Source: Candidatus Bathyarchaeota archaeon (lineage in GTDB: Archaea; Thermoproteota; Bathyarchaeia; Bathyarchaeales; Bathycorpusculaceae). From it: 64,000 nucleotides of DNA. Location of the stretch: NCBI GenBank assembly GCA_026014745.1, contig JAOZHS010000001.1, forward strand, positions 1,178,001-1,242,000. The letters are read 5' to 3'. The notes beneath the pieces were generated by a model that was not told the origin of the DNA, made no database searches, and saw only the letters and a list, made by a program, of their open reading frames with translations. Positions 1-64,000 of this stretch are shown here, in pieces (position 1 is the stretch's first letter; each line of letters begins with the position of its first letter). The position numbers were made by a program, and so were the translations under genes.

Positions 1-263
1 TATGTGAAGGTAAGGAAAGCAAACGCAAAGGGTCTTGCGAGAAGTTGGAACCAGGCTAAGTCATTAACCACAAACGTTGTTGTGTGTGCTAAAGCTGCCA
101 TCAGATACGAGAAGCCAAGAAAGCCAAACCCTAAAGGAAGACCCAAATATCGGCTTTCTCTGGTGATTTGATACGGTTTGATTAGAAACCACACGAGAAC
201 GAAGCAGGCAATAGCTGAAAAGAGTTCTTCTGAAAACAGAAAGATTGGGTCTGGTGCTGCTAT
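1..263 (-). CDS. Multi-pass membrane protein, 3' part missing (off left edge), probable ATA start
   Basis: An open minus-strand frame encodes a hydrophobic protein with at least two predicted membrane helices; the readable start is AAPDPIFLFSEELFSAIACF. The frame has a stop (TAA) shortly upstream and no ATG, GTG or TTG before the hydrophobic region. An in-frame ATA at 263-261 lies 7 nt after a GGAGG (275-271), and a TATA-like TTAAATATA lies about 45 nt upstream of it, which would give a short leader carrying the GGAGG. An ATG at 289-287 is in the wrong frame; one extra base in the adjacent G-run (287-282) would restore it, so an assembly indel is the alternative. The family is not recognised. 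The gene continues beyond position 1. Confidence 0.6.
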   Translation of the reverse strand, partial: MAAPDPIFLFSEELFSAIACFVLVWFLIKPYQITRESRYLGLPLGFGFLGFSYLMAALAHTTTFVVNDLAWFQLLARPFAFAFLTFT

Positions 264-404
264 CGGGCTGCCTCCATATAGCCCCCCATAGTCGTGGTCT
301 TAGTATATTTAATTTATCTATTTTCAGCGACCTTGCAGTTAGCACACAAGTTACTTTTTTAATTAAGGGCTGTAGCCATAAAAAGAAGAGGGGGCGTATT
401 TTTT

Positions 405-1022
405 TTATTCTTTGAATACGCTTTCATCGAATTCGGATTTTTTGTCGTCCTCTGAGGTTTCTTCGGATTCTGTGTCCTCGGTGTCTTCCTCGTCTTCGGA
501 GGGTGCAATGTAGTCGGTGAAGCCGGCTTTTGAGTTAGAGATGAAGAATAAGCCTGCCAATGCAAACACTAAGCTGGGAATTGCAGTGGAGATTATTCCG
601 TCAGAGAATCCTAGGGCGAATATGTAGACGACTATGATCGTGACGAATGCTGAGGCGCACATGAAGCCTGAGCCGATGAGGGCAAGTTTGTAGCGGTTAC
701 CCCTAAATGAGAACAATGACGCCAAAAAGCCGAGGGCAGCAGCGGCGAATCCGACGCCAGAGAAGATAAGGAAGCCGATGGCTTCGGGGGTTTCCACGCC
801 ATAGTAGATGCTGTAAGTGGTGTATGTTTGGTAGGTGGTGATGCCGATAACTGCCATGGCGAGCGTAAAAGTTGCTGCAATCAGGGTTAACATGCCAGCG
901 TTGCTTAATGAGGGGGCATTTGAGGTTGTGGGTTCGGGGGCTGCGGTTAAGGTTTGGCCGCAGTAGGCACAAAATGTGCTGGTTTCGTCAAGGACCGGTT
1001 TGCCGCATTTTTGACAATTCAA
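405..1022 (-). CDS. Zinc-ribbon membrane protein with acidic tail
   Basis: The N-terminus has a double-CxxC zinc ribbon (CQKC ... CAYC), followed by a Pro/Thr linker, four probable membrane helices and a strongly acidic Glu/Asp/Ser tail of about 35 residues. This architecture is frequent in archaea of this kind, but its function is unknown. I prefer the TTG at 1022, which places the ribbon at the very start and has GAAGG about 8 nt upstream; a GTG at 1052 would add ten residues. A TATA-like AGTTAAATAA lies just upstream of the GTG, consistent with a leader that ends at the TTG. Confidence 0.75.
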   Translation of the reverse strand: MNCQKCGKPVLDETSTFCAYCGQTLTAAPEPTTSNAPSLSNAGMLTLIAATFTLAMAVIGITTYQTYTTYSIYYGVETPEAIGFLIFSGVGFAAAALGFLASLFSFRGNRYKLALIGSGFMCASAFVTIIVVYIFALGFSDGIISTAIPSLVFALAGLFFISNSKAGFTDYIAPSEDEEDTEDTESEETSEDDKKSEFDESVFKE

Positions 1023-1299
1023 AGTGGTAAGCCTTCGTTGGCTATTGTGCACATGTGTTATTTAACTGCTTGCCATAATTTAACCCAACTTGAGAAAATC
1101 CTGTTTTGCCGCTAGATGAAACCCAAAAAACCGCTTTTTGAAAAAATATTGATTTTGCATCATTTTAAAAAATATTGGGGGTAAAATTTTATTTTTAGTT
1201 GAAGTTTGGTTCAAAATATCTCAATGATGAATTATGTTGGAGTCGTATATATTGCTGGTTTTGGAATAACTTTATAATGTTCTCCTTATTTATGCTGTC

Positions 1300-1893
1300 T
1301 TGAGGAAGAAGAAGGTATTGCAGATTAGCCAACGGCAGATAGAAGACCAAATTCGCGCCTACGCAACAGACTTTCTTGGACGCGAATACAGCGAAGACGC
1401 ACAAAAAAAGTTACAAGCCTTCTCCATAATCACAGTCGACTCCTACGACAACGGCGGCGTCTCCGAAGCAACAGACGACCATATAGTAATCGCCATCAAA
1501 CGCGACTTAGTAGCGGGCAAACTCACCGAAACCACCAAACTCGTGGTCCGCCATGAACTCGGCCATATCCTCGACGACACCGCACCTCTCTGCCCCACTT
1601 TTGAAGAGGAAGTCGCTCATGAAAAAATTGCCTGGAAAAACGCCAAACCCAAAACCGCCGCGGAACGTTGGTACATGTGCGTATCTCTGCGTACCCATAT
1701 GGACCCGCTGAAGATGCAAGCGGTGGGGTTCCCGCAGCCTCAAACCAAAATCGCGCCACAAAAGCTTATCTATGCGGCGGAGACAGAGGCGCATCGAATG
1801 GGTCAGCAAAGCGTGTTTGTAGATGAGGCGTGGGCGGAGCGGTTGGCTATGGCGCATCTGCTGGAAAACCCCGACTACTACAGTTTACTCTAA
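1300..1893 (+). CDS. Putative zinc metallopeptidase (HExxH), IrrE/ImmA-like in style
   Basis: A protein of 197 aa with a clear HELGH zinc-binding motif near residue 84, inside a helix preceded by a basic, charged segment. An acidic stretch (FEEEVAHEK) about 20 residues later could supply the third ligand, as in small intracellular metallopeptidases such as ImmA/IrrE, although overall similarity to those is weak. There is no signal peptide, so it is probably cytosolic. The start is TTG at 1300, with a TATA-like CTTTATAATG about 25 nt upstream, suggesting a leaderless transcript. The next gene, in the same direction, encodes a PD-(D/E)XK-like protein. Confidence 0.65.
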   Translation: MRKKKVLQISQRQIEDQIRAYATDFLGREYSEDAQKKLQAFSIITVDSYDNGGVSEATDDHIVIAIKRDLVAGKLTETTKLVVRHELGHILDDTAPLCPTFEEEVAHEKIAWKNAKPKTAAERWYMCVSLRTHMDPLKMQAVGFPQPQTKIAPQKLIYAAETEAHRMGQQSVFVDEAWAERLAMAHLLENPDYYSLL

Positions 1894-1963
1894 ACGGGTG
1901 ATGCCCAAAAGTTCCAAGCTTTCGACGAATGTTAAGCGTCACCTTCTTAAATGACGGTTTTTG

Positions 1964-2590
1964 ATGGTTAAGGCTATGTCTCAGTTTAAAGCATTCAAGA
2001 AGCCAGCGCTGACAAAAAAAGACCAAGAATACCAAATCCTCTGCGAAGTCGCCCAAGAGTACATTCGTCAAAAACAGGAAAAGGGCTCAAAGAAAAAGGA
2101 AACAGCCGCCGAAATTATTATCCGAGAACACCTGCAAAGCCGCGGATTCAACGTTACCTTTAACCCAAACGTCAAAATCGCGGGCACTGAAGTAAAAAAC
2201 AGCCTGTTTCTGCTCCACGCAACCAGCAACCCTGACCAAGAAGAATACGTCCCCGATGAGGTAAAAATGGTCATTGAAATCAAAAACAACGCCGCAGCCA
2301 ACCAATCTGAGACCATCAAAAAAGGGTTCGATGAAATCAAGGCGTTAGCACCGCATCTAAGCTTCGGTGTGGTGGTGCTCTCAGAACGCCTTGGATTTGC
2401 ACATGAAGTTACCGACGAGAAACTCGGTGACCCGGCTTATCGTTCGTTCACGTTTGTTTCGCGTCGCACTAGCCCAAAAGACGACGGCGGACTTTTCAGC
2501 GAAAAAAACCTTGCTGACCTGCTTAAAGCCAAGGAAATGAAGAAGACCGGCGACTGGGAACGCTTCATAGCACACTTAAAACAAGCTTAA
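1964..2590 (+). CDS. PD-(D/E)XK nuclease-like protein
   Basis: About 208 aa, basic at the N-terminus, no signal peptide or membrane segment. The core contains a buried strand with PDEVKMVIEIK near residues 95-105, which fits the D...ExK metal-binding signature of restriction-endonuclease-like folds, preceded by a helix of the type seen in those enzymes (AAEIIIREHLQSRGFNV). This is inference from the motif; the exact family is not recognised. The start is ambiguous between TTG 1961, ATG 1964 and ATG 1976; a TATA-like CTTCTTAAATG around 1943-1953 would suit leaderless initiation at 1976. It may be co-oriented with the metallopeptidase-like gene upstream for functional reasons. Confidence 0.6.
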   Translation: MVKAMSQFKAFKKPALTKKDQEYQILCEVAQEYIRQKQEKGSKKKETAAEIIIREHLQSRGFNVTFNPNVKIAGTEVKNSLFLLHATSNPDQEEYVPDEVKMVIEIKNNAAANQSETIKKGFDEIKALAPHLSFGVVVLSERLGFAHEVTDEKLGDPAYRSFTFVSRRTSPKDDGGLFSEKNLADLLKAKEMKKTGDWERFIAHLKQA

Positions 2591-2625
2591 CACGGTCACG
2601 CAAGAGCAAGGGTTTGGGAGCGCTG

Positions 2626-3618
2626 TTAAGAGTGCTCCTGATAGGGTGACATCTTCACAAGCCTCTTCATGATGTATTTTCGTAGCAGAATAATCGGCAC
2701 CTTGTAGACTCTGAATGTTTTCTTCATACGCGTCAGGTAATCCTCGAAGGTGTGATTTTGGTAATTGAACTCTTGCTGGGCTTCTTTTGTGTCGTACCAG
2801 TCTAGGTGGTACGTGTTTATGTCTGGCGTGAAATATTTTGTGTCTGGAACAGGCAGGGAAAGGGCTCCGAACAGGCGGGACAAAAATTCGCGTCCTCTTA
2901 GCTGCCACCCGTTTTCTTTGCCTCCCCCAAGAATGTAGGCTTGATTTTTTGGGGTGGTTGCGGTTTTTAGTTTTTCTGCTCCTGTAACTAAAGCGGTTGC
3001 GATGTCTTCAGCCATCACCATTTCAAGCCGCATGTCAGGATGCATATCAAAAAGCTCCTCCAACAAAGAAAATGAGCCTGAAAATGAACTGACGGAAAAA
3101 GGCGGTAGCACGCCAGCGAGCCTGAAGATGAGGTAGTTGTCTGCGTTTTCTTTTAGGAAGGTTTCGCATTTTATTTTTGATTCTTCATAATTCCCCGTAA
3201 CAACCAAGGGGTCATTGCGGTTGACGAGGCGGTTTTGGAGCTGTGTTGGTCCCATTACGCTTGCTGAAGACGTGAAAACGAAGGGGATGTCTTTTTGGGT
3301 CTCTTTGATTGCCTCTATCAAGTTGACTGTGCCGTCATAGTTGACCGCCATTGTTAATTCGCGGTGTTTTTTTGAGGCAGGCGGAATTATCGCGGCAAGA
3401 TGAATCACCGCTTCGGCTTGTTGAACGGCGGCTTTGACGTTTTCTCTATTTCGGATGTCCCCAAAAATAACTTGGACTTTCTTGCGGTATTTATTGGCGG
3501 CTTTGCGGGTTTTTTTGTTATCAACCTCAAAAACAGTAATCTCATGATGCCGCTTGTAGGCTTCTTCAATAACTGCCTGACCGATGTTTCCAAAAGCGCC
3601 CGTAATCAATATCCTCAT
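2626..3618 (-). CDS. NAD(P)-dependent epimerase/dehydratase (extended SDR)
   Basis: A 330-aa extended short-chain dehydrogenase/reductase. The Rossmann nucleotide-binding motif TGAFGNIG is at residues 6-13, a Ser-rich active-site strand (FTSSAS) is near 115-120, and the catalytic YxxxK is Y144-K148 (YEESK). The family acts on nucleotide sugars or related carbonyl substrates; the exact substrate cannot be read from the sequence. The C-terminus is unusually basic and hydrophobic, possibly a membrane-associating tail. The ATG at 3618 has GGAG about 10 nt upstream. It is convergent with the nuclease-like gene on its left and divergent from the exported protein on its right. Confidence 0.88.
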   Translation of the reverse strand: MRILITGAFGNIGQAVIEEAYKRHHEITVFEVDNKKTRKAANKYRKKVQVIFGDIRNRENVKAAVQQAEAVIHLAAIIPPASKKHRELTMAVNYDGTVNLIEAIKETQKDIPFVFTSSASVMGPTQLQNRLVNRNDPLVVTGNYEESKIKCETFLKENADNYLIFRLAGVLPPFSVSSFSGSFSLLEELFDMHPDMRLEMVMAEDIATALVTGAEKLKTATTPKNQAYILGGGKENGWQLRGREFLSRLFGALSLPVPDTKYFTPDINTYHLDWYDTKEAQQEFNYQNHTFEDYLTRMKKTFRVYKVPIILLRKYIMKRLVKMSPYQEHS

Positions 3619-3716
3619 TATCTACCGCTCCCCTGCTTACTGCGAGTTAAGGCTAACTAATAATCATCACAGTGTACTCCATATTTAAGATTGACATGCC
3701 TGTCCCTTTAGGTGTT

Positions 3717-3744
3717 GTCAAGAAATCTTGACTGCAATAGTCAA
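3717..3744. promoter_or_regulatory. Inverted-repeat operator GTCAA-N6-TTGAC plus extra half-site
   Basis: A perfect inverted repeat, GTCAAGAAATCTTGAC (3717-3732), is followed by a further half-site AGTCAA (3739-3744), and another TTGAC occurs upstream at 3691. The block lies just upstream of a TATA-like CTTTTATC about 30 nt before the ATG at 3795, a position typical of an archaeal activator or of a repressor binding beside the promoter. The same repeat with the same 6-nt spacing recurs at 54402-54417. Confidence 0.5.
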
Positions 3745-3794
3745 AGAACCTTTACGAGAACCCTTTTATCTGGAAATCGGCTGAAAAAGGTGAC

Positions 3795-4604
3795 ATGAAT
3801 ACTCCTCGGGTGTTAGGCGTATTATTTGCAGGCTTGTTAATAGTCGCAATTCTGGTTCTGGCTGAAGGCAGCTCTGCTCAGTCGATACCAAAAGCCTCTG
3901 TTCCAGACGTCAGCGTTCGGCTGGTGGCTGAATCTTATGTGACCCCTGAAACAACCACCATAAATCCATACACCGGAGAAAATATAACTCACCCAAGTCG
4001 GCGAGTTGAAAAAACCAGTATAGAATTGTCAATCAAGAATCAGCCCAATAGTGGAACCTGCATTTATGGCGTAAGAATGAAGGGACACTTTGAAAATTCA
4101 TGGACCTGGCTCAACGGATACCCTGAGGAATTCGATAATACGCCCGGCAGTGGCTCATTTATTCCTCCGCTACCTGTATTTGCTTCCCATAGTGACTACA
4201 CAGTAGTTACCTATCCTAACCATTACCCCGCTAACTCGATGCTTGATTTTCAAGTAAAAACAGCACTCTACAACACTACACAACAAGGTATCTACACCTA
4301 TCATTATCTTGTTTCAGAAAGCGACTGGAGTAACACCCAAACCATAAACACCTCTCAACTCGCCGAGCCTGTTTTAGCCACACCAACCCCAATAGCAACG
4401 CCGACCCCAAATCCACCCACACCAACAGCCTCTGCTGAATCGCCAATTTCAAGACCTTTATCCACACCCACCGCTGCGCCGCCCGAAACAGCCACGGATT
4501 TAGTTACGTTGCCTATGAATGCCTTTATTGCACTAGTCACAGTTCCTTTAATTGCTATAATCATTCTCTTGGTAGTTCTCATTAGAAAAACAAAGAAAAC
4601 CTAA
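3795..4604 (+). CDS. Exported surface protein with Thr/Pro stalk and C-terminal membrane anchor
   Basis: A 269-aa protein with an N-terminal signal sequence (hydrophobic residues about 5-23, ending near AEGSSAQ), an extracellular domain of about 150 residues with several N-x-S/T sites, a low-complexity Pro/Thr/Ala stalk (about 190-230) and a C-terminal membrane helix followed by a basic RKTKKT tail. This is the standard layout of cell-surface proteins in archaea of this type. The extracellular domain is not recognised. The ATG is preceded by AAAGGTGAC and a TATA box, with the putative operator upstream, so the gene is likely regulated. Confidence 0.75.
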   Translation: MNTPRVLGVLFAGLLIVAILVLAEGSSAQSIPKASVPDVSVRLVAESYVTPETTTINPYTGENITHPSRRVEKTSIELSIKNQPNSGTCIYGVRMKGHFENSWTWLNGYPEEFDNTPGSGSFIPPLPVFASHSDYTVVTYPNHYPANSMLDFQVKTALYNTTQQGIYTYHYLVSESDWSNTQTINTSQLAEPVLATPTPIATPTPNPPTPTASAESPISRPLSTPTAAPPETATDLVTLPMNAFIALVTVPLIAIIILLVVLIRKTKKT

Positions 4605-4618
4605 CCGTAATTTGACGC

Positions 4619-5860
4619 TTAAGTGTCAGGCTGCTTTGAGTACCCCTCTTCTAGCCAGTTCCGTGACTTCGCCAGCGTTTTGCCTGCAAACGACATTTTC
4701 AACGCGTCAGGATAGGGGCAAACTTCAACGCATCGGGCACAGAGCATACAGCGAGATTCAGTAACGTCACCGCCCTTCTGCTCAAACATCGCCGTAGCCT
4801 GCGTTGGGCAAACTCGTTTGCAGACGCCGCATTTAGTGCATTTGCTTTCGTTTTTCTCAAGTTTGGTTAGTGCGATTTGTTTGAAGGGGGTAAAGCTGCT
4901 GAAAAGGGCGGTTAAGGCTCCCAGTGGGCAGATGCGACACCATAAACGCCGGTACGCTAACGCGAGGATGGTGACGGCTATGAGTATGGCGAGGTTTATG
5001 GAGGTCACATACATGCCGCCTATCCAGAAGGGTCCATAGGCGATTTGGCTAACATAGTTCCAGTTCATGGCGCCGATGCCAGATTCAAAGAGAATGCACA
5101 GCGGTCGCATGGGGCAGACCAAGCAGAAAGGTTCGTTTATCCAACTGGTGATTCCTGCTTCGGTACCTTCGGGTCCGCCGGGGCGCGTGTCAGGGATAAG
5201 TTCGGTTCCAAAAATGGCGTAGGACGCAAATATGACGCTAAGGATGAGAAAGACGGCTATGATGATGTAGCGGGATTGTCCGAGTTTAGCGCTGGTTGAA
5301 TCGGAGAAACTTAGATGTTTGCGTTTTGTGGCTTTACGGATGCGCGTGAGAAGGTCTTGATACAAGCCAAACGGACAGAGCCAGCCACAGAAGAAGCGCC
5401 CCAGCACAATCGACGCGGCAGCAACCATACCCACAACAACTGCGAGTTTCTCAAGACCCGTGGTGGAGTAGATGACTTCGTAGCCGCGGGGGTAATCCCA
5501 GAATGGGTAGATGTAGGCTTGGAGTTGCCATATAGGGCATGTGACGGTGCGTCCGTTAGGGTAGTAGCATGCCAAGACGGGGATAGATATACCGTCGGGG
5601 AATTGGTTACCCAAGATGTTGGCGCCGATTAAGTGGTCACGTGGAGTGGGACCCAGAGGGGCAAATAGGGGCACGTTGAAGGGGCCAATTATTAGCCCCA
5701 TGAAGATGGCTATGGTTGCGGCGATTTGGATGAATAGGCGTAGGGTGCTGATTTTGCGGGTTTTGTCCTTTGAGAATTTGAGGATTAAAACGACGCCGAC
5801 TGCAACCGCCAAAGCGTACAGTGACAACACTATGACTGGGTCGTTTTCATACACAGACAT
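4619..5860 (-). CDS. NapH/NosR-type membrane-bound polyferredoxin
   Basis: A 413-aa membrane protein with about six helices. It has two internal cysteine motifs, FFCGWLCPFG and WCRICPLG, typical of the NapH/NosR/CcoG-like family, and two C-terminal 4Fe-4S clusters (CTKCGVCKRVCP and CMLCARCVEVCP). Proteins of this family pass electrons between membrane carriers and periplasmic or extracellular partners. The gene starts at ATG 5860, overlapping the upstream stop as TGATG, so it is translationally coupled to the exported protein encoded before it. The donor and acceptor are unknown. Confidence 0.85.
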   Translation of the reverse strand: MSVYENDPVIVLSLYALAVAVGVVLILKFSKDKTRKISTLRLFIQIAATIAIFMGLIIGPFNVPLFAPLGPTPRDHLIGANILGNQFPDGISIPVLACYYPNGRTVTCPIWQLQAYIYPFWDYPRGYEVIYSTTGLEKLAVVVGMVAAASIVLGRFFCGWLCPFGLYQDLLTRIRKATKRKHLSFSDSTSAKLGQSRYIIIAVFLILSVIFASYAIFGTELIPDTRPGGPEGTEAGITSWINEPFCLVCPMRPLCILFESGIGAMNWNYVSQIAYGPFWIGGMYVTSINLAILIAVTILALAYRRLWCRICPLGALTALFSSFTPFKQIALTKLEKNESKCTKCGVCKRVCPTQATAMFEQKGGDVTESRCMLCARCVEVCPYPDALKMSFAGKTLAKSRNWLEEGYSKQPDT

Positions 5861-6492
5861 CAGCGGCGCCTCCCAACCAATTTAACAACTACAGCAAACA
5901 ACACAATTCCCGCTAAAACAGCGAACGTGATGAGGAGAATAGATGGTCCTTCTGGGGCTGAAGCTTGGTCATAGTAGAAATGTGCAATTACAATGTATCC
6001 TGTGATGCCCTCGACGGTTATGGTGTTGTCGGGGTGTAATGTCCAGCCGTCGCCTTCCGCTATAAAGTTGCCGCCCTCTGCAATAACTATCCATTCAGTG
6101 GGATCAGTACGTTTGGAGGCGTTAACGCCGAGGTCAAAGGTTTGTTTTCCCAAACCTTCTGCGGTGTATCGGAGGCTTTCTTCGTTACCGAAAACGCCGA
6201 TATATCGGTACGACTGGATGGTTATGTTACTGTTTTCAGCGGAGATTTTGAGGTCGCCTAAAATGCGGCTATTGTTTATGCTGAGGTCTTTGAATACCCA
6301 TGTGTTGTTTTGAAGTGATGCAGATGTGTAGGAGCCGTTTAGGGCAAACCTGATGGAACCCTGCAATTCAGGGATAGGGAAAACCTCTGTTGTGGTAAAG
6401 TCTGTGCGTGTTTGACCAAAACAGAACGGAAGAAACGTGCAGGCTAAAGCGGCGATAACCAGCGTAGTTAACAGGGGTTTTGGAGCCTTCAA
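5860..6492 (-). CDS. Exported protein with C-terminal membrane anchor, coupled to the membrane ferredoxin
   Basis: A 210-aa protein with a signal peptide (LLTTLVIAALACTFLPF), a beta-rich extracellular domain and a C-terminal helix followed by GRRR. No known domain is recognised. The start is TTG at 6492. Its stop overlaps the ATG of the polyferredoxin gene (TGATG), so the two products are probably made together, and the exported domain may be an accessory of the redox protein; that is an inference from gene order only. Confidence 0.7.
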   Translation of the reverse strand: MKAPKPLLTTLVIAALACTFLPFCFGQTRTDFTTTEVFPIPELQGSIRFALNGSYTSASLQNNTWVFKDLSINNSRILGDLKISAENSNITIQSYRYIGVFGNEESLRYTAEGLGKQTFDLGVNASKRTDPTEWIVIAEGGNFIAEGDGWTLHPDNTITVEGITGYIVIAHFYYDQASAPEGPSILLITFAVLAGIVLFAVVVKLVGRRR

Positions 6493-6575
6493 GGTATCAC
6501 GTTTTCATCAATACGGTACCCTGCTTGAGCTATAAGGCTTTTCAAAAAGAGTAAAAACAAAAAAGGAAAAGGGGG

Positions 6576-7286
6576 TTAGGTTGGAGGCGGATTTTCCGCG
6601 GGTGGATTTTGGGCTGGAGGCTGAGCGGGCGGCTGAGAAGGCGGCGCATAGACTGTAGGCGCTGGAGCAGCAGGGGCAGCGGGTGCACGTTTTCGCCACA
6701 TCATTAACACCAAGACAACAAGCACTACGACTGCAACGATTGCGACTATAGCAATAATTGTCCAAAGATTAAGGGGTTCACCCGTTTGGTTGTTATTGCC
6801 CCCTGAATTTGTAGCGGTAGGCTTTGGGGTGGCTACGACGTCGCTTAGGACTTCTACGGTTAGGGTTTCGGAAGTGTACGAGAATGGTGTGTCATCTGAG
6901 CCTTCGTATCCGTCGACAGCTATGTAGTAGGAGTGGGTGCCTGAGGTTGCGCTGGAGGGGATGCTGATTTGGATGGGGTCGGAGGTGTAGGAGGCGCCGT
7001 TCTGTATGGTTGGAGGTGAAAGGGTGAAGTTGTGGCCTATTATGCCATCGGTGGGCATCCAGTCAAAATGTAAACCAATAAGGTTTAGTTTAAGGGTCTC
7101 GGAGTTGTTGCTCGCGAATATTACCCTAAATGAGACAGTCTCACCCGCCGGTAGGGGGTTCTCTGAGAACATTGCATGTGCTGTTAAACCGTTGGTGTCT
7201 AGGGCAGAACCAATGCCACTTGAAACAAACATAACCAACATAACGCAAAGTAAACTTACGACAAGCGTTTTTCGAGTTGTGTTCAT
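6576..7286 (-). CDS. Exported protein with membrane helix and proline-rich cytoplasmic tail
   Basis: 236 aa: signal peptide (residues about 7-28), an extracellular region with N-x-S/T sites that looks like an immunoglobulin-type beta sandwich similar in style to CARDB/NPCBM-like modules, a membrane helix (about 172-195), then WRKR and a Pro/Ala-rich tail rich in PPAQ/PPAE. The long cytoplasmic proline tail is less usual than the short basic tails of its neighbours and could bind a protein partner. It precedes the exported protein and the polyferredoxin on the same strand, about 84 nt upstream of the former. Confidence 0.7.
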   Translation of the reverse strand: MNTTRKTLVVSLLCVMLVMFVSSGIGSALDTNGLTAHAMFSENPLPAGETVSFRVIFASNNSETLKLNLIGLHFDWMPTDGIIGHNFTLSPPTIQNGASYTSDPIQISIPSSATSGTHSYYIAVDGYEGSDDTPFSYTSETLTVEVLSDVVATPKPTATNSGGNNNQTGEPLNLWTIIAIVAIVAVVVLVVLVLMMWRKRAPAAPAAPAPTVYAPPSQPPAQPPAQNPPAENPPPT

Positions 7287-7445
7287 ATTTAACGCTCCAC
7301 TATGCGGTAAGGTTCCCCCATTTAACTATATATTATTTTTCCATAATTAACGCCCACTTACCAAAATAAGTTCAAAAAAGAAAAATCACAAACAAAAAAA
7401 GAGACACAAAAGAAAAGTAAACGCAAAAATCAACTCAGCAACAGT

Positions 7446-7580
7446 TTATGCGATGCTGGCTTGGTCAACAAGATGAGCAGTTCCATCAGGGCAGTAAACT
7501 TTTTCGCCAACATTAACGCGGCGATACCGTTTAAGGCATGGCTTCTGAAGTCCGCATCCGTCACAATCTCGTGAAATCAA
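7446..7580 (-). CDS. Small cysteine-rich protein, 44 aa
   Basis: A short frame encodes MISRDCDGCGLQKPCLKRYR, then VNVGEKVYCPDG and a short tail. The cysteine spacing C-x2-C-x5-C-x14-C suggests a small metal-binding or zinc-knuckle protein. It starts with TTG at 7580, with GAGGGGTGA ending about 8 nt upstream, a good Shine-Dalgarno sequence. It lies in the otherwise empty gap between the exported protein and the small membrane protein gene. Coding is supported by the cysteines, the ribosome site and the compact stop; function is unknown. Confidence 0.6.
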   Translation of the reverse strand: MISRDCDGCGLQKPCLKRYRRVNVGEKVYCPDGTAHLVDQASIA

Positions 7581-7718
7581 TTATTTTTTCACCCCTCTCC
7601 CGCGGATCATCCTAACACATGGTCTCGGCGGGATTTAAGGTAAATTACGTCTTAGAGCTTGAGGCTGCGATAGTCTTAAGTTGGCGTAAACTGCTTTTTG
7701 GTTGGGAACCTCAAAAAA

Positions 7719-8027
7719 ATGGACACCATGACCCTTGCTAACCTGCTCTTAGACGTCGCCAGCATAGTCAACTTTATTGCCCTACTTTGGATGCTGCGTG
7801 CCATAATAAAAAACCGCAACGTCCTCCGCGGCTACAGCACAGTCGGCTCGTTTTTAACGTTTATCTCGCTGGTGGGCTTCGAATTAGCCTATCATCTGCT
7901 GGGAAACATCGTTGGCTTCGCCTTTGGCTGGTTAACCGTGGCGTTTTGGTTTTTAGCTTTCCTCTACACCCTAAAACAAAAAATAAAAACTAAACGAGAA
8001 ACGTCAAGCCGCAACATTAATCGTTAG
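7719..8027 (+). CDS. Small membrane protein, three helices
   Basis: About 102 aa from the ATG at 7719 (an upstream TTG at 7698 would add seven residues; ATG 7728 is also possible). Three hydrophobic segments: about 8-28, 42-62 and 68-88, followed by a basic tail (KQKIKTKRETSS). No family recognised. Its 3' end overlaps the 3' end of the convergent histidine kinase gene by about 11 nt. Confidence 0.6.
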   Translation: MDTMTLANLLLDVASIVNFIALLWMLRAIIKNRNVLRGYSTVGSFLTFISLVGFELAYHLLGNIVGFAFGWLTVAFWFLAFLYTLKQKIKTKRETSSRNINR

Positions 8028-10101
8028 GAAAAGTTAAGATAAACTCTGCGCCCTCTCCAAGTTTGCTCTTGAAAGTTATGGTTCCGCCATGGGCTTCCAT
8101 AACCCTTTTACAAACCGCCAAACCAAAACCCTGCCCTCGCGGCTTTGTTGTGAACAGCGGCGTAAAAATCTGCTTTTTAATATCATCAGAAATGCCAACG
8201 CCCGTATCTTTAACGGCTACCGAAATCTGGTTCTTAGCGTTAACCTCTGCGGCGACGGTTACTATTCCTCCCTTCGGCATGGCTTGCACCGCGTTTGTAA
8301 TCAAGTTAATCAAAACACGCTTCAAAAGTTCCAAATCAGCGTTTACATGCGAGAACTGACGGCTTATTTGCGTCTGGATCTGAATGTTGGCGGGTATTGT
8401 TACGGTAGATAAAACGGCGCAGATAAGTTCTTGGAGGTTAACGGGTTTCTTCTCTATTCGAACAGGCTGCACAAAGGCTTGTAAATCTGAGATGATTTTA
8501 TCCATATAGACCGTTTGCTCTTCTATGACGCGCATAGTCTCCTGAAGGTTCTTCTTTGTCTCCCCGTCAGGCAGGGCATCTAAGTCGTTTTGCGCCAGAT
8601 ACAACTCGCAAGTAATGGTCTGCAGAGGATTACGAAGGTCATGCCCAACCATACCTGCGGTTTGTCCAATGGCGACTAACCGCTCAGAATCCTTCAACTG
8701 CTTGGTTCGTTCTTCGACAAGTTTTTCTAGGATTTCTGCGTGTTGTTGGAGGTTTTTCTGCAACTGCTTCTGCTCGGATATGTCTCGGACAATAGACCAG
8801 ACCCCGACTACGCTACCTCTACTATCCGTTATCGGCCATGTTCTTACCGACGCATAAAAAATGGAACCGTCTTTACGTCGATATTCACGTTCCGAAATGA
8901 TTGAGCGACCCGTTTGTAAGACCTTATTGATTACTCTCTGGCGGGGCTTGTACCATTTTGGGGTTATCAATTGCGTAACAGGGAGCTTTTTTAGTTCTTT
9001 TTTTGTGTAGCCTAACATGTTTGCGTAGGCTTGGTTGCAGTGTATCATTTTGCCGTCGAGATTCCGTGCCATGATGCCGTCGCGGGTTGTATCATAGAGT
9101 TGACGATATCGCTTTTCAGCAAAAAGCAACTCCGCCTCAGCCTTCTTTCGCGCTGTAACATCATAAACAACGACAAATGCACCGTTAATTTTACCCTCAA
9201 AATGAGTTACTTTTGCATTGACGATACACCAGATTTCACGTCCCCCTTTGACTTTCAACCGTAACTCTAGGGAATCCGCAAAGCCGCGCTCCTTTAGGTT
9301 CTCGTAGATTTTTTCTTGATAATTTTTTTTGCTCTCGGCAGACAGCAAATCAAGAGGGTTTATGGCTAAGAGTTCCTGTTCGGAGTAGCCGAACATTTTA
9401 CAGATGGCATCGTTTACGTTTCTGAATTTTGGACCTGGCTCAATTTCACAGATACCCGCAGGGACGTGCTTGATGATGTTCCTATATCTTTTAGCGTTAG
9501 CTTCGAGAGCTGATTGAGTTTCTTTTTGAAGTTTAAGCTGCTGAATCTGTGCCTCTTTCTGGTCGGTTATATCTAGATAAACAGCTATGCAATAGCCCGG
9601 TTTGGGGGAATAAGCGTAAACTTGATAGTGCCTGCTGTTGAGGGGCAAGTAGGCCTCTTTTGTAGCTGATGCGCCGCTGGAGGCGACTTTGCCGAAAAAC
9701 TTTGTCCAATTGATGGGGCACTCAGTTATTTTTGGATTAACCTCGGATACTTTTTTGAAAAGGATGCTTTCCCGTTTTACATGCAGGGTTTGTTCAAACT
9801 GTGAATTAACTTCAAGCGTCACAAAATCTATTGGCTCCCCTTTTTCGTCAAAAACTATTTTGTACAAGGCTATTCCAACAGGTGAACCTTTCGCTAAGAG
9901 GTGGAATTGTCGGCTGCTAAAACCGAATTCTTCGGAAAAGTGTGTGTTGCCTTTTTTTTCATTTGGAGCTTTTGATGACGATACCTGCTTCCTTGCTACG
10001 CGGGTTGAATTGATAGATTTCACTTTTCCACCAAGCACCCGTTCATAAATTGTTTTCAATTGAATTAAAACTTTTCCAACATTATATATATCAATAAACA
10101 A
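8017..10101 (-). CDS. PAS-domain sensor histidine kinase
   Basis: A protein of up to 694 aa with no membrane helix, so a cytosolic sensor. It holds an N-terminal PAS-like region, two or three further PAS domains with PAC motifs (for example FRNVNDAICKMFGYSEQELL and IHCNQAYANMLGYTKKEL), then a HisKA domain with the phospho-acceptor histidine in MVGHDLRNPLQT, the N box LITNAVQAM and the G boxes DTGVGIS and GQGFGLAVCKRV of the HATPase domain. No response regulator is encoded nearby, so the partner is elsewhere. The first possible start is TTG 10101, but a TATA-like GATATATATAATG lies just inside that frame; a GTG at 10023 with GGTGG upstream is likely the real start. Confidence 0.9.
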   Translation of the reverse strand: MFIDIYNVGKVLIQLKTIYERVLGGKVKSINSTRVARKQVSSSKAPNEKKGNTHFSEEFGFSSRQFHLLAKGSPVGIALYKIVFDEKGEPIDFVTLEVNSQFEQTLHVKRESILFKKVSEVNPKITECPINWTKFFGKVASSGASATKEAYLPLNSRHYQVYAYSPKPGYCIAVYLDITDQKEAQIQQLKLQKETQSALEANAKRYRNIIKHVPAGICEIEPGPKFRNVNDAICKMFGYSEQELLAINPLDLLSAESKKNYQEKIYENLKERGFADSLELRLKVKGGREIWCIVNAKVTHFEGKINGAFVVVYDVTARKKAEAELLFAEKRYRQLYDTTRDGIMARNLDGKMIHCNQAYANMLGYTKKELKKLPVTQLITPKWYKPRQRVINKVLQTGRSIISEREYRRKDGSIFYASVRTWPITDSRGSVVGVWSIVRDISEQKQLQKNLQQHAEILEKLVEERTKQLKDSERLVAIGQTAGMVGHDLRNPLQTITCELYLAQNDLDALPDGETKKNLQETMRVIEEQTVYMDKIISDLQAFVQPVRIEKKPVNLQELICAVLSTVTIPANIQIQTQISRQFSHVNADLELLKRVLINLITNAVQAMPKGGIVTVAAEVNAKNQISVAVKDTGVGISDDIKKQIFTPLFTTKPRGQGFGLAVCKRVMEAHGGTITFKSKLGEGAEFILTFPND

Positions 10102-10312
10102 ATTTTCAGTAAATAATTAGAAACTACCGCTAACTATGTAGAAAAGCATGAAAAAACAAGATACTTCGGAAACAAAAGATTCTGTTATCCGAGCGCAGTT
10201 AAAAACTGATATATGACTGCGGCTTTTAGTTGGCAATTTCGCACAGTCACAAATCCATATTAGACGGGTTCCCTGCTAGAAAAGTGACTTTTTAGGCAGG
10301 TGAAAAAACTTA

Positions 10313-11485
10313 ATGAAATTATCATACAAAGCAGCATTCTTAGCGGGCTTACTAATCATTTGCTTAACCGCCGGAAGTACCTTAGCACAAGTAATCTCCT
10401 CAAACATAACCAGCGTCACCAGCCCCACAAACGTTGACCTAAACAGCGTAGCCATAGTTAACAACGCCACAAGTAATCCTTCAGGTGACCTCACCCAGCT
10501 AAACGCATGGGCAGTCGGCGACGGCGGAATAATCTTGCAGTGGAACGGCAACAGTTGGACCACTGTTAGCAGCCCCACCAGTATGAACCTTAATTCCGTA
10601 GTTTTCATTAACTCAACTATCGGGTGGGCAGTTGGGGGAAATGATAACGGAGGCGTCATACTGCGCTACGACGGCACTTGGAAGGTATGGGAACTGATTA
10701 GTTTTAGCGGAGATGCCTCAGCTAAAGATGCACTAAATGCGGAACTTTACGGAGTAGCCATGGATGGTAGCGGAATGGTCGGTTGGGCAGTAGGCAAAAA
10801 CGGCTTAACTCTAGGATGGAACGGGCAATCATGGTTTTCATACTCAGCTATTACCTCCAACACGCTTCGAAGTGTTAGCTTAGCGGCTAACTCCGCTCAG
10901 GCTTGGGCAGTCGGTGATAGAGGAACAATCATTCATTGGAATGGGAACGCTTGGAGTTCTATGGCTAGTCCCACAATCATGCCTCTATATGCTGTAGAAA
11001 TGATTAACGCTTCCACAGGCTGGGCAGCAGGCGGAGACAACAACCGCGGCATCATTCTGCAGATGAGCAACTCAAACTGGGCAGTACAGACCAGAATTAA
11101 CTTCGGAGGACCAACCAACTCAACTGCGGGAGGACCCACCGACGCTATTAATGGAAGCATCAACTCCATCAGTGTCGATACAGACAAGTCCGCTTGGGCA
11201 GTAGGAGCCTATGGAACAGTACTCTACTGGGAAGGAAACGAATGGGCAGGCCAAGTTTGCGTCGGCAACGGCGAAAACCTCAACGGCGTCTCTATGGTGC
11301 ACGGAAACCCCGACAGCACACAGGCATGGGCAGTCGGCAATAAAGGAACAATCATGGCATGGACCGGAGCCGTCTGGGTCCCCGAATTACCTGTGCTTCT
11401 GATAATTGCGCCAGTGATTTTCGGTGTTGGCTTAATAATCGTGGCTCTAAAAAAGATGAAACTGCGGTCACTTCAATTTCATTAG
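10313..11485 (+). CDS. Exported YCF48/BNR-like beta-propeller protein with C-terminal anchor
   Basis: 390 aa: signal peptide ending near TLAQ, then six or so repeats built round AWAVGDxGxI-x-WNG-x-W with a following SSPT-like segment, typical of YCF48/Sortilin/BNR-type propellers. A C-terminal hydrophobic segment (about 365-385) and a basic tail KKMKLR anchor it. Repeat units are near residues 60-75, 95-110, 150-165, 190-210, 225-240, 290-305 and 330-345. A surface binding role is likely; no catalytic residue is evident. Confidence 0.75.
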   Translation: MKLSYKAAFLAGLLIICLTAGSTLAQVISSNITSVTSPTNVDLNSVAIVNNATSNPSGDLTQLNAWAVGDGGIILQWNGNSWTTVSSPTSMNLNSVVFINSTIGWAVGGNDNGGVILRYDGTWKVWELISFSGDASAKDALNAELYGVAMDGSGMVGWAVGKNGLTLGWNGQSWFSYSAITSNTLRSVSLAANSAQAWAVGDRGTIIHWNGNAWSSMASPTIMPLYAVEMINASTGWAAGGDNNRGIILQMSNSNWAVQTRINFGGPTNSTAGGPTDAINGSINSISVDTDKSAWAVGAYGTVLYWEGNEWAGQVCVGNGENLNGVSMVHGNPDSTQAWAVGNKGTIMAWTGAVWVPELPVLLIIAPVIFGVGLIIVALKKMKLRSLQFH

Positions 11486-11652
11486 CCCTTCTTTTTTCTT
11501 CTTTCAACGATGGCTTATCTTTGATTCTAAACAAAATGCCAACGCCCTTTCATTGAATGGCAGGAACCAATGTTGTTGGGATAGCGTGGGCTGTTTTGGT
11601 TGGAAAGTTTTATATTTTCATCGAGGCGCACAAGTGTAATTGAGGGGTAAGG

Positions 11653-12492
11653 ATGGTTTATTGTAGAAAATGTGGAACCAAACTAGAAGACAATATGGCT
11701 TATTGTCCTAAGTGCGGTACAGCAGTAGCTGCACCCTATACTTACGAAAATCAAAGAGATTATCATCGTGATGGGCACCGGCGTGAAGGCTATGGCGCGC
11801 CCTTCGGGATAGCACTGGCTGTAGTTGCATCTTTAGTGATTGTCGGAGTCATCTTAATCGCGTTGGCCGTTGTTGGGTTGCTGCCGGGCAGTTGGGCGCC
11901 CTTCGGAACTGTCGGCTCTGGAAACATGACAACTCAGGAGTTTGCAGTAACCGACTTCACAGGCGTAGCCGCGGGAAATGGGTTCCAGGTAATTATTACT
12001 CAAGGCACCACTTACAGTGTAAAAGTCACAACCGACGATAATTTGCAGCAGTACGTTGATGTGCAAAAGTCGGGCGATACGTTAAGGGTTCGAATGAATG
12101 CTATTGGTTGGTCCAGTAATGGACTAAAAGTTGAAATCGTGATGCCAGACTTATCCAGCATTGATTTGTCTGGTGGAAGCACAGGTTCCGCATCTGGATT
12201 TAATGTGGCTCACAACGTCAACATCCTTATGTCAGGGGGCAGCAGCTTCACCGTGACAGGCTCCGCGGATAGTCTTAGCACAGATTGCTCGGGTGGTTCG
12301 AACCTGCATTTTGGGGATTTCCAAGTTCACGACGCCCAAATCAACTTTAGCGGCGGAAGCCAAGGCACAATCAACCTTGACGGCACCTTAGATGCAAACC
12401 TGAGCGGCGGATCCCATCTCTATTACAAGGGCAACCCAACCTTAGGCAACATTAACACGTCGAGCGGCGCAGGCATCTCCCAAGCCCCTTAA
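11653..12492 (+). CDS. Zinc-ribbon, membrane helix and DUF2807-like surface domain protein
   Basis: 279 aa. An N-terminal zinc ribbon (CRKC at 4-7, CPKC at 18-21) is followed by a linker with Tyr/Arg/His, a membrane helix (about 52-76) and an extracellular beta-helical domain rich in SGGS repeats. The latter matches the DUF2807 (GIN-domain, head of putative adhesins) style: VTDFTGVAAGNGFQVIITQG at its start and regular LSGGS/MSGGS turns. The cytosolic ribbon and outer adhesin-like domain suggest inside-to-outside communication, but no function is shown. The ATG is preceded by GAGGGGTAAGG and by a TATA-like TTTTATATTTTC. Confidence 0.82.
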   Translation: MVYCRKCGTKLEDNMAYCPKCGTAVAAPYTYENQRDYHRDGHRREGYGAPFGIALAVVASLVIVGVILIALAVVGLLPGSWAPFGTVGSGNMTTQEFAVTDFTGVAAGNGFQVIITQGTTYSVKVTTDDNLQQYVDVQKSGDTLRVRMNAIGWSSNGLKVEIVMPDLSSIDLSGGSTGSASGFNVAHNVNILMSGGSSFTVTGSADSLSTDCSGGSNLHFGDFQVHDAQINFSGGSQGTINLDGTLDANLSGGSHLYYKGNPTLGNINTSSGAGISQAP

Positions 12493-12540
12493 CCCTTTAT
12501 TTTTTTTTATCTTTTAGTCTGTTATACCAAACGAGGCAGT

Positions 12541-13074
12541 TTGGAAGAGTTTTTAACATTCAAAGTTAAGTTAAGAGGTATGTCAAAGAAAGCGTTTAAG
12601 GGCATGCTACATAGCAGACGGTTTTGGCTCTGGGAACTCGGCGGCGCCGCCATCTATTCTATACCCGCGGCTTTCCGGATAATATCTGGCAACATTCACT
12701 TGCCGATTTTGAGCGCGTTTATGCCCTTTTGGGTTTCACCCTTTGTTCCAGGTAACATTGTTGAAAAAATCCTCGTAAACGCTTTCTTTCCCGGCGGCGC
12801 GGGTGCAGTTGCAGGCGAAGTCTTTTTCACAGAGAAAGACGGTGCTGCTCAGACTAGACGGCAGAAGTATCTTCGGCGATTGGCAGGCGCGTGGCTGCAG
12901 ACGGCGCTATGGTCAGCGTTCCAGTTTGTGGGTTATTACCAGTATATTATCGGCTCCTATGGCGATAACCTCTTTGAGTCACCGCTGGTGTTCCCCTTGA
13001 ACTTCACGTTGGCGGCGCTTTCCATCTTTACCCCTGATGTAGTTGGCTACCTCAAAAGATGGTTACAAAACTAA
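12541..13074 (+). CDS. Membrane protein of unknown function
   Basis: 177 aa with perhaps four hydrophobic segments and a basic N-terminus (KVKLRGMSKKAFKGMLHSRR). The loop between segments contains a Gly-Gly-Ala rich stretch and GEVFFTEKDG. No family recognised. It starts with TTG at 12541, with GAGG 4-5 nt upstream, 48 nt after the DUF2807-like gene and on the same strand. Confidence 0.6.
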   Translation: MEEFLTFKVKLRGMSKKAFKGMLHSRRFWLWELGGAAIYSIPAAFRIISGNIHLPILSAFMPFWVSPFVPGNIVEKILVNAFFPGGAGAVAGEVFFTEKDGAAQTRRQKYLRRLAGAWLQTALWSAFQFVGYYQYIIGSYGDNLFESPLVFPLNFTLAALSIFTPDVVGYLKRWLQN

Positions 13075-13154
13075 CCCCACTCGAACAGGGTCCTTTTTTT
13101 GTTTTTTCAAAACAGTTATTATAGGTAATCCGCCAAGTAGCTTTTAGGTAGACT

Positions 13155-14396
13155 ATGATAGGCCGATTGCCCTTTAAAATAACCCAAACAGCAGTAATCC
13201 TCGTGGTGCTATTCGTAGCGGCGTTTGGGGTTTACTGGGTCACCGGAGAAGGGCACACCTGGTACGATTATTATGTCCGGCTCGCGGATGCATTCTTGCA
13301 TGGGCGACTCTACCTGTTGGATAATCCTAGTTGGCTAAACGAGTTAATCCCTAACCCTAATGGACCCGGATGGTACGTTGTATATCCTCCTCTGCCCGCG
13401 TTTCTGATGACGCCTTTCGTGGCGATTTGGGGATTAAATCTCAACCAGACACTGTTTGGCCTATTCTTCGCCGCAGCCACCGTTTCCATAGCCTATATGC
13501 TGTCAAAAAGCGTCTTAAAAAAAGCCCAAGAAGCCCCGCCGAAAAACAACTACCAAAGCTACGTATGGTTTGCGGTGCTGTTTGGGTTTAGCACAATATT
13601 TTGGTATCTCTCAAGCATAGGGTCTGTTTGGTTAATCGCACAAGTCATCGCTACATTTTTCATGTTTTTAGCCCTCTATGAGGCTTTTAACAAAAACAGA
13701 CCGCTATTAATCGGGCTCTTGGTGGGCGCATCCTTTTGGTGTAGATTACCAACCGTATTGGGTATATTCTTTTTTGTCGCGATGGCAATCTCCCAGCAGC
13801 CCATAAAAGGCATAGCTGGCAAGTTCACGTCCGCCTTACCCTATCTGCTTAAATTAGCAATTGGCACAGGCATCTTTGTAGTTTTTGAATTCCTCTACAA
13901 CTATGCACGCTTCGGAACAATTTTCCCTGTTGGGTACTGGATGATACCTGGAGTGCTCGACGAACCGTGGTTTAGCCATGGACATTTCAGTCTCCTCTAC
14001 ATCGCAGACAACCTGACGCCCTTCCTCACTGGATTACCCATTTTGACTTCAGTTGCGCCCTACGTTCAATTTCCCATGAGCGGAATCGCAATATGGATAA
14101 CCACTCCCGCGTTTATTTTCGCCTTAAAATCCAAGCTAAAAGACCCAGTAACATGGTCGAGTTGGCTTGCAATCTTTTGCATAGCCGCAGTCATCTTTAC
14201 GAATGCAGCAACAGGCTGGGGTTTTGGTTATCGCTACGCAATGGACTTCTACCCGTTCCTATTCATCCTAACCGTGCGAGGTATGGGTAGCAACCTCAAA
14301 TGGTACCACAAACTCCTCATAATAATCGGCATAATCGTGAACTGCTGGGGCGTAATTGCAATAAACAAGTTCCCTGACGTGTCCGTATTAGTATAG
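13155..14396 (+). CDS. GT-C fold membrane glycosyltransferase-like protein
   Basis: 413 aa with about ten membrane helices and a long first extracytoplasmic loop (YDYYVRLADAFLHGRLYL ... VVYPPLPAFLMTP), the arrangement of dolichyl-phosphate-sugar-dependent GT-C transferases. An acidic residue in loop 1 (the YDYY motif) would be the catalytic site. The family usually moves a sugar from a lipid carrier to a protein or lipid on the outer face. The substrate is unknown. ATG start with a TATA-like element about 30 nt upstream. Confidence 0.7.
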   Translation: MIGRLPFKITQTAVILVVLFVAAFGVYWVTGEGHTWYDYYVRLADAFLHGRLYLLDNPSWLNELIPNPNGPGWYVVYPPLPAFLMTPFVAIWGLNLNQTLFGLFFAAATVSIAYMLSKSVLKKAQEAPPKNNYQSYVWFAVLFGFSTIFWYLSSIGSVWLIAQVIATFFMFLALYEAFNKNRPLLIGLLVGASFWCRLPTVLGIFFFVAMAISQQPIKGIAGKFTSALPYLLKLAIGTGIFVVFEFLYNYARFGTIFPVGYWMIPGVLDEPWFSHGHFSLLYIADNLTPFLTGLPILTSVAPYVQFPMSGIAIWITTPAFIFALKSKLKDPVTWSSWLAIFCIAAVIFTNAATGWGFGYRYAMDFYPFLFILTVRGMGSNLKWYHKLLIIIGIIVNCWGVIAINKFPDVSVLV

Positions 14397-14454
14397 ACTG
14401 CAAGGGACAACCCGTATAGTAAACATTAAATGCCCTTTTTACTACAAAGCAGTT

Positions 14455-14946
14455 ATGTCTTTTCATGTTAAACGCAAAGAACGCGAAATCACTGACTCCT
14501 CCGAGATGCGCCAAATCCTAAAGAAAACAAACTATGTCACCATTGCGCTTTGCAAAGACAACGACCCTTACTTAGTCGCCTTAAACCATGGGTATGATGA
14601 AGAAAAAAACTGTCTCTACTTCCACTGCGCCGCAGAGGGCAAAAAACTTGTTTATGCTCAAGCTAACCCAAAAGTGTGGGGTCAGGCCGTACTGGATTTT
14701 GGAGTCACAGACGAATGCGACTACAACTACACCTGTGTGCATTTCCAAGGCACCTTGAGTCTGCTCAGTGACCCTGAAGAGAAACGTCATGGTCTAGAAG
14801 TGCTGGTCCGGCAAGTTGCGGTTAATCCTGAATCTAAACTTTCTAAGATAAAGCCTGAAAAAATCGCCAAAACCACAATGGGCAAAATCACCCTCAACTA
14901 TATGAGTGGCAAGAAACATCAACAGCCGCCTAAAGAAACTGCGTAA
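14455..14946 (+). CDS. Pyridoxamine 5'-phosphate oxidase-like flavin-binding protein (NimA type)
   Basis: 163 aa, a split beta-barrel protein of the PNPOx/NimA family: EITDSSEMRQILKKTNYVTIALC, then LVALNHGYD and LYFHCAAEGKKL form the typical first strands, and YTCVHFQGTL is the later strand. Members bind FMN, F420 or haem and reduce small molecules; NimA-like members reduce nitroimidazoles. Cofactor and substrate cannot be assigned here. Standalone gene with TATA-like AAACATTAAATG upstream. Confidence 0.85.
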   Translation: MSFHVKRKEREITDSSEMRQILKKTNYVTIALCKDNDPYLVALNHGYDEEKNCLYFHCAAEGKKLVYAQANPKVWGQAVLDFGVTDECDYNYTCVHFQGTLSLLSDPEEKRHGLEVLVRQVAVNPESKLSKIKPEKIAKTTMGKITLNYMSGKKHQQPPKETA

Positions 14947-14958
14947 AGCGGTTAAACC

Positions 14959-16860
14959 CTACTGTGGCATCCTTGAAGTGTCTACTTCATAAACCCGCAG
15001 TGTCCCCTCTTCGTAGACCTGCGTGAGCCAATCTATGCCGTCAAAGTGCGCGATGCAATTGGGGTAATTGCCTTTCTCCTCGTTGCCCACATACACGTAA
15101 GACACGCCATATTTCTCTACCACTGCTGCGAGGTCCGCGGCGGTGCCCGTGTAGGCTTGGTCTATCTCCTGTGACCGTGCCATAACCTCATCTTGCGGTA
15201 TACCATGTCCATACGGCCAATAGAAATACGAGGACACCCGCAGGCGACCGCCAATCATGCTAGTAGGCTCATGAATCCCATAATAAGTCAAAAACACAGC
15301 ATTTTCTGGCGTGTTATCACGCACCCACATACCCACGTTGTATTCGCTCCAACTTGCGCCAGGGTAGCTGGTCCCAAAATTGTAAACTATAACGTTGGCG
15401 CAGCCGATGACCGAAAGAAGCACCAACCCAAACACAAGCAGCCGAGGCGCCTTCGCTAACATAACCGCAGCTAACACCACGATGGGGATCCATGCGAAGA
15501 TGAAGAACTTGTACATGTCCCAGACCCATGGCGTCAAGAGCAACAGGTTGGGAATCAAAAACAGCAACAGCAAGGTTGTTTTGAGGGTTTCGTTGCCGCG
15601 TTTAAAAAAGGACAGTAGCGCCAACGCGAAGGGGATGCCGAGGTTGAGTAGGTAATAGATGGGGAAGTAGGATCCGTGGGCAAAGTCTGAGATAAACTGG
15701 CTGCTTATGCTAATTGAGAAACTGGAGCCGCCAAAAATGAAGGGCAAAGCCAAGAGACTGGGCACCACAAAATAGAGATAGCTCACTTTGAAATGCCGCA
15801 GATTCCACAGCAGGGCGATGGTGTAGGCGACAAAGCAGCAGAAGAACGCAACATTGTGAAACTGAAACACCAACCCCGTAATTAGACCTGCAAGGACTAC
15901 CCGTCGCTTATCCTCAAGATTTCCAAGCAACGCCAACACCAACGCGAACGCGGGCAACCCCACAAACATAGGACGCTGCTGTAACAAATTATCAAAAACA
16001 GATGGTAACCCAAACCAGTCGCCGAATTGAAGCCCAAAATTGGTAGAGGGGTTAAAGGTGCCGTTTAGCAAGGCTTGGATTAAACCAAAATAGATGAAGC
16101 CCCACCCGAAAATGCCCAAAACCGTCGCCACAACCGCCGCGCGCCGCCCAAACGGTCGTGCCAACGCGTAGAGGGCTAACCCGAAAATAACCATAAACAC
16201 CGCACTCAAAATAGGCAACAGAGACGGCAAAAACCCATACATTTTCTCTACGATGGCAGTGTGGAAATCAACAAAATAATGATAGCTCAGCGGGGTTCCG
16301 ATGTAGTTTGGGGTTTGGGGCGGGAAATTGCCTTGGTTTATGCTTTCGATGATTTCGTAATGGAAAGGCATGTCTTGCCAACTGGTGCCTGTTATAACTA
16401 TGCCATATTCTTCACCGCGCCAGACACTTTGGGTTAGCACGGCAAAGCCGATGAGGAAAATGATGGTGAAGAGGAGCAGGCTGGTTTTTTTGACACTGCG
16501 CAGGTTGAGGATGCTTCTGGGGCGAAGCGATTCTCCTTTGAAGTACACGACGGCGGTGTATGCTGCGGTGAGGGCAAGGAAGCTGCCGATTATGGTTGTT
16601 TGGGAGTACCCCGCAGCTAAGGACAGCCAATAAATCAGAGTAACCGAAACCATGACGCTAAATAGCGGTACAAACGCCCAAACCTCATGGGACTTCAAAT
16701 GGAAAAAGCGGTAGGCAGCTAAGCCGGGTACCAGAAACGTGAAAATCAGAGCTGAGAAAACCGCCACGTAACCCCCGACAAAGGCGACTAGGGCTATGAT
16801 TAGGAAAACTATCGAAAGCCAATACTTCTTGAAAACGGCGCCTGCATCGGGGTTTGCCAT
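14959..16860 (-). CDS. Large GT-C-like membrane protein with extracellular C-terminal domain
   Basis: 633 aa with about thirteen membrane helices. The first large loop (VITGTSWQDMPFHYEIIESI) has an Asp followed by a histidine-rich segment GTPLSYHYFVDFH, as in oligosaccharyltransferase- and DUF2298-like GT-C proteins. The C-terminal 130 residues are outside (NTPENAVFLTYYG, KYGVSYVYVGNEE), resembling the C-terminal domain of DUF2298 and STT3-like families. It faces the flavin-protein gene tail to tail. Function is inferred from fold only: lipid-linked sugar transfer to a surface glycan. Confidence 0.7.
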   Translation of the reverse strand: MANPDAGAVFKKYWLSIVFLIIALVAFVGGYVAVFSALIFTFLVPGLAAYRFFHLKSHEVWAFVPLFSVMVSVTLIYWLSLAAGYSQTTIIGSFLALTAAYTAVVYFKGESLRPRSILNLRSVKKTSLLLFTIIFLIGFAVLTQSVWRGEEYGIVITGTSWQDMPFHYEIIESINQGNFPPQTPNYIGTPLSYHYFVDFHTAIVEKMYGFLPSLLPILSAVFMVIFGLALYALARPFGRRAAVVATVLGIFGWGFIYFGLIQALLNGTFNPSTNFGLQFGDWFGLPSVFDNLLQQRPMFVGLPAFALVLALLGNLEDKRRVVLAGLITGLVFQFHNVAFFCCFVAYTIALLWNLRHFKVSYLYFVVPSLLALPFIFGGSSFSISISSQFISDFAHGSYFPIYYLLNLGIPFALALLSFFKRGNETLKTTLLLLFLIPNLLLLTPWVWDMYKFFIFAWIPIVVLAAVMLAKAPRLLVFGLVLLSVIGCANVIVYNFGTSYPGASWSEYNVGMWVRDNTPENAVFLTYYGIHEPTSMIGGRLRVSSYFYWPYGHGIPQDEVMARSQEIDQAYTGTAADLAAVVEKYGVSYVYVGNEEKGNYPNCIAHFDGIDWLTQVYEEGTLRVYEVDTSRMPQ

Positions 16861-17039
16861 AACGTCTCCGTTCTCGCCTGTTTTACCCTTTAGTTATTTG
16901 TGAGGGGTCTTAAGGGTGTTGCTATACCAAAGGCAAACACGGTAAAGGCTGTGTTTATGGCTTTTTTATAACATCTTCCGCGTCAATTTCGAGAAAGCTT
17001 AATTAGTCAAATAGTTGTGTATTGTTGCGGCGCTTAATT

Positions 17040-17117
17040 GCCCAGGTAGTATAGTTCGGTCTAGTATATGCGGCTGTCGCCCGCAGGACCCGGGTCCAAA
17101 TCCCGGCCTGGGCGCCA
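17040..17117 (+). tRNA. tRNA-Asp (anticodon GUC)
   Basis: The cloverleaf is complete. Acceptor GCCCAGG (17040-17046) pairs with CCTGGGC (17107-17113), the anticodon stem TGCGG/CCGCA is at 17069-17073/17081-17085, the anticodon is GTC at 17076-17078, and the T-arm is CCGGG/CCCGG (17090-17106) with loop TCCAAAT. The D stem GTAT/ATAT closes with a G-T pair. The discriminator is G114, and CCA is encoded at 17115-17117. No intron. A TATA-like AAGCTTAATTAG lies about 40 nt upstream. Confidence 0.97.
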
Positions 17118-17199
17118 CTTTTCCTCATTTAAAACCTGAATTTTCACTTAATAGTGGTTTATAGCAAGCCATAAATCGGTCAAAAACTAGAATTATTTG

Positions 17200-17397
17200 A
17201 TGATTATGGAGCAGTCGATTGATATTCCCTGTAAAGGCTGCAAATTGTGGAATGCTCAAAATAAAAAATTCACCTGCAACCCCAAATCCTGCAGAACCCT
17301 CTCTGAATGGATGCGCTCACATACACAAAAACTCAGCAACCAAACCGTTAAGGTACATGTGCAACTGCCACAAGTCGCCAGCCAATACATCGTCTAA
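17200..17397 (+). CDS. Small cysteine-containing protein
   Basis: About 65 aa with C-x2-C (PCKGCKLW) and a second pair C-x4-C (CNPKSCRTL), consistent with a zinc-binding fold. The frame can start at TTG 17197, ATG 17200 or ATG 17206. It lies directly downstream of tRNA-Asp. The overlapping frame beginning at 17219 is a shadow and lacks the cysteine pattern. Function unknown. Confidence 0.55.
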   Translation: MIMEQSIDIPCKGCKLWNAQNKKFTCNPKSCRTLSEWMRSHTQKLSNQTVKVHVQLPQVASQYIV

Positions 17398-17512
17398 CCC
17401 CCAGTTCTTACGGGATTTTTGATACTTGTTTTCAAGGCGGTTACGAGGTTGCCTCATTCTTTATTATTAGCCGCAACCATGTAGAGAGTGTAACTGTTTT
17501 TGGGGACTCAAC

Positions 17513-18091
17513 TTGAAATACAAGAGTCTGCACCAAACAGCAAAAGAAATAGACAACCTAATAGACGCAACCTTACCTGCTAAAACCGCGCCTTTCCCGC
17601 CACAAGAAGAAGTAAAAAAATTGGTTTCGTGGTTGTTTCCCGATCTGTATCTAAAAAGTTCGGGGTGGCACAAACTCGTTTTTGGGTTCCGCTCACAAAA
17701 CCAAAAAGTAGTCCTAAAAGTGGGCTCAAAGAAAACAATTGAAAATGACCATCGCGCCTACAAACGCGTCCCCGAAGCTATACGTCATCAACTTTTCGCC
17801 CGCATCTTTTGGCACACAAAATATTGCCTGCTCCAACAATACGGCTACCCCGCTCATGTATCGCAGGCTCAGTTGACGCGAATTCGGCTGATTGTTTATC
17901 GCTATGGGCTCTCTGATGTTAAAGCTGAAAACCTAAAAAACGTTGACGGTTCTCTGAAAATAATCGATGCAAACGTCAATCGTATTCCGTTGCCTACTGT
18001 GGCTCGGAAACTTGATGAGGTTAAACCAAAGTTGCCCAAGCAGTTGGTTAATGTAATCAAGAAGGTTACGCGGATGAGTTCAGACAGATAA
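17513..18091 (+). CDS. Reduced protein-kinase-fold protein
   Basis: 192 aa. A strand with KVVLKVGSKK resembles the ATP-lysine strand of kinases, YGLSDVKAENLK resembles the catalytic loop (HxDLKxxN; His replaced by Ser, Asp and Asn kept) and LKIIDANV the DFG strand. It lacks most of the glycine loop and the C-lobe helices after DFG, so it is shorter than the usual 250-300 aa kinase domain. It could be a degenerate or minimal kinase-like protein, related in style to bud32/RIO-like or phosphotransferase folds. TTG start at 17513. Confidence 0.6.
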   Translation: MKYKSLHQTAKEIDNLIDATLPAKTAPFPPQEEVKKLVSWLFPDLYLKSSGWHKLVFGFRSQNQKVVLKVGSKKTIENDHRAYKRVPEAIRHQLFARIFWHTKYCLLQQYGYPAHVSQAQLTRIRLIVYRYGLSDVKAENLKNVDGSLKIIDANVNRIPLPTVARKLDEVKPKLPKQLVNVIKKVTRMSSDR

Positions 18092-18235
18092 AACAACTGA
18101 AGCATGTTTTGGACCTGATTTTTGCTTTGGGCAAATATGTGACAAATATGTACAAACTTGCTCTGAGGGGTCAACGGGAAATTTCATTAAACAAATGCAG
18201 AAAGCATATCAGACCAAAAAACAAAATACACCACA

Positions 18236-19579
18236 ATGACTACAGCCACAACCGCCACCAGCAACACAAGTAACCCTAACAATTGGCTAGTGGATTTTAT
18301 AAAAAACGTTAACCACTCTGCACTTGACCAGCAGCGCATAACCACACGCAATGAGAGCAGCCTCTGCGTTATCTGTAAGGGAGCCCGTTTCTTATGCGGT
18401 AAAACCCGATGCCCCATAATGGTGAAAGTCAACACCTTTCTCAAAACCGTACCTCTCATGTCCACCGAAGACATTGATGGTATGTCCCCGCCCAGCGTCT
18501 TCATCGGTCGAATAGGTTACCCAAACGTTTACGCTGGCCCCCTTGTGCCCCCAGTGCACGAAGACACTGCCATCTATGACTTGCCTGAGCGTTGGTTTGG
18601 GAAATCTATGGATGAAATTGTAGGGTTCCGAAGCCTTCTGGTCCGCGGAAAACACCGCGTTAACGTGACAAAGATGGGGGAAGCAGGCAAGATTTTGGAG
18701 CAGACCCGCGAGTTAGCCTTAGTTGACACAAGCGTAGACATCGAACTCAACCTCACCAAAAAACCCCGCGGCTCCATCTATCTTGATGATGACGTGCAGC
18801 CCTTTGGTCCATCAGCGCCCATACGTGACCTCCGCGTGGGCAACGCACGCTACGATGACAAAATCGAGAAAGCCTATTACGATACGGATTTGCTGGCAAC
18901 CAATGCTGTAGTTGAGTTGTATAGCCGCGGCGTTATGGTTTCAAAGATTCAAAAAGCATTTAGCGTCGGCGCGTTTGGGGTGGAAAAAAATAGGCGACTG
19001 GTTCCAACACGCTGGAGCATAACAGCCGTAGACGACATTATTAGCAAAAACCTTGTGCAGAAGGTCAAAACCTTCCCCGAAATCAACGAATACCGCGTGT
19101 ACGAATCCATCTATCTTGATAACGTGTTTGAGATTCTGATGATTCCGGGACAGTGGAGTTACGAGTCGATGGAGGCATGGTACCCCGGCACAGTCTGGAA
19201 CCCTGCAGGCTCTAACGTCGCCATCTTTAGTGACTGGGAAGGAAATAATGGACGCACAACCTACGCCTCAATCGGCGGCTGCTACTATAGCGCACGTTTA
19301 GCCATCTGTGAGCAACTCCAAAAAGAACGGCGCCAAGGAACCGCAATCGTTCTACGCGAAGCACGCCCCGGCTACATTATGCCCATTGGCGTCTGGCAAG
19401 TCCGCGAAAACGTCCGCAACGCCATGAAACAAAAACCCTACAAATTCAACACGCTCGCGGCTGCATTGCAGTTTTTAAGCGGAAAATTCGAGATACCCCT
19501 GCAAAGATGGATAACGCAAAGCGAGTTGCTAAAGAGGGCGCTTTTCCAAAAGAAAATCAGCGACTTCTTCAGTGGATAG
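18236..19579 (+). CDS. nreA: DNA repair protein NreA
   Basis: 447 aa matching the archaeal Nre family (DUF650/DUF651 halves). An N-terminal zinc finger, CVICKGARFLCGKTRC, is followed by the conserved VFIGRIGYPNVYAGP segment and by a long second half including ELYSRGVMVSKIQKAFSVG. The last residues contain QKKISDFF (Q438 ... F444 F445), a canonical PCNA-binding PIP box, known in NreA. The family is linked to repair of DNA damage after mitomycin C or UV in archaea. The ATG at 18236 is plausible. Nearly contiguous with the coiled-coil gene downstream. Confidence 0.93.
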   Translation: MTTATTATSNTSNPNNWLVDFIKNVNHSALDQQRITTRNESSLCVICKGARFLCGKTRCPIMVKVNTFLKTVPLMSTEDIDGMSPPSVFIGRIGYPNVYAGPLVPPVHEDTAIYDLPERWFGKSMDEIVGFRSLLVRGKHRVNVTKMGEAGKILEQTRELALVDTSVDIELNLTKKPRGSIYLDDDVQPFGPSAPIRDLRVGNARYDDKIEKAYYDTDLLATNAVVELYSRGVMVSKIQKAFSVGAFGVEKNRRLVPTRWSITAVDDIISKNLVQKVKTFPEINEYRVYESIYLDNVFEILMIPGQWSYESMEAWYPGTVWNPAGSNVAIFSDWEGNNGRTTYASIGGCYYSARLAICEQLQKERRQGTAIVLREARPGYIMPIGVWQVRENVRNAMKQKPYKFNTLAAALQFLSGKFEIPLQRWITQSELLKRALFQKKISDFFSG

Positions 19580-19626
19580 ACAAAAAATTAAAGAAGCAAC
19601 CGACCAATACTTGAGCAGTAACGGCT

Positions 19627-21240
19627 ATGTTTAGTTTAACGGTTAAACGGTTCAGTTTACCCTTCTGGAACCCAAAACAAAACGAATCCGATGTGGAGGC
19701 AGCTGCGGTGTTTGCTGTGGCTGAACTTGAGCGGAGCAAGGGCAGCGGGTTTTTGAAAAAGCAACCCACCGAACGCCTTGCCTACCTTGCTAAGGTTGCC
19801 TATCCACTGTGGCTGTTTCCCAGAAATGGCGCGGTCTACGTTTTTGATGCCCTTGACGGAGCCGATTACAAGTTGGGTTATCTTGAGACGCCCCCCGCTA
19901 AAGCCTTCGAAGAAAGCCTTGAAGCAAGTAGCCAACCTCGAGAGAACTATATGGCGTTTCTGGTTGACCACGCGAATTATTTTGCTAATCCAAAAGAGAA
20001 AGTCTTAACGCTTCACGGTTTACTTGCTGCTCCAGAGTTTTTAGAAGAGTTTAACGTTTATCGCAAAGAAGCATCAGAAATAGCCGTACCTGCAAATGTG
20101 GGGTGGCTTTTGCCGATACTTGATGAACCAACGGTCACTGCTACATTAAACGACTTGGAGACTCTGAGGGAATATTTACGGGAAGATACCCAGAGACTCC
20201 CCGAATGCGCACGGAGCATCAACAAAACCACGGCGCAGTACCTAAGTGAACTAGATTATGAAGCGGCAGCGGCTGTGGAAGAGATTGACGCCAAAATCAG
20301 AGCGCAAGAGGAGCTGACTAATCCCCAAATCGCCAAACTGAACAAGGATTACAAACGCAAAATTGACGACTTAACCGACAGCTTTGACCAAGAACTTGAT
20401 AGATTGGCTAAGCAAAAGACAAAAACTGAGAACGCCATCAGGGATACTGAGGCGGAAATTAGTGCGTACGAGCGCGAGGCAAAGGCGCATTCTAAGAAGG
20501 GGCATGCTGGTTATGAAAAGCATTGGAAAGAAAAAGCAAAGATAACTAACAAGGAGCTGGGGAACCTCAAGAAGGCCCATAAAAAGTTGGATGACGCCGT
20601 CAAGAAGGTTTCAGCTCAGAAATCTAAGAGCATCGCCAAGCTGTATGCTGAGTTGGATGAGGAAGTAAAGTTAGCTCGGCAGCCCCTGCTTCAACTCGAA
20701 ATCAACCGCGAAGCCAAAACCCGAACATTCAAAGAACAAACCCAACGGCTACTTGCCCTTGAAAAACCCGTACTTGAAGGGCTAAGCCAAACCATAAAGC
20801 TACGTGGCGCAGTAAACGCAAACTTTGAAGCCCTTACCCTCAAAGACGCCCAACTAAAAACAACTAGCCTAATCTATGTGTCCTTCTACGTTGCATGTTA
20901 CGAAGCGGGATTAAACCGCCGCTATCTCACCATGCCTCCCGCAACATTAGCGAACGTTAATTTTTCATCCAAACTCAAAAACGCACTGGGCATGTCAAAA
21001 ACCAAAAACATGCTAACTCCACGTTTCTCAACCCTTGCTGAAATAATCCGAAAAGTCGACAACCACGTTAAACAAAACAGTGCCTTTGAAACGCAGCTGT
21101 TCACTTTGAGCCAAAAAAATAATCTTTTAGATAATCGCGCCTTCTTTGAGAATGCGTCGCGGGGCTTAGATTATCTTCTGTATCAGGGGTGGCTGTCTGA
21201 GCGTGAAAAAGAATATTTGGGCAACCGCTTAGTGTCGTAG
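19627..21240 (+). CDS. Coiled-coil protein downstream of nreA, family not recognised
   Basis: 537 aa. The N-terminal 170 residues are globular, the middle (about 190-400) is a long charged heptad region (repeats such as KLNKDYKRKIDDLTDSFDQEL and KEKAKITNKELGNLKKAHKK), and the C-terminal 150 residues are again globular. Two globular ends on a coiled coil are reminiscent of SMC/Rad50-like accessory proteins, but no ATPase motif is present. It starts 48 nt after nreA and probably shares its transcript, which suggests a DNA-related role (inference). See the note on a possible extended N-terminus in another frame. Confidence 0.7.
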   Translation: MFSLTVKRFSLPFWNPKQNESDVEAAAVFAVAELERSKGSGFLKKQPTERLAYLAKVAYPLWLFPRNGAVYVFDALDGADYKLGYLETPPAKAFEESLEASSQPRENYMAFLVDHANYFANPKEKVLTLHGLLAAPEFLEEFNVYRKEASEIAVPANVGWLLPILDEPTVTATLNDLETLREYLREDTQRLPECARSINKTTAQYLSELDYEAAAAVEEIDAKIRAQEELTNPQIAKLNKDYKRKIDDLTDSFDQELDRLAKQKTKTENAIRDTEAEISAYEREAKAHSKKGHAGYEKHWKEKAKITNKELGNLKKAHKKLDDAVKKVSAQKSKSIAKLYAELDEEVKLARQPLLQLEINREAKTRTFKEQTQRLLALEKPVLEGLSQTIKLRGAVNANFEALTLKDAQLKTTSLIYVSFYVACYEAGLNRRYLTMPPATLANVNFSSKLKNALGMSKTKNMLTPRFSTLAEIIRKVDNHVKQNSAFETQLFTLSQKNNLLDNRAFFENASRGLDYLLYQGWLSEREKEYLGNRLVS

Positions 21241-21290
21241 TGCTGAGTCGGCTTCTCGATAGGGTTATTGGATACTAAAAACATTAGAGT

Positions 21291-21716
21291 ATGAGCGCAA
21301 TGAAGAAATATACTGGAAAAACCTCAACAGCCATAATCCCCTACCCAAACAACCAAATCCTGCTTATCAAACGTAAAACCCGCCCCTTCGTGGGATACTG
21401 GGCACTACCCGGCGGCAGAATGGACCCCGAAGAACTCATAGAACAAACCGTCATCCGAGAAGTCAAAGAAGAAACTGGGCTCGACGCCGAAATCGTCTGC
21501 AAAGTCGGCGAATACGTTGAACGCGGCATAAAAGACGACATCGACTACGAATATTACCCCACCTGCTTTGTAGTTAAGCCCACCGGGGGCGAACTAAGAA
21601 AGCAGGACAGCGAAATCCAAGAAATGCAACTTTTTAGCCTTGACAGGTTGCCGACTCCGTTGGCTTTTGAGCATGAAAGGATGCTAAACGATTACCGTCA
21701 ACAGAAGCAGCTATAG
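21291..21716 (+). CDS. Nudix hydrolase, ADP-ribose-type
   Basis: 141 aa with a perfect Nudix box G-x5-E-x7-REVKEETGL in GGRMDPEELIEQTVIREV (starting near residue 40). The layout, with IIPYPNNQILLIKRKTRPFVGYWALPGG before the box, is that of ADP-ribose or 8-oxo-type nucleoside diphosphate hydrolases. Cytosolic, Mg-dependent, housecleaning role. Convergent with the TackOD1 gene. The exact substrate is not determinable. Confidence 0.9.
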   Translation: MSAMKKYTGKTSTAIIPYPNNQILLIKRKTRPFVGYWALPGGRMDPEELIEQTVIREVKEETGLDAEIVCKVGEYVERGIKDDIDYEYYPTCFVVKPTGGELRKQDSEIQEMQLFSLDRLPTPLAFEHERMLNDYRQQKQL

Positions 21717-21741
21717 GCGTAAAAATAGACGTAGTGATGGG

Positions 21742-23259
21742 TCAGGTTTTTTCTAAGGTGTTTTTAGGCAGCTTGGGTATTTTCGAGTTGGCTAAGGCTT
21801 CCTCGATGGTTTTGCCTTCGCTTACTTTCATATTGTAGGCAGCGGCGTAGTTGCGTGCGTTTTCTGTTAAGTTGGGAATCACAAATATCAGTGCGTCGCA
21901 GTCGACGTCGTTTATCATACCGTAGATGCGTGTCATCTCTTCGAGGTCAACGGGTTTGCTTGATATCAGGACTTGGATGACCGTGTTGCCGTTGTCTCGG
22001 CGAAGAACCGAACCCGTCAACACGCCACGTCTAGGCTCAACCCAACCCACTTTTCCTAGCAACAAGATATCAAAGAGATGCTGCGTTCCTGAGCGTCCAC
22101 TTACAAACGCGGGTGCCACAAAAGTGTAGCCTAACGCTTTGAAGAAGTTGGTGACAGCTTCGATGGGTTTTATCTGCTTTAGGTTCTTGGCGGGATTCTC
22201 AGCGTTGGGACTGTACTTGTAGAGGAGTAGTTCTGGTTCCTCGTCTAACTGCGCTGTTGCGCCGCAGTCGTCACATTTTATAACCAGCAAGGGGTCGCCG
22301 CTTCTGATATTGCAGCTAAGACACGTGTATGCTGGCGGCAGTATGCGGTAGTCGGAGCCGATGAGTTGAAGTTTACCTTTACACTTAGGGCAAATTAAAT
22401 CGCCGTTAGCGGATTCAAAGGCTGCTTGACGGTCCACGACGCCGCAGTCAAGGTGCTCGATTAAGCCTTCTTTACGGAGCCGTAGCGACATGCATTCAGG
22501 GCATAGTTTTTTAACTCTAACATTTGCAGAGCCACAAGCCATACAAATAATCACTTTATCGACAAGTTGAGCTTTAAGCATACCCTTGCGGACCAATGAA
22601 TCGAGGGCTTGCCGCATGCGTTTGGTTTCCCAATCTAACTGCGGAACGCCATCAAAACCATAGCCTTCCATCTTGCAGGCGCTTACAACTGGACTAATTT
22701 GGGTGACTTTACCATAGAGGAAAAGCTCCATGATAACCTGTTCGTCTTCAAGCAAGCATTGATCGGTAAATTCGGGTTCTGGCTCTTTGGATAGCAGCAT
22801 GATGTCTGTTCCGTTTTGGTTTTCGGTTTTGTTCAAGATTTTGTTAACAGATGCAGCTATGTCTTGTTTATTCTCGGAGCAATTAGCCTGTTTTTGTTTT
22901 TGGTGAGTTTGGTATTGGACGACTTGGAATGCTGAACCAAAACCAAGCGCTAAGGCTGCCTCAAATGTGCAAATCAAAACCAGCGCTACAGCGAAAGCTA
23001 AGTTGCTGCCTAACATGTTAAAGACTGGTAGGGCGCCTAAGTCGTAGTATAATTCGGAAAAGAAATTCAGGTTTGCTATACTTGAACTGTAAACCACTGC
23101 GGGAACCGCTAACCCCACCCCTGCAGCTGAAGCGAAAGTGGCTAACACAATGATTTTGCGGTTGACTGTTTTTAGGGGAGCTAACTCGAAAAGGACGCCT
23201 AAGATGCATCCGACGGTTAGCGCGAATAGTGGCGCGACGAATGAGAGTGTTGAAGTTAT
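21742..23259 (-). CDS. Membrane protein with TackOD1-like zinc domain and restriction-endonuclease-like C-terminus, probable ATA start
   Basis: About 505 aa if started at the ATA at 23259-23257; the first conventional start is GTG at 23148. The upstream 37 codons continue the hydrophobic region (APLFALTVGCILGVLFELAP), so they are probably real. Two or three N-terminal helices are followed by a linker, a winged-helix-like segment and a zinc domain with CMACGSANV ... CPEC ... HLDCG ... CPKC ... CLSC ... CDDC, matching TackOD1 of TACK archaea. The C-terminal 150 residues (HLFDILLLGKVG ... VIQVLISSKPVDLEEM ... ALIFVIPNLTENA) look like a restriction-endonuclease fold without a full ExK site. Likely a membrane-tethered sensor or signalling protein. 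Confidence 0.72.
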   Translation of the reverse strand: MTSTLSFVAPLFALTVGCILGVLFELAPLKTVNRKIIVLATFASAAGVGLAVPAVVYSSSIANLNFFSELYYDLGALPVFNMLGSNLAFAVALVLICTFEAALALGFGSAFQVVQYQTHQKQKQANCSENKQDIAASVNKILNKTENQNGTDIMLLSKEPEPEFTDQCLLEDEQVIMELFLYGKVTQISPVVSACKMEGYGFDGVPQLDWETKRMRQALDSLVRKGMLKAQLVDKVIICMACGSANVRVKKLCPECMSLRLRKEGLIEHLDCGVVDRQAAFESANGDLICPKCKGKLQLIGSDYRILPPAYTCLSCNIRSGDPLLVIKCDDCGATAQLDEEPELLLYKYSPNAENPAKNLKQIKPIEAVTNFFKALGYTFVAPAFVSGRSGTQHLFDILLLGKVGWVEPRRGVLTGSVLRRDNGNTVIQVLISSKPVDLEEMTRIYGMINDVDCDALIFVIPNLTENARNYAAAYNMKVSEGKTIEEALANSKIPKLPKNTLEKT

Positions 23260-23360
23260 AGCGGGTCACCTTTTATTTTGTTTTGAGCCTTCGACATGTA
23301 GACGACGGCAATGCCAATCCATGCGGATTAAACAGCAACAGTAGGGCTCACTTTGGACAT
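23256..23360 (-). pseudogene. Possible small single-helix protein gene with internal TAA
   Basis: Starting at ATG 23360, the frame reads MSKVSPTVAV, then TAA, then SAWIGIAVVYMSKAQNKIKG and DPL, ending in TAA at 23258-23256. The part after the internal stop looks like a membrane helix with a basic tail, so the ORF may be a broken or mis-assembled 34-codon gene. Its terminal TAA overlaps the ATA start of the next gene as ATAA. Evidence is limited to this reading. Confidence 0.3.
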
Positions 23361-23518
23361 AAGCATTTTTGAGAACCATGATTAACAAAACTTATCAAAA
23401 ATTATTTTCAAGCATGAAAAGAAAACCTGACAAAGCTTTTTGGCTCTAGGAACTCAAATTCTCAAACCACAATAAAAAATGAAAAATAAAGAAAAGGTGC
23501 CTAAGCACCCTTAGCTGC

Positions 23519-24466
23519 TTATCTCGTGTTTTTGGGGTTTGGGGGTGGAATTGGCGCAGGGATTATGGTGGCTTTAGCGAGGTTCTCTTGTTCATTGAGG
23601 ATTAAGGATATTGCTTTTCCTTCTGGCACAATGATTTTAGAGTTGTTCTGTAGTGACGCTGAAATGGTCTCGAGTTGCTTGAACACGACTGCGCTGTCTT
23701 TGAAGTAGGTGGTTAAGGCTTCGTTGCGTAGTTTAGTTGCTTGGGCGTCTCCTTCCGCGATGGCTATGGTTGCCGTTTTCTGTCCTTCTGCTTGCAAAAT
23801 CGCCGCCTGCTTCATACCCTCCGCCACTTGGATTGCCGCGTTCTTCTGTCCGCTGGCTAAGGTGGCTTGGGCAATGGCGGTTTTCTCAGCTGCCTGCCGC
23901 TCGTTGTCTGCACGTAAAACCGACTCCATGGAACTCATTAGCCCTTTGGGTGGCTCTAAGTCTTTGATTTCGGCGCGTACGATTTCGATGCCCCAATCTT
24001 TTGTTTGTTCGTCGAGGGCTTCTTTGAGTTTGGCGTTAATTATGGGTCGGCTTGTGTTGGCAACAGCCATATCCATGCCGCCGATGATGTCACGCAATAC
24101 TGTTCGCGCTAAAGTGTCGATTTGGCTTTCGTAGTTAGCTACGAAATATTGAGACGATTTAACATCTTTCTCGTCGGGCTTAACCCGATAGAAAACCACG
24201 GCGTCGACACCCATGAATACTTTGTCTTTGGTGATTACGTCTTGTCGTTGTACGCCAGTCATGTTTTCGGTAATGTTGACTTTTATTATGCGGTCAACAA
24301 AGGGCACCAAAAAAGTGATGCCTGAATCTACAAACCGATAATATTTGCCTAGCCGCTCAACCAAGCCTTTCTCGGTTGGACGGACAATGCGAAGCGAAGA
24401 TACAGCGACATAGACGACTATGACGATGGGTACGACTATTGCTAAGATTGTAAATATATCTACCAT
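23519..24466 (-). CDS. SPFH/Band 7 domain membrane protein (stomatin-like)
   Basis: 315 aa from ATG 24466, preceded by GGGGAGAGAG; an upstream start at 24559 is unlikely. One N-terminal membrane helix (about 5-25) is followed by the Band 7 domain: IVRPTEKGLVERLGKYYR, DVITKDKVFMGVDAVVFYRV and TLARTVLRDIIGGMDMA are family hallmarks. A coiled-coil of Ala/Glu repeats follows, and a short Pro-rich tail. Family members oligomerise in membrane microdomains and often pair with an NfeD protein; none is encoded beside it. Confidence 0.92.
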   Translation of the reverse strand: MVDIFTILAIVVPIVIVVYVAVSSLRIVRPTEKGLVERLGKYYRFVDSGITFLVPFVDRIIKVNITENMTGVQRQDVITKDKVFMGVDAVVFYRVKPDEKDVKSSQYFVANYESQIDTLARTVLRDIIGGMDMAVANTSRPIINAKLKEALDEQTKDWGIEIVRAEIKDLEPPKGLMSSMESVLRADNERQAAEKTAIAQATLASGQKNAAIQVAEGMKQAAILQAEGQKTATIAIAEGDAQATKLRNEALTTYFKDSAVVFKQLETISASLQNNSKIIVPEGKAISLILNEQENLAKATIIPAPIPPPNPKNTR

Positions 24467-24626
24467 ATTATCTCTCTCCCCTAAAGGATTCTTCATCTTA
24501 TGCATACGGTGGGCACATTTAAAATTTGTTATTAGAACAACAAAACAGCCAGCAACCAATAATTATTTGATGCAAAAATACCGAACCAACGGTCACTATG
24601 AACCAAACGGTACCGTATAAGAACAC

Positions 24627-25454
24627 TTAGCCCAACTTGATTTCATAATCAAATGCAGAAGTCTGAGGGCTTAGGACATAAGCCATACCCGCCCACGCAA
24701 ACCGATTCTGGACCCTCTCACGACCACAAAAAAACTGTGCCCCCTCCCGCTGACTCATAGCAAAAGATAAACCAAAATCGACAGTTGAAAAACAGCCCCG
24801 CCCCGACGTAACTTTGGACCAGCCCCCCACAGTGGAGTCATCCTGATGACTACCCTCGCCATCTTGAAAATTTACGAAGAAGTCTGCACCTTGTTCATTT
24901 AAAAAAATTATTTCTCGGCAACCCTTCTGTTCAACAGAGGACACGTCAGCGTTTATTTTGATATTGCCCGGTTCAAGATGGTATGTAACAGTGATTTCGC
25001 CTTGCGAAGAGGCTTCAACGAAACAAGTCTTTATCCCCAAGGTTTTTCTTAGCATCATAACATAGTTGAAAAGAGAACTTGACTTCTTTTGGTTCAAGTA
25101 AGAGACCTCAAAAGCTCTGTGAAATACGCGGTAAACAGCGTTGTTGATGAACATGCCTTTTAGCTGTTTTTCTGACACCACATTTAAGCTGAAAACCTTA
25201 CGAATAATTGTCTCCTTGGCGTCTTGCTGCTCCAAAAAGACTGCGGCTTTACTGGAAAAAAAGGTTTTGTCAGCGTATTTTACTACTGGGACACCAAAAC
25301 CTGCGCCCTCCTCCACTAACTCGACGCCCCTATATACCAAGATTAACCCTTTTTGCAGTGCGGCAATTTCAAGGTTTTCTGGCCGATTGTCCGGGTAGAG
25401 TCTAATGCTTAGGTTTTGGTCAACTTGAAAAGTATACGGCTTCTCCAGTCTTAT
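24627..25454 (-). CDS. Protein of unknown family, probable ATA start
   Basis: About 275 aa. The frame extends from ATA 25454-25452 (GGTGG at 25466-25462, 7-nt spacing) through (M)RLEKPYTFQVDQNLSIR to the C-terminus; the first conventional start, TTG 25340, would drop the first 38 residues including this compact beta-rich beginning. The protein is soluble, mixed alpha/beta, with no signal peptide; the C-terminal half contains several short beta strands (KINADVSSVEQKG, GADFFVNFQDGEG). No family recognised. A CTG at 25448 is a second non-standard option. Confidence 0.55.
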   Translation of the reverse strand: MRLEKPYTFQVDQNLSIRLYPDNRPENLEIAALQKGLILVYRGVELVEEGAGFGVPVVKYADKTFFSSKAAVFLEQQDAKETIIRKVFSLNVVSEKQLKGMFINNAVYRVFHRAFEVSYLNQKKSSSLFNYVMMLRKTLGIKTCFVEASSQGEITVTYHLEPGNIKINADVSSVEQKGCREIIFLNEQGADFFVNFQDGEGSHQDDSTVGGWSKVTSGRGCFSTVDFGLSFAMSQREGAQFFCGRERVQNRFAWAGMAYVLSPQTSAFDYEIKLG

Positions 25455-25558
25455 CTAAATTCCACCAAAAACTTTAGCGCTTCTAAAGACGGTGCTTTGC
25501 TGTTTGGCAAAGTCTATCTTTAGGCAACAACAAAGTAGTAGATAGGAGGATTTAATCC

Positions 25559-26773
25559 TTAAGATTTTTAGATAAAAAACTATCCATATGGAAATTTGTT
25601 ATTCCAATACGGCTACTGATTCCCCTCTTAATAGTTGTGCTAATCAAAATTGCAGCTGCAACCTACATCTACTTCAGCCTCAACATCGGGATAGACGGCA
25701 CCTTCTGGGCAGACCCCACCCGAGTCTACAATTGGCCACAAAATCAAGCCCTAATCCAATACACTACAGGACCCGTTAGGTGGCCTCTGACTTTTCTGGG
25801 TTGGGATAGCGCATGGTACCTAAGCATAATGACCAATGGTTACGCAGTGTCAAATCAGAGTTATGCGTTCTCGCCTGGGCTACCATTCTTCGCCAATTCC
25901 TTAAACCTAGTCTTTTTGTCACCAACGGTTTCATTGGTTATTGTTACTTTACTTTTTGGGGTTCTCTGGATTCCGCTCTACCAACTATTTGCTGAAAAAT
26001 ATGTAAGTAAAGCGGGTGCCCTGCTGTCTGTGTTACTCTTGGCTTTTTCTCCTTACCTGTTTGTCTTCACAACAGTCGCGTATACTGAGGGTCTTTTTCT
26101 GTTTTTTGTTCTGGTTTCATGGGTTCTGTTGCAACGGGGTCACAGTGTTGGCGCCTCATTTATTGCCGCGTTGGCACCGTTGATGCGTATCATGGGCATA
26201 CTAATGATAGCACCGCTACTGTACAATGCCCTAAAAAGCCCCGTTCATCGACTTCGAAACGTGTTCCTGAGTTTTTTGCCTTTGGTGTCGCTTTTGGCGT
26301 GGTTTGCAAGTTTTGCTCTAAGCACGGGGGATATGTTGGCGACTTTTCACACAACCGAGTGGAGTCAACTATACTCGGTTAGAACACTAATTTTTGAAGG
26401 CTTCCCCCAGTATGGAGTCAACGCCTTTTCATACGGGGTATATCCAAGTGCGCCTGTGTTGACAGATTGGCTTTTTCCCTATGGTATCGTCGTATCCTTT
26501 GCCATACCTCTTTTGATGCTGGTTTTGCTTTGGAAAAAAGATAAAGCGCTGTGGCTTTATGCCGCGTTGGGCTATTTGGGGATTGCCGCTTTTGGCGCCA
26601 TCGCGTCCGCGCCCAGATTTTTTTCGGTTCTGTTTCCCCTTTGGATACCCCTCGCAGCCCTGCTCTCAGAAAACAAAAAATCCCTAATTGCCACCGCAAT
26701 CTTGTCTGGTCTCTTTTTGGTTGTCGCAGTTGAATTTTGGCTGAGTTTTTTGAGTGGAGAATTCGTTGCATAG
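25559..26773 (+). CDS. PIG-V-like mannosyltransferase (GT-C)
   Basis: 378 aa from GTG 25637 or about 404 aa if started further upstream. The motif GWDSAWYLSIMTNGY in the first extracytoplasmic loop and the following AFSPGLPF are hallmarks of GPI mannosyltransferase 2 (PIG-V)-like proteins, with about ten helices. The reading frame continues upstream as FLDKKLSIWKFVIPIRLL, completing helix 1. An AGGAGG at 25544-25549 lies 9 nt before TTA 25559-25561, but no ATG, GTG or TTG is available there. Function: transfer of a mannose or similar sugar from a lipid carrier on the outer side of the membrane. Confidence 0.8.
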   Translation, partial: LRFLDKKLSIWKFVIPIRLLIPLLIVVLIKIAAATYIYFSLNIGIDGTFWADPTRVYNWPQNQALIQYTTGPVRWPLTFLGWDSAWYLSIMTNGYAVSNQSYAFSPGLPFFANSLNLVFLSPTVSLVIVTLLFGVLWIPLYQLFAEKYVSKAGALLSVLLLAFSPYLFVFTTVAYTEGLFLFFVLVSWVLLQRGHSVGASFIAALAPLMRIMGILMIAPLLYNALKSPVHRLRNVFLSFLPLVSLLAWFASFALSTGDMLATFHTTEWSQLYSVRTLIFEGFPQYGVNAFSYGVYPSAPVLTDWLFPYGIVVSFAIPLLMLVLLWKKDKALWLYAALGYLGIAAFGAIASAPRFFSVLFPLWIPLAALLSENKKSLIATAILSGLFLVVAVEFWLSFLSGEFVA

Positions 26774-26818
26774 GTTGAGATAAACAATTAGGAGCCAGAA
26801 ACAGGGTTGATGGGGAAG

Positions 26819-26894
26819 CGGGTCCGGTGGGATTTGAACCCACGATCTCCGGCTCCGAAGGCCGACACCTTAATCCGTGCTAGGCTACGAACCC
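26819..26894 (-). tRNA. tRNA-Arg (anticodon UCG)
   Basis: Minus-strand cloverleaf: acceptor GGGTTCG (26894-26888) pairs with CGGACCC (26826-26820) with one G-T pair; D stem GCCT/AGGT; anticodon stem TCGGC/GCCGG with loop CTTCGGA, giving anticodon TCG; T-arm GTGGG/CCCAC with loop TTCAAAT. Discriminator G; CCA is not encoded, unlike the tRNA-Asp of this window. No intron. Confidence 0.96.
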
Positions 26895-27132
26895 TTTTCC
26901 GTACAATAGCAGCCTAGGATACGGTGTTAAAAGTGATATAGGGTTATTTATGCGTTGCAGGTTTCATCGGTCCGTTTTTGTCCTTGAGACAGTTGTATAA
27001 ACTAAATCCCCTACATAGCTACGGTTAAGAAAAAAATTTTGCAACGAAAATAGCAATAATATTGATTCTTATGAACCCAACATATCTTCCCGAAAAACTC
27101 GCCTTTCCATAGGAATCATTTAACTAAAGCGA

Positions 27133-28023
27133 ATGCAAACGTCGCATATGAAAAATTTGAAGCTGTTACCCTACTTTTTATGGCTTGAAGTTAAGAGAGT
27201 CATCTTTAGCAAGAAGTATTTTGCAGAAATCGACATAACCGATAATTGTAATCTTAGATGTAGACACTGTTATCATTTTCACGGAAAAACCGATTTTAAA
27301 AGCCAAGAATTGCCGCTTTCTGTTTGGGAAAAAAGGTTTAGAGACCTTCACAAATCGGGGGTGAGGGCTGTTATGCTTGTAGGCGGTGAACCTGCCTTAA
27401 GACCCGATGTTTTGATGCTTGCTGACAAAGTGTTTCCCATAGTATATGTCATAACAAATGGAACCATAAAAGTACCCGACGATTTCAACCATAGATTATT
27501 CGTTTCAGTCGATGGAACACCAAAAACAAACGATTTTATCAGAGGAAAAAACTCCTTCACAAGATTAATGGAAAACTACTCAAAAGATAAACGCGTCATC
27601 ATCAACATGACCCTGACTTCAAACAACTACAAAGAACTCGAAGAGGTTACAGCAATAGCGGAAAAAAACGGTTTTGATGGTGTAGTATGTAATATATGCT
27701 CAGGGGTAATTGACTGCGATTCTAACTTGTTTATGGATGACAGAACAAATTTAATCCACGAAATGAGAAGAGTAAAAGAGCTATACCCGAAGCTTTTTCT
27801 GATGACCAAAAGCATGATCAAATGGTATGAAAAGCCCGATCACACAAAATGGTGCGCATGGGGTAGCGAAACATTGCATCTGGATGTTTTTTGGAAAAAA
27901 AGAAGATGTTTCACTAATAATGCTGATTGCTCCAATTGCGGTTGTTTTGCAGGTGCCTTTCAAACGCCTCTAAAGATGATAAAGAATCTAAATACAATGA
28001 TCAAAATAGCCACCCTCAGATAA
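27133..28023 (+). CDS. Radical SAM protein, HpnH/PqqE-like
   Basis: 296 aa with CNLRCRHCYH (CxxxCxxC, cluster-binding) near residue 38, then the MLVGGEPALRPD and VITNGT segments of the radical SAM barrel. The last 60 residues have several cysteines (WCAWGSETL, CFTNNADCSNCGCFAG) that could bind an auxiliary cluster. Substrate unknown. The gene is AT-rich compared with most of its neighbours and stands alone, which would be compatible with recent acquisition. Confidence 0.88.
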   Translation: MQTSHMKNLKLLPYFLWLEVKRVIFSKKYFAEIDITDNCNLRCRHCYHFHGKTDFKSQELPLSVWEKRFRDLHKSGVRAVMLVGGEPALRPDVLMLADKVFPIVYVITNGTIKVPDDFNHRLFVSVDGTPKTNDFIRGKNSFTRLMENYSKDKRVIINMTLTSNNYKELEEVTAIAEKNGFDGVVCNICSGVIDCDSNLFMDDRTNLIHEMRRVKELYPKLFLMTKSMIKWYEKPDHTKWCAWGSETLHLDVFWKKRRCFTNNADCSNCGCFAGAFQTPLKMIKNLNTMIKIATLR

Positions 28024-28106
28024 CTCACCCAAAAAAAGCTGCCCGAAGTTACTCAATGGTGTAGAAGGCCTCTTTAGCAGCATTTTGCAGCTCTAAGGGC
28101 GTCGAT

Positions 28107-28334
28107 TTAACCACGCGAAGAATGCTCGATGGTGTACCCGTTGTTAACATAGACTATCTCTATGTCAGGAAATTGGGTTTTTATTGTTTTTTTAAGATTT
28201 TCTAAGTCTTTATCGTAGGCTTTTAGGATGAGTGCGCGTGGTTTGACTTTGTTGCTTGTTTTTTGCTTCAAATAGTCCTCTTGGTTTTGCATGTCAGGGT
28301 TAATTTCTTTTTTTAGGGTTAACTGGATGGTCAT
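28107..28334 (-). CDS. Small soluble protein, 75 aa
   Basis: 75 aa, highly charged, with an ALILKAYDKDLENLKKTI helix and a DIEIVYVNNGYTIEH strand pair. No signal peptide or cysteine. Family unknown. It starts with ATG 28334, 62 nt downstream of the large PQQ-type protein gene on the same strand, so it may be co-transcribed with it. Confidence 0.5.
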   Translation of the reverse strand: MTIQLTLKKEINPDMQNQEDYLKQKTSNKVKPRALILKAYDKDLENLKKTIKTQFPDIEIVYVNNGYTIEHSSRG

Positions 28335-28395
28335 TTCTTTGAGTTCTCATAAGATATTAAAAAAATGGGGGAGGGGATTGTTGGTTCACCTATGT

Positions 28396-30996
28396 TTATG
28401 GGCGTTTTCGCAGGACAAGTATTGTTATTGCGAATCCGATTATCAAAATGATGATGATGGCTATCACTGATGGCAAAAAGTATGTGTCCACCATATTTGA
28501 GGGTGGTGCGGCTGTTGCTGTTGCTGGAGTTGTGGTTTCGTCGACTGCGACTGCGGTTTCTGAATGGGATGGCCAGTATGATTCGGTTCCGCCAAAGGTT
28601 GCAATGATGGTGTATTTGCCTGCGATGTCGGGGTTCCATTGGTAGCTGTAGAAGCCGTTTTCGTCGCTTGTTGCTTCGCCGATGTTGCGGTAGTTGCCGT
28701 TACTGTCGATGACGTCTAAGCTGACTGGGACGCCCACGGTGTTGTCAGGGCGCGGTTTTTGCATGTAGACGTATTGCATCCAGTCGCTCATGCTTTCGTC
28801 AGACACTGCTGGAACGCCAGTTGGGAATCTTGCCGCCTGCTCAGCTTGGGTGGTGCCGGAAGCTAAGTCGATGACGCTGCCTTCGATTAGCACGCTGCTG
28901 CCTAGCACTGAAACTTTTGGTGATGCGGTGACTGAGGTTTGGCTTGGGCCTTTGCCGATGGTGTAGATTTGGTTGTCGTAGAGGTTGAGGTACGTGTAGA
29001 ATCCGTCTGCGATTGCGAAGCCAGTAGAAACTTGGCCTATGCCTCCTGCCGAGGAGGGTGTGGCTGCGTCTAGTGACCAGATTACTTCGCCGGTGGTTGC
29101 GTTGAGGCAGTAGGTTTTGGTGTCTTTCCAGTAGGGGGCGTTGCGGGAGTGTTCGGCGGTGCCTAAGTAGATTTTTCCATCAGCCACACAGTTCACGGCT
29201 AATGGATAGTTTGTGTAAGGTGTTGCTAACCCGCTGGGTACGCTGAAGTTCCAAATTACATTTCCGTTTGCGCAGTCATAGGCGTAGATTGTGCCGTAGC
29301 CGCTGTGGTATAGGTTGCCGTATGCGACCGCCCAGCCTGTGCTGTAGAAGCCCCATGCGTCTTCGGGCTGTGATGTCCATAATAGGTCTCCGTTGTCCAT
29401 GCTGTAGCCTGAAAACGTTAAGGCGTCTCGGGACCACATGGTGAAGACTCGGTTTGTTGGGTCAACTGGTCCTTGTAGTAGGGTTTGGTTGCCTGAGGGT
29501 GCATTGTAGCTCTTTGTCCATAAGAGTTGGCCGCGGCTTTCGGGTTTGAGGTTTATTGCCCACATCGTCCATGGATTGGGGGTACCCCACTCAGTGATTC
29601 CGGCAAAAGTACTGCTAGTTCCTAATGCTATGTCATCAGGAATTACTTTTACAATTGCTGGTGATGGCCCGGGTAATGTGGGTATGGTTGCGTTCCATGA
29701 AAAGGCGGTGCTTGCGTCCACGGTCTTCCCTATAGGTCTCCATTGGAAGAAGCCTGAACTAGTTGTGTCGTTTGCGTTAGTTCTGGATGTTATTGCACCG
29801 ATATTGGTGTTGTTCCATAAAGCTATCCACTTGGCTGTGGCGTTTAGTTGGTAGAAGACGATTTCCCCGTTAGGGGTGTAGTAGGTTGTGGTTCCAAAAG
29901 TTGAGGATCCTGCTCCAGCTGGGACATTGTACATGCTGTATAGCCAGTTGCCTGTTAGGGGGTCATATGCAGTCCAGTTGGTTGGCGTTGCGGGGGCGCC
30001 GTAGCCGCCAATACCACTTACGCTCCATAAGTAGCCGTTGGGGATGACACCGTGTTGATTGAATGATTCATAATCATAGAGTTGGGCAAATGATGGCATT
30101 GTCATGTTTTGCCAGAAAATAAGTTCACCCGTTCGCAAGTCCACACAGTTATATCCGCCGCCAGTTGCAGAATTGCTCTTAGGTACGGCGTAGTATAGTC
30201 GTCCATAGATTACCAGCGGCGTGCCAAATCTGCCTTCATACGCGGTTCCGTCGTAGTAAGTCATGCCATCGATGCCCGTGCCCGTTCCACCCACTACACC
30301 GCCGTCTAACATGGGTTTTGACCACATGACGTGGGCGCTAGAGGGTGCTGTGCCGTCAGGTTGGAATCTTGCGGCTTGCTGTGGACCTAACCAGTTTGAT
30401 CCAATCACGTACCAGTTGTCGTTTTGTCCTTCTATGGGTCGTGTCCAGTATTCGGTTGGGAGCGGATAGATGGGGGGACTAGGTATGGATTCTTCTTGTA
30501 CTGTTATTGATGTTGTTCCGCTTGCTTCTAGAAAAGTATCGTTTAGATATTGAATCGGGCCGCCAAAGCCCATATTGTTATAGATCCCTGTTCCGGTGCT
30601 GCCTGTTAATATTTGGGGTCCAAAGCGCGCGGTGAATGTGTAGTTGCCCGTGGTTTCGGGGGTGAAAATGTAGTAGCTGCCGCCGACTGGGTCAGACGTT
30701 AATGGGCCTACTGTTTCTTTGGAACCGTCGGGTGAAATGATGTCTAAGTAGAATAGCCATCTGTCACCGGCGCTGCCCATTGCTGTGGGGGGTATCCAGT
30801 TGAGCCAGAACACAACGGTGGCTGGTTGACCGACACCGATTGGGTTGGGTGTGGCGGTTATGTAGATGTAGGGTTGTATTTCCCATGGGGGTGTGTGTGC
30901 TTCAGCTATGGTTAGTGACGCAGCGATTGTTGAAAACGATAGTAGTAGAATCAAAAGAATAGAGTTTACACTGTTTTTTGAAATGTTGCTTTTCAT
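28396..30996 (-). CDS. Large exported PQQ-type beta-propeller protein, membrane-anchored
   Basis: 866 aa: signal peptide (residues about 8-32), an N-terminal Ig-like domain (PNPIGVGQPATVVFWLNW and TAR-type strands), a beta-propeller with PQQ/BamB-like blades (YDCANGNVIWNFSVP, CLNATTGEVIWSLDA, YAVPKSNSATGGGYNCVDLR), a second Ig-like domain near 750-820 and a C-terminal membrane helix ending in LRKRP. Many N-x-S/T sites. A Pro/Thr segment before the helix acts as a stalk. Surface-exposed, probably structural or binding; no catalytic residues were identified. TATA-like TTATAATAAAAATT lies about 30 nt upstream of the ATG. Confidence 0.85.
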   Translation of the reverse strand: MKSNISKNSVNSILLILLLSFSTIAASLTIAEAHTPPWEIQPYIYITATPNPIGVGQPATVVFWLNWIPPTAMGSAGDRWLFYLDIISPDGSKETVGPLTSDPVGGSYYIFTPETTGNYTFTARFGPQILTGSTGTGIYNNMGFGGPIQYLNDTFLEASGTTSITVQEESIPSPPIYPLPTEYWTRPIEGQNDNWYVIGSNWLGPQQAARFQPDGTAPSSAHVMWSKPMLDGGVVGGTGTGIDGMTYYDGTAYEGRFGTPLVIYGRLYYAVPKSNSATGGGYNCVDLRTGELIFWQNMTMPSFAQLYDYESFNQHGVIPNGYLWSVSGIGGYGAPATPTNWTAYDPLTGNWLYSMYNVPAGAGSSTFGTTTYYTPNGEIVFYQLNATAKWIALWNNTNIGAITSRTNANDTTSSGFFQWRPIGKTVDASTAFSWNATIPTLPGPSPAIVKVIPDDIALGTSSTFAGITEWGTPNPWTMWAINLKPESRGQLLWTKSYNAPSGNQTLLQGPVDPTNRVFTMWSRDALTFSGYSMDNGDLLWTSQPEDAWGFYSTGWAVAYGNLYHSGYGTIYAYDCANGNVIWNFSVPSGLATPYTNYPLAVNCVADGKIYLGTAEHSRNAPYWKDTKTYCLNATTGEVIWSLDAATPSSAGGIGQVSTGFAIADGFYTYLNLYDNQIYTIGKGPSQTSVTASPKVSVLGSSVLIEGSVIDLASGTTQAEQAARFPTGVPAVSDESMSDWMQYVYMQKPRPDNTVGVPVSLDVIDSNGNYRNIGEATSDENGFYSYQWNPDIAGKYTIIATFGGTESYWPSHSETAVAVDETTTPATATAAPPSNMVDTYFLPSVIAIIIILIIGFAITILVLRKRP

Positions 30997-31408
30997 AATT
31001 ATTTTCGCCTTAAATTTTTATTATAACGCGATTTTTGCTGTTTTTTTCTGTAAATAAAACAACTTAGCTGTTGGTATATAAATTTTATGTTAATTGATAA
31101 TATCGGTGAAAAAAAACCAAAAATTCCGAAAAAAAACATCGAAATAATCGGAAAAATCAAATAAACAACTAGCACATTAGCGCTTTTGATACAAAAAATA
31201 GCTGAATTATGTATGCATGTTTTGAGGGTTAACGGCGGAGTGATTCTTTAGATTCTCTGAATAAGGCGGGTAGGTCCACTGACTGTTAGTCCACAAATTC
31301 GACTTCTCGAGAATTATGAAACTTGCATCAATAACAACAAAACTTTCGTGTTGGGCGCTTTTGGAAAGCATTATAGCCTAGAAGTCTTAAGCTTCACGCG
31401 AGGAACAC
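30997..31408. other. Intergenic, AT-rich, promoter region
   Basis: About 410 nt between divergent genes. The minus-strand side has a TATA box near 31011-31026 serving the large propeller gene. The plus side contains the leader of RNase HII. I saw no coding frame, tRNA or clear structured RNA; a small inverted repeat GACTGTTAGTC occurs near 31280. Confidence 0.4.
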
Positions 31409-32074
31409 TTGATGTTGGTTGCTGGCGTGGATGAGGCTGGACGCGGATGCGTAATTGGACCCCTCGTGGTTGCAGGCGTGGCGTTCCAATCAGAAGCATT
31501 GCCGCAGTTGGTGGAGTTAGGCGTCAAAGACTCCAAGCTCCTAACGGCTAAGAAGCGGGAAGCCCTTTATCCCGAAATCCTCAAGCTGGCAACAGTGCAT
31601 CACATCATTAAGGTGCCGCCCATAGAAATTGACAAAGTCGTACACAGCGCCCGACGTCTTCACCGCCTCAACCGACTGGAAGCTCAGACGATGGCGCAGA
31701 TAATTGAGACGCTCAAGCCCGACCAAGCGTTTGTGGATGCCGCCGATGTTTCAGAGACTCGATACAAAACGCATATCCGCGAATGCATAACCATCAAGAC
31801 CCGAATAACCTCTAAGCATAAAGCTGACCGCACTTACCCTGTGGTTTCTGCTGCTTCGGTTATTGCTAAGGTGGAACGTGACCGCGAAATTGCGGCTTTG
31901 CAGGTTACGTATGGCGATTTTGGCAGTGGCTATTTGACTGATGAGAAGACTGTGGGTTTTTTGCATCGGCTTTTGGATGAGTTTGGGGATTATCCTTGTT
32001 GTGTGCGACAATCTTGGGAGCCGGCGAAACGGGTGAAACGTGAGCATGGCTCAACGCAGCAGACTCTGGGATAA
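31409..32074 (+). CDS. rnhB: Ribonuclease HII
   Basis: 221 aa. The start segment VAGVDEAGRGCVIGPLVVAG holds the DEAGRG catalytic site; VKDSKLL and the later DAADVSETRY carry further conserved residues, and HKADRTYPVVSAASVIAKV is the DSxY-type conserved block. It removes RNA primers and single ribonucleotides from RNA-DNA hybrids. ATG at 31412 after GAGG is a good start, the TTG three codons earlier in the same frame being an alternative. Confidence 0.96.
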   Translation: MMLVAGVDEAGRGCVIGPLVVAGVAFQSEALPQLVELGVKDSKLLTAKKREALYPEILKLATVHHIIKVPPIEIDKVVHSARRLHRLNRLEAQTMAQIIETLKPDQAFVDAADVSETRYKTHIRECITIKTRITSKHKADRTYPVVSAASVIAKVERDREIAALQVTYGDFGSGYLTDEKTVGFLHRLLDEFGDYPCCVRQSWEPAKRVKREHGSTQQTLG

Positions 32075-32172
32075 AGCTTATTGTATTGTGTAGTGTCCAA
32101 AAAGATACAATTTATTAGTATGCTATACGTACCTTATATTTGGGCAAGGCGGGTTTTATAAGGGGTACGTGA

Positions 32173-33855
32173 ATGAGCGAAAAAGATGTAACAAGGTTTC
32201 TCCAGATTCTGGGTTTGTCAAAAAGGGAAATTCAAGTTTACATGTTTCTCGCCAAAAGCGGCGTTCAATCCACAAGCTTCGTAGCAAAGCGGCTAAAGAT
32301 GGAACGGGTTCAGGCTTACCGCACCTTCAAGAAGCTCCAAGAAAAAGGCTTCATCGAAGCCACATTGGAGCGTCCCACGCGGTTTACGATTGTGCCTTTT
32401 GAAGCACTTGTGGATAATTTCATTAACGCAAAAAAGAATGAGGTCACAAACCTCAGTGACCAAAAGGGAAACCTTTTGACGGCGTGGCAATCAATCAGCG
32501 CCCCCGAATCCGAATACCCCGTCGCCAAATTCTCAATTATCACGGGTAAGAAAAAGATACACTCCAAAATGCTCAGCATGATTGACGAAGCCAAATCTCA
32601 AGTTATCTTCCTAACCACTGGGCTAGGGCTCATCCAAGAGGATATCGCTGGGATTTTTGATGCCGCCGTCACGCCTTCACAGGAACGCAACGTCCAATTC
32701 CAAATCATAACCGAAATCTCCTCTGACAACCTCAAAGTGGTTGAACGCATCGACCGAAATGTCACCCAAGACAAATTAAACTTCAAAATCCGCCACATCA
32801 ACATGAGCTCCAAATTCTTCCCGCGCTTCCTAATAAAAGACGAAGAAGAAGCCATCCTCTACGCGCCCTTTGGTAATGAAGCCTCCGTGCTCAACCTCGA
32901 AGACGAAGGCTTGTGGATTAACGATAAAATGTTTATCTCGGTTTTGAAGGCGTTTTTCGTGCAGATGTGGCATGGGGGTGTGGATGCTTCTAGGCGTATT
33001 GAGGAATTGAAGAGCGGTGTACCCATCGGCGAAACCGTAGTCATCAAGAGTGCTGAAGAAGCCCTTGCTAAGGTCACCTCGATTTTGGAGTCTGCCAAAA
33101 AAGAAATCGTGATAATCACCACTTCGCAAAGCATTAACCGCCTCGCGGAAGATGACCCAATAGTGGAGTACTTTAGGCGAGACCTAAAAGTTCAGATAAT
33201 GGCCTCTATTGACCTTGACAACTTGGAACCCGCACAGAAACTAGCCCAATACTACGAAGTCAAGCATGTCCCCATCAGCTACTTAACCATGATGCTGGTC
33301 GATAACAAGTATCTGTTCATGTTCAAAATGCGTCCTCTAACCGATTTAGGCGCTGAATCAGCCTTCTATTTCCCCGACACATTCTACTCCACTGACTCCA
33401 GCCAAGTTGAACGCGTCAGCGAAATGTTAAGTGATATCTGGAAACGCGGTATCGACATCGCAGAAATCAGTAGCCAAGCTGGCACCCGACTTCCAACAGT
33501 TGAAATACCTACCACGGAGACGTTGGCTAATACTGTGGATAAGATGCTGGAAAATAACGTGAATTCGGTTCTGATTTTGGAGAATCAGCGACCCATAGGC
33601 GTCATTAGCGACCGCGATTTGCTCCGAGAGATTGTGGATGAGCACAAAGATCCCCTGCAAACGGTTGCAAAAAACCTCAACTATACGCCCCTTATAATCC
33701 TGCGCCCAGATGAATCCATGATTGACGCGATGAGGATACTGTCTAAGAAAGCCTTCAAACGCGCTGCCGTCGTGAAAAATAACCAGTTAATCGGCATGTT
33801 AACAGAGTCCGCCGCGAAACGGACGGCGTTACCGATACAGGCATCAACCACGTAG
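32173..33855 (+). CDS. TrmB-family transcriptional regulator with C-terminal CBS pair
   Basis: 560 aa. An N-terminal winged helix of TrmB type (LGLSKREIQVYMFLAKSG, then VAKRLKMERVQAYRTFKKLQEKGFIEA) is followed by a long middle region (about 100-430) that appears duplicated (KKIHSKMLSMIDEAKSQVIFLTT and LAKVTSILESAKKEIVIITT), as in the sugar-binding or phospholipase-D-like domain of TrmB proteins, and two CBS motifs (about 450-550; RPIGVISDRDLL and LIGMLTESA). TrmB proteins bind sugars and control sugar transport and glycolysis in archaea. CBS pairs usually bind adenine nucleotides, so it may also sense energy state. It directly precedes tpiA. Confidence 0.9.
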   Translation: MSEKDVTRFLQILGLSKREIQVYMFLAKSGVQSTSFVAKRLKMERVQAYRTFKKLQEKGFIEATLERPTRFTIVPFEALVDNFINAKKNEVTNLSDQKGNLLTAWQSISAPESEYPVAKFSIITGKKKIHSKMLSMIDEAKSQVIFLTTGLGLIQEDIAGIFDAAVTPSQERNVQFQIITEISSDNLKVVERIDRNVTQDKLNFKIRHINMSSKFFPRFLIKDEEEAILYAPFGNEASVLNLEDEGLWINDKMFISVLKAFFVQMWHGGVDASRRIEELKSGVPIGETVVIKSAEEALAKVTSILESAKKEIVIITTSQSINRLAEDDPIVEYFRRDLKVQIMASIDLDNLEPAQKLAQYYEVKHVPISYLTMMLVDNKYLFMFKMRPLTDLGAESAFYFPDTFYSTDSSQVERVSEMLSDIWKRGIDIAEISSQAGTRLPTVEIPTTETLANTVDKMLENNVNSVLILENQRPIGVISDRDLLREIVDEHKDPLQTVAKNLNYTPLIILRPDESMIDAMRILSKKAFKRAAVVKNNQLIGMLTESAAKRTALPIQASTT

Positions 33856-33890
33856 TCGAGTCAGCGGAGTATCGACATTCTTTTATTTAG

Positions 33891-34610
<720 letters not shown>

Positions 34611-34625
34611 ACGCGTGACGAGAAC

Positions 34626-35507
34626 TTGAAAGTTGAACCTGAATGCGAATCGTGCCTGCTCTCGCGGGCGCAGATTCAAACCTACCAAGCCACAACGAAC
34701 CCTGCTTTGCGGTTTAGGTGCCTCGCTGAAATTGTGAAGCTGCTCAACCGCGAGTTCAAACCCACCTCTAACGCCGCCGAACTCGGAACCAAACGTGACC
34801 GCATTATTCGCAAATTAACCAGCAACGACGACCCCTACAAATACAACAAGAAACTCGCCAACGAAAAAGCCCTCAAAATACTGCCCCGCATCAAAAAAAT
34901 TGTTGAGTCCGGTTTGAACCAGCAGGAACGTTTCAAAAAAGCCTGCATCTGCGCCATCGTCGGTAACATAATGGAGTTTGATGTGCCTGGTCACAAGTTC
35001 TCGTTAAGTAACATGTCTGAGGCGTTTAGGGAAGCCTCCAAAGACTTAGCCATAGATGACATCGACAAAGCCTATGAGCTTGCTAAAAAAGCCAAAAGCG
35101 TCTTGTACTTGGCGGATAACGCGGGCGAAATTGTTTTTGACACTTTGTTGGTGGAGCAGCTTAAGAATATGGGGTTAAAAGTTATCTACGTCGTCAAAGG
35201 CGGACCCGTCATTAACGACGCCACCATGGAGGATGCTGAACTCTGTAACATGGATAAACTCGCCGACGACGTCATAACCACTGGCGCCGACGCGGTGGGG
35301 TTGCAGATTAAAGAGGTTTCAGCCGAGTTCCTCAAAGTCTACGAAGAAGCTGAATTGGTCTTCGCCAAAGGTATGGGTTACGCCGAAACCCTCACTGAAT
35401 ATAAGTTAACTAAGCCTCACTTGCTATTGTTCCGCACGAAATGTGTTCCCGTAGCAAACTATTTCTGTGTCGCTCGGGATAAGAACGTAGCGAAGTTGAT
35501 GCCTTAA
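34626..35507 (+). CDS. DUF89 (ARMT1-like) damage-control phosphatase
   Basis: 293 aa. N-terminal CxxC (ECESCLLSRAQ) is the usual start of DUF89 proteins; LADNAGEIVFDTLL and VKGGPVINDATMEDAE are the core active-site blocks, and FAKGMGYAETL the C-terminal one. Known members are metal-dependent phosphatases acting on phosphorylated metabolites such as fructose-1-phosphate or on phosphopantetheine intermediates. It starts with TTG 15 nt after tpiA and its TAA abuts the ATG of the debranching enzyme, so all three are coupled. A role in clearing off-path sugar phosphates is the natural inference. Confidence 0.92.
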   Translation: MKVEPECESCLLSRAQIQTYQATTNPALRFRCLAEIVKLLNREFKPTSNAAELGTKRDRIIRKLTSNDDPYKYNKKLANEKALKILPRIKKIVESGLNQQERFKKACICAIVGNIMEFDVPGHKFSLSNMSEAFREASKDLAIDDIDKAYELAKKAKSVLYLADNAGEIVFDTLLVEQLKNMGLKVIYVVKGGPVINDATMEDAELCNMDKLADDVITTGADAVGLQIKEVSAEFLKVYEEAELVFAKGMGYAETLTEYKLTKPHLLLFRTKCVPVANYFCVARDKNVAKLMP

Positions 35508-37586
35508 ATGGAGTCGGCTCCCCTAACTTTTCAGAAAAATGTCCTCTCAAATTTTGATGAAGCCATGTCCAAAGAATGGTTAGTGACAAACGGGTTGGGC
35601 AGCTATGCGTCTTCGACGGCGCTCGGGCTCAACACGCGGAAGTATCATGGCTTGCTGGTTGCAGCGTTGCATCCGCCCGGCGACCGCACCGTTTGCGTAG
35701 CTAAAGTTGACGAGGATATCCTTGTTGACAACGAGCTTTATCGCTTAGGAACCAACGAATTTTCTAACATAGTTTATCCTGAGGGCTACCGATACCTCGA
35801 GCAATTCGCTCTCAGTCCCTTCCCAAAATACACATACCAACTCGACAACCTCACAGTTGAAAAAACCGTATTTATACCTCAAAACAAAAACGGCGTCGCA
35901 GTGTTCTACCAAATCAACAGCCGTGCCCCCTCAAAAGCAACCGTAAAGCTGTTCCCGCTTCTTAGCTGTCGACACTTCCACACAGTTATCGACCAAGGCA
36001 ACAACCCCTTAAACTTCACGCAGACCAGCAGCAAAAACGGATTCGCCACAACCTTCCAGAACCCCGCGGCTGTGCTGCTCGGGCACATAACTGAAGGCGC
36101 CTTCTTTGAGGGGGTAAATTGGGTTTATCGACTCCGTTACCGCGAAGAAGTAGCCCGCGGCGAGGCAGGTATGGATGATTGTTTCCAGCCCGGCTTCTTT
36201 GAGGTGGCGGTTCCAAGCGGTGAAGCTTTAGAGTTTGCGTTAACCTTCGCAGTAGGTGAAGCTCAATCGCTTGCAAAGGATATTTTGGCTAAACTTGGAG
36301 GCTCCACGCGGGACGTTAAGGCGGTATACTCTGCAGAGTTGCATAAGCGGGGCGATATGCTAACTGACTTTTATCGAAATCACCCCAACGTGCCCGCCAG
36401 TGATTGGCTAAATTGGGTCTTGTCTGCCGCCGACTCGTTTATGGTTCAAAATCAATCGGGCAAAAAATCCATCATAGCTGGATACTACTGGTTTGAGCCA
36501 TGGGGCAGAGACACCTTCGTTTCGCTGCCGGGGCTGACTCTGGTTACGGGCAGATTTAGTGACGCCAAAAACATCCTCTCAGGATTCATGCAATACTACC
36601 GTGAAGGGCTGATTCCTAATCTGGTCGATGACAAAACAGGCGTTCCCTACTACAACACTGTCGACGGTACATTGTGGTATGTGAACGCGGTTTTGCAGTA
36701 CCTCAAATACACTGGCGACTATAATTTTGTGAAGCGCGAGTTATGGTCTAACTTGCAGTCATTAATCGAATTTCATCGCAAAGGCACAATCTATGGCATT
36801 CACGTTGACTCCGACGGATTGTTGATGCATGGTCCCCAACTCACTTGGATGGATGCCGAGATTGAAGGAGACATAATTACGCCTCGGGCAGGTAAGGCAG
36901 TAGAAGTCCAAGCTTTATGGTACAATGCGCTTAGAACTATGGAGTTGCTGGCACGCAAATTCAATCAACCCGACCAAGCCGAACAATACGCAGCATACGC
37001 CGCTCAAGCGCATGAGAGTTTCAACGCCCAATTCTGGAACCCCCAACAAGAATGCCTCTACGACGTAGTCGAGGCAAACGGCACAGATGCTTCGATGCGT
37101 CCCAACCAAATCTTTGCCGTGGCGCTCAATTTCTCGATGCTGGATAACGAGAAAGCCAAAAAAGTTGTTGACAAAGTTAACCGCGAACTCGTAACCCCCT
37201 ACGGTCTGCGCACGCTTTCAGAGAGTGACCCCAGATTTGTTGGGCATTATGCGGGAAACCGACGCAGCCGCGATAGCGCTTATCATAATGGTACTATTTG
37301 GCCTTGGATAATGGGACCCTACGTGACCGCTTACCTCAAAGTCAACGATTACTCCGAGGAGGCGCGGCAGCAAGCCCTCCAAACCCTCATCCTGCCTCTA
37401 TTGCGGGATGGTCTCAATGTTGGCGGCTTAGCAACCTTAAACGAAATCTATGACGCTCAAGCCCCTAACACGCCCCGAGGTTGCGTGGCACAAGCTTGGA
37501 GCATCGCGGAACCTCTACGCGCCTACATAGAAGATGTTTTGCTTGTCAAACCAAAATTTGCACAACTCGTTGACAGCGTATCTTAG
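35508..37586 (+). CDS. Glycogen debranching enzyme (amylo-alpha-1,6-glucosidase)
   Basis: 692 aa. The N-terminal GDE_N domain begins with EWLVTNGLGSYASSTALGLNTRKYHGLLVA; the C-terminal (alpha/alpha)6 barrel contains YYWFEPWGRDTFVSLPG, with the catalytic Asp, and later HNGTIWPWIMGPY. It cleaves alpha-1,6 branches in glycogen or amylopectin. There is no signal peptide, so it is cytosolic and acts in glycogen mobilisation. It begins on the base after the DUF89 stop. Confidence 0.95.
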   Translation: MESAPLTFQKNVLSNFDEAMSKEWLVTNGLGSYASSTALGLNTRKYHGLLVAALHPPGDRTVCVAKVDEDILVDNELYRLGTNEFSNIVYPEGYRYLEQFALSPFPKYTYQLDNLTVEKTVFIPQNKNGVAVFYQINSRAPSKATVKLFPLLSCRHFHTVIDQGNNPLNFTQTSSKNGFATTFQNPAAVLLGHITEGAFFEGVNWVYRLRYREEVARGEAGMDDCFQPGFFEVAVPSGEALEFALTFAVGEAQSLAKDILAKLGGSTRDVKAVYSAELHKRGDMLTDFYRNHPNVPASDWLNWVLSAADSFMVQNQSGKKSIIAGYYWFEPWGRDTFVSLPGLTLVTGRFSDAKNILSGFMQYYREGLIPNLVDDKTGVPYYNTVDGTLWYVNAVLQYLKYTGDYNFVKRELWSNLQSLIEFHRKGTIYGIHVDSDGLLMHGPQLTWMDAEIEGDIITPRAGKAVEVQALWYNALRTMELLARKFNQPDQAEQYAAYAAQAHESFNAQFWNPQQECLYDVVEANGTDASMRPNQIFAVALNFSMLDNEKAKKVVDKVNRELVTPYGLRTLSESDPRFVGHYAGNRRSRDSAYHNGTIWPWIMGPYVTAYLKVNDYSEEARQQALQTLILPLLRDGLNVGGLATLNEIYDAQAPNTPRGCVAQAWSIAEPLRAYIEDVLLVKPKFAQLVDSVS

Positions 37587-37636
37587 CGCAAAACTGTTCT
37601 GGTGTGCTCGGGACCCTACTCCATCCCTTATTCGGG

Positions 37637-38638
37637 TTAAATGGGTGGTTTGGCGATTATTTTGTTGGTCAAAGTCTTAGTCCATTTTTTGAACTCGTCG
37701 GATACGGGGTGTTGTGTGTAGAGTTGGCGTCGATGGGATTCCAAAAAGCTGTTGGGCGCGCCCGCGTATTCTGCGGCTGTTAGCAATCGGTGCCCCGCTG
37801 CCTCGGCTGCTTCAAATACGTCCTCCAGTTTTGGACGCCAATCCTCGTCCCGCAGTGCATGATGTTCCAAAACCACTGTGGGCACAGCGGCAACTATTCG
37901 CTTTAGATTAGCTATGCCTCGGTCCAAGGCTGCTTGTTCAACGCGAAAACCACCCAAATAAAGCGGCGGACCCCCCAACATCAACATGTCAGGCTTAGCA
38001 GCCAAAATCAACTCCGCAGTATGCGCAGCCATGGGACCCTGAACGTCAGGCGCAAACATGAACCGCTCCCCCCCGAACTCAACAGTAGCCATGACCACCC
38101 AGCCCAGACTCGACGCCTCCGCGCCATGCACAACCGCCTCAGAAAACCGTAGCGAAGTGCCGCCGAACGGGAAGGTTTTGCCGTCTGCTGCCTCGAGTTT
38201 TTTGGCGTGTTTGCCGCCTGTTTTGCCGAATAGGTAGGCGCGTTCGCGTTGGCTGGCGTTTATGTTTTCTTTGGGGTTTTTGGCAAGTACGATTTTGTCG
38301 TGGTAGATTTGTCGTGCGGTCTCGACGTTTTCGGTCCAGTTGACGACCCAGTCTTCGTAGCTGGGGGTGTGGTGGTCAAAGTGGTAGTGGCTAATTGTGA
38401 CGATTGAGGCTTTGTCGGCGGCTTCGGCGATGGTTTGGCGTAGCCGCTGGATGGTTTGGAACTCGATGGGGTGTGGTGGGAGGTTGAAGCGGTAAGGACA
38501 AAGCGAGACCCCTGCATCGAGAAGAACCGTAACATCAGGTGTCTCAACAAGCGTGCACATGGAGCGAACGCCAAAGCTTTCCGCTGCCAAAGGGGTGACT
38601 TGAATTTTTTTTAGTGCGTCAGTTACGGTTTTTTGCAT
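37637..38638 (-). CDS. UPF0282 family metallo-beta-lactamase-fold protein
   Basis: 333 aa. The HYHFDHHTPS block holds the HxHxDH metal site of the MBL fold, DVTVLLDAGVSLCPYRF is the conserved N-terminal strand of UPF0282 and LMLGGPPLYLGGFRV a further family block. Function of the family is unknown; a hydrolase or nuclease is likely. Convergent with the debranching gene. The sense-strand composition changes sharply near 38160: the 5' part is A/C-rich, the 3' part G/T-rich. Confidence 0.88.
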   Translation of the reverse strand: MQKTVTDALKKIQVTPLAAESFGVRSMCTLVETPDVTVLLDAGVSLCPYRFNLPPHPIEFQTIQRLRQTIAEAADKASIVTISHYHFDHHTPSYEDWVVNWTENVETARQIYHDKIVLAKNPKENINASQRERAYLFGKTGGKHAKKLEAADGKTFPFGGTSLRFSEAVVHGAEASSLGWVVMATVEFGGERFMFAPDVQGPMAAHTAELILAAKPDMLMLGGPPLYLGGFRVEQAALDRGIANLKRIVAAVPTVVLEHHALRDEDWRPKLEDVFEAAEAAGHRLLTAAEYAGAPNSFLESHRRQLYTQHPVSDEFKKWTKTLTNKIIAKPPI

Positions 38639-38757
38639 TGCGTTTCCTTAGATGGCTACGGTTGCGTTTGAATAAAACATTTGCTCAGAGGCTCCTAAGG
38701 TAGCGTAATGCTTTAATTGGGTTGTTTACTCGCATTTATTGTGCAGGTAGGCTTTTT

Positions 38758-39312
38758 ATGGTTGAAAATCAAAATCTGGAAGTCGCGACCTTGGCTGCGG
38801 GTTGCTTCTGGTGTGCCGAAGCCGCTTTTAGCGTCATTAAAGGCGTGAAGCGGGTTGACCCTGGTTACACGGGTGGCTCAGTTTTCTCTCCCTCGTATGA
38901 GGCGGTCTCCACAGGCGCCACGGGGCACGCGGAGGCGGTGCAGGTATTTTTTGACCCCGAAATCATAAGTTACCAAACCATACTCGAAATCTTCTTCACC
39001 ATACATGACCCCACAACGCTCAATCGGCAAGGCGCAGACATAGGCACGCAGTACCGTAGTGCCATATTCTATAATAGTCCCCGCCAGAAAGTCATCGCTG
39101 AAAACCTCATCGACGAACTTAACCGAGAAAGAATCTGGGAAAAACCCATCGTCACCGCTATAGAACCCCTAAAAGCCTTCTATAAAGCCGAAACCTACCA
39201 CAAAGACTACTACAAGCTCCACCCTGAGGAAGCATACTGTCAAGCTGTTATCTCGCCTAAGTTGGCTAAGCTTAGGGCTCATTTTGCAGACAAAATCATG
39301 GTGGTGCACTGA
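38758..39312 (+). CDS. msrA: Peptide methionine sulfoxide reductase MsrA
   Basis: 184 aa from ATG 38758. GCFWC contains the catalytic cysteine, and GYTGGSVFSPSYEAVSTGATGHAEAV and HDPTTLNRQGADIGTQYRSAIF are the canonical blocks. It reduces methionine-S-sulfoxide in oxidised proteins. The stop is 2 nt before the next ATG, so it is in an operon with an O-methyltransferase-like gene. An upstream in-frame start at 38722 is unlikely because the added residues are not family-like. Confidence 0.96.
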   Translation: MVENQNLEVATLAAGCFWCAEAAFSVIKGVKRVDPGYTGGSVFSPSYEAVSTGATGHAEAVQVFFDPEIISYQTILEIFFTIHDPTTLNRQGADIGTQYRSAIFYNSPRQKVIAENLIDELNRERIWEKPIVTAIEPLKAFYKAETYHKDYYKLHPEEAYCQAVISPKLAKLRAHFADKIMVVH

Positions 39313-39314
39313 CG

Positions 39315-39875
39315 ATGCAAACCCTAACCGCAGCCGACGAAGTTTTGCAGCAGATAGAGGCGCTCGCCAAACATACCTTTTTGCCCATCATTGGACCCGA
39401 AAGGGGCGAGGTTTTACGGTGGGAAATTCATCGCCTCAGACCACGGCATGTTTTGGAAGTAGGCACCTTGATTGGGTACTCAGCGATTCTAATCGGCAAA
39501 GAACTCAGCTCCTCATCGGAGATTGTTACGGTCGAGGTACATCAAGATGAAGCCGAATTAGCCACCCAAAACATCCAAAACGCGCATCTGCCCGCAAACG
39601 TAGAGGTCATCACGGGCAACGCCCTAGACGTTATCCCCACCTTGCGGGGACCGTTTGAGTTTGTTTTCTTAGATGCTGAAAAAAACGAGTACCTCCAATA
39701 CCTCAAATTAGCCGAACCCAAACTGGAAGCTGGCGCAATGGTTTTTGCAGATAACGCAGGCATCTTTAGCGACGTGATGGCGGATTATCTTGTGTATGTT
39801 CGGGATTCAGGCAAGTACCGCAGTCGTTTTGTGCAAGTAGGTGACGACGGGGTAGAAATCAGCGTAAAACTCTAA
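39315..39875 (+). CDS. SAM-dependent O-methyltransferase-like protein
   Basis: 186 aa. VLEVGTLIGYSAILIGKEL is the SAM-binding glycine loop, IVTVEVHQDEAELA the acidic ribose-binding strand, FVFLDAEKNEYLQYL the following metal/catalytic segment of caffeoyl-CoA O-methyltransferase-like enzymes. The substrate is unknown. Two nt after msrA, likely co-translated. Confidence 0.85.
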   Translation: MQTLTAADEVLQQIEALAKHTFLPIIGPERGEVLRWEIHRLRPRHVLEVGTLIGYSAILIGKELSSSSEIVTVEVHQDEAELATQNIQNAHLPANVEVITGNALDVIPTLRGPFEFVFLDAEKNEYLQYLKLAEPKLEAGAMVFADNAGIFSDVMADYLVYVRDSGKYRSRFVQVGDDGVEISVKL

Positions 39876-39885
39876 GAGTGGCGTC

Positions 39886-40698
39886 TTAGAAAATCGGCAT
39901 TTGCCTTGGTTTACGGCTGCCCTTCTTTCTGGGTTTTCTTAGCATTTCTCCGCATTGTGGACAGATAGCTTTCCCATTCGATACGGGAAGTTCGGTTCCT
40001 GCACGCCAATAGTGGTCGTTTATGCATCTTAGGCTGAAGTGGAATGTTTCTGTCTCATAGTCCTGAGGATGGGCGATGAAGTCCTCTTTGAGGGACACGT
40101 TGCTCTTTATGATTTCATGCGGCGGAAGAACTGGTGCAGGAGCAACAGGAATAGTGGGTTTGGGGGGCAGAACTGGTTCTACAAAGAAGGCTGTTTTTGT
40201 TTCACTAAGCTGTATGGTTGGGGTTGCTGCTTTGGGTGGCGGTGCTGGTTTAGGCGGAGGAATTGGCGGGGGGACTGATTGGGTAGCAATGATTTTTCGG
40301 GACAGGGTACGTTTAGGTTTAGCTTGAATAACCGATTTAGGCGGTGTGGTTTTGGCGGGGAAAAGCACTTCGGGAGGCGCGGGTTTGGTTGACTTCGGTT
40401 TAGCGGTTTTTGTTGAGCGGATGTGTTTAGCGGAAAGTACTGGCTTGGGCGCTGGTTTAGGTGGTGGGCTGCTTAGCGCAGCAACTTTAACTTGAACTGG
40501 GACCTTAACCGGTTCGGGAACAGCCGAAATAACAGGCTCTGCTACCTTATTGGTTGCAGCAGCAATGGCTGTTTTTGTGGATGAGGCTTGTTTAATTTTG
40601 ATGATTGGCGCTGTGGTTGAGGTTCCGCAGTCAGGGCAGCTTTTGCTGTATTCACGAAGTCTACGTCCACATTTTCGGCAAAACGGCAAGGTATTCAC
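39886..40698 (-). CDS. Protein with two zinc ribbons joined by a Pro/Lys-rich linker
   Basis: 270 aa. An N-terminal ribbon (CRKC ... CPDC) is followed by about 170 residues of Pro/Lys/Ala-rich low-complexity sequence (repeats like PPPKPAP and PPIPPPKPA) and a C-terminal domain with CINDHYWRAG and CPQCGEML, a second ribbon-like metal site ending in a basic tail. Unlike many ribbon proteins here it has no membrane helix. Start GTG 40698. Function unknown; the long flexible linker suggests a tether between two binding modules. Confidence 0.7.
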   Translation of the reverse strand: MNTLPFCRKCGRRLREYSKSCPDCGTSTTAPIIKIKQASSTKTAIAAATNKVAEPVISAVPEPVKVPVQVKVAALSSPPPKPAPKPVLSAKHIRSTKTAKPKSTKPAPPEVLFPAKTTPPKSVIQAKPKRTLSRKIIATQSVPPPIPPPKPAPPPKAATPTIQLSETKTAFFVEPVLPPKPTIPVAPAPVLPPHEIIKSNVSLKEDFIAHPQDYETETFHFSLRCINDHYWRAGTELPVSNGKAICPQCGEMLRKPRKKGSRKPRQMPIF

Positions 40699-40861
40699 GT
40701 TAATTTTTTACAACAATGATGTCTCTCATGCTTTTAAAAGTTTAACGCAAATCATTAACCAAACTGCGTTGGTACCTGAATGTTTAAAGGCACACGTGGC
40801 TGTTTTTTTGTTGGGTGGGCGATGACGAGTCTGGCCCCGCAGACATCTGGATGATGTGGAT

Positions 40862-40952
40862 CTTGAGTGCGCCGTAGCATTAATGATAAGTTACGGGTGC
40901 GAACATCGACCTGAACTATACAGATGAAATGCTTCCTAAGAGCCCACCTATC
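40862..40952. repeat. Dispersed repeat, copy 1 (about 91 bp)
   Basis: Direct repeat of 43285-43374, about 88% identical (ten mismatches and one single-base gap over 91 columns). It begins CTTGAGTGCGCCGTAGC and contains an unchanged 22-nt block around ACCTGAACTATACAGATGA. A hairpin GCGCCG/CGG(G)TGC can form in both copies, although the lower stem differs. This copy lies 161 nt 3' of the metallophosphoesterase gene, in the 415-nt gap between it and the zinc-ribbon gene. The rest of that gap holds a small hairpin GTCTG-GCCCCG-CAGAC near 40829-40844. Nature unknown. Confidence 0.7.
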
Positions 40953-41113
40953 TGTTTTCTAACCATAAGTCAAACTGTTCGATGTTTTATTCTAAGCAAA
41001 GCTTTTGAGCAGATTACAGTTTGATTTTTGAGCCTACTTGCCTAATCGCGTTTTAACGCTTAACTGAGGAGCAGTTAAGTGACTTAAATCCTATTTTTAC
41101 AGGAATCCTTAAT

Positions 41114-42154
41114 TTACTTATTAAATCGTGGTTTATACAGACCCCTATTCTCCATCAAATCGCCTTTCATCGGTCCCTTCTTATCAAGGATACCGTTTAG
41201 CAAGATATTGGCGATTTTAGGGCCATTTTCTGTCATAGTCACCCACACAATATGGTCAATTGCACCTAACCTCGGAATATTCATAGCCCCGCTGCATGCG
41301 GTCGTAATGTAGTCACGACCAAACCTTTCAGTATAGTTGTAAAGATGCGTATGCGCTGCAAAAACAGTGTATGGTCGATTTGCTAAAAGATTCTCAATCT
41401 TAGCGAAATTACCTATATTTTGCTCAAACCCAGAAGCAGTACGCCAAGCTGGAGAATGCATTAAACAAAACGTCCAACGAACGTTAGGGTTTGCTTCTAA
41501 AACCTTCTTAAAATAATCCACCTGCGCATCGCTGATGTTAATTCCTCCAACAAATTCCTCGATGGGGGAAAGGAGCTCAAGAACCTTTTTTTCACTTTCA
41601 CCTTTTGCTATCGCCTGTTTGACTGCCTTGTATGCGTTGTCAATAAGTATCGCGTGTTCTGGGTCAGTCGCTCTGAGGTTATCTGTATCTTTTGGAGGGT
41701 CTTCAGTGCTAATCATTAAAAATAGAACGTTTTGGTAAACGAAGTGGTAGTACTCTCGTTTTCCTCCGTGACGCTCGCGCCATACTTTGACCGAAGCAGG
41801 ATTGTTTAGGTCATGATTGCCGGGTAAAAAAAAGAAAGGCATGTCTAGTTTTGATAGGTAGCTATCTATCTCTTTCCACCACGAGCGATAGGTTTCTTCA
41901 CTTGCCATATGTCCTGTGGCGTCCATGTAACCCTCGACTAAATCGCCTAGGTTGGCAACGAATTCAGGTTGAAGCAAGTTTGCCACTTCAATAGCTGCAG
42001 GGAGAACACCAGACCTGCCAGAACCAGCGTTGTCCGATATTAACGCAAATTGGAAATTAACAGGATTATTCTGAAAATTGAGATTTGTGTAAGGTTTTAT
42101 CCCCTTTTCGATACTAAAGAAATCATCCGTTCTTTTTTCAATTTTTTCATTCAT
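41114..42154 (-). CDS. Calcineurin-like metallophosphoesterase
   Basis: 346 aa. ALISDNAGS is the first metal-binding strand (D-x-H with the His position occupied by Ala, a pattern seen in a subset of this family), FVANLGDLVEGY supplies the second Asp, LPGNHDLNN the GNHD motif, and LMHSPAW and AAHTHLYN the later histidines. There is no obvious signal peptide. Substrate unknown. It reads more AT-rich than surrounding housekeeping genes and sits with the HAD phosphatase gene between the two repeat copies. Confidence 0.88.
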   Translation of the reverse strand: MNEKIEKRTDDFFSIEKGIKPYTNLNFQNNPVNFQFALISDNAGSGRSGVLPAAIEVANLLQPEFVANLGDLVEGYMDATGHMASEETYRSWWKEIDSYLSKLDMPFFFLPGNHDLNNPASVKVWRERHGGKREYYHFVYQNVLFLMISTEDPPKDTDNLRATDPEHAILIDNAYKAVKQAIAKGESEKKVLELLSPIEEFVGGINISDAQVDYFKKVLEANPNVRWTFCLMHSPAWRTASGFEQNIGNFAKIENLLANRPYTVFAAHTHLYNYTERFGRDYITTACSGAMNIPRLGAIDHIVWVTMTENGPKIANILLNGILDKKGPMKGDLMENRGLYKPRFNK

Positions 42155-42208
42155 TACTCTCGACCTGCTTTATGGATTTTCGTCTCCTATCGTTAGGCAA
42201 AAGTGGTT

Positions 42209-43117
42209 CTATGGAAAAACGGTTTTGAAATCTTCTTTTACACTAACCACTGTCCACTGGTGTTCTTTTGCTTTCTCTAATAATAATTCCGCACTGTGAT
42301 TAGAGGAATATTCGCGCTCAGCGTCATCGTGATGAATTATTAAATTAAGGTAGGGGTTGGTGCTGTTGGCTGCGAACTCCATCATTTCAATATCACCGTT
42401 GGTATTTCCGCAAGCCAGTATAGGGGGTCGGCCAATATGCAATTGAATGTTAATCGGTTTGCCTGCGCCGTCACAGTAAGGCTCCATAAGGCCCGCCTGT
42501 CGAATCAGTAATGGTCTGCCATTTTTGTATTCCCAAGCAAGCTTTAGGTTTGCTCCAACTACATTTTCACGTGGAATGCCATAGATTTTTTCGCTAAAGA
42601 GACGAACAAAATCCATGCCGCCACCAGAAACAATGAAAACATGAAAGTCGTTAGCGTTGAGGTAGTCTATTAACTCCGTCATTGGTTGAAAAATTAATTG
42701 TGTGTAGGGTTTTTTGAAGCGTGGATGATTTGCTGTTTTCAACCAAGCTGAAATTCGAGCTTCAAAATCATCTTGAGATTCTCCCGCTGCAACGTCTAAC
42801 AGCATAGCAAGCAATTCTGGGAGTCGTTGGTTATTCAAATAAGGAACAAACCAATTGAGGTCTTTTTCGACGGCGGCCTTGAACAGGGGCTTTTTTGTTA
42901 GCGTGGGGTCGTTTTTTGCGAGTTGTGTTAGTGCATCTAATGTAGCTGCGAATTGTACTGGAATTGGATGTTCACACCATAATGTGCCATCGTTGTCAAA
43001 GGTCGCAATCCGTTCATTCTCTGGTACATAGTCGGGGCTGTTTTTTTTGGTCACTTTTGCTACAAAATCAAAAATTGTTTGTTTGGTTGGTGTGTTATTC
43101 CATGAAGCTAAGGGGAT
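42209..43117 (-). CDS. HAD-superfamily phosphatase
   Basis: About 302 aa. FDNDGTLWCEHP carries the catalytic DxD motif, FIVSGGGMDFVRLF the second motif and ACGNTNGDIEMMEFA the third; this is the phosphoserine-phosphatase-like family with a helical cap. The N-terminus PLASWNNTPTKQTIFDFVAKVT is typical just after the start of these proteins. A GGAGG (43129-43125) lies 7 nt before an ATC at 43117-43115 directly preceding it; GTG 43144 or a TTG at 43183 would give longer proteins. It is 55 nt upstream of the phosphoesterase gene, so the two are probably co-transcribed. Confidence 0.85.
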   Translation of the reverse strand: MPLASWNNTPTKQTIFDFVAKVTKKNSPDYVPENERIATFDNDGTLWCEHPIPVQFAATLDALTQLAKNDPTLTKKPLFKAAVEKDLNWFVPYLNNQRLPELLAMLLDVAAGESQDDFEARISAWLKTANHPRFKKPYTQLIFQPMTELIDYLNANDFHVFIVSGGGMDFVRLFSEKIYGIPRENVVGANLKLAWEYKNGRPLLIRQAGLMEPYCDGAGKPINIQLHIGRPPILACGNTNGDIEMMEFAANSTNPYLNLIIHHDDAEREYSSNHSAELLLEKAKEHQWTVVSVKEDFKTVFP

Positions 43118-43284
43118 TAATTTTCCTCCTTGCTGTTTCTTCACTGTTCTTATCTTTGCTAAAAGTCTAAGCCTAACTATCAAAATTACGGATTTCCAAT
43201 TTAATATTGCTATGTTACACCTAATTGGTGTTACAACTTCATTGCAAGTTTTTATGAATTTAATTAAAAAATTCTTTCCACATG

Positions 43285-43374
43285 CTTGAGTGCGCCGTAG
43301 CGTTAATGATAAGTTTCCGGTGCGAATTTCGACCTGAACTATACAGATGAGCTGTTTCCTAAAGCCCGTCTATC
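43285..43374. repeat. Dispersed repeat, copy 2 (about 90 bp)
   Basis: Partner of 40862-40952. It starts CTTGAGTGCGCCGTAGC and ends at TATC. It begins about 168 nt upstream of the HAD gene and lies 15 nt 3' of the MBL gene stop (43390), so both copies sit shortly downstream of minus-strand genes. In this copy the hairpin GCGCCG/CGGTGC has no bulge. The two copies enclose the phosphoesterase and HAD genes. Confidence 0.7.
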
Positions 43375-43389
43375 GATAATCCCTGCACC

Positions 43390-43974
43390 TTAGAATGGCA
43401 AATCATAGTTTCCATGTGCTGGATATAGTCTTTTAACTTTCATTGAATGGAGTTTTTGCCAGTCTTTGAATGCGTCGGAATCCGGCGGTGAAGCATTTTC
43501 AGGTGGCAAATCACCCGTAAAGGCAATTCCAACATCAAGAACCAGTGTAACATGATCTGGTCCGTGCCCTGAAGTGGGAATAATTTCTCCATCCAACCCT
43601 ATTGTTTTGAGAAAAGCTCGGCTGTCCTTAAAAGTCATATCCAAGTTATCCGTAGCTTTGATTTCATGATATATTAATGGCGGTTTGATGAATTTTTTTT
43701 GACTGTTAAGATACGCCTTTTGATTCTCCAATACTATGAGTTTAGCTCCTTTATCTTTCATTTCCTGAGCTATAGCACCATGATCCATATGGTAATGCGT
43801 TACTAAGACATGCGTTACCTCTTTAACTGATAATCCCTGCTGTGCCATGCTGCATTTAAGCTCGGCCATTCCACTGGGCCAACCCACATCAATGAGCAAT
43901 TTTGATTTGTCAGTGATTATTAGAAAGCAATTGACCGAGCGGTATCCAACATTAACTATCTTCAAAGTAGCCAC
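43390..43974 (-). CDS. Metallo-beta-lactamase-fold hydrolase
   Basis: 194 aa. VTHYHMDHGAIAQE holds HxHxDH and GHGPDHVTLVLD, TGDLPPENASPP the later metal ligands of a glyoxalase-II-like MBL fold. The compact size fits a small MBL hydrolase. Substrate unknown. Located just outside the repeat-bounded pair, same strand. Confidence 0.88.
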   Translation of the reverse strand: MATLKIVNVGYRSVNCFLIITDKSKLLIDVGWPSGMAELKCSMAQQGLSVKEVTHVLVTHYHMDHGAIAQEMKDKGAKLIVLENQKAYLNSQKKFIKPPLIYHEIKATDNLDMTFKDSRAFLKTIGLDGEIIPTSGHGPDHVTLVLDVGIAFTGDLPPENASPPDSDAFKDWQKLHSMKVKRLYPAHGNYDLPF

Positions 43975-44042
43975 AAACGAACAATATCACAAGGATAAAG
44001 AGAATAAAAAGTGATTGTAATCAACCACCTGTTGATGGACTG

Positions 44043-44174
44043 GTGGAACCATCTAAAGAGCGCATCGTTTCCTTGTTGGGTGCGGACAACGGCAACAATG
44101 ACCGACCCCAGTTGTTACTTGAAGTTGAGTTGCCGCCAAAAGAGCCTACTTACAGCTTAGCGTCTAAGCGTTAG
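44043..44174 (+). CDS. Possible 43-aa small soluble protein
   Basis: A frame starting at GTG 44043 reads MEPSKERIVSLLGADNGNND, then RPQLLLEVELPPKEPTYSLASKR, and stops at TAG 44172-44174. The composition is protein-like, with a central hydrophobic strand. It has no strong Shine-Dalgarno sequence. The same frame stays open upstream into the divergent promoter area, so the start is uncertain. It may be co-transcribed with the small membrane protein 55 nt downstream. Confidence 0.4.
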   Translation: MEPSKERIVSLLGADNGNNDRPQLLLEVELPPKEPTYSLASKR

Positions 44175-44229
44175 AGGGGACTCCTGAAAACCTTTTAAGT
44201 AAACGCAACTAAATGAACTTGAACGCTAT

Positions 44230-44454
44230 ATGACTATAACGTGCCAAAATACGATGTCGACACGTATTGTGTGGCGTGTGCTCTTCTGGTCAGGAATTTT
44301 CACAGTACTAATAGGCGTAGGCGTAGCAAATTCCTACGTTAACGACGCTCTTAGGGACTCCCTTTATTTGACGGGTGGCTTGCTCCTCATCGTTTTGGGG
44401 GCGGCGTTTATGGTCGCTGGTTACTTGAGAAGTAAGGGCAAAATCTGTGTCTAA
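44230..44454 (+). CDS. Small membrane protein, two helices
   Basis: 74 aa with two hydrophobic segments (about 14-33 and 44-65) separated by a short polar loop (YVNDALRDSLYL), N-terminus MTITCQNTMSTRIVW. Start could also be the ATG nine codons in. No family recognised. Convergent with the Fic-like gene. Confidence 0.55.
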   Translation: MTITCQNTMSTRIVWRVLFWSGIFTVLIGVGVANSYVNDALRDSLYLTGGLLLIVLGAAFMVAGYLRSKGKICV

Positions 44455-44461
44455 CCAAGCA

Positions 44462-45175
44462 CTAACCCATCGTTTTGTTTTGTGATGGAACCTTTACGGG
44501 TTTTAAGACGTATTTGCTGTCTATGTTGGTTTCCCAAAACTCCTTAAATGACCTGCGATATTTGGGCAGTCTTTGTCGACCGCGCCACGTGGATTTGTCC
44601 GCGAACTTTTTGATTTCCGCCGAGGGTCTAAAATATGCAATAGCATTATCGACGCTGAGCACAAATGGTGGACGCCCATAGTACATGCTTATCCAGCTAC
44701 AAATCATGCTGCCCGTGCGATGGTTGCCCTCGATGAAGAGTTGTGGGTGGCCTAGTATGGCTACGTAGACTTCGGCGGCAACTTTGAGCGGGTGCGGTTC
44801 GCCTTTCATGTGTTTTTTGTACCATTTCGCAATGGGTTCAATTTGGGTGTAGAATTTTTCTGAAGTGCTCATAATCGCCTTATGGTACTGTAGCCGTAGT
44901 TCCCAATCTTCGCCGTAATGTACGAGATTGTTGAGTTCAAGCATTTCAGATAGGCTTTCCGCCGAGAAGGGCTCCACCCCCTGCTTTAGTAACTTGTCTA
45001 GGTGGGTGTAAGCGGTCATCATTCTGGCGTGGACAATGGCGTCGAAGGGTGTGTCGCGTCGTCCGATTTTTTCGGATGCCAGCTTGTCGTCGATTTTCTT
45101 CCAGTTTCGTTCTACGCCTTGAAGCGACTGCTCAACTGCTGTTAAGTTTAATTTTAGGATTTTTTCTGGATTCAT
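44462..45175 (-). CDS. Degenerate Fic-domain protein
   Basis: 237 aa. The Fic core is recognisable: PLKVAAEVYVAILGHPQLF and IEGNHRTGSMICSWI. In the active motif HxFx(D/E)GNGRxxR the position of the catalytic His is Gln (Q145), the second glycine of GNGR is His (H152), and the motif reads QLFIEGNHRTG. The enzyme may therefore not adenylylate; alternatively it uses another residue. No inhibitory helix motif is obvious beside it. Start ATG 45175, no signal peptide. Regions such as the N-terminal LQGVERNWKKIDDKL helical part are typical of Fic proteins. Confidence 0.8.
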   Translation of the reverse strand: MNPEKILKLNLTAVEQSLQGVERNWKKIDDKLASEKIGRRDTPFDAIVHARMMTAYTHLDKLLKQGVEPFSAESLSEMLELNNLVHYGEDWELRLQYHKAIMSTSEKFYTQIEPIAKWYKKHMKGEPHPLKVAAEVYVAILGHPQLFIEGNHRTGSMICSWISMYYGRPPFVLSVDNAIAYFRPSAEIKKFADKSTWRGRQRLPKYRRSFKEFWETNIDSKYVLKPVKVPSQNKTMG

Positions 45176-45403
45176 ACAGTCGCCTCAAATTGGAAATTTG
45201 GGTACATGCTTTTATTTGTTAGCCTTGTTTGAAACAAACATCGCCAAACTATTGATGGCATTCTTCTTGGAAGCCGCTTAAATGAAGGATACTGGGTTTT
45301 TTAAAAGGCTTGTTTGTTTTGGTTGGGGTTACTGCCCCATCTAAATGTTGTTGTTGCTGGAAAGGTTTATACTATTCCATAGTATTTTGATGTGAAATTG
45401 CAG
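45176..45403. other. Intergenic, promoter region of the Fic-like and ribosomal operons
   Basis: The stretch between the divergent genes holds a TATA-like TTTATACTATTCC near 45366-45378 pointing to the eL15 operon. No small gene was seen. Several G/T-rich tracts (for example near 45300-45340) occur. The downstream structured leader is listed separately. Confidence 0.35.
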
Positions 45404-45478
45404 GCGGACAACCTTGTCCGTTGGGATGTGGTCCCTCTGGGACTGAACCGCAAACAAAAACGACTTAAGTGAAAAAAC
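45404..45478 (+). promoter_or_regulatory. Structured 5' leader of the eL15 operon
   Basis: Two hairpins: CGGACA-ACCT-TGTCCG (45405-45420) and GTCCC-TCT-GGGAC (45431-45443). A possible outer stem GCGG (45404-45407) / CCGC (45448-45451) competes with or encloses them. They lie between the TATA-like element at about 45370 and the ATG at 45479, so they are in the leader of the mRNA. Autoregulation by a ribosomal protein is the obvious hypothesis; an RNA processed out of the leader is an alternative. Confidence 0.5.
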
Positions 45479-46084
45479 ATGGCCTATAAATACATCGCCG
45501 AAGAATGGGCGCAACCTGAAAAGAGCTTTGTTGATGAGCTCATGCGCCAACGCCTCGTACAATGGCGTAAACAACCCTCAACCGTACGTGTTGAAAACCC
45601 CACCCGTCTAGATAAAGCCCGTAAACTTGGCTACAAAGCTAAACAGGGCTTTGTTGTTGCACGAACCAAAGTTCGCAGGGGTGGCTTACGAAAAATCCGT
45701 CCAAAAGCCGGTCGCCGCCCAAAACGTATGGGTGTCGCAAAATTCAAACCCGCGAAGTCTCTGCGTTTAATCGCTGAGGAACGAACCGCCAAGAAATTTC
45801 CCAACCTAGAAGTCCTTAACAGTTACTGGGTCGGAGAAGACGGCAGACACAAGTGGTTCGAAGTTATCCTTGTCGACACTCATGCACCGACAATCGTATC
45901 TGACAAAGACATTAACTGGATTACCCAGCCTCAACATGCAAGCCGCGTCTTCCGCAGTTTAACCAGTGCGGGTAAAAACGTTCGTGGTCTGCATCATGGC
46001 AAAGGGAAGGGCTCAGAGAAAGCGCGTCCCAGCCACCGTCGAGGCGCAAGAAAACACAACGGAGAAAAACTCCAACGGAAGTAG
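45479..46084 (+). CDS. rpl15e: 50S ribosomal protein eL15 (L15e)
   Basis: 201 aa, basic. [18 protein letters not shown] is characteristic of eL15, with [20 protein letters not shown] and the GRRPKRMGV block; the C-terminus is rich in Arg/Lys. It binds 23S rRNA in the large subunit. First gene of the operon eL15, eL13, RNA-binding protein, Rpp30, Pop5. The track of this operon is conserved across archaea. Confidence 0.97.
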
Positions 46085-46090
46085 ACTGGA

Positions 46091-46294
46091 ATGCACCACA
46101 TTAAACCCATAATAGTTAAACAGAACGGCAAACTCAAACGGGGCAGAGGTTTTAGCCCTAACGAAATCAAAGAAGCAGGCATTAGCAAGCAGCAAGCCCA
46201 ACAAATGGGCTTACCCCTTGACCTGCGCCGCAAAACCTCTCACGAGACAAACGTCGCCTCCATCAAAGAGCATCTGCCTCAACAAAAAAGCTAA
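46091..46294 (+). CDS. rpl13e: 50S ribosomal protein eL13 (L13e)
   Basis: 67 aa: MHHIKPIIVKQNGKLKRGRG, then FSPNEIKEAGISKQQAQ and LPLDLRRKTSHETNV match the short archaeal eL13. Starts 6 nt after the eL15 stop. Structural protein of the large subunit, found in a subset of archaea. Confidence 0.9.
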   Translation: MHHIKPIIVKQNGKLKRGRGFSPNEIKEAGISKQQAQQMGLPLDLRRKTSHETNVASIKEHLPQQKS

Positions 46295-46326
46295 AAACCC
46301 AGCCGCATACATCACATCGAAAGCCA

Positions 46327-46776
46327 ATGTCTTCTACTAAACCCCCCATCGCATACATAGACATACGTGTATTCGCACACGCAACCGATAACCCTGATAA
46401 AGTCCAAGACGCCGTCAAAAACCTCCTCACACCTCCCCTTATTGAAAACCTTGTTTTTGAAAAAACCAACCTTTCCGGTCACCACGGAAACTCTATCACG
46501 CTTTTCACCGCAAAACTCACCGACAAAAAACACCTCCCCGAAGCTATACAAAAAATCGGGGGCAGCCTAAGCAGCTTGGACCGCGAAGAACTCAACAGCA
46601 ACCTCGAATTGCACCTCGACAAAGGAAACATGTTTTTGAGGTTTGATAAGCAGTCAGCCTTTTTGGGGGCACCAAAGTTTTCTTCGGTTGATCCGATTCA
46701 TTTCAAAATTCACTTTAAAGATTTATCACAAGACGCGATTGAGGATTTTTCGAGGCATGCTGGGTTACTACCATGA
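46327..46776 (+). CDS. Exosome-associated RNA-binding protein (COG1325-like)
   Basis: 149 aa, no signal peptide. Sequence blocks IAYIDIRVFAHATDNPDKV, FEKTNLSGHHGNSITLF and DPIHFKIHFKD fit the archaeal predicted exosome subunit or RNA-binding protein that accompanies Rpp30 and Pop5 in archaeal genomes. It overlaps rnp3 by 4 nt (ATGA). The function is inferred from the family and its neighbours. Confidence 0.85.
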   Translation: MSSTKPPIAYIDIRVFAHATDNPDKVQDAVKNLLTPPLIENLVFEKTNLSGHHGNSITLFTAKLTDKKHLPEAIQKIGGSLSSLDREELNSNLELHLDKGNMFLRFDKQSAFLGAPKFSSVDPIHFKIHFKDLSQDAIEDFSRHAGLLP

Positions 46777-47507
46777 AACGCGTCTTTTCCGACCTCCACC
46801 TGCGAGTTAACCCAACCGACACAGCCGCCACCAGCCGCGCAATAATTAAAGCCGCCCAACTCGGCTACCGCGCCATAGGAATCCCCCTTGCAGCAACCGC
46901 AGGCGACGAACAAATCCGCAACCTCAAAACCCAATGCAAACAAGCGGGTTTGGATTTTGTTTCGAGGGTGGATTTTAAGCCCCGCAACCAAGAAGATCTC
47001 ACCCGTTTTCTGCGCAAAGCTCGCCGACGCTTCGAAATCCTCTGCATCGCCTGCGACAACAAGGAAGTCGCGCGCCAAGCCGCAAAAGACCGCCGCGTAG
47101 ACCTGCTGAGTTTTCCAAGTCTTGATTATCATAAGCGGTTTTTTGACCGCGCCGAAGCCGAATTAGCCTCTAACTGTTTAGCTGCGTTGGAGGTTGATGT
47201 TAAGTCGCTTTTGGTGTTGGATGGTCCGCCTCGGGTGCGTTTGCTGTCGAGTTTGCGCCGTGAGGTCGGGTTGGCCGTTGAATTTAAGGTACCTGTAGTG
47301 GTTTCTAGCGGTGTTGGGGAGGAGTTGTTGATGCGTGCGCCTCGGGATATGGCGAGTCTGGCTTATCTTTTTGGGTTCAGCGAGGAGGCAGCGTTGGATG
47401 CGGTTTCGGTGGCTGCGCAGGCGATTGTTTTGCGCAACCGTGAGAAGCTGAGTTCAAGGTTTGTTGCGCCGGGGATTAGTGTGGTTCGGGAGGGTAGGGA
47501 TGCATGA
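46773..47507 (+). CDS. rnp3: Ribonuclease P protein component 3 (Rpp30)
   Basis: 244 aa, TIM-barrel-like Rpp30: KRVFSDLHLRVN, LLSFPSLDYHKRFFDRAEAEL and ASNCLAALEVDVKSLL carry family blocks. It is a protein subunit of archaeal RNase P, which matures tRNA 5' ends. Overlaps both neighbours by 4 nt. Within the gene the sense strand switches from A/C-rich to G/T-rich near 47105. Confidence 0.94.
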   Translation: MKRVFSDLHLRVNPTDTAATSRAIIKAAQLGYRAIGIPLAATAGDEQIRNLKTQCKQAGLDFVSRVDFKPRNQEDLTRFLRKARRRFEILCIACDNKEVARQAAKDRRVDLLSFPSLDYHKRFFDRAEAELASNCLAALEVDVKSLLVLDGPPRVRLLSSLRREVGLAVEFKVPVVVSSGVGEELLMRAPRDMASLAYLFGFSEEAALDAVSVAAQAIVLRNREKLSSRFVAPGISVVREGRDA

Positions 47508-47818
47508 AGCGGGTTAAGCGTCGGTATTTGGCGGTGCAAGTGGATTGTGAGGGTGTGCCTGGTGAGCGTGAGTTGGTGGATGCGGTTTGGGGTTCGGTTA
47601 CGCGGCTTTACGGTGAGGTTGGGGCTTCTTTGTCGGGGTTGGTGTTGATTAGTTTGGATGTGGAGCGTAAGGTGGCTGTGGTGCGGTGTAATTTGGTGTC
47701 TTTGCCTGTGGTTCGGGCGGGGTTGGCTGCGGTTGTGGTTGTGGCGGGTAAGCCTGCGGCTTTGCGTGTTTTGGCTGTTTCTGGTACTTTGAAGGCTCTT
47801 TTTTCCAACCTTGACTAA
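47504..47818 (+). CDS. rnp2: Ribonuclease P protein component 2 (Pop5/Rpp14)
   Basis: 104 aa. KRRYLAVQVDCEGVPGEREL is the N-terminal Pop5 strand-turn motif, followed by AVWGSVTRLYGEVGASLSGLVL and VVRCNLVSLPVVRAGLA. It pairs with Rpp30 in the archaeal RNase P complex. Strongly biased codon use, with TTG and GTG/GCG repeated. No proteasome alpha gene follows, unlike many archaea; the operon ends here. Confidence 0.93.
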   Translation: MKRVKRRYLAVQVDCEGVPGERELVDAVWGSVTRLYGEVGASLSGLVLISLDVERKVAVVRCNLVSLPVVRAGLAAVVVVAGKPAALRVLAVSGTLKALFSNLD

Positions 47819-47994
47819 ATTCTGTGTAAAGATTTTCTTTACTTTGTGACAAGTCAAATCAAAGTTAAGTCGCGTATTTTTTGGACAATCTTACAAATAG
47901 TGTGCAGAAACATTTATCAATTGCAGATAAGCGATAGTAAACGTTACAAAATTCCGTTGGGAGAAGCATAAAAGCAACAAGAGAAGAATAAACA

Positions 47995-49218
47995 ATGGAC
48001 ATACAAGACTTCTACTTTAAACTAAAGCCCCTAAAAATAAACACAATAATAGACGACAGCACCCTGCGAGACGGCATCCAAATGCCCGGCTTAGCAGTGG
48101 GACCCGAAGACGCCGCCCAAATCGCCGAATTACTCTGCGACATAGGCGTCGAACGCATCGAGCTGTTCCACTACCAAGAACCAGACAAACAAGCCGCCAA
48201 ACTCATCCTCAACAAAAAACTCGACATGAGAGTCGCAGGCTGGTGCCGCGCCGTCAAAGAAGACATAGACAGCGCCGTCGCACTCGGCTTCGAAGAAGTC
48301 GGTATTTCACATCCAGTATCCGATATCCATTTCAAGGCTAAATGGCCCGAAAAAACCACTCAACAAATCCTCAACAACCTCGTAGACGTAACTGAGTACG
48401 CAGCCAAAACTTGTGGTCTGCGCACATTCGTCCACGGCGAGGACAGCACACGCGCCAACTGGGAGCTCGAACGAGAATTCATAAACTCAGTTGCTGAAGC
48501 AGGCGCAGAATGTTACCGCGTTTGTGACACCGTCGGCATCGGGTTAAGCGACCCCGAGGCTCCTCTTCCAAACGGCATCCCCGTGAAGCTTGTGGCTATC
48601 AAAAAAGAAACCAAAATCCCGGCCATCGAAATCCACGCCCATGACGACTTTGGCAACGCAGTAGAAAACACTATGGCAGCCATCAAAGCCGCTGTGGGTC
48701 TTTGGGATAAAGTGTACGCCAGTACCACCTTCCTTGGTATTGGGGAACGGGCAGGGAACGCGGAAACCGAGAAGGTTCTGCTTAACCTCTATTTGCACCA
48801 TGGCATCATGAAGTTCCAAGGTAAAACCCAGAAGCTAAAGGAAGCCGCCGAATTCATCGGGGAAGCTTCAGGATTTGTGGTTCCGCCCAACAAAGCCATC
48901 GTCGGCGACTACGGATTCGCCCACGAAAGCGGCATCCACACACACGGTGTCCTCAACGACCCCTGGACGTATGAGCCCTATCCACCTGAATTAGTCGGCA
49001 ACAGCCGCCGCTTAACCATCGGCAAACAGTCCGGCAAAGGCATCATAAAGCACCGCATATGCGAATTAACCCAAAAAGAACTCGATGACCAAACCGTTGC
49101 TTTAGTAGTTGAGAAAGTCAAAGAAATCTACGCCAACGGTCGCCGCGCTTCACTGACTGATGCAGAATTCAAAGAGTTGCTCTGTGGACTTAAAATCATC
49201 GTTGAAAACGACGATTAA
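47995..49218 (+). CDS. Homocitrate/isopropylmalate-type synthase
   Basis: 407 aa, HMGL-like TIM barrel. DDSTLRDGIQMPG contains the metal-binding Asp, HAHDDFGNAVENTMAA the HxH site and GIGERAGNAETE the conserved C-terminal barrel end. It lacks the C-terminal LeuA regulatory domain, so it is closer in size to homocitrate or re-citrate synthase-like proteins. Condenses acetyl-CoA with a 2-oxo acid; which one is not determinable. ATG start, preceded by a 180-nt AT-rich gap with TATA-like elements. Confidence 0.85.
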   Translation: MDIQDFYFKLKPLKINTIIDDSTLRDGIQMPGLAVGPEDAAQIAELLCDIGVERIELFHYQEPDKQAAKLILNKKLDMRVAGWCRAVKEDIDSAVALGFEEVGISHPVSDIHFKAKWPEKTTQQILNNLVDVTEYAAKTCGLRTFVHGEDSTRANWELEREFINSVAEAGAECYRVCDTVGIGLSDPEAPLPNGIPVKLVAIKKETKIPAIEIHAHDDFGNAVENTMAAIKAAVGLWDKVYASTTFLGIGERAGNAETEKVLLNLYLHHGIMKFQGKTQKLKEAAEFIGEASGFVVPPNKAIVGDYGFAHESGIHTHGVLNDPWTYEPYPPELVGNSRRLTIGKQSGKGIIKHRICELTQKELDDQTVALVVEKVKEIYANGRRASLTDAEFKELLCGLKIIVENDD

Positions 49219-49314
49219 GCGTTTAGTTTTCTTTTTTCTTCTTTTTGTTTTGCCTGATTTTTCGGCTCTGAAAATCGAAAATCAAATAAATAATCATTGC
49301 AATACCGCTGAGAT

Positions 49315-49488
49315 ATGTTTGAAATGTGGATGCTCCTGCAAGTCGGTATGTTCGCTGCTTTTACAGCTGTGGCTTCCTATGCTCTCTATCGGCAGAAGCA
49401 AAGGTTTGTGGCAAAAATCAAAAGCCAACGCCTTTTTGTGAATAAACCTGTTGTCGAAAAGGCGCAGACAGCGGTTAAAAGCCAGTAA
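49315..49488 (+). CDS. Possible 57-aa small membrane protein
   Basis: A frame from ATG 49315 reads MFEMWMLLQVGMFAAFTAVA, then SYALYRQKQRFVAKIKSQRL and a basic tail, to TAA 49486-49488. A single hydrophobic segment (about residues 4-25) and a basic cytoplasmic tail suggest a small type-III-like membrane protein. It lies in the gap before the ABC transporter genes, on the same strand. No strong Shine-Dalgarno sequence. Confidence 0.5.
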   Translation: MFEMWMLLQVGMFAAFTAVASYALYRQKQRFVAKIKSQRLFVNKPVVEKAQTAVKSQ

Positions 49489-49537
49489 AAAGCTTAAATC
49501 AACGCTTATCCTCTTGAAAGCAGGCTGAGGGGTCACA

Positions 49538-50269
49538 GTGGGCTTAGCAGTAGAAGCATCTATGTTAACTAAACAGTTTGGGCAAATCCACGCCCTAAAT
49601 GGCGTTAGTTTTAGCATCCAGCCCGGAGAAATTTATGGACTAATTGGACCCAACGGCGCTGGAAAAACCACTACTCTTCGCATCATCTGCACCTTGATCA
49701 AACCTACCACAGGATCCATTCGCATTTTTGGCGTTGATGCGGCCAAGCAGCCTGAGAAAACGCGTCAAATAATCAGTTATCTTCCCGAAGAATCAGGTGT
49801 CTACCCTAACCTCACGGGCTTAGAGTATTTGCAGTTTATGGCTAAACTCCAAACCCCCGCAGGCACCAACATTAAGAGCATAATTGATGAAGCTGCCCAA
49901 ATTTGTGGGTTAGGCGACCGATTAAAAGACAAAGCCAAAACCTACAGCAAAGGCATGAAGCGGCGTTTGCTGGTGGCGCGGGCGTTGATGACCCAGCCAA
50001 AGTTGGCGGTGCTTGATGAACCCGCCAGCGGCTTAGACATTATGCATGCTTATCATATCCGTGAAATTGTGAAAAAATATGTGAAAGAACATGGCGTAAC
50101 CGTGCTGCTATCCAGCCACAACATGCTCGAAGTAGAATACCTCTGTGACAGGGTCTCTTTGATTAACAAAGGGAACTTGGTCGTGGAGGGCGAGCCCAAG
50201 GCTCTCAAAGAGCGGTATGGTTGCCAGAATCTTGAAGAAGTCTTCATGAAGGTGGTTGGTTATGCTTAA
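49538..50269 (+). CDS. ABC transporter ATP-binding protein
   Basis: 243 aa. Walker A GPNGAGKTT (residues 37-45), signature YSKGMKRRL, Walker B LAVLDEP and the switch His (LLSSHNMLEVEYL) are present. NatA-like exporter ATPase. Overlaps the permease gene (ATG 50262), so the two are translated together. The start is GTG at 49538, after GAGG. Confidence 0.96.
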   Translation: MGLAVEASMLTKQFGQIHALNGVSFSIQPGEIYGLIGPNGAGKTTTLRIICTLIKPTTGSIRIFGVDAAKQPEKTRQIISYLPEESGVYPNLTGLEYLQFMAKLQTPAGTNIKSIIDEAAQICGLGDRLKDKAKTYSKGMKRRLLVARALMTQPKLAVLDEPASGLDIMHAYHIREIVKKYVKEHGVTVLLSSHNMLEVEYLCDRVSLINKGNLVVEGEPKALKERYGCQNLEEVFMKVVGYA

Positions 50270-51551
50270 GGGCTTCACAACCATCCTCATTAAAGAACTC
50301 AAAGAGCTCATGAGAGACCCCAAAATCCTCATCGGCATGATAGTTCTTCCCCTCATCATGTTCCCTGTGTTAGGGATGGTTTTGGGTTATGCGGTTGAGT
50401 CTGCACAGCAGGAAGCGATGCGCGCCAACATATTAGTGGTTGATAATGATGGGGGCAACTGGAGCCACACGTTTATCGATTATCTCAACATCAGCCTAAA
50501 CGTCGAAGTCGTCAAAGATACTCCGCCCCAACAAGTAGTGGACAGCGGTCTGCTCAGCCAATACAACAGCACTACTTTTGTGGTAATTCCCGACGGGTTC
50601 TCGCGGAACTTGACGCGGCACGCCGCTGGTAATCCCCTCATTGAGGGAACAGTGGATGTTTATAGTATATTCAACGGCGGCGGGGGACTCTTTAGCGGAA
50701 TCGGCGGTTCCAGCGTAATCGCTTATGTGGAGGGATTCAACCGTGCTGTAGCTCCAGACGTTGTGGGTGTTGTAGAATCAAGTGTCATTAAGGGGCAAAT
50801 CGAAGAGGGCGTATCCGCAAGCACCCTCTCGGGGCTGATGATGTCTCAGGCAATAGCTCTACCCATAACCATCATGATAATGTTGACATATGCAATGCAG
50901 ATAGCCGCCACCAGCGTCGCTATGGAAAAAGAGGAAAAAACCCTCGAAACCCTCCTAACCGTACCCGTGGACCGCTTTGCGATTCTTATGGGGAAAGTTG
51001 CCAGCACAATCATTGTCGCAGGCGTGGCATCCGTGACAGTGCTCGTCGGCTACAACTACATGTTAGGCTCGCTGTCTCTGGGTCTCGCAGGCGATGTGGG
51101 AGGCGGTTTGGATTTGGTTGCGCTCGGACTGGTTCCTTCCACTTTAGGCTACGTCCTCTTAGGCGTGAGCCTCTTCTTCACGTTACTTTCTGCTTTGGCA
51201 TTAGCCGTTGTGATGTCAGCGTTTAGCGAAAACGTCCGCGGCGCCCAAGCACTCGTCGGCTACATCTACCCCCTCATCTTCATCCCTTCGATGGCACTCA
51301 TCTACCTCGACATAAACACCCTTCCATCAGCGCTACAAGCCGTCTTCTTCGCCATCCCCTACAGTCAACCAATCATCGCCTCCAAAGCAGCAGTCACCGG
51401 CGACTACGCAATCATACTCTTCGGCATCATCTATGTTGCAGTCTTCACCGTGGTTATCATGTATGTGGCTTCACGACTGTTTGCGACTGAAAAGATACTA
51501 ACGGCGAAACTCAAACTGGGCAAAAGCAAACCCCAACAACAAAACGAGTAG
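50262..51551 (+). CDS. ABC-2-type exporter permease (NatB-like)
   Basis: 429 aa from ATG 50262 (overlapping the ATPase gene). One N-terminal helix (IGMIVLPLIMFPVLGMVLGY), a large extracytoplasmic domain (about 50-190) and five or six C-terminal helices, the usual arrangement of NatB/LiaS-type exporters; VAMEKEEKTLETLLTVPV is the cytosolic coupling segment. Substrate unknown. Confidence 0.92.
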   Translation: MLKGFTTILIKELKELMRDPKILIGMIVLPLIMFPVLGMVLGYAVESAQQEAMRANILVVDNDGGNWSHTFIDYLNISLNVEVVKDTPPQQVVDSGLLSQYNSTTFVVIPDGFSRNLTRHAAGNPLIEGTVDVYSIFNGGGGLFSGIGGSSVIAYVEGFNRAVAPDVVGVVESSVIKGQIEEGVSASTLSGLMMSQAIALPITIMIMLTYAMQIAATSVAMEKEEKTLETLLTVPVDRFAILMGKVASTIIVAGVASVTVLVGYNYMLGSLSLGLAGDVGGGLDLVALGLVPSTLGYVLLGVSLFFTLLSALALAVVMSAFSENVRGAQALVGYIYPLIFIPSMALIYLDINTLPSALQAVFFAIPYSQPIIASKAAVTGDYAIILFGIIYVAVFTVVIMYVASRLFATEKILTAKLKLGKSKPQQQNE

Positions 51552-51566
51552 CAACATTCAAAGGGC

Positions 51567-51584
51567 TGATGTCGCCGTCCCAGC
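51567..51584 (+). repeat. 18-bp repeat TGATGTCGCCGTCCCAGC, copy 1
   Basis: Identical to 52420-52437. It forms the loop and right arm of a short hairpin (GGG ... CCC) and lies 16 nt after the permease stop codon. Both copies sit shortly after plus-strand genes, suggesting a 3'-end element such as a processing or termination site, or the scar of an insertion. Confidence 0.5.
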
Positions 51585-51689
51585 GAGCCTCAGGACAAGT
51601 GGTAGCAAGTCGCCATAATTTAACTTGGAATTGAATATGGTGAAGCCTTATATTTTCATTTAAACCAAACTTCGATGAATTGATTGCAC

Positions 51690-52373
51690 ATGATAGAGCT
51701 GTTGGCTACATTAATTTCGCTTGCATTGGTCGACTGTTTGAACCCGGCAACCATCGCTACACAGGCTTTTCTGCTCATAGGTACCGAGAAGCCTAAAGCA
51801 CGTGCGATAACCCATGCCATAGGCGTCTACGTTGCATACTTCATGATTGGTTTTCTCATCATTTTTGGTTTGGGTGAGTCGTTAAAACAGTTATTCGCTT
51901 TTACGTTAGGAACCACGGAATACGTAATTTTGCTGGTTTTAGGTTTTGTTCTAATTCTTTTTGCCTGCCTAATGAAGACCTCTAATGGGGGATCAAGAAT
52001 TGATAGGTACCTACAGAAAGTCAGGACCATGAGCCCAACCAAAACCTTCTTTTTTGGCTTCTTTTCTACTTTTATGGATATACCTACCGCTTTTCCGTAT
52101 TTCGCTGCAATCGCCATACTAATCGGCGTTCAGTTATCCTTTTTGGGAATAACAGCGCTTTTGCTAATCTACAATTTCATCTATGTGCTACCCCTATTAG
52201 TTCTCGTTGTCATCTATCTAGCGGCGCGTAAGGAATGTGCTACTCAGCTCCAGAGAATCAATGATGTAATAAACAAGTGGAGTGGCAAGATAGCAAAGGG
52301 CTTTCTCTTGGTGACGGGTATTCTGTTGATTGCAGCCAGCGTAGCCTTTTTCTTGGGTTTTCCGATTCTTTAG
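51690..52373 (+). CDS. Six-helix membrane transporter-like protein (GAP/LysE/CcdA-like)
   Basis: 227 aa from ATG 51690 (TTG 51684 also in frame). Six or seven hydrophobic segments; the first contains LVDCLNPATIATQAF, with a Cys and Asn-Pro in the membrane, as in LysE, CcdA or GAP (Sap)-family proteins. The central FFGFFSTFMDIPTAFPYF resembles the second repeat. Substrate or redox role unknown. The gene lies between the two 18-bp repeats. Confidence 0.7.
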   Translation: MIELLATLISLALVDCLNPATIATQAFLLIGTEKPKARAITHAIGVYVAYFMIGFLIIFGLGESLKQLFAFTLGTTEYVILLVLGFVLILFACLMKTSNGGSRIDRYLQKVRTMSPTKTFFFGFFSTFMDIPTAFPYFAAIAILIGVQLSFLGITALLLIYNFIYVLPLLVLVVIYLAARKECATQLQRINDVINKWSGKIAKGFLLVTGILLIAASVAFFLGFPIL

Positions 52374-52419
52374 CGGTCTAAAGTAATGTTCATTTCTGCG
52401 GCGCTTCTAAGGGCGGGGA

Positions 52420-52437
52420 TGATGTCGCCGTCCCAGC
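52420..52437 (+). repeat. 18-bp repeat TGATGTCGCCGTCCCAGC, copy 2
   Basis: Identical to 51567-51584, 47 nt after the stop of the membrane transporter gene. Here GGGA and TCCC flank the same loop TGATGTCGCCG, forming a slightly longer hairpin than in copy 1. Confidence 0.5.
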
Positions 52438-52538
52438 CTTAGGGAAACGTACTTTTTTAGAAGGTAAATCAATGATTAGCTATTGCCCTTTTCTAGTAAA
52501 AAGATTGTTTGAGATTCATACGTTAAAAATATTTGAGG

Positions 52539-53228
52539 TCATCTCAAGCTTTCTTTACCTTCGCTCTTTCGGGCGTTATGAGTTTTTGTGTTTCTTCTAA
52601 TTATAAGATAAGCCAAAAGAGGTATTAGCACTAACAAAAGTATGATTGCCGCTATGAGGTACTCTTGCCCGTTAGGTGTAGGTGCAGGTGCATCGATTAT
52701 AGTTATTATTCCGAAGAGTTGGCTGTATTGATTTTCTATAAATATTGGTTCTTCAGTGGAATTATATGTAACTTGTAAGTTTACTCCTAAACTGTTAATT
52801 TCTATAGTTTCAGTGGGTGCGTACAAGGTTTTATTACCGTAATTCCATGGGGAATAGTCACATCCGTTGCCAGTATAGAAACGGGTACCGCATTTACTAA
52901 CTGTGGTGAGATTATCTTTGAGTACGCTTTCTGGATTGAAATGGGGTGAAATCGCGGAAAAGTTGGATGCTATGCTCGTTGGAAAATAAGCAGGTACTAT
53001 CGATTTGTTTACTAAATCACCATCTTGTATGATGTGCTCGATTGTTTCATAAAATGTCAAGTCTCCATTTCCAGCATCTACTAAGGCTTTAGCGGCATTA
53101 TCGGTGACAACTATTACTGGGATAGGGGCAACTTTTGCGTCTGTGGGTTGAATTGGGATAGTCGTACATAGGCAAAGTACGATTAGTATTATTGAGGCTG
53201 GTATGATTGTTGTCTGTTTTCGCTTCAA
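52539..53228 (-). CDS. Exported protein with C-terminal membrane anchor
   Basis: 229 aa. Signal peptide near residues 8-29 (IPASIILIVLCLCTTIPIQP), extracellular region with N-x-S/T sites and a single Cys pair (SKCGTR, NGCDY), a membrane helix near 190-212 and a basic tail rich in Arg/Lys/Ser. Family unknown. The terminus RRNTKTHNARK resembles stop-transfer ends. Confidence 0.65.
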   Translation of the reverse strand: MKRKQTTIIPASIILIVLCLCTTIPIQPTDAKVAPIPVIVVTDNAAKALVDAGNGDLTFYETIEHIIQDGDLVNKSIVPAYFPTSIASNFSAISPHFNPESVLKDNLTTVSKCGTRFYTGNGCDYSPWNYGNKTLYAPTETIEINSLGVNLQVTYNSTEEPIFIENQYSQLFGIITIIDAPAPTPNGQEYLIAAIILLLVLIPLLAYLIIRRNTKTHNARKSEGKESLR

Positions 53229-53465
53229 TAGGTTTCCCTTCCTTCTTCGTGTATTAGGGCTGTTATAAAATTTTACTTAGAACTTGTTTGTAGGCGGCAC
53301 CCTTGCGTTTGCTCACTTTATTTTACTTTTTGACCCCAAATTTTGCTCGGAGACGAAGCTAAAGTTTGGGTTTAGACGTTTTGTGACAGTGAGTGACCAG
53401 TCACAAATCCATAAAACGAGTGCCTTGAGAAGTTAACTATGGGTAGCTGTAAGAGGTGACAACAT

Positions 53466-53768
53466 TTGAAATTAATGGTTTGTTTAACACATACCCCTGA
53501 AAATTGCCTTGCCCGAGCGGAGTATAAAGAAGAGGGCAAAAAATGGATTGCTAACATGCGGAAATCAGCCGAAACCTTGGGCGTGAAAATAGAAAGTGCC
53601 TACGTAACTCCTAATGAGCACACTTTTTATCTTGTTCTTGAAAGTGATGATTTTAAAAAGGTCTCTGAGTTCCTTGGTCCGCCAATGCTTCAGCTTCATT
53701 CTGGAAAAATCTCGCCTGTTATGACCTTTGAAGAAGCTTTTGGGCTTTCTTTTATGGAGAAAAAATAA
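53466..53768 (+). CDS. Small DUF3303-like alpha/beta protein
   Basis: 100 aa. LMVCLTHTPENCLARAEY begins a ferredoxin-like fold similar in style to DUF3303 and GYD proteins; later blocks ESAYVTPNEHTFYLVLES and VMTFEEAFG agree with a dimeric alpha/beta barrel. Start TTG at 53466 with GAGGTGA about 6 nt upstream. Precedes a GYD-like gene in the same direction, spacing 50 nt. Confidence 0.65.
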   Translation: MKLMVCLTHTPENCLARAEYKEEGKKWIANMRKSAETLGVKIESAYVTPNEHTFYLVLESDDFKKVSEFLGPPMLQLHSGKISPVMTFEEAFGLSFMEKK

Positions 53769-53818
53769 TCCCTCAATAAATCCATTGATGTGTGAAGCGA
53801 TTTCTCGGAGGTGAGATT

Positions 53819-54082
53819 TTGTTATTTATTAATCTTGGAAGATTCCGCAAAACACCTGACAAGAACGAATTAGGTGACACCGCTAAAATAATGGCACAGT
53901 GGAAGGCAAAGGGCATTACTATGCTGAGTTGGTACTGGACTTTGGGGCGCTACGATACGGTAGTTGTATTTGAGGCTGCAAGCGAGAAAGAAGCGATGAA
54001 ACTGTCGATTGATATTTCGGAATGGGTTACCACAGAAACTCTCGTAGCGGTACCCAGAAAAGAGGCCATCGCGCTGCTTTAA
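53819..54082 (+). CDS. GYD-domain-like small protein
   Basis: 87 aa from TTG 53819. GGAGGTGA (53807-53814) sits 7 nt before this TTG, whereas the first in-frame GTG (53792) lies upstream of the ribosome site, so TTG is right. The ITMLSWYWTLGRYDTVVVFEA block with LGRYD is the GYD signature. Members form dimeric alpha/beta barrels; function unknown. Paired with the preceding small gene. Confidence 0.75.
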   Translation: MLFINLGRFRKTPDKNELGDTAKIMAQWKAKGITMLSWYWTLGRYDTVVVFEAASEKEAMKLSIDISEWVTTETLVAVPRKEAIALL

Positions 54083-54577
54083 CAGCTACTACGCATTAAC
54101 CTTTAGTTACTCCACAACCCCTTTAGCACCTAATCATCGCCTTTAAACTCTATTTGTAGCCTATTTGGATGCTAATATTCAAGGTATGCAGAAATCGATA
54201 GAGGGGGAGGGGTAGGCGGGCATATTTGGTGTCTATTAGTGGTTCTATGCAGAAACCTAAGAGGGGTAGGTCACTATTGATGGAAAACAAGCCCAAAAGT
54301 ATGTTGAAACATAGTAGAAATCGCCGCCCGAAATAAGCGCGGGTGGCTGGGTCTTTATGGTCACCTGTAGAATGGCTTGGTTTTTTGCGTGTTTTTTGTT
54401 AGTCAAGAAAGTTTGACTAACTTTTCGGGGGTTTAGTCAAGGTTCGTTGACGAAAAAGCATTTAACAAATCTTCGCCCATTAGGTGTTTGGGTTAAGCAT
54501 GGACACAAAACGCTCTGCCGCTGTTTCTCCTCTTTCTAATCGTCCGTGCTTAGCCCTTCCCCTATAAAGCGGGGCAA
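54083..54577. other. Long intergenic region with G-rich repeats and a palindrome
   Basis: About 495 nt. Two similar G-rich segments start TATGCAGAAA (near 54185-54220 and 54246-54273) and contain AGAGGGG.AGG-type runs, so a G-quadruplex or a small RNA is possible. Near 54323-54347 an inverted repeat GCCGCCCG/CGGGTGGC could be a terminator-like stem. The GTCAA palindrome is listed separately. Downstream a 22-codon frame (ATG 54499) was seen and not called. I see no tRNA. Confidence 0.35.
54399..54440. promoter_or_regulatory. Inverted-repeat operator TTAGTCAA-N6-TTGACTAA plus extra half-site
   Basis: TTAGTCAA (54399-54406), GAAAGT, TTGACTAA (54413-54420), then a third TTAGTCAA (54433-54440). 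The core GTCAAGAAA..TTGAC repeats the operator at 3717-3732 with the same 6-nt spacing. A TATA-like CATTTAACAAAT follows near 54459. The gene it would control is not obvious: no annotated plus-strand gene starts here, and the next gene on the minus strand ends here. Confidence 0.5.
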
Positions 54578-54754
54578 TTAGTTGCTGCTTTTCTTAAACC
54601 AAGCAAACCCAATTAACGCGACGGTAACGGCTGCCAACGCTGCGGCGGGGTTAACGCTTTGCAACGCCGAGTAGGTTGCCGCGAAAATCAAACTGCCCGT
54701 TATCAACGAGAAAACCACAACTAAGCCGCCTATGGCGACGTTTCTTTTGCTCAT
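54578..54754 (-). CDS. Small membrane protein, 58 aa
   Basis: A frame from ATG 54754 reads MSKRNVAIGGLVVVFSLITG, then SLIFAATYSALQSVNPAAAL, AAVTVALIGF and a basic end FKKSSN, ending in TAA 54580-54578. Two membrane helices are predicted. TTGGAGAC lies about 10 nt upstream of the ATG. Below the usual length limit for automatic calling, but composition and ribosome site support it. Function unknown. Confidence 0.65.
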   Translation of the reverse strand: MSKRNVAIGGLVVVFSLITGSLIFAATYSALQSVNPAAALAAVTVALIGFAWFKKSSN

Positions 54755-54889
54755 TATTTATGTCTCCAAGTATCCTTAGAGACGGATTTTGATTTAATGC
54801 CACGCTTCAGAACAGGGTGTTCAAAGATTAGCACAACAAAAAATGTTCAAAGATAAAAGGAAAAATTTTCTTGTTTAAAAGGGAGGGGT

Positions 54890-55168
54890 TTAGTCTTCCT
54901 CTTCTACGGCGCATTCTTTAATTTTGAGTTTGTTTTCGCCGTCGCTGATGACTTTAAACGCGTCAAGTTCATGTTTGTGGAGGAACTTTTTCACGTTCAA
55001 CTTCACGTATTTCTTGGCTAGGGCTGGGCCTTCGCCCTTGACGGTTACGTTTTTGCCTTCAGTTGCGGTTTCTCCGCCTGTTTTTTCTTTGAGGAACTCG
55101 GAGAGTTTGTCAAGCAGTTTGTTTTCGTCGCCTTTGAGTTCGGAAGCGTCAATTTTCATTTCAACCAT
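54890..55168 (-). CDS. eL22-like ribosomal protein
   Basis: 92 aa from ATG 55168 (GAGGTGA about 8 nt upstream; GTG 55180 would lie within the ribosome site). The second half matches eL22: NVTVKGEGPALAKKYVKL and NVKKFLHKHELDAFKVI line up with the TVTSEVPFSKRYLKYL and TKKYLKKNNLRDWLRVV blocks of eukaryotic RPL22, and both end in an acidic tail (here EEED). The first half, KLLDKLSEFLKEKT, fits the FEQFLQERIKV helix. eL22 was long considered eukaryotic, with archaeal homologues reported from some lineages. Structural role in the large subunit is inferred. Confidence 0.72.
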   Translation of the reverse strand: MVEMKIDASELKGDENKLLDKLSEFLKEKTGGETATEGKNVTVKGEGPALAKKYVKLNVKKFLHKHELDAFKVISDGENKLKIKECAVEEED

Positions 55169-55325
55169 TTTTTGTTTCACCTCGATTCCTGTACGCCAAT
55201 ACTGTTGCCTTAGGTTTCATAGCTACTGCATTGATAAGTTTTCCGCTCCCCACAGCCACAACAATGATTCGGGGAAGCATAATGTTAAAGAGCAAACAAC
55301 CAAAAATACTTCCCGTGGATACCTC

Positions 55326-55886
55326 GTGACCGAAAACAAAAAACCGTCCCCCCCAGAATTCAAAACCAACGGCGCCATAACTCAACAAGGCGTCCAAATC
55401 TCTGAGCAGAGCAGTATCGACGCCCTCTCACAGCGCGGATATGGCACCTCCGAAGGTAAAACGTTTACGTTAACCTTTTTTGAAGCGCTCTACCTCCAAG
55501 ACAAAGGCATGCTCGAAGCCAAAACCCCACAGGGCGCAACCGCCGACTTCGCTGCGCTGCTGCAACTTTATGAGGCTCAGAACAAAAACGCATGGGTTAA
55601 CTACCTTGTTTATCGGGATCTGCGCGGTCGCGGTTATGTGGTTCGGGAAGGGTTTGGGGTAGGCGCTGATTTTCGCATCTATGACCGAGGCACCTATGGC
55701 AAAGACACCGCGCCCTACCTTGTGTTAGTGACTCAGGAAGGACAGCCGCTGCCGACAAGGGAGTTGGCGGATGCTGTGGGGAAGTGTCAGAGTCAACAAA
55801 AAGAGTTGATTGTGGCGGTTATGAACCGCCGAGGCGAAGTAGTCTACTACTCGGTGGGGGAACTCCATTTTCCCCCGTCGACTTAG
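55326..55886 (+). CDS. endA: tRNA-splicing endonuclease-like protein (EndA family), catalytic His missing
   Basis: 186 aa from GTG 55326, the right length for archaeal EndA. VYRDLRGRGYVVREGFGVGA, DFRIYDRG and LIVAVMNRRGEVVYYS match the C-terminal catalytic domain. Of the triad, Tyr119 (DFRIYDRG) and Lys159 (CQSQQKELIV) are present, but the His expected about ten residues after the Tyr aligns with Thr128 in KDTAPYLV. The protein may be the structural partner in a heteromeric enzyme, or a variant with altered activity. The upstream part of the same frame (54924-55325) is a shadow of the divergent gene and is excluded. Confidence 0.78.
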   Translation: MTENKKPSPPEFKTNGAITQQGVQISEQSSIDALSQRGYGTSEGKTFTLTFFEALYLQDKGMLEAKTPQGATADFAALLQLYEAQNKNAWVNYLVYRDLRGRGYVVREGFGVGADFRIYDRGTYGKDTAPYLVLVTQEGQPLPTRELADAVGKCQSQQKELIVAVMNRRGEVVYYSVGELHFPPST

Positions 55887-56932
55887 AGGCGCCGTTTGGT
55901 ATCTATGAGGTCCTGCACCGTTAAAGTTTCTATGGTTAGTTTGTAATTCATTTGTGCCCGCACTTTGCCACGCACTGCATCGCCGCCATAGCTGAAAGCA
56001 ACGATGACTCCTCCGCGTGCACGGATCTTTGCGAGTGCCGCTGCGAAGCTGTCGATGACGGTCATGCTTATGTTGTCAGCTTGTTTGATGAGGAGGGGTT
56101 GTCCGCTGCTTGTGTAGCCGTCTATGCCAAGGGCTGCGTCGCGGCTGCTGGCTGGTTTTCCGTCAAGACGCTTCATGACCCATTCGTTGAATTCGCGGCT
56201 GGTGAGTTTGCGTAGGCTGCGTTCGCTGACGCGGCGTTTTTTGAGGATGAGAAATGCGCCTGTTCCGCCGCCTGCCACCGCCACTACGGCTACTGCTGCT
56301 TCCACGGCGACCCAGGGGAAGTCGCCTGCGGTTTGGGCTATAGATGATTCTTCAACATATCCTTCGCCGTCGCATTCTGGGCAGATTATGGTTCCTGTGC
56401 CGTCGCATTCGGGGCACTCAGTTGAACCCTCGACGTATCCGGCTCCGTCGCATTCTGGGCAGGTGATTTCATCTAATTCCACCGTTATACTGCTATGTTG
56501 GTAGATTTGCATTTGGCTACTATAGGTTCCTAAGTAGCTGATTTCTAAGGAAACTATGGTTGTTTCGCCTGCGGGGAAGTCAACGGTGGTGCTGTTTTTG
56601 TGGTTGGAAAAGTCGGCTGTTACGGTGGCTTCTACATCGAAGTCTTCTTTGTTGATGAAGGTGCCGTTAATGATGGTTAACCCGTTTTTTTGTTCCACGG
56701 TTGTGGAGCCCGTCTTCTGTATTTTCGGCGTTATGGTGCCCGCTCCAGAGCATTCGGGGCAGACTGTTTCGCCGCCTGCATCAATTTCGCCTGTGCCGTC
56801 GCATTCGGGGCAATCTATCTCGCCGGTTCCTTTGCATTCAGGGCACTTCACTAATTTTGCTTCCACGATAGTTAAGGATGCCAAAATAAAAATTCCAATT
56901 AATAGGAGTGTTATTGCTTTCTTTTTCATCAA
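55883..56932 (-). CDS. Signal peptide, DnaJ-type zinc fingers, membrane helix and Mrr-like domain fusion
   Basis: 349 aa. Signal peptide near 5-25, then two groups of CxxCxGxG elements (CPECKGTG, CPECDGTG, CPECSGAG; and CPECDGAG, CPECDGTG, CPECDGEG) like the zinc centre of DnaJ, flanking a beta-sandwich region. A membrane helix (about 205-230) follows, then RRVSERSLRKLTSREFNEWVMKRL and a cytosolic domain with GIDGYTSSGQPLLIKQADNI and GGVIVAFSYGGDAVRGKV, resembling the restriction-endonuclease-like (Mrr-type) domains. D ... QxK replaces the usual D ... ExK. The fusion suggests a membrane-spanning sensor or defence component. The gene's stop overlaps the EndA-like stop convergently. Confidence 0.75.
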   Translation of the reverse strand: MMKKKAITLLLIGIFILASLTIVEAKLVKCPECKGTGEIDCPECDGTGEIDAGGETVCPECSGAGTITPKIQKTGSTTVEQKNGLTIINGTFINKEDFDVEATVTADFSNHKNSTTVDFPAGETTIVSLEISYLGTYSSQMQIYQHSSITVELDEITCPECDGAGYVEGSTECPECDGTGTIICPECDGEGYVEESSIAQTAGDFPWVAVEAAVAVVAVAGGGTGAFLILKKRRVSERSLRKLTSREFNEWVMKRLDGKPASSRDAALGIDGYTSSGQPLLIKQADNISMTVIDSFAAALAKIRARGGVIVAFSYGGDAVRGKVRAQMNYKLTIETLTVQDLIDTKRRL

Positions 56933-57141
56933 CAGTTCCTTCCCAAGCTCACAAAGACATCTACTAGCCTATTGTTAGGTTGGCTTTAATTAACTTGCGG
57001 AGTAAACTCGGTTTGTACACTTTGGCGCTGGGTTTTTTGGTATCTGATACAGTCAACACGTGATTATGGGCTGCTGCCAATATCCAAAACCTGCGTCCTC
57101 TTAGAAATCCTTAAGTTACAACTTCACTTCACCAATTCTTG

Positions 57142-57948
57142 ATGGTCTTTATGGCAGCAAAATCTTACACTTGGAATGCATCCGACTATGCCAAAAACTC
57201 CGCCAACCAATATCAGTGGGCAAAAGAACTCTTTCCCAAACTCCACCTAACAGGAAGTGAAGCGCTTCTTGATCTGGGCTGTGGAGACGGCAAAATCACT
57301 GCAGAACTTGCCAACGCCCTCCCCGATGGCAAAGTCGTAGGCGTGGACAGCAGCAAAGAGATGATTGCGCTTGCCAACAAAAACTTCGCCTCAGGCTATC
57401 CTAATCTGCGTTTTATGGTTATGGATGCGCGGGCTTTGAGCTTTGAGGGCGAGTTTGACCGTGTGTTCTCAAACGCGGTGCTACACTGGATTGTGAACCA
57501 AAAACCTGTGTTGGATGGTGTGCATCGGAGCCTCAGACGCGGCGGGCGGTTATTGTTTCAGATGGCAGGCAAAGGCAACGCCCAAGCCATAATCGGCATC
57601 CTAGAAGAACTCAAACAAATCGAACCCTGGAGCCGCTTCTTTGCTGACACGGCGTTTCCATATGGCTTCTTCTCCGCAGAAGAATACACCGCGTTTCTGC
57701 AAACTTCAGGGCTAGAACCTGTGCGCGTGGAGCTTTTAGCTAAAGATATGATGCACCCAAACGCAGAAGCCCTAAAAGGCTGGATACGCACCACCTGGCT
57801 CCCCTTCACCGACAAGCTGCCCGAAGAATTAAAACCACAATTCGTCGAGGCCATAGCGAAGCGTTACTTAGAGTTGCACCCCGCTGATGCTGAGGGCAAA
57901 ATACATGTGAGCATGATGCGGCTCGAGGTAGAAGCCACCAAACCCTAA
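57142..57948 (+). CDS. Class I SAM-dependent methyltransferase (Tam-like)
   Basis: 268 aa. LLDLGCGDGKITAELANALP is the glycine-rich motif I, VVGVDSSKEMIALA the acidic strand, FDRVFSNAVLHWI motif IV. The layout and YKNNSANQYQWAKEL-type start are like trans-aconitate 2-methyltransferase. The substrate is unknown. Start ATG 57142 or 57151; a TATA-like CCTTAAGTTAC lies about 30 nt upstream. Confidence 0.88.
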   Translation: MVFMAAKSYTWNASDYAKNSANQYQWAKELFPKLHLTGSEALLDLGCGDGKITAELANALPDGKVVGVDSSKEMIALANKNFASGYPNLRFMVMDARALSFEGEFDRVFSNAVLHWIVNQKPVLDGVHRSLRRGGRLLFQMAGKGNAQAIIGILEELKQIEPWSRFFADTAFPYGFFSAEEYTAFLQTSGLEPVRVELLAKDMMHPNAEALKGWIRTTWLPFTDKLPEELKPQFVEAIAKRYLELHPADAEGKIHVSMMRLEVEATKP

Positions 57949-58062
57949 GAGGCGTCAGATAGGGGGTGGGGGCGGAAAACAATTGGCGAAGAAACAGTCA
58001 ACTACAAAATGCGGTCGAATAGAGCCAGAAAATAGAAAATATTTTTAGCTTAAATTATCGCT

Positions 58063-58344
58063 TCAGGTGATGGCTGTTGGGGAAAGCATTGTTTTGTCTC
58101 TTAGGTTACTTGTTCTTTCCTCAATGATGGTTGTCAGTGTGGTCTTAACATTGTGTAATTTTCTAATTTGCCAACTAATTATCCTTCTGAGGTCATCAGT
58201 TGATTCTGCTGTCACTCTTACGACTATGTCGTAAGCGCCAAAAACAGGTGAAGCCTCTTCTATACCTTCAATTCTTCTAAGTTCCCGAGTAACATCAAAT
58301 TCACAGCCGGTTTCTGTGTTTATGAAGACATACGCTGTAGGCAC
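58063..58344 (-). CDS. Lrp/AsnC ligand-binding domain protein without DNA-binding domain
   Basis: 93 aa from GTG 58344 with GAGG 7 nt upstream; the longer frame from 58407 adds non-family residues. MPTAYVFINTETGCEFDVTR, then EEASPVFGAYDIVVRVTAE and HNVKTTLTTIIEE are the RAM/AsnC effector domain. Without a helix-turn-helix it probably binds an amino acid or similar and acts as a dimer or cofactor for a partner regulator. Confidence 0.85.
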   Translation of the reverse strand: MPTAYVFINTETGCEFDVTRELRRIEGIEEASPVFGAYDIVVRVTAESTDDLRRIISWQIRKLHNVKTTLTTIIEERTSNLRDKTMLSPTAIT

Positions 58345-58569
58345 GACAAATCCTCTGACAATTAGTGGTAGCGTCAGTTTAAAAAACTTGGGGAAAAAAA
58401 TTGACATTTGTCCAATCCAAGCAAGCGTTAACTTGAAAATTTAGACAGTTGATAACCGATAAAAGTGCCCGCAAAGCAGCAATCTGCCGCTAAATTGTCC
58501 TTTGCAGCCATTAATGTAAATGCTTTTTAATGTAGGCACCTATACAACCGAAAAAGGGGATAACTAAAG

Positions 58570-59136
58570 ATGGAAGCTACCAAACTTGTCATAGGCTTAA
58601 GCGGCATGCCCGGCTCCGGCAAATCCCTCGTAGTCGAAACCGCCAAAGAACTAGGCTACGACATCGTAACCATGGGCGATGTTATCCGTGAAGAAACAAA
58701 AAAACGCGGGCTGGACCTCAACCCCCAAAACGTCGGCAAAGTCATGCTTGCCCTACGCGCGGAAGGCGGCAACTATGTCATCGCCGAAAAATGTGTCCCC
58801 AAAATCCAAGCCCAACCCAACCGCCGTGTACTCGTTGATGGACTCCGCAGCCTATACGAAGCTGACATCTTCAAATCACATTTCCCCCGTTTCACACTCG
58901 TCGCCGTCCACGCGTCCCCCGCAATAAGATTTGAACGCCTCAAAGTACGCGGGCGAAGCGATGACCCCCAAGATTGGGCGGTTTTTCATGAACGCGACAT
59001 GCGCGAACTCGGCGTTGGCTTGGGAAACGTTATAGCGTTGGCTGAGCAAATAATAGTTAACGATGACAGCATTGAACGCTTCAAGGCGTTAGTGCGTGAG
59101 GATTTTGGCAGGATTGAACAGAAATGGTTGAAGTAA
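58570..59136 (+). CDS. UPF0200 family P-loop nucleotide kinase-like protein
   Basis: 188 aa. GMPGSGKS (residues 12-19) is the Walker A motif; VTMGDVIREETKKRGLD and GLRSLYEADIFK match UPF0200, a dephospho-CoA-kinase- or adenylate-kinase-like family of unknown function. Overlaps the next gene by 13 nt, a pairing conserved in archaea. Confidence 0.9.
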   Translation: MEATKLVIGLSGMPGSGKSLVVETAKELGYDIVTMGDVIREETKKRGLDLNPQNVGKVMLALRAEGGNYVIAEKCVPKIQAQPNRRVLVDGLRSLYEADIFKSHFPRFTLVAVHASPAIRFERLKVRGRSDDPQDWAVFHERDMRELGVGLGNVIALAEQIIVNDDSIERFKALVREDFGRIEQKWLK

Positions 59137-59528
59137 CAGTTACTATAGAAGTAGACGTAAACCCCACAGAAGACGAGGATAAAGTCCGCGCGGCAGTCAA
59201 CAACGTTTTAGGCAACGCCAAAATCACAATGGCACCCGCCGCCAAAGGCAGCCTCCTAACAGCAACGGCAAAAGGCCAAGACTCACTCATAAAACTCCGC
59301 AACATGCTCCGCAACGACCGCGTACGCGACGCTGCTCGTAAGCTCCTCTTCAAATCCATCCGCGGAGACAAGCTTCGCTTTTGCCTAAACAAACAAGTTG
59401 CATACGCTGGGCATGCTTCATTTTGTGAGGAAACCGCCGAATCCCCCCTTGGACCCCTAAAATTCACCATAGAAACCAACGACACCCAACAACTCGTTGA
59501 GTGGCTAGCAGAAAAAACCGAACGATGA
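59124..59528 (+). CDS. UPF0201 family protein (RNA-binding-like)
   Basis: 134 aa: VTVTIEVDVNPTEDEDKVRA, LRNDRVRDAARKLLFKSI and FCLNKQVAYAGHASFCEE match the archaeal UPF0201 family, predicted to bind RNA. It overlaps UPF0200 upstream and is 9 nt from the MBL nuclease. Function is inferred from family and operon. Confidence 0.88.
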   Translation: MVEVTVTIEVDVNPTEDEDKVRAAVNNVLGNAKITMAPAAKGSLLTATAKGQDSLIKLRNMLRNDRVRDAARKLLFKSIRGDKLRFCLNKQVAYAGHASFCEETAESPLGPLKFTIETNDTQQLVEWLAEKTER

Positions 59529-59537
59529 GGATGCAGC

Positions 59538-60554
59538 GTGGCTGAGAGGGCGGGAGTAACCAAAACGGGCGCAGTGCTTTTGGGCGATAGCGTAGCCTGC
59601 GACGCCTTTGACGCCGACCGACCGCTACGGGTAGTCACGCATGCACACGCCGACCACCTCTATGGGCTGCGTCGAAGCGTGAAAAGCTGCGAAAAAGTCC
59701 TCATGACCCCTGCCACACGCGACCTCACCGAAACCCTCAACCCAACCATGAAGCTACGCTCCGACTGCGTGGAATGCCTCGAATACGGCAAAGTCCTCGA
59801 GTACGGAGAAGAAAAAATAAGCTTACTCAAAGCCGACCACATCTTGGGCGCTTGCCAAGTGCTTGTGGAAGATAAAGGGGGCATTCGAATTGCCTGGAGC
59901 GGCGATTTTCGTATTGACAACACCCCCGTCGTAGACTGCGACGTGCTTGTGGTGGAAGCTACTTATGGCAGCCCCAGTTGCCGACGCAACTTCGACGTTG
60001 ACGTGCGCAAATTGTTGGTGTCGATGGTGGAGAAGCGGCTCAGAGGCGGCGCCGTCTACGTGTTTGGTTACCATGGCAAAATGCAAGAAGTCATGCAGTT
60101 GCTTCGAGACGCTGATGTGCAGGTGCCCTTTGTGATGCCTGAACGCGTCTATGAAGTCACTAAAGTCTGCGAACGTCACGGTATGAATCTCGGCTGCACT
60201 GCACTATCAACCGCCCACGATGGACAAGAACTCCTAAACAACAACCTCCCCTGCGTAGCCTTCTATCACATGAACCAACGCCAACACGTCGGCTTACGTA
60301 ACGCGCGGATATGTGTGAGCGGATGGGAATTCAGCCAGCCTTGCCGACAAATCGGCGAACACGAATACCTCGTCGCATTAAGCGACCACTCCGATTTTGA
60401 CGGGTTAATTGAGTATGTACGTCGCAGCCGTGCAAAGCAGGTCATCACCGACAATTACCGCAGCAACGGCGATGCCCTAGCCAAGGAACTCTGCAAACGC
60501 CTTGGCGTGCACGCAGTCGCTATGCCTCGTGGCGCTGGACAAACGACGCTTTAG
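59538..60554 (+). CDS. MBL-fold nuclease, mRNA 3'-end processing factor-like
   Basis: 338 aa. THAHADHLYGL holds HxHxDH, the catalytic metal site of CPSF73/beta-CASP-type nucleases, but the KH domain of archaeal CPSF proteins is not seen. VLEYGEEKISLLKADHILGA and IAWSGDFRIDNTPVVDCD, VVEATYG are the next conserved blocks. It probably acts on RNA or DNA. Encoded directly after the UPF0201 protein. Start GTG 59538. Confidence 0.85.
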   Translation: MAERAGVTKTGAVLLGDSVACDAFDADRPLRVVTHAHADHLYGLRRSVKSCEKVLMTPATRDLTETLNPTMKLRSDCVECLEYGKVLEYGEEKISLLKADHILGACQVLVEDKGGIRIAWSGDFRIDNTPVVDCDVLVVEATYGSPSCRRNFDVDVRKLLVSMVEKRLRGGAVYVFGYHGKMQEVMQLLRDADVQVPFVMPERVYEVTKVCERHGMNLGCTALSTAHDGQELLNNNLPCVAFYHMNQRQHVGLRNARICVSGWEFSQPCRQIGEHEYLVALSDHSDFDGLIEYVRRSRAKQVITDNYRSNGDALAKELCKRLGVHAVAMPRGAGQTTL

Positions 60555-60616
60555 TTACGTTTTTTTGGTTAGGTTTATTGCCTTCGGCGAAACTATCTTC
60601 CTAAATACTCTACGTG

Positions 60617-61894
60617 ATGGATATGGCAAAATCATCTGTTATCTCTGGCTTTTACAAGCTGCCCCCCAAAGAGCGGGTAGCCCTCATCAAAGACTTCGCA
60701 GAGCTCAGCGACGAAGAAGTCCAAGTTCTCCAAAACACCGGCGCCCTACCGCTGGATGTGGCTGACCACATGGTAGAAAACGTGATTGGCGCCATCGCCG
60801 AGCCCCTTGGCGTAGCAGTTAACTTCCAAATCAACGGAAAAGACTACCTCATCCCCATGGCAACCGAGGAACCCAGCGTAATCGCAGCTGCCTCTTACGC
60901 GGCAAAGATGGTTCGCGACGGCGGAGGCTTCCACACGAGTAGCACTGCGCCTGTAATGATTGGGCAAATCCAAGTCGTAAAAATCCCAAACGCCCAATCC
61001 GCAAAAAAAGCCGTCCTCGACACCAAAGCTGAAATTCTCAAGAAAGCCAACGACCAAGACCCCGTGCTAAACAGCTTCGGAGGCGGCGCCAAAGACCTCG
61101 ACGCCCGCGTCATCGACACCACCATGGGACAAATGCTTATCGTGCACCTCTATGTGGACTGCCGAGACGCAATGGGCGCCAACGCCGTCAACACCATGGC
61201 CGAAGCAGTTTCGCCACTTATCGAGCAACTTACAGGCGGACACGTTTATCTGCGCATAATCAGCAACCTCGCTGTTCGTCGCCTCGCAAAAGCTACCTGC
61301 ACCGTACCCAAAGAAGCCGTGGGCGGAGAAGCAGTTGTGGAAGGCATCGCCTACGCCTCAGCATTCGCCGCAGCCGACCCCTACCGCGCCGCCACCCACA
61401 ACAAAGGCGCCATGAACGGCATCATCGCCGTCGTCTTAGCCACAGGTAACGACCACCGCGCCATCGAAGCAGGTGGACACGCCTACGCAGCCCTCAACGG
61501 AGCCTACACCACCTTCTCAAAATGGACCAAAAACCAAAACGGCGACTTAGAAGGCACCATCGAGTTACCCATGGCAGTCGGCCTCATCGGGGGCGCAGTA
61601 AAAACCCACCCAACCGCACGGGTCGCCATGAAAATCCTCGGAGTCAAATCCGCTAACGAATTCGCCGAGGTCCTCGCCGCCGTCGGCTTAGCCCAAAACC
61701 TCGCCGCCCTGCGCGCGCTGTCAAGCGAAGGTATCCAACGCGGCCACATGAGCCTGCACGCCAGAAATATTGCCGTGACGGCTGGCGCTAAAGGTGACCA
61801 AATTGATGCTGTGGCGGAGCGGATGGTGAAGGAACGCCGTGTTCGCGTTGACCGTGCTAAAGAAATCCTCGACGAACTCAACAAAAAAGCCTAA
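60617..61894 (+). CDS. Hydroxymethylglutaryl-CoA reductase, class II type
   Basis: 425 aa from ATG 60617. ENVIGAIAEPLGVAVNFQING, EEPSVIAAASYAAKMV and CRDAMGANAVNTMAEAVSPL are the HMG-CoA reductase blocks; HMSLHARNIAV carries the catalytic His. The IGQIQVV- and LPLDVADHMVENV-type segments resemble class II (Pseudomonas mevalonii) enzymes. Such enzymes can use NADH and be catabolic or, in some archaea, biosynthetic for isoprenoid lipids. Which is the case here cannot be told. Confidence 0.94.
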   Translation: MDMAKSSVISGFYKLPPKERVALIKDFAELSDEEVQVLQNTGALPLDVADHMVENVIGAIAEPLGVAVNFQINGKDYLIPMATEEPSVIAAASYAAKMVRDGGGFHTSSTAPVMIGQIQVVKIPNAQSAKKAVLDTKAEILKKANDQDPVLNSFGGGAKDLDARVIDTTMGQMLIVHLYVDCRDAMGANAVNTMAEAVSPLIEQLTGGHVYLRIISNLAVRRLAKATCTVPKEAVGGEAVVEGIAYASAFAAADPYRAATHNKGAMNGIIAVVLATGNDHRAIEAGGHAYAALNGAYTTFSKWTKNQNGDLEGTIELPMAVGLIGGAVKTHPTARVAMKILGVKSANEFAEVLAAVGLAQNLAALRALSSEGIQRGHMSLHARNIAVTAGAKGDQIDAVAERMVKERRVRVDRAKEILDELNKKA

Positions 61895-62161
61895 CAGCTT
61901 TTCCTTTTCTTTTTCACCTGCAAGGCTACCCAAAAATAGCTTTTCTTGTCTTTTAAGCACTGATTTTCAACATGCTAATGAGCTGTTTTTGCGTCAATAC
62001 GGACCTATCCCTCTTAGGATTATCGCGCTAGTGGTTTATGCAGCAGCTGACATGAGGTCCTGAAAAGTTTTTTGCTGTTATTTCCCGAGCGTAATTCATA
62101 ACCTGACGCTTGCAGCAATGGCTTCGGTTGGTAACCTAATGCTCTATTTGGGTGGGGGAAA
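61895..62161. other. Intergenic, nothing clear
   Basis: About 270 nt between the HMG-CoA reductase gene and the regulator promoter. Frames on either strand are short or shadow the regulator gene. TATA-like stretches occur, but no RNA gene or repeat is visible. Confidence 0.3.
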
Positions 62162-62214
62162 GCCTTATAAGAATAAACGTGCATGCTTACATTGTAAGCT
62201 GTTGGTGGCTTACA
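62162..62214 (+). promoter_or_regulatory. Promoter with three GCTTACA half-sites before the Tfx-like regulator gene
   Basis: A TATA box CTTATAAG (around 62164-62171) is followed by GCTTACA (62185-62191), TGTAAGC (62193-62199) and GCTTACA (62208-62214). The first pair makes a palindrome around the expected transcription start, so binding would block initiation. The most likely ligand is the helix-turn-helix protein encoded 10 nt later, giving autorepression; that is inference. Confidence 0.65.
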
Positions 62215-62224
62215 GGTTTGCAAA

Positions 62225-62710
62225 ATGACCCTCAGCCTCGGATACCTAACGCCCAAACAAAGAGCCATCTGGGACCTAAAAAGCAGCGGCCTCCAAGAAG
62301 CCCACATCGCAAAAAAACTAAACATAACCCGCCAAACCGTCCACAAATCCCTCGACATAGCCAACCTAAAAATCGAAGACGCCCTCCAAGAAGTCGCCCA
62401 AATCAACAAAATCGACCCCCAAACAGTCAACGCCCAAAGAGGCTTCCTCAAAGGATACAGCAACCCCTTCAAAACCCCCGCGTTTATCACCTTCTCCGCC
62501 AAAAACGGCATCCAAGTCTGGTACAAACACGACGGCAACTGCGAAAAATGCAAAAAACTAGAAACCTGCAGAACCACATTACTATCCGAAGCCAAAGACC
62601 GCAACTTCCTACTGCTCGATGACACAAGCAAAATTTTGCCCTCCAAACTCGCCGAAGCCCTTTTCGCAAAAATAACAGGTGAAGAAAATGAACATACGAA
62701 AAAAGAGTAA
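62225..62710 (+). CDS. Tfx-like helix-turn-helix regulator with C-terminal zinc motif
   Basis: 161 aa. GYLTPKQRAIWDLKSSGLQE and AHIAKKLNITRQTVHKSLDIA form a sigma-70-region-4/Tfx-type helix-turn-helix. The C-terminal half contains a C-x2-C-x5-C pattern (CEKCKKLETC) in a region absent from short Tfx proteins, possibly a metal- or redox-sensing site. Start ATG 62225. It overlaps the next gene by 23 nt. Confidence 0.82.
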   Translation: MTLSLGYLTPKQRAIWDLKSSGLQEAHIAKKLNITRQTVHKSLDIANLKIEDALQEVAQINKIDPQTVNAQRGFLKGYSNPFKTPAFITFSAKNGIQVWYKHDGNCEKCKKLETCRTTLLSEAKDRNFLLLDDTSKILPSKLAEALFAKITGEENEHTKKE

Positions 62711-63338
62711 AAACCTCAAAGATTATTGCCCCCAACCCCCCATGCCCCTAACAACCAGACTAAAACGTCACTCCCTACCAATCGCTGCGGCAGTTACAGC
62801 CCTGCTCGTTCTCTCAGTTACCTTCTCAATATTCTACTTAGGTCTCGCATCATTCACATCCCCGCCCCCAATCATTGGCGATTCGGATGTTTCCTTCTAT
62901 GAGTCAGCCTATGCCAAGGCAACCAGTGAGCAAAAAATAGAACTCGACAAAATCATTGCAGACAAAAGCGTTGGTTTGCCTGGGGAATGGAGACGGCCCG
63001 TTCTTATCGCCATCGGGGAGTTGCCAAAAGACCAGCCCAGATTAAGTGCTCAACAGGCAGCAGAGTTATTTGACAGTACGGCGAGCGGAAATTGGTTCCT
63101 TGAGGATGCAGAAGTAAGCGAGTTAGCGGGTGAATTTAACAAAATCGCTGGAGCACCAGACTTTGTTGGCGGCAGTGGAATTGAGCGGTCTATTTACTTT
63201 TTAAACGACGAGAGATCCGAAGCCATCATTCTGATGCAAAATGACGTGTCCCACATAGTGTACAATGCGGATGGAACCCAAACAAGATTACCTCTGGGTA
63301 CGCAGGAACTTCCTTCTCCGCGTCCGACCACATACTGA
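62688..63338 (+). CDS. Membrane-anchored protein coupled to the Tfx-like regulator
   Basis: 216 aa from ATG 62688 with AGGTGA 5 nt before it. A basic N-terminus, one membrane helix (about 33-55), then an extracellular domain (DVSFYESAYAKATSEQK, GELPKDQPRLSAQQAAELF) of unknown family. Translational coupling with the regulator suggests the latter controls, or is controlled through, this membrane protein. Confidence 0.65.
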   Translation: MNIRKKSKNLKDYCPQPPMPLTTRLKRHSLPIAAAVTALLVLSVTFSIFYLGLASFTSPPPIIGDSDVSFYESAYAKATSEQKIELDKIIADKSVGLPGEWRRPVLIAIGELPKDQPRLSAQQAAELFDSTASGNWFLEDAEVSELAGEFNKIAGAPDFVGGSGIERSIYFLNDERSEAIILMQNDVSHIVYNADGTQTRLPLGTQELPSPRPTTY

Positions 63339-63420
63339 TAAACCGCTACATTGGTATGATGAGAAAATACTTTTTTTCCCCTCTAAAATGGGGGTTGGAC
63401 TTTTTCTGGTTGCGACAGGC

Positions 63421-64000
63421 TTATTCTAGGATTATGCGTGCGTCGACGGTTTTGGCGCCTTTGGAGTATGCCATGATGGGGTTGAGGTCGAGTTCTTTGA
63501 TTTCGGGGTGTTTTAGGATTAGGCGAGAGACGTTGACTATGATGGTTGTGAGGGCGTCGAGGTCTGCGGGTTGGCTGCCGCGGTAGCCGTTTAGGAGCGG
63601 GTAGGCTTTGAGGGTGGTTATCATTTCTTTAGCGTCTTCCTCGGTTAGGGGTGCGACACGGAAGTTTACGTCTTTTAGAAGCTCGACGAATATGCCGCCT
63701 AAGCCGAACATGACTGTGGGGCCAAAGGTCGGGTCTTTGATTGCGCCCACGATGACTTCGATGCCGGAGGGTGCCATTTCCTGTACAAGAACGCCAACGA
63801 TTTTGGCGTCTGCTTTGTATTTTTTGGCGTTTGTGATGATTTTGGTGAATCCCGCGGCGACATCGGTGGCGGTTTTGAGGTTAACTAGGACGCCTCCTGC
63901 ATCGGATTTGTGGATGATGTCGGGGGAGACGATTTTTAGAACGATGGGGTAGCCGATTTCGTCTGCGTAGGCTGCGGCTTGTGTTTCGGTGGTGGCTACT
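63421..64000 (-). CDS. acdB: Acetyl-CoA synthetase (ADP-forming) beta subunit, ATP-grasp; N-terminus beyond right edge
   Basis: Minus-strand frame entering from the right edge. IGYPIVLKIVSPDIIHKSDAG, GGVLVNLKTATDV and VQEMAPSGIEVIVGA are the ATP-grasp CoA-ligase beta subunit, followed by DPTFGPTVMFGLGGIFVELL and LDLNPIMAY. It converts acetyl-CoA, ADP and phosphate to acetate and ATP, the main energy-conserving step of fermentative archaea. The 5' end is outside the window. Confidence 0.93.
   Translation of the reverse strand, partial: VATTETQAAAYADEIGYPIVLKIVSPDIIHKSDAGGVLVNLKTATDVAAGFTKIITNAKKYKADAKIVGVLVQEMAPSGIEVIVGAIKDPTFGPTVMFGLGGIFVELLKDVNFRVAPLTEEDAKEMITTLKAYPLLNGYRGSQPADLDALTTIIVNVSRLILKHPEIKELDLNPIMAYSKGAKTVDARIILE

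Follow-up and report, generated by a model that had tools for sequence, protein, structure and literature searches.

Translation initiation in archaea is similar to the eukaryotic process, except that it makes use of Shine-Dalgarno (SD) sites, and GTG and TTG starts are, to our knowledge, accepted everywhere. The Bathyarchaeia are an archaeal class whose members are mostly uncultured. The genes described here appear to begin at ACG, ATA, ATC, ATT, or CTG, which, unlike GTG and TTG, lie outside the common ORF-calling start set; as at archaeal GTG and TTG starts, Met-tRNAi would be placed on a mismatched codon behind an SD. The conserved examples include nusA, metX, and a tubulin-like gene, none of whose products is, as far as we know, a known initiation factor.

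Among described systems, infC, which encodes IF3 in bacteria and starts at AUU, shares with these genes a conserved non-canonical start, a strong SD, and a place among the genes of the expression machinery, and it was the only gene that our method returned from Escherichia coli. Its autocontrol through AUU is treated as established where PMC9845219 cites Butler (1987). The infC-type trait of a conserved non-canonical codon under purifying selection is also found in the tubulin-like ACG, whereas the present genes are archaeal nusA, metX, and tubulin-like genes, and several codons rotate at one position. Non-AUG starts in chloroplasts are lineage-wide, gene-specific, and conserved, and have been read as a means of tuning expression (PMC9845219). 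In infC and in chloroplasts, where this has been measured, a weak start reduces expression or has a regulatory role (PMC9845219). In chloroplasts ACG is commonly edited to AUG, whereas here ACG stands beside CTG, ATC, ATA, and ATT, which is beyond such editing. Closely related prokaryotes in which CUG or AUU has taken the place of ATG were also described by Belinky et al. 2017 (PMC5622118), who found that 61,358 ancestral AUG starts, apparently annotated ones, had given rise to two CUG and one AUU; we, by comparison, found six exchanges among 285 ortholog pairs, and these include ACG, ATA, and ATC. An open-access literature search returned no account of conserved ACG, AUA, AUC, or CUG starts in Bathyarchaeia.

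We propose, with a probability of roughly 0.88, that in this lineage of Bathyarchaeia the ordinary initiator tRNA initiates at near-cognate codons whose position is set by a strong SD. The starts lie one substitution from AUG and are not GUG or UUG (ATA, ACG, CTG, ATC), and their positions coincide with homolog starts at one gene of the window, in six of the 285 ortholog pairs, and in nusA.

Genomes and Scoring

The window is 64,000 nucleotides long (G000:C1:1178001-1242000) and comes from a genome of 2.7 Mb that is divided into three contigs. Judged by its nusA gene, the nearest named relatives of this genome belong to the Bathyarchaeia and include Candidatus Bathycorpusculum. The sample comprised 2.4 Mb from three genomes, namely 1.244 Mb of G000 (46%), 0.8 Mb of G023, and 0.39 Mb of G022. 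Genes in G000 were called with a dicodon model trained on the genome's own long frames. Each in-frame codon from the upstream stop to the first canonical codon was scored for an SD 5-mer in anti-SD register, and codons were counted only where coding evidence reached a score of at least 2.5. The near-cognates were CTG, ATA, ATC, ATT, ACG, AAG, and AGG. The test covers SD-led genes, and leaderless non-canonical starts escape it. The anti-SD CACCTCC is present in G000, where the 16S tail reads GGATCACCTCCT.

Start Codons in the Window

The preliminary description of this DNA had proposed ATA starts behind ribosome sites for three genes of the window. All three are on the minus strand with gaps of 6-7 nt, and the codons and sites are where they had been placed:

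21742-23259, minus strand: gene for a 505-aa membrane-anchored protein, start codon ATA at 23257-23259
23266-23270, minus strand: SD GGTGA, 6 nt upstream of ATA 23257-23259, complementary to the 16S tail GGATCACCTCCT
1-263, minus strand: 5' part of a membrane protein gene, ATA at 261-263, SD GGAGG at 271-275, gap 7 nt
24627-25454, minus strand: 275-codon gene without a Pfam family, likely start ATA at 25452-25454, GGTGG at 25462-25466, gap 7 nt

Canonical starts had also been said to be missing, and indeed, read from its upstream stop as far as the proposed start, none of the three frames contains ATG, GTG, or TTG. The further claim that these are true starts, rather than the products of chance or of frameshifts, holds for 23259, where homologs carry ATG, and for 263 on the evidence of orthologs; at 25454 it is plausible and the exact start is unsettled.

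The product of the gene at 21742-23259 matches the Pfam family TackOD1 (E = 2e-34), while a match to Mrr_cat is weak and below the cut-off. A first contig scan of genomes with the 505-aa protein gave no matches. Five full-length homologs from the genus (47-62% identity) bear out the expectation of a homologous methionine, since all five have ATG exactly at the codon of ATA 23259, and their leaders mostly contain a site resembling GGTGA, GGGTG, or GAGTGA. The ATA precedes the first transmembrane segment, and GTG 23148 lies 37 codons inside the gene; homology begins at the ATA, and therefore GTG 23148 is internal to the protein. By this alignment ATA 23259 is the real start position. Among the homologs compared, ATA occurs there in one genome only; because it is thus known from a single assembly, the ATA may, in this gene alone, stem from an erroneous base or from a mutation that has destroyed the start. 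Two short reading frames lie nearby. One, of 37 codons (23266-23379, minus strand, ATG at 23379), is in frame with the gene and has its TGA inside the gene's SD, and the other begins at 23297 and has 13 codons, its stop TAA overlapping ATA 23257-23259. The arrangement could reflect translation coupling or chance.

The gene at 263 runs 412 bp past the edge of the window as a single open frame of 224 codons (G000:C1:1177589-1178263). The ortholog in G023 has GGAGG followed by ATC and ATA, with 53 codons that contain no ATG, GTG, or TTG, and that in G020 has GGAGG, an in-frame TAG, and ATC ATA, with an ATG three codons later, 20 nt from the SD. These orthologs, likewise without canonical starts, support ATA 263 as the start. 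A frameshift in the G run before the gene is ruled out, since orthologs that lack the run also lack canonical starts.

Homologs of the product of 24627-25454 (32-43% identity) align from residue 1-8. Most are longer with a variable N-terminus, several having GTG behind GGTG and 11-12 extra residues, and one has its start GTG two codons inside. The SD match of this gene is only a 4-mer. Because an in-frame TAG directly precedes the ATA, ATA 25452-25454 is plausibly the best start candidate.

Genome-Wide Excess of SD-Preceded Near-Cognates

Among genes without canonical starts in the three genomes, an SD precedes 17 of 286 near-cognate codons versus 20 of 1978 other codons (p = 6.7e-7). With the three genomes pooled, the strongest signal is that of ACG (9 of 30 against a background of 1%, p = 8e-11), CTG follows (3 of 21, p = 0.0015), and ATA is marginal (3 of 73 against the same 1%, p = 0.046); all these p-values are approximate, as positions inside one gene are partly dependent. 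The near-cognate excess became clear only when the count was confined to those codons ahead of the first canonical start that show coding evidence. For ATA by itself the signal is weak in this subset, and when every ATA behind an SD near any gene start was simply counted, there was no excess. What had been described as an ATA trait of the lineage stands as a lineage trait and falls as one specific to ATA: ACG leads, together with CTG, ATC, ATA, and ATT. In a control with the method retrained on 300 kb and 275 genes of E. coli MG1655, the sole match was the known ATT start of infC; the regions had been picked to contain infC and pcnB, and pcnB was missed, so that sensitivity is incomplete.

An independent view is given by 285 usable reciprocal ortholog pairs from the three genomes, in which 23 alignment columns set a canonical against a non-canonical codon with no canonical codon near. 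By eye, 6 of the 23 can be recognized as gene starts, either because SD-like leaders align there or because homology clearly sets in, and the rest are internal or unclear. The six exchanges are ATG/ATA (23259 of the window), TTG/ACG (metX), TTG/CTG, GTG/CTG, ATG/ACG, and TTG/ATC, and every one involves a near-cognate. Together with nusA, these counts would put near-cognates at some 1-2% of starts.

Conserved Near-Cognate Starts

In a gene of the Tubulin_2 family, 15 orthologs, one per species, have ACG (13), ATG (1), or TTG (1) in one and the same position. It is preceded by GGGATGTGAT, except in the ortholog with TTG, which has GGAGG instead. In a codon alignment of 13 rows the first codon is ACG in all 13. 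Of the 103 columns with an invariant four-fold-degenerate residue, just one has a single codon throughout, none of the 17 invariant threonine columns does so, and ACG is the rarest threonine codon. Since ACG is fixed in all 13 although the codon drifts in 102 of those 103 columns, the alignment indicates that selection is on the codon itself and not on threonine.

The start of the nusA-like KH protein is more mobile. Within the genus, CTG, ATC, or ATA comes after a leader GGAGGAAAAAA, with ATG in another species group, and the start is CTG in all three sampled genomes. Named Bathyarchaeia have ATG (52), CTG (8), ATC (6), ATT (4, one of which belongs to a distant methanogen), ATA (2), and GTG (1), and two loci (L212, L222) have ACG behind GGAGG if read one codon later. 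In all, about 25 Bathyarchaeia have CTG, ATC, ATA, ATT, or ACG at this start. The nusA tree, many branches of which are weakly supported, implies about ten changes of start codon, a single origin of ATT, and an apparent reversion to ATG.

In metX (loci L110-L123 and L327-L338, including those of sister genera), none of the 14 orthologs of the genus begins with ATG or GTG, and a single one begins with TTG; the codons are CTA (5), TTC (4), ACG (2), TTG (1), TTA (1), and GTC (1). The start is almost always 7-8 nt after GGAGG, and the next residue is mostly Thr, Ser, Ala, or Ile. Sister genera have ATA, ATT, CTC, TTG, GTG, or ATG at this position, whose distance from GGAGG is nearly constant across the loci, and the more distant family has GTG or TTG. 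The two-mismatch codons of metX are unexplained. It is conceivable, though doubtful, that in this bathyarchaeal family the start is fixed by the SD almost irrespective of which codon stands there, so that position or coupling, rather than codon-anticodon pairing, would decide.

Initiation Machinery and Proposed Mechanism

The components of initiation appear ordinary. G000 has 44 tRNAs, three of which carry a CAU anticodon, and one of these (L096) has initiator features, namely an A1-U72 pair and three G-C pairs (GGG/CCC) in the anticodon stem. An altered initiator tRNA with a UAU anticodon is ruled out by this standard CAU initiator. Loss of aIF1 as a cause of relaxed start choice is likewise ruled out, the SUI1 family (aIF1) being present in 29 of 32 genomes of the genus, including G000. 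Internal AUA codons align with Ile at 66% and with Met at 3% of 1269 sites, which rules out a code change of AUA to Met. Several tRNA genes of G000 contain introns, and one CAU tRNA (L104) has an insertion after the anticodon stem and was missed by ARAGORN.

Because the tRNA and factor set is ordinary and internal AUA is Ile, mismatched pairing of Met-tRNAi at an SD-fixed site is the likely route. The ordinary initiator (CAU) would read ACG, CUG, AUA, AUC, and AUU, each one mismatch from AUG, with a good SD 5-9 nt upstream setting the position, and would do so in about 1% of the genes. Some near-cognate starts, such as ATA 23259, would be recent single substitutions of ATG in one genome, and others, such as the tubulin-like ACG and the rotating weak codons of nusA and metX, would be old and kept by selection. 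The most likely reason is that a weak start would keep expression low or responsive to initiation conditions, and some near-cognates have probably been retained as weak or regulated starts. Coupling to an upstream gene perhaps assists the tubulin-like, metX, and nusA starts but not those of the window genes, whose distances are at least 141 nt.

Alternative Explanations

Translational coupling, in which a ribosome that ends the upstream gene restarts nearby at any codon suitably spaced from an SD, is the best of the alternatives and is nevertheless unlikely. The upstream stop lies 6 nt before the tubulin-like ACG, 21 nt before the start of metX, and 34 nt before that of nusA, and coupling would also accommodate the CTA, TTC, GTC, and TTA that stand beside near-cognates in metX. 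Against it, there is no close upstream gene on the same strand for 23259 (259 nt), 25454 (2652 nt), a signal-peptide gene (6149 nt), or a small membrane protein with an ACG start (3196 nt). As a general account coupling was rejected, since it suits some genes only.

Much less probable is sequencing or assembly error, whereby the true codon would be ATG, or an ATG further upstream would be masked by an indel, as might be the case in the short run of G that precedes the gene at 263. ATA 23259 is unique to G000, and a TrpE-TrpG-like fusion in the same genome (L053:10431-12431; G000:C2:70431-72431) has 128 codons without ATG, GTG, or TTG and no near-cognate SD start, so that a frameshift or pseudogene is possible there. 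The orthologs of the 263 gene also lack a canonical start, and non-canonical codons recur across independent assemblies (13 tubulin-like ACG, about 25 nusA, 14 metX without ATG or GTG). Because these assemblies conserve the non-canonical starts, the comparison rules out error for the trait as a whole.

Editing of ACG to AUG, or reading of AUA as Met throughout, is highly improbable. Such editing does create start codons in chloroplasts (PMC9845219), but CTG, ATC, ATT, and ATA at one nusA position cannot all arise from C-to-U changes, and a genome in which internal AUA aligns with Ile and one of three CAU tRNAs is a normal initiator does not suit a change of code. Starts further downstream, with the upstream part untranslated, are just as improbable, for although GTG 23148 and TTG 25340 exist, and had been named as the alternative starts, homologs reach the extreme N-termini of both products, ATG aligns with ATA 23259, and a downstream start would cut conserved sequence from the nusA, LysE-like, and tubulin-like proteins.

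Near-cognate initiation by the ordinary initiator tRNA has practical consequences. Gene finders restricted to ATG, GTG, and TTG would truncate, misplace, or drop about 1% of Bathyarchaeia genes, including the tubulin-like gene, nusA, and metX. How faithfully archaea select their start codons could be studied on the conserved cases, which nature supplies as ready test sets. At the nusA position in particular, ATG, GTG, CTG, ATC, ATA, ATT, and ACG precede a nearly identical protein, which would make codon strength and selection directly measurable.

Further Candidates

A fourth gene of the window also lacks a canonical start:

25556-26773, plus strand: AGGAGG followed by TCC TTA, with a hydrophobic segment; the evident N-terminus has no canonical start

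Its first canonical codon is GTG 25637, 27 codons in, and the coding score upstream of that GTG is positive. Homologs in the genus align from residue 72 onward only, and none was found for the N-terminal part. The gene is oriented divergently to that at 24627-25454. Outside the window, a frame at L079:12634-13146 has ATA behind GGAGG and a signal-peptide-like N-terminus, I/M-NRKTIAISLILLATLSAVSS, and is another candidate for an ATA start.
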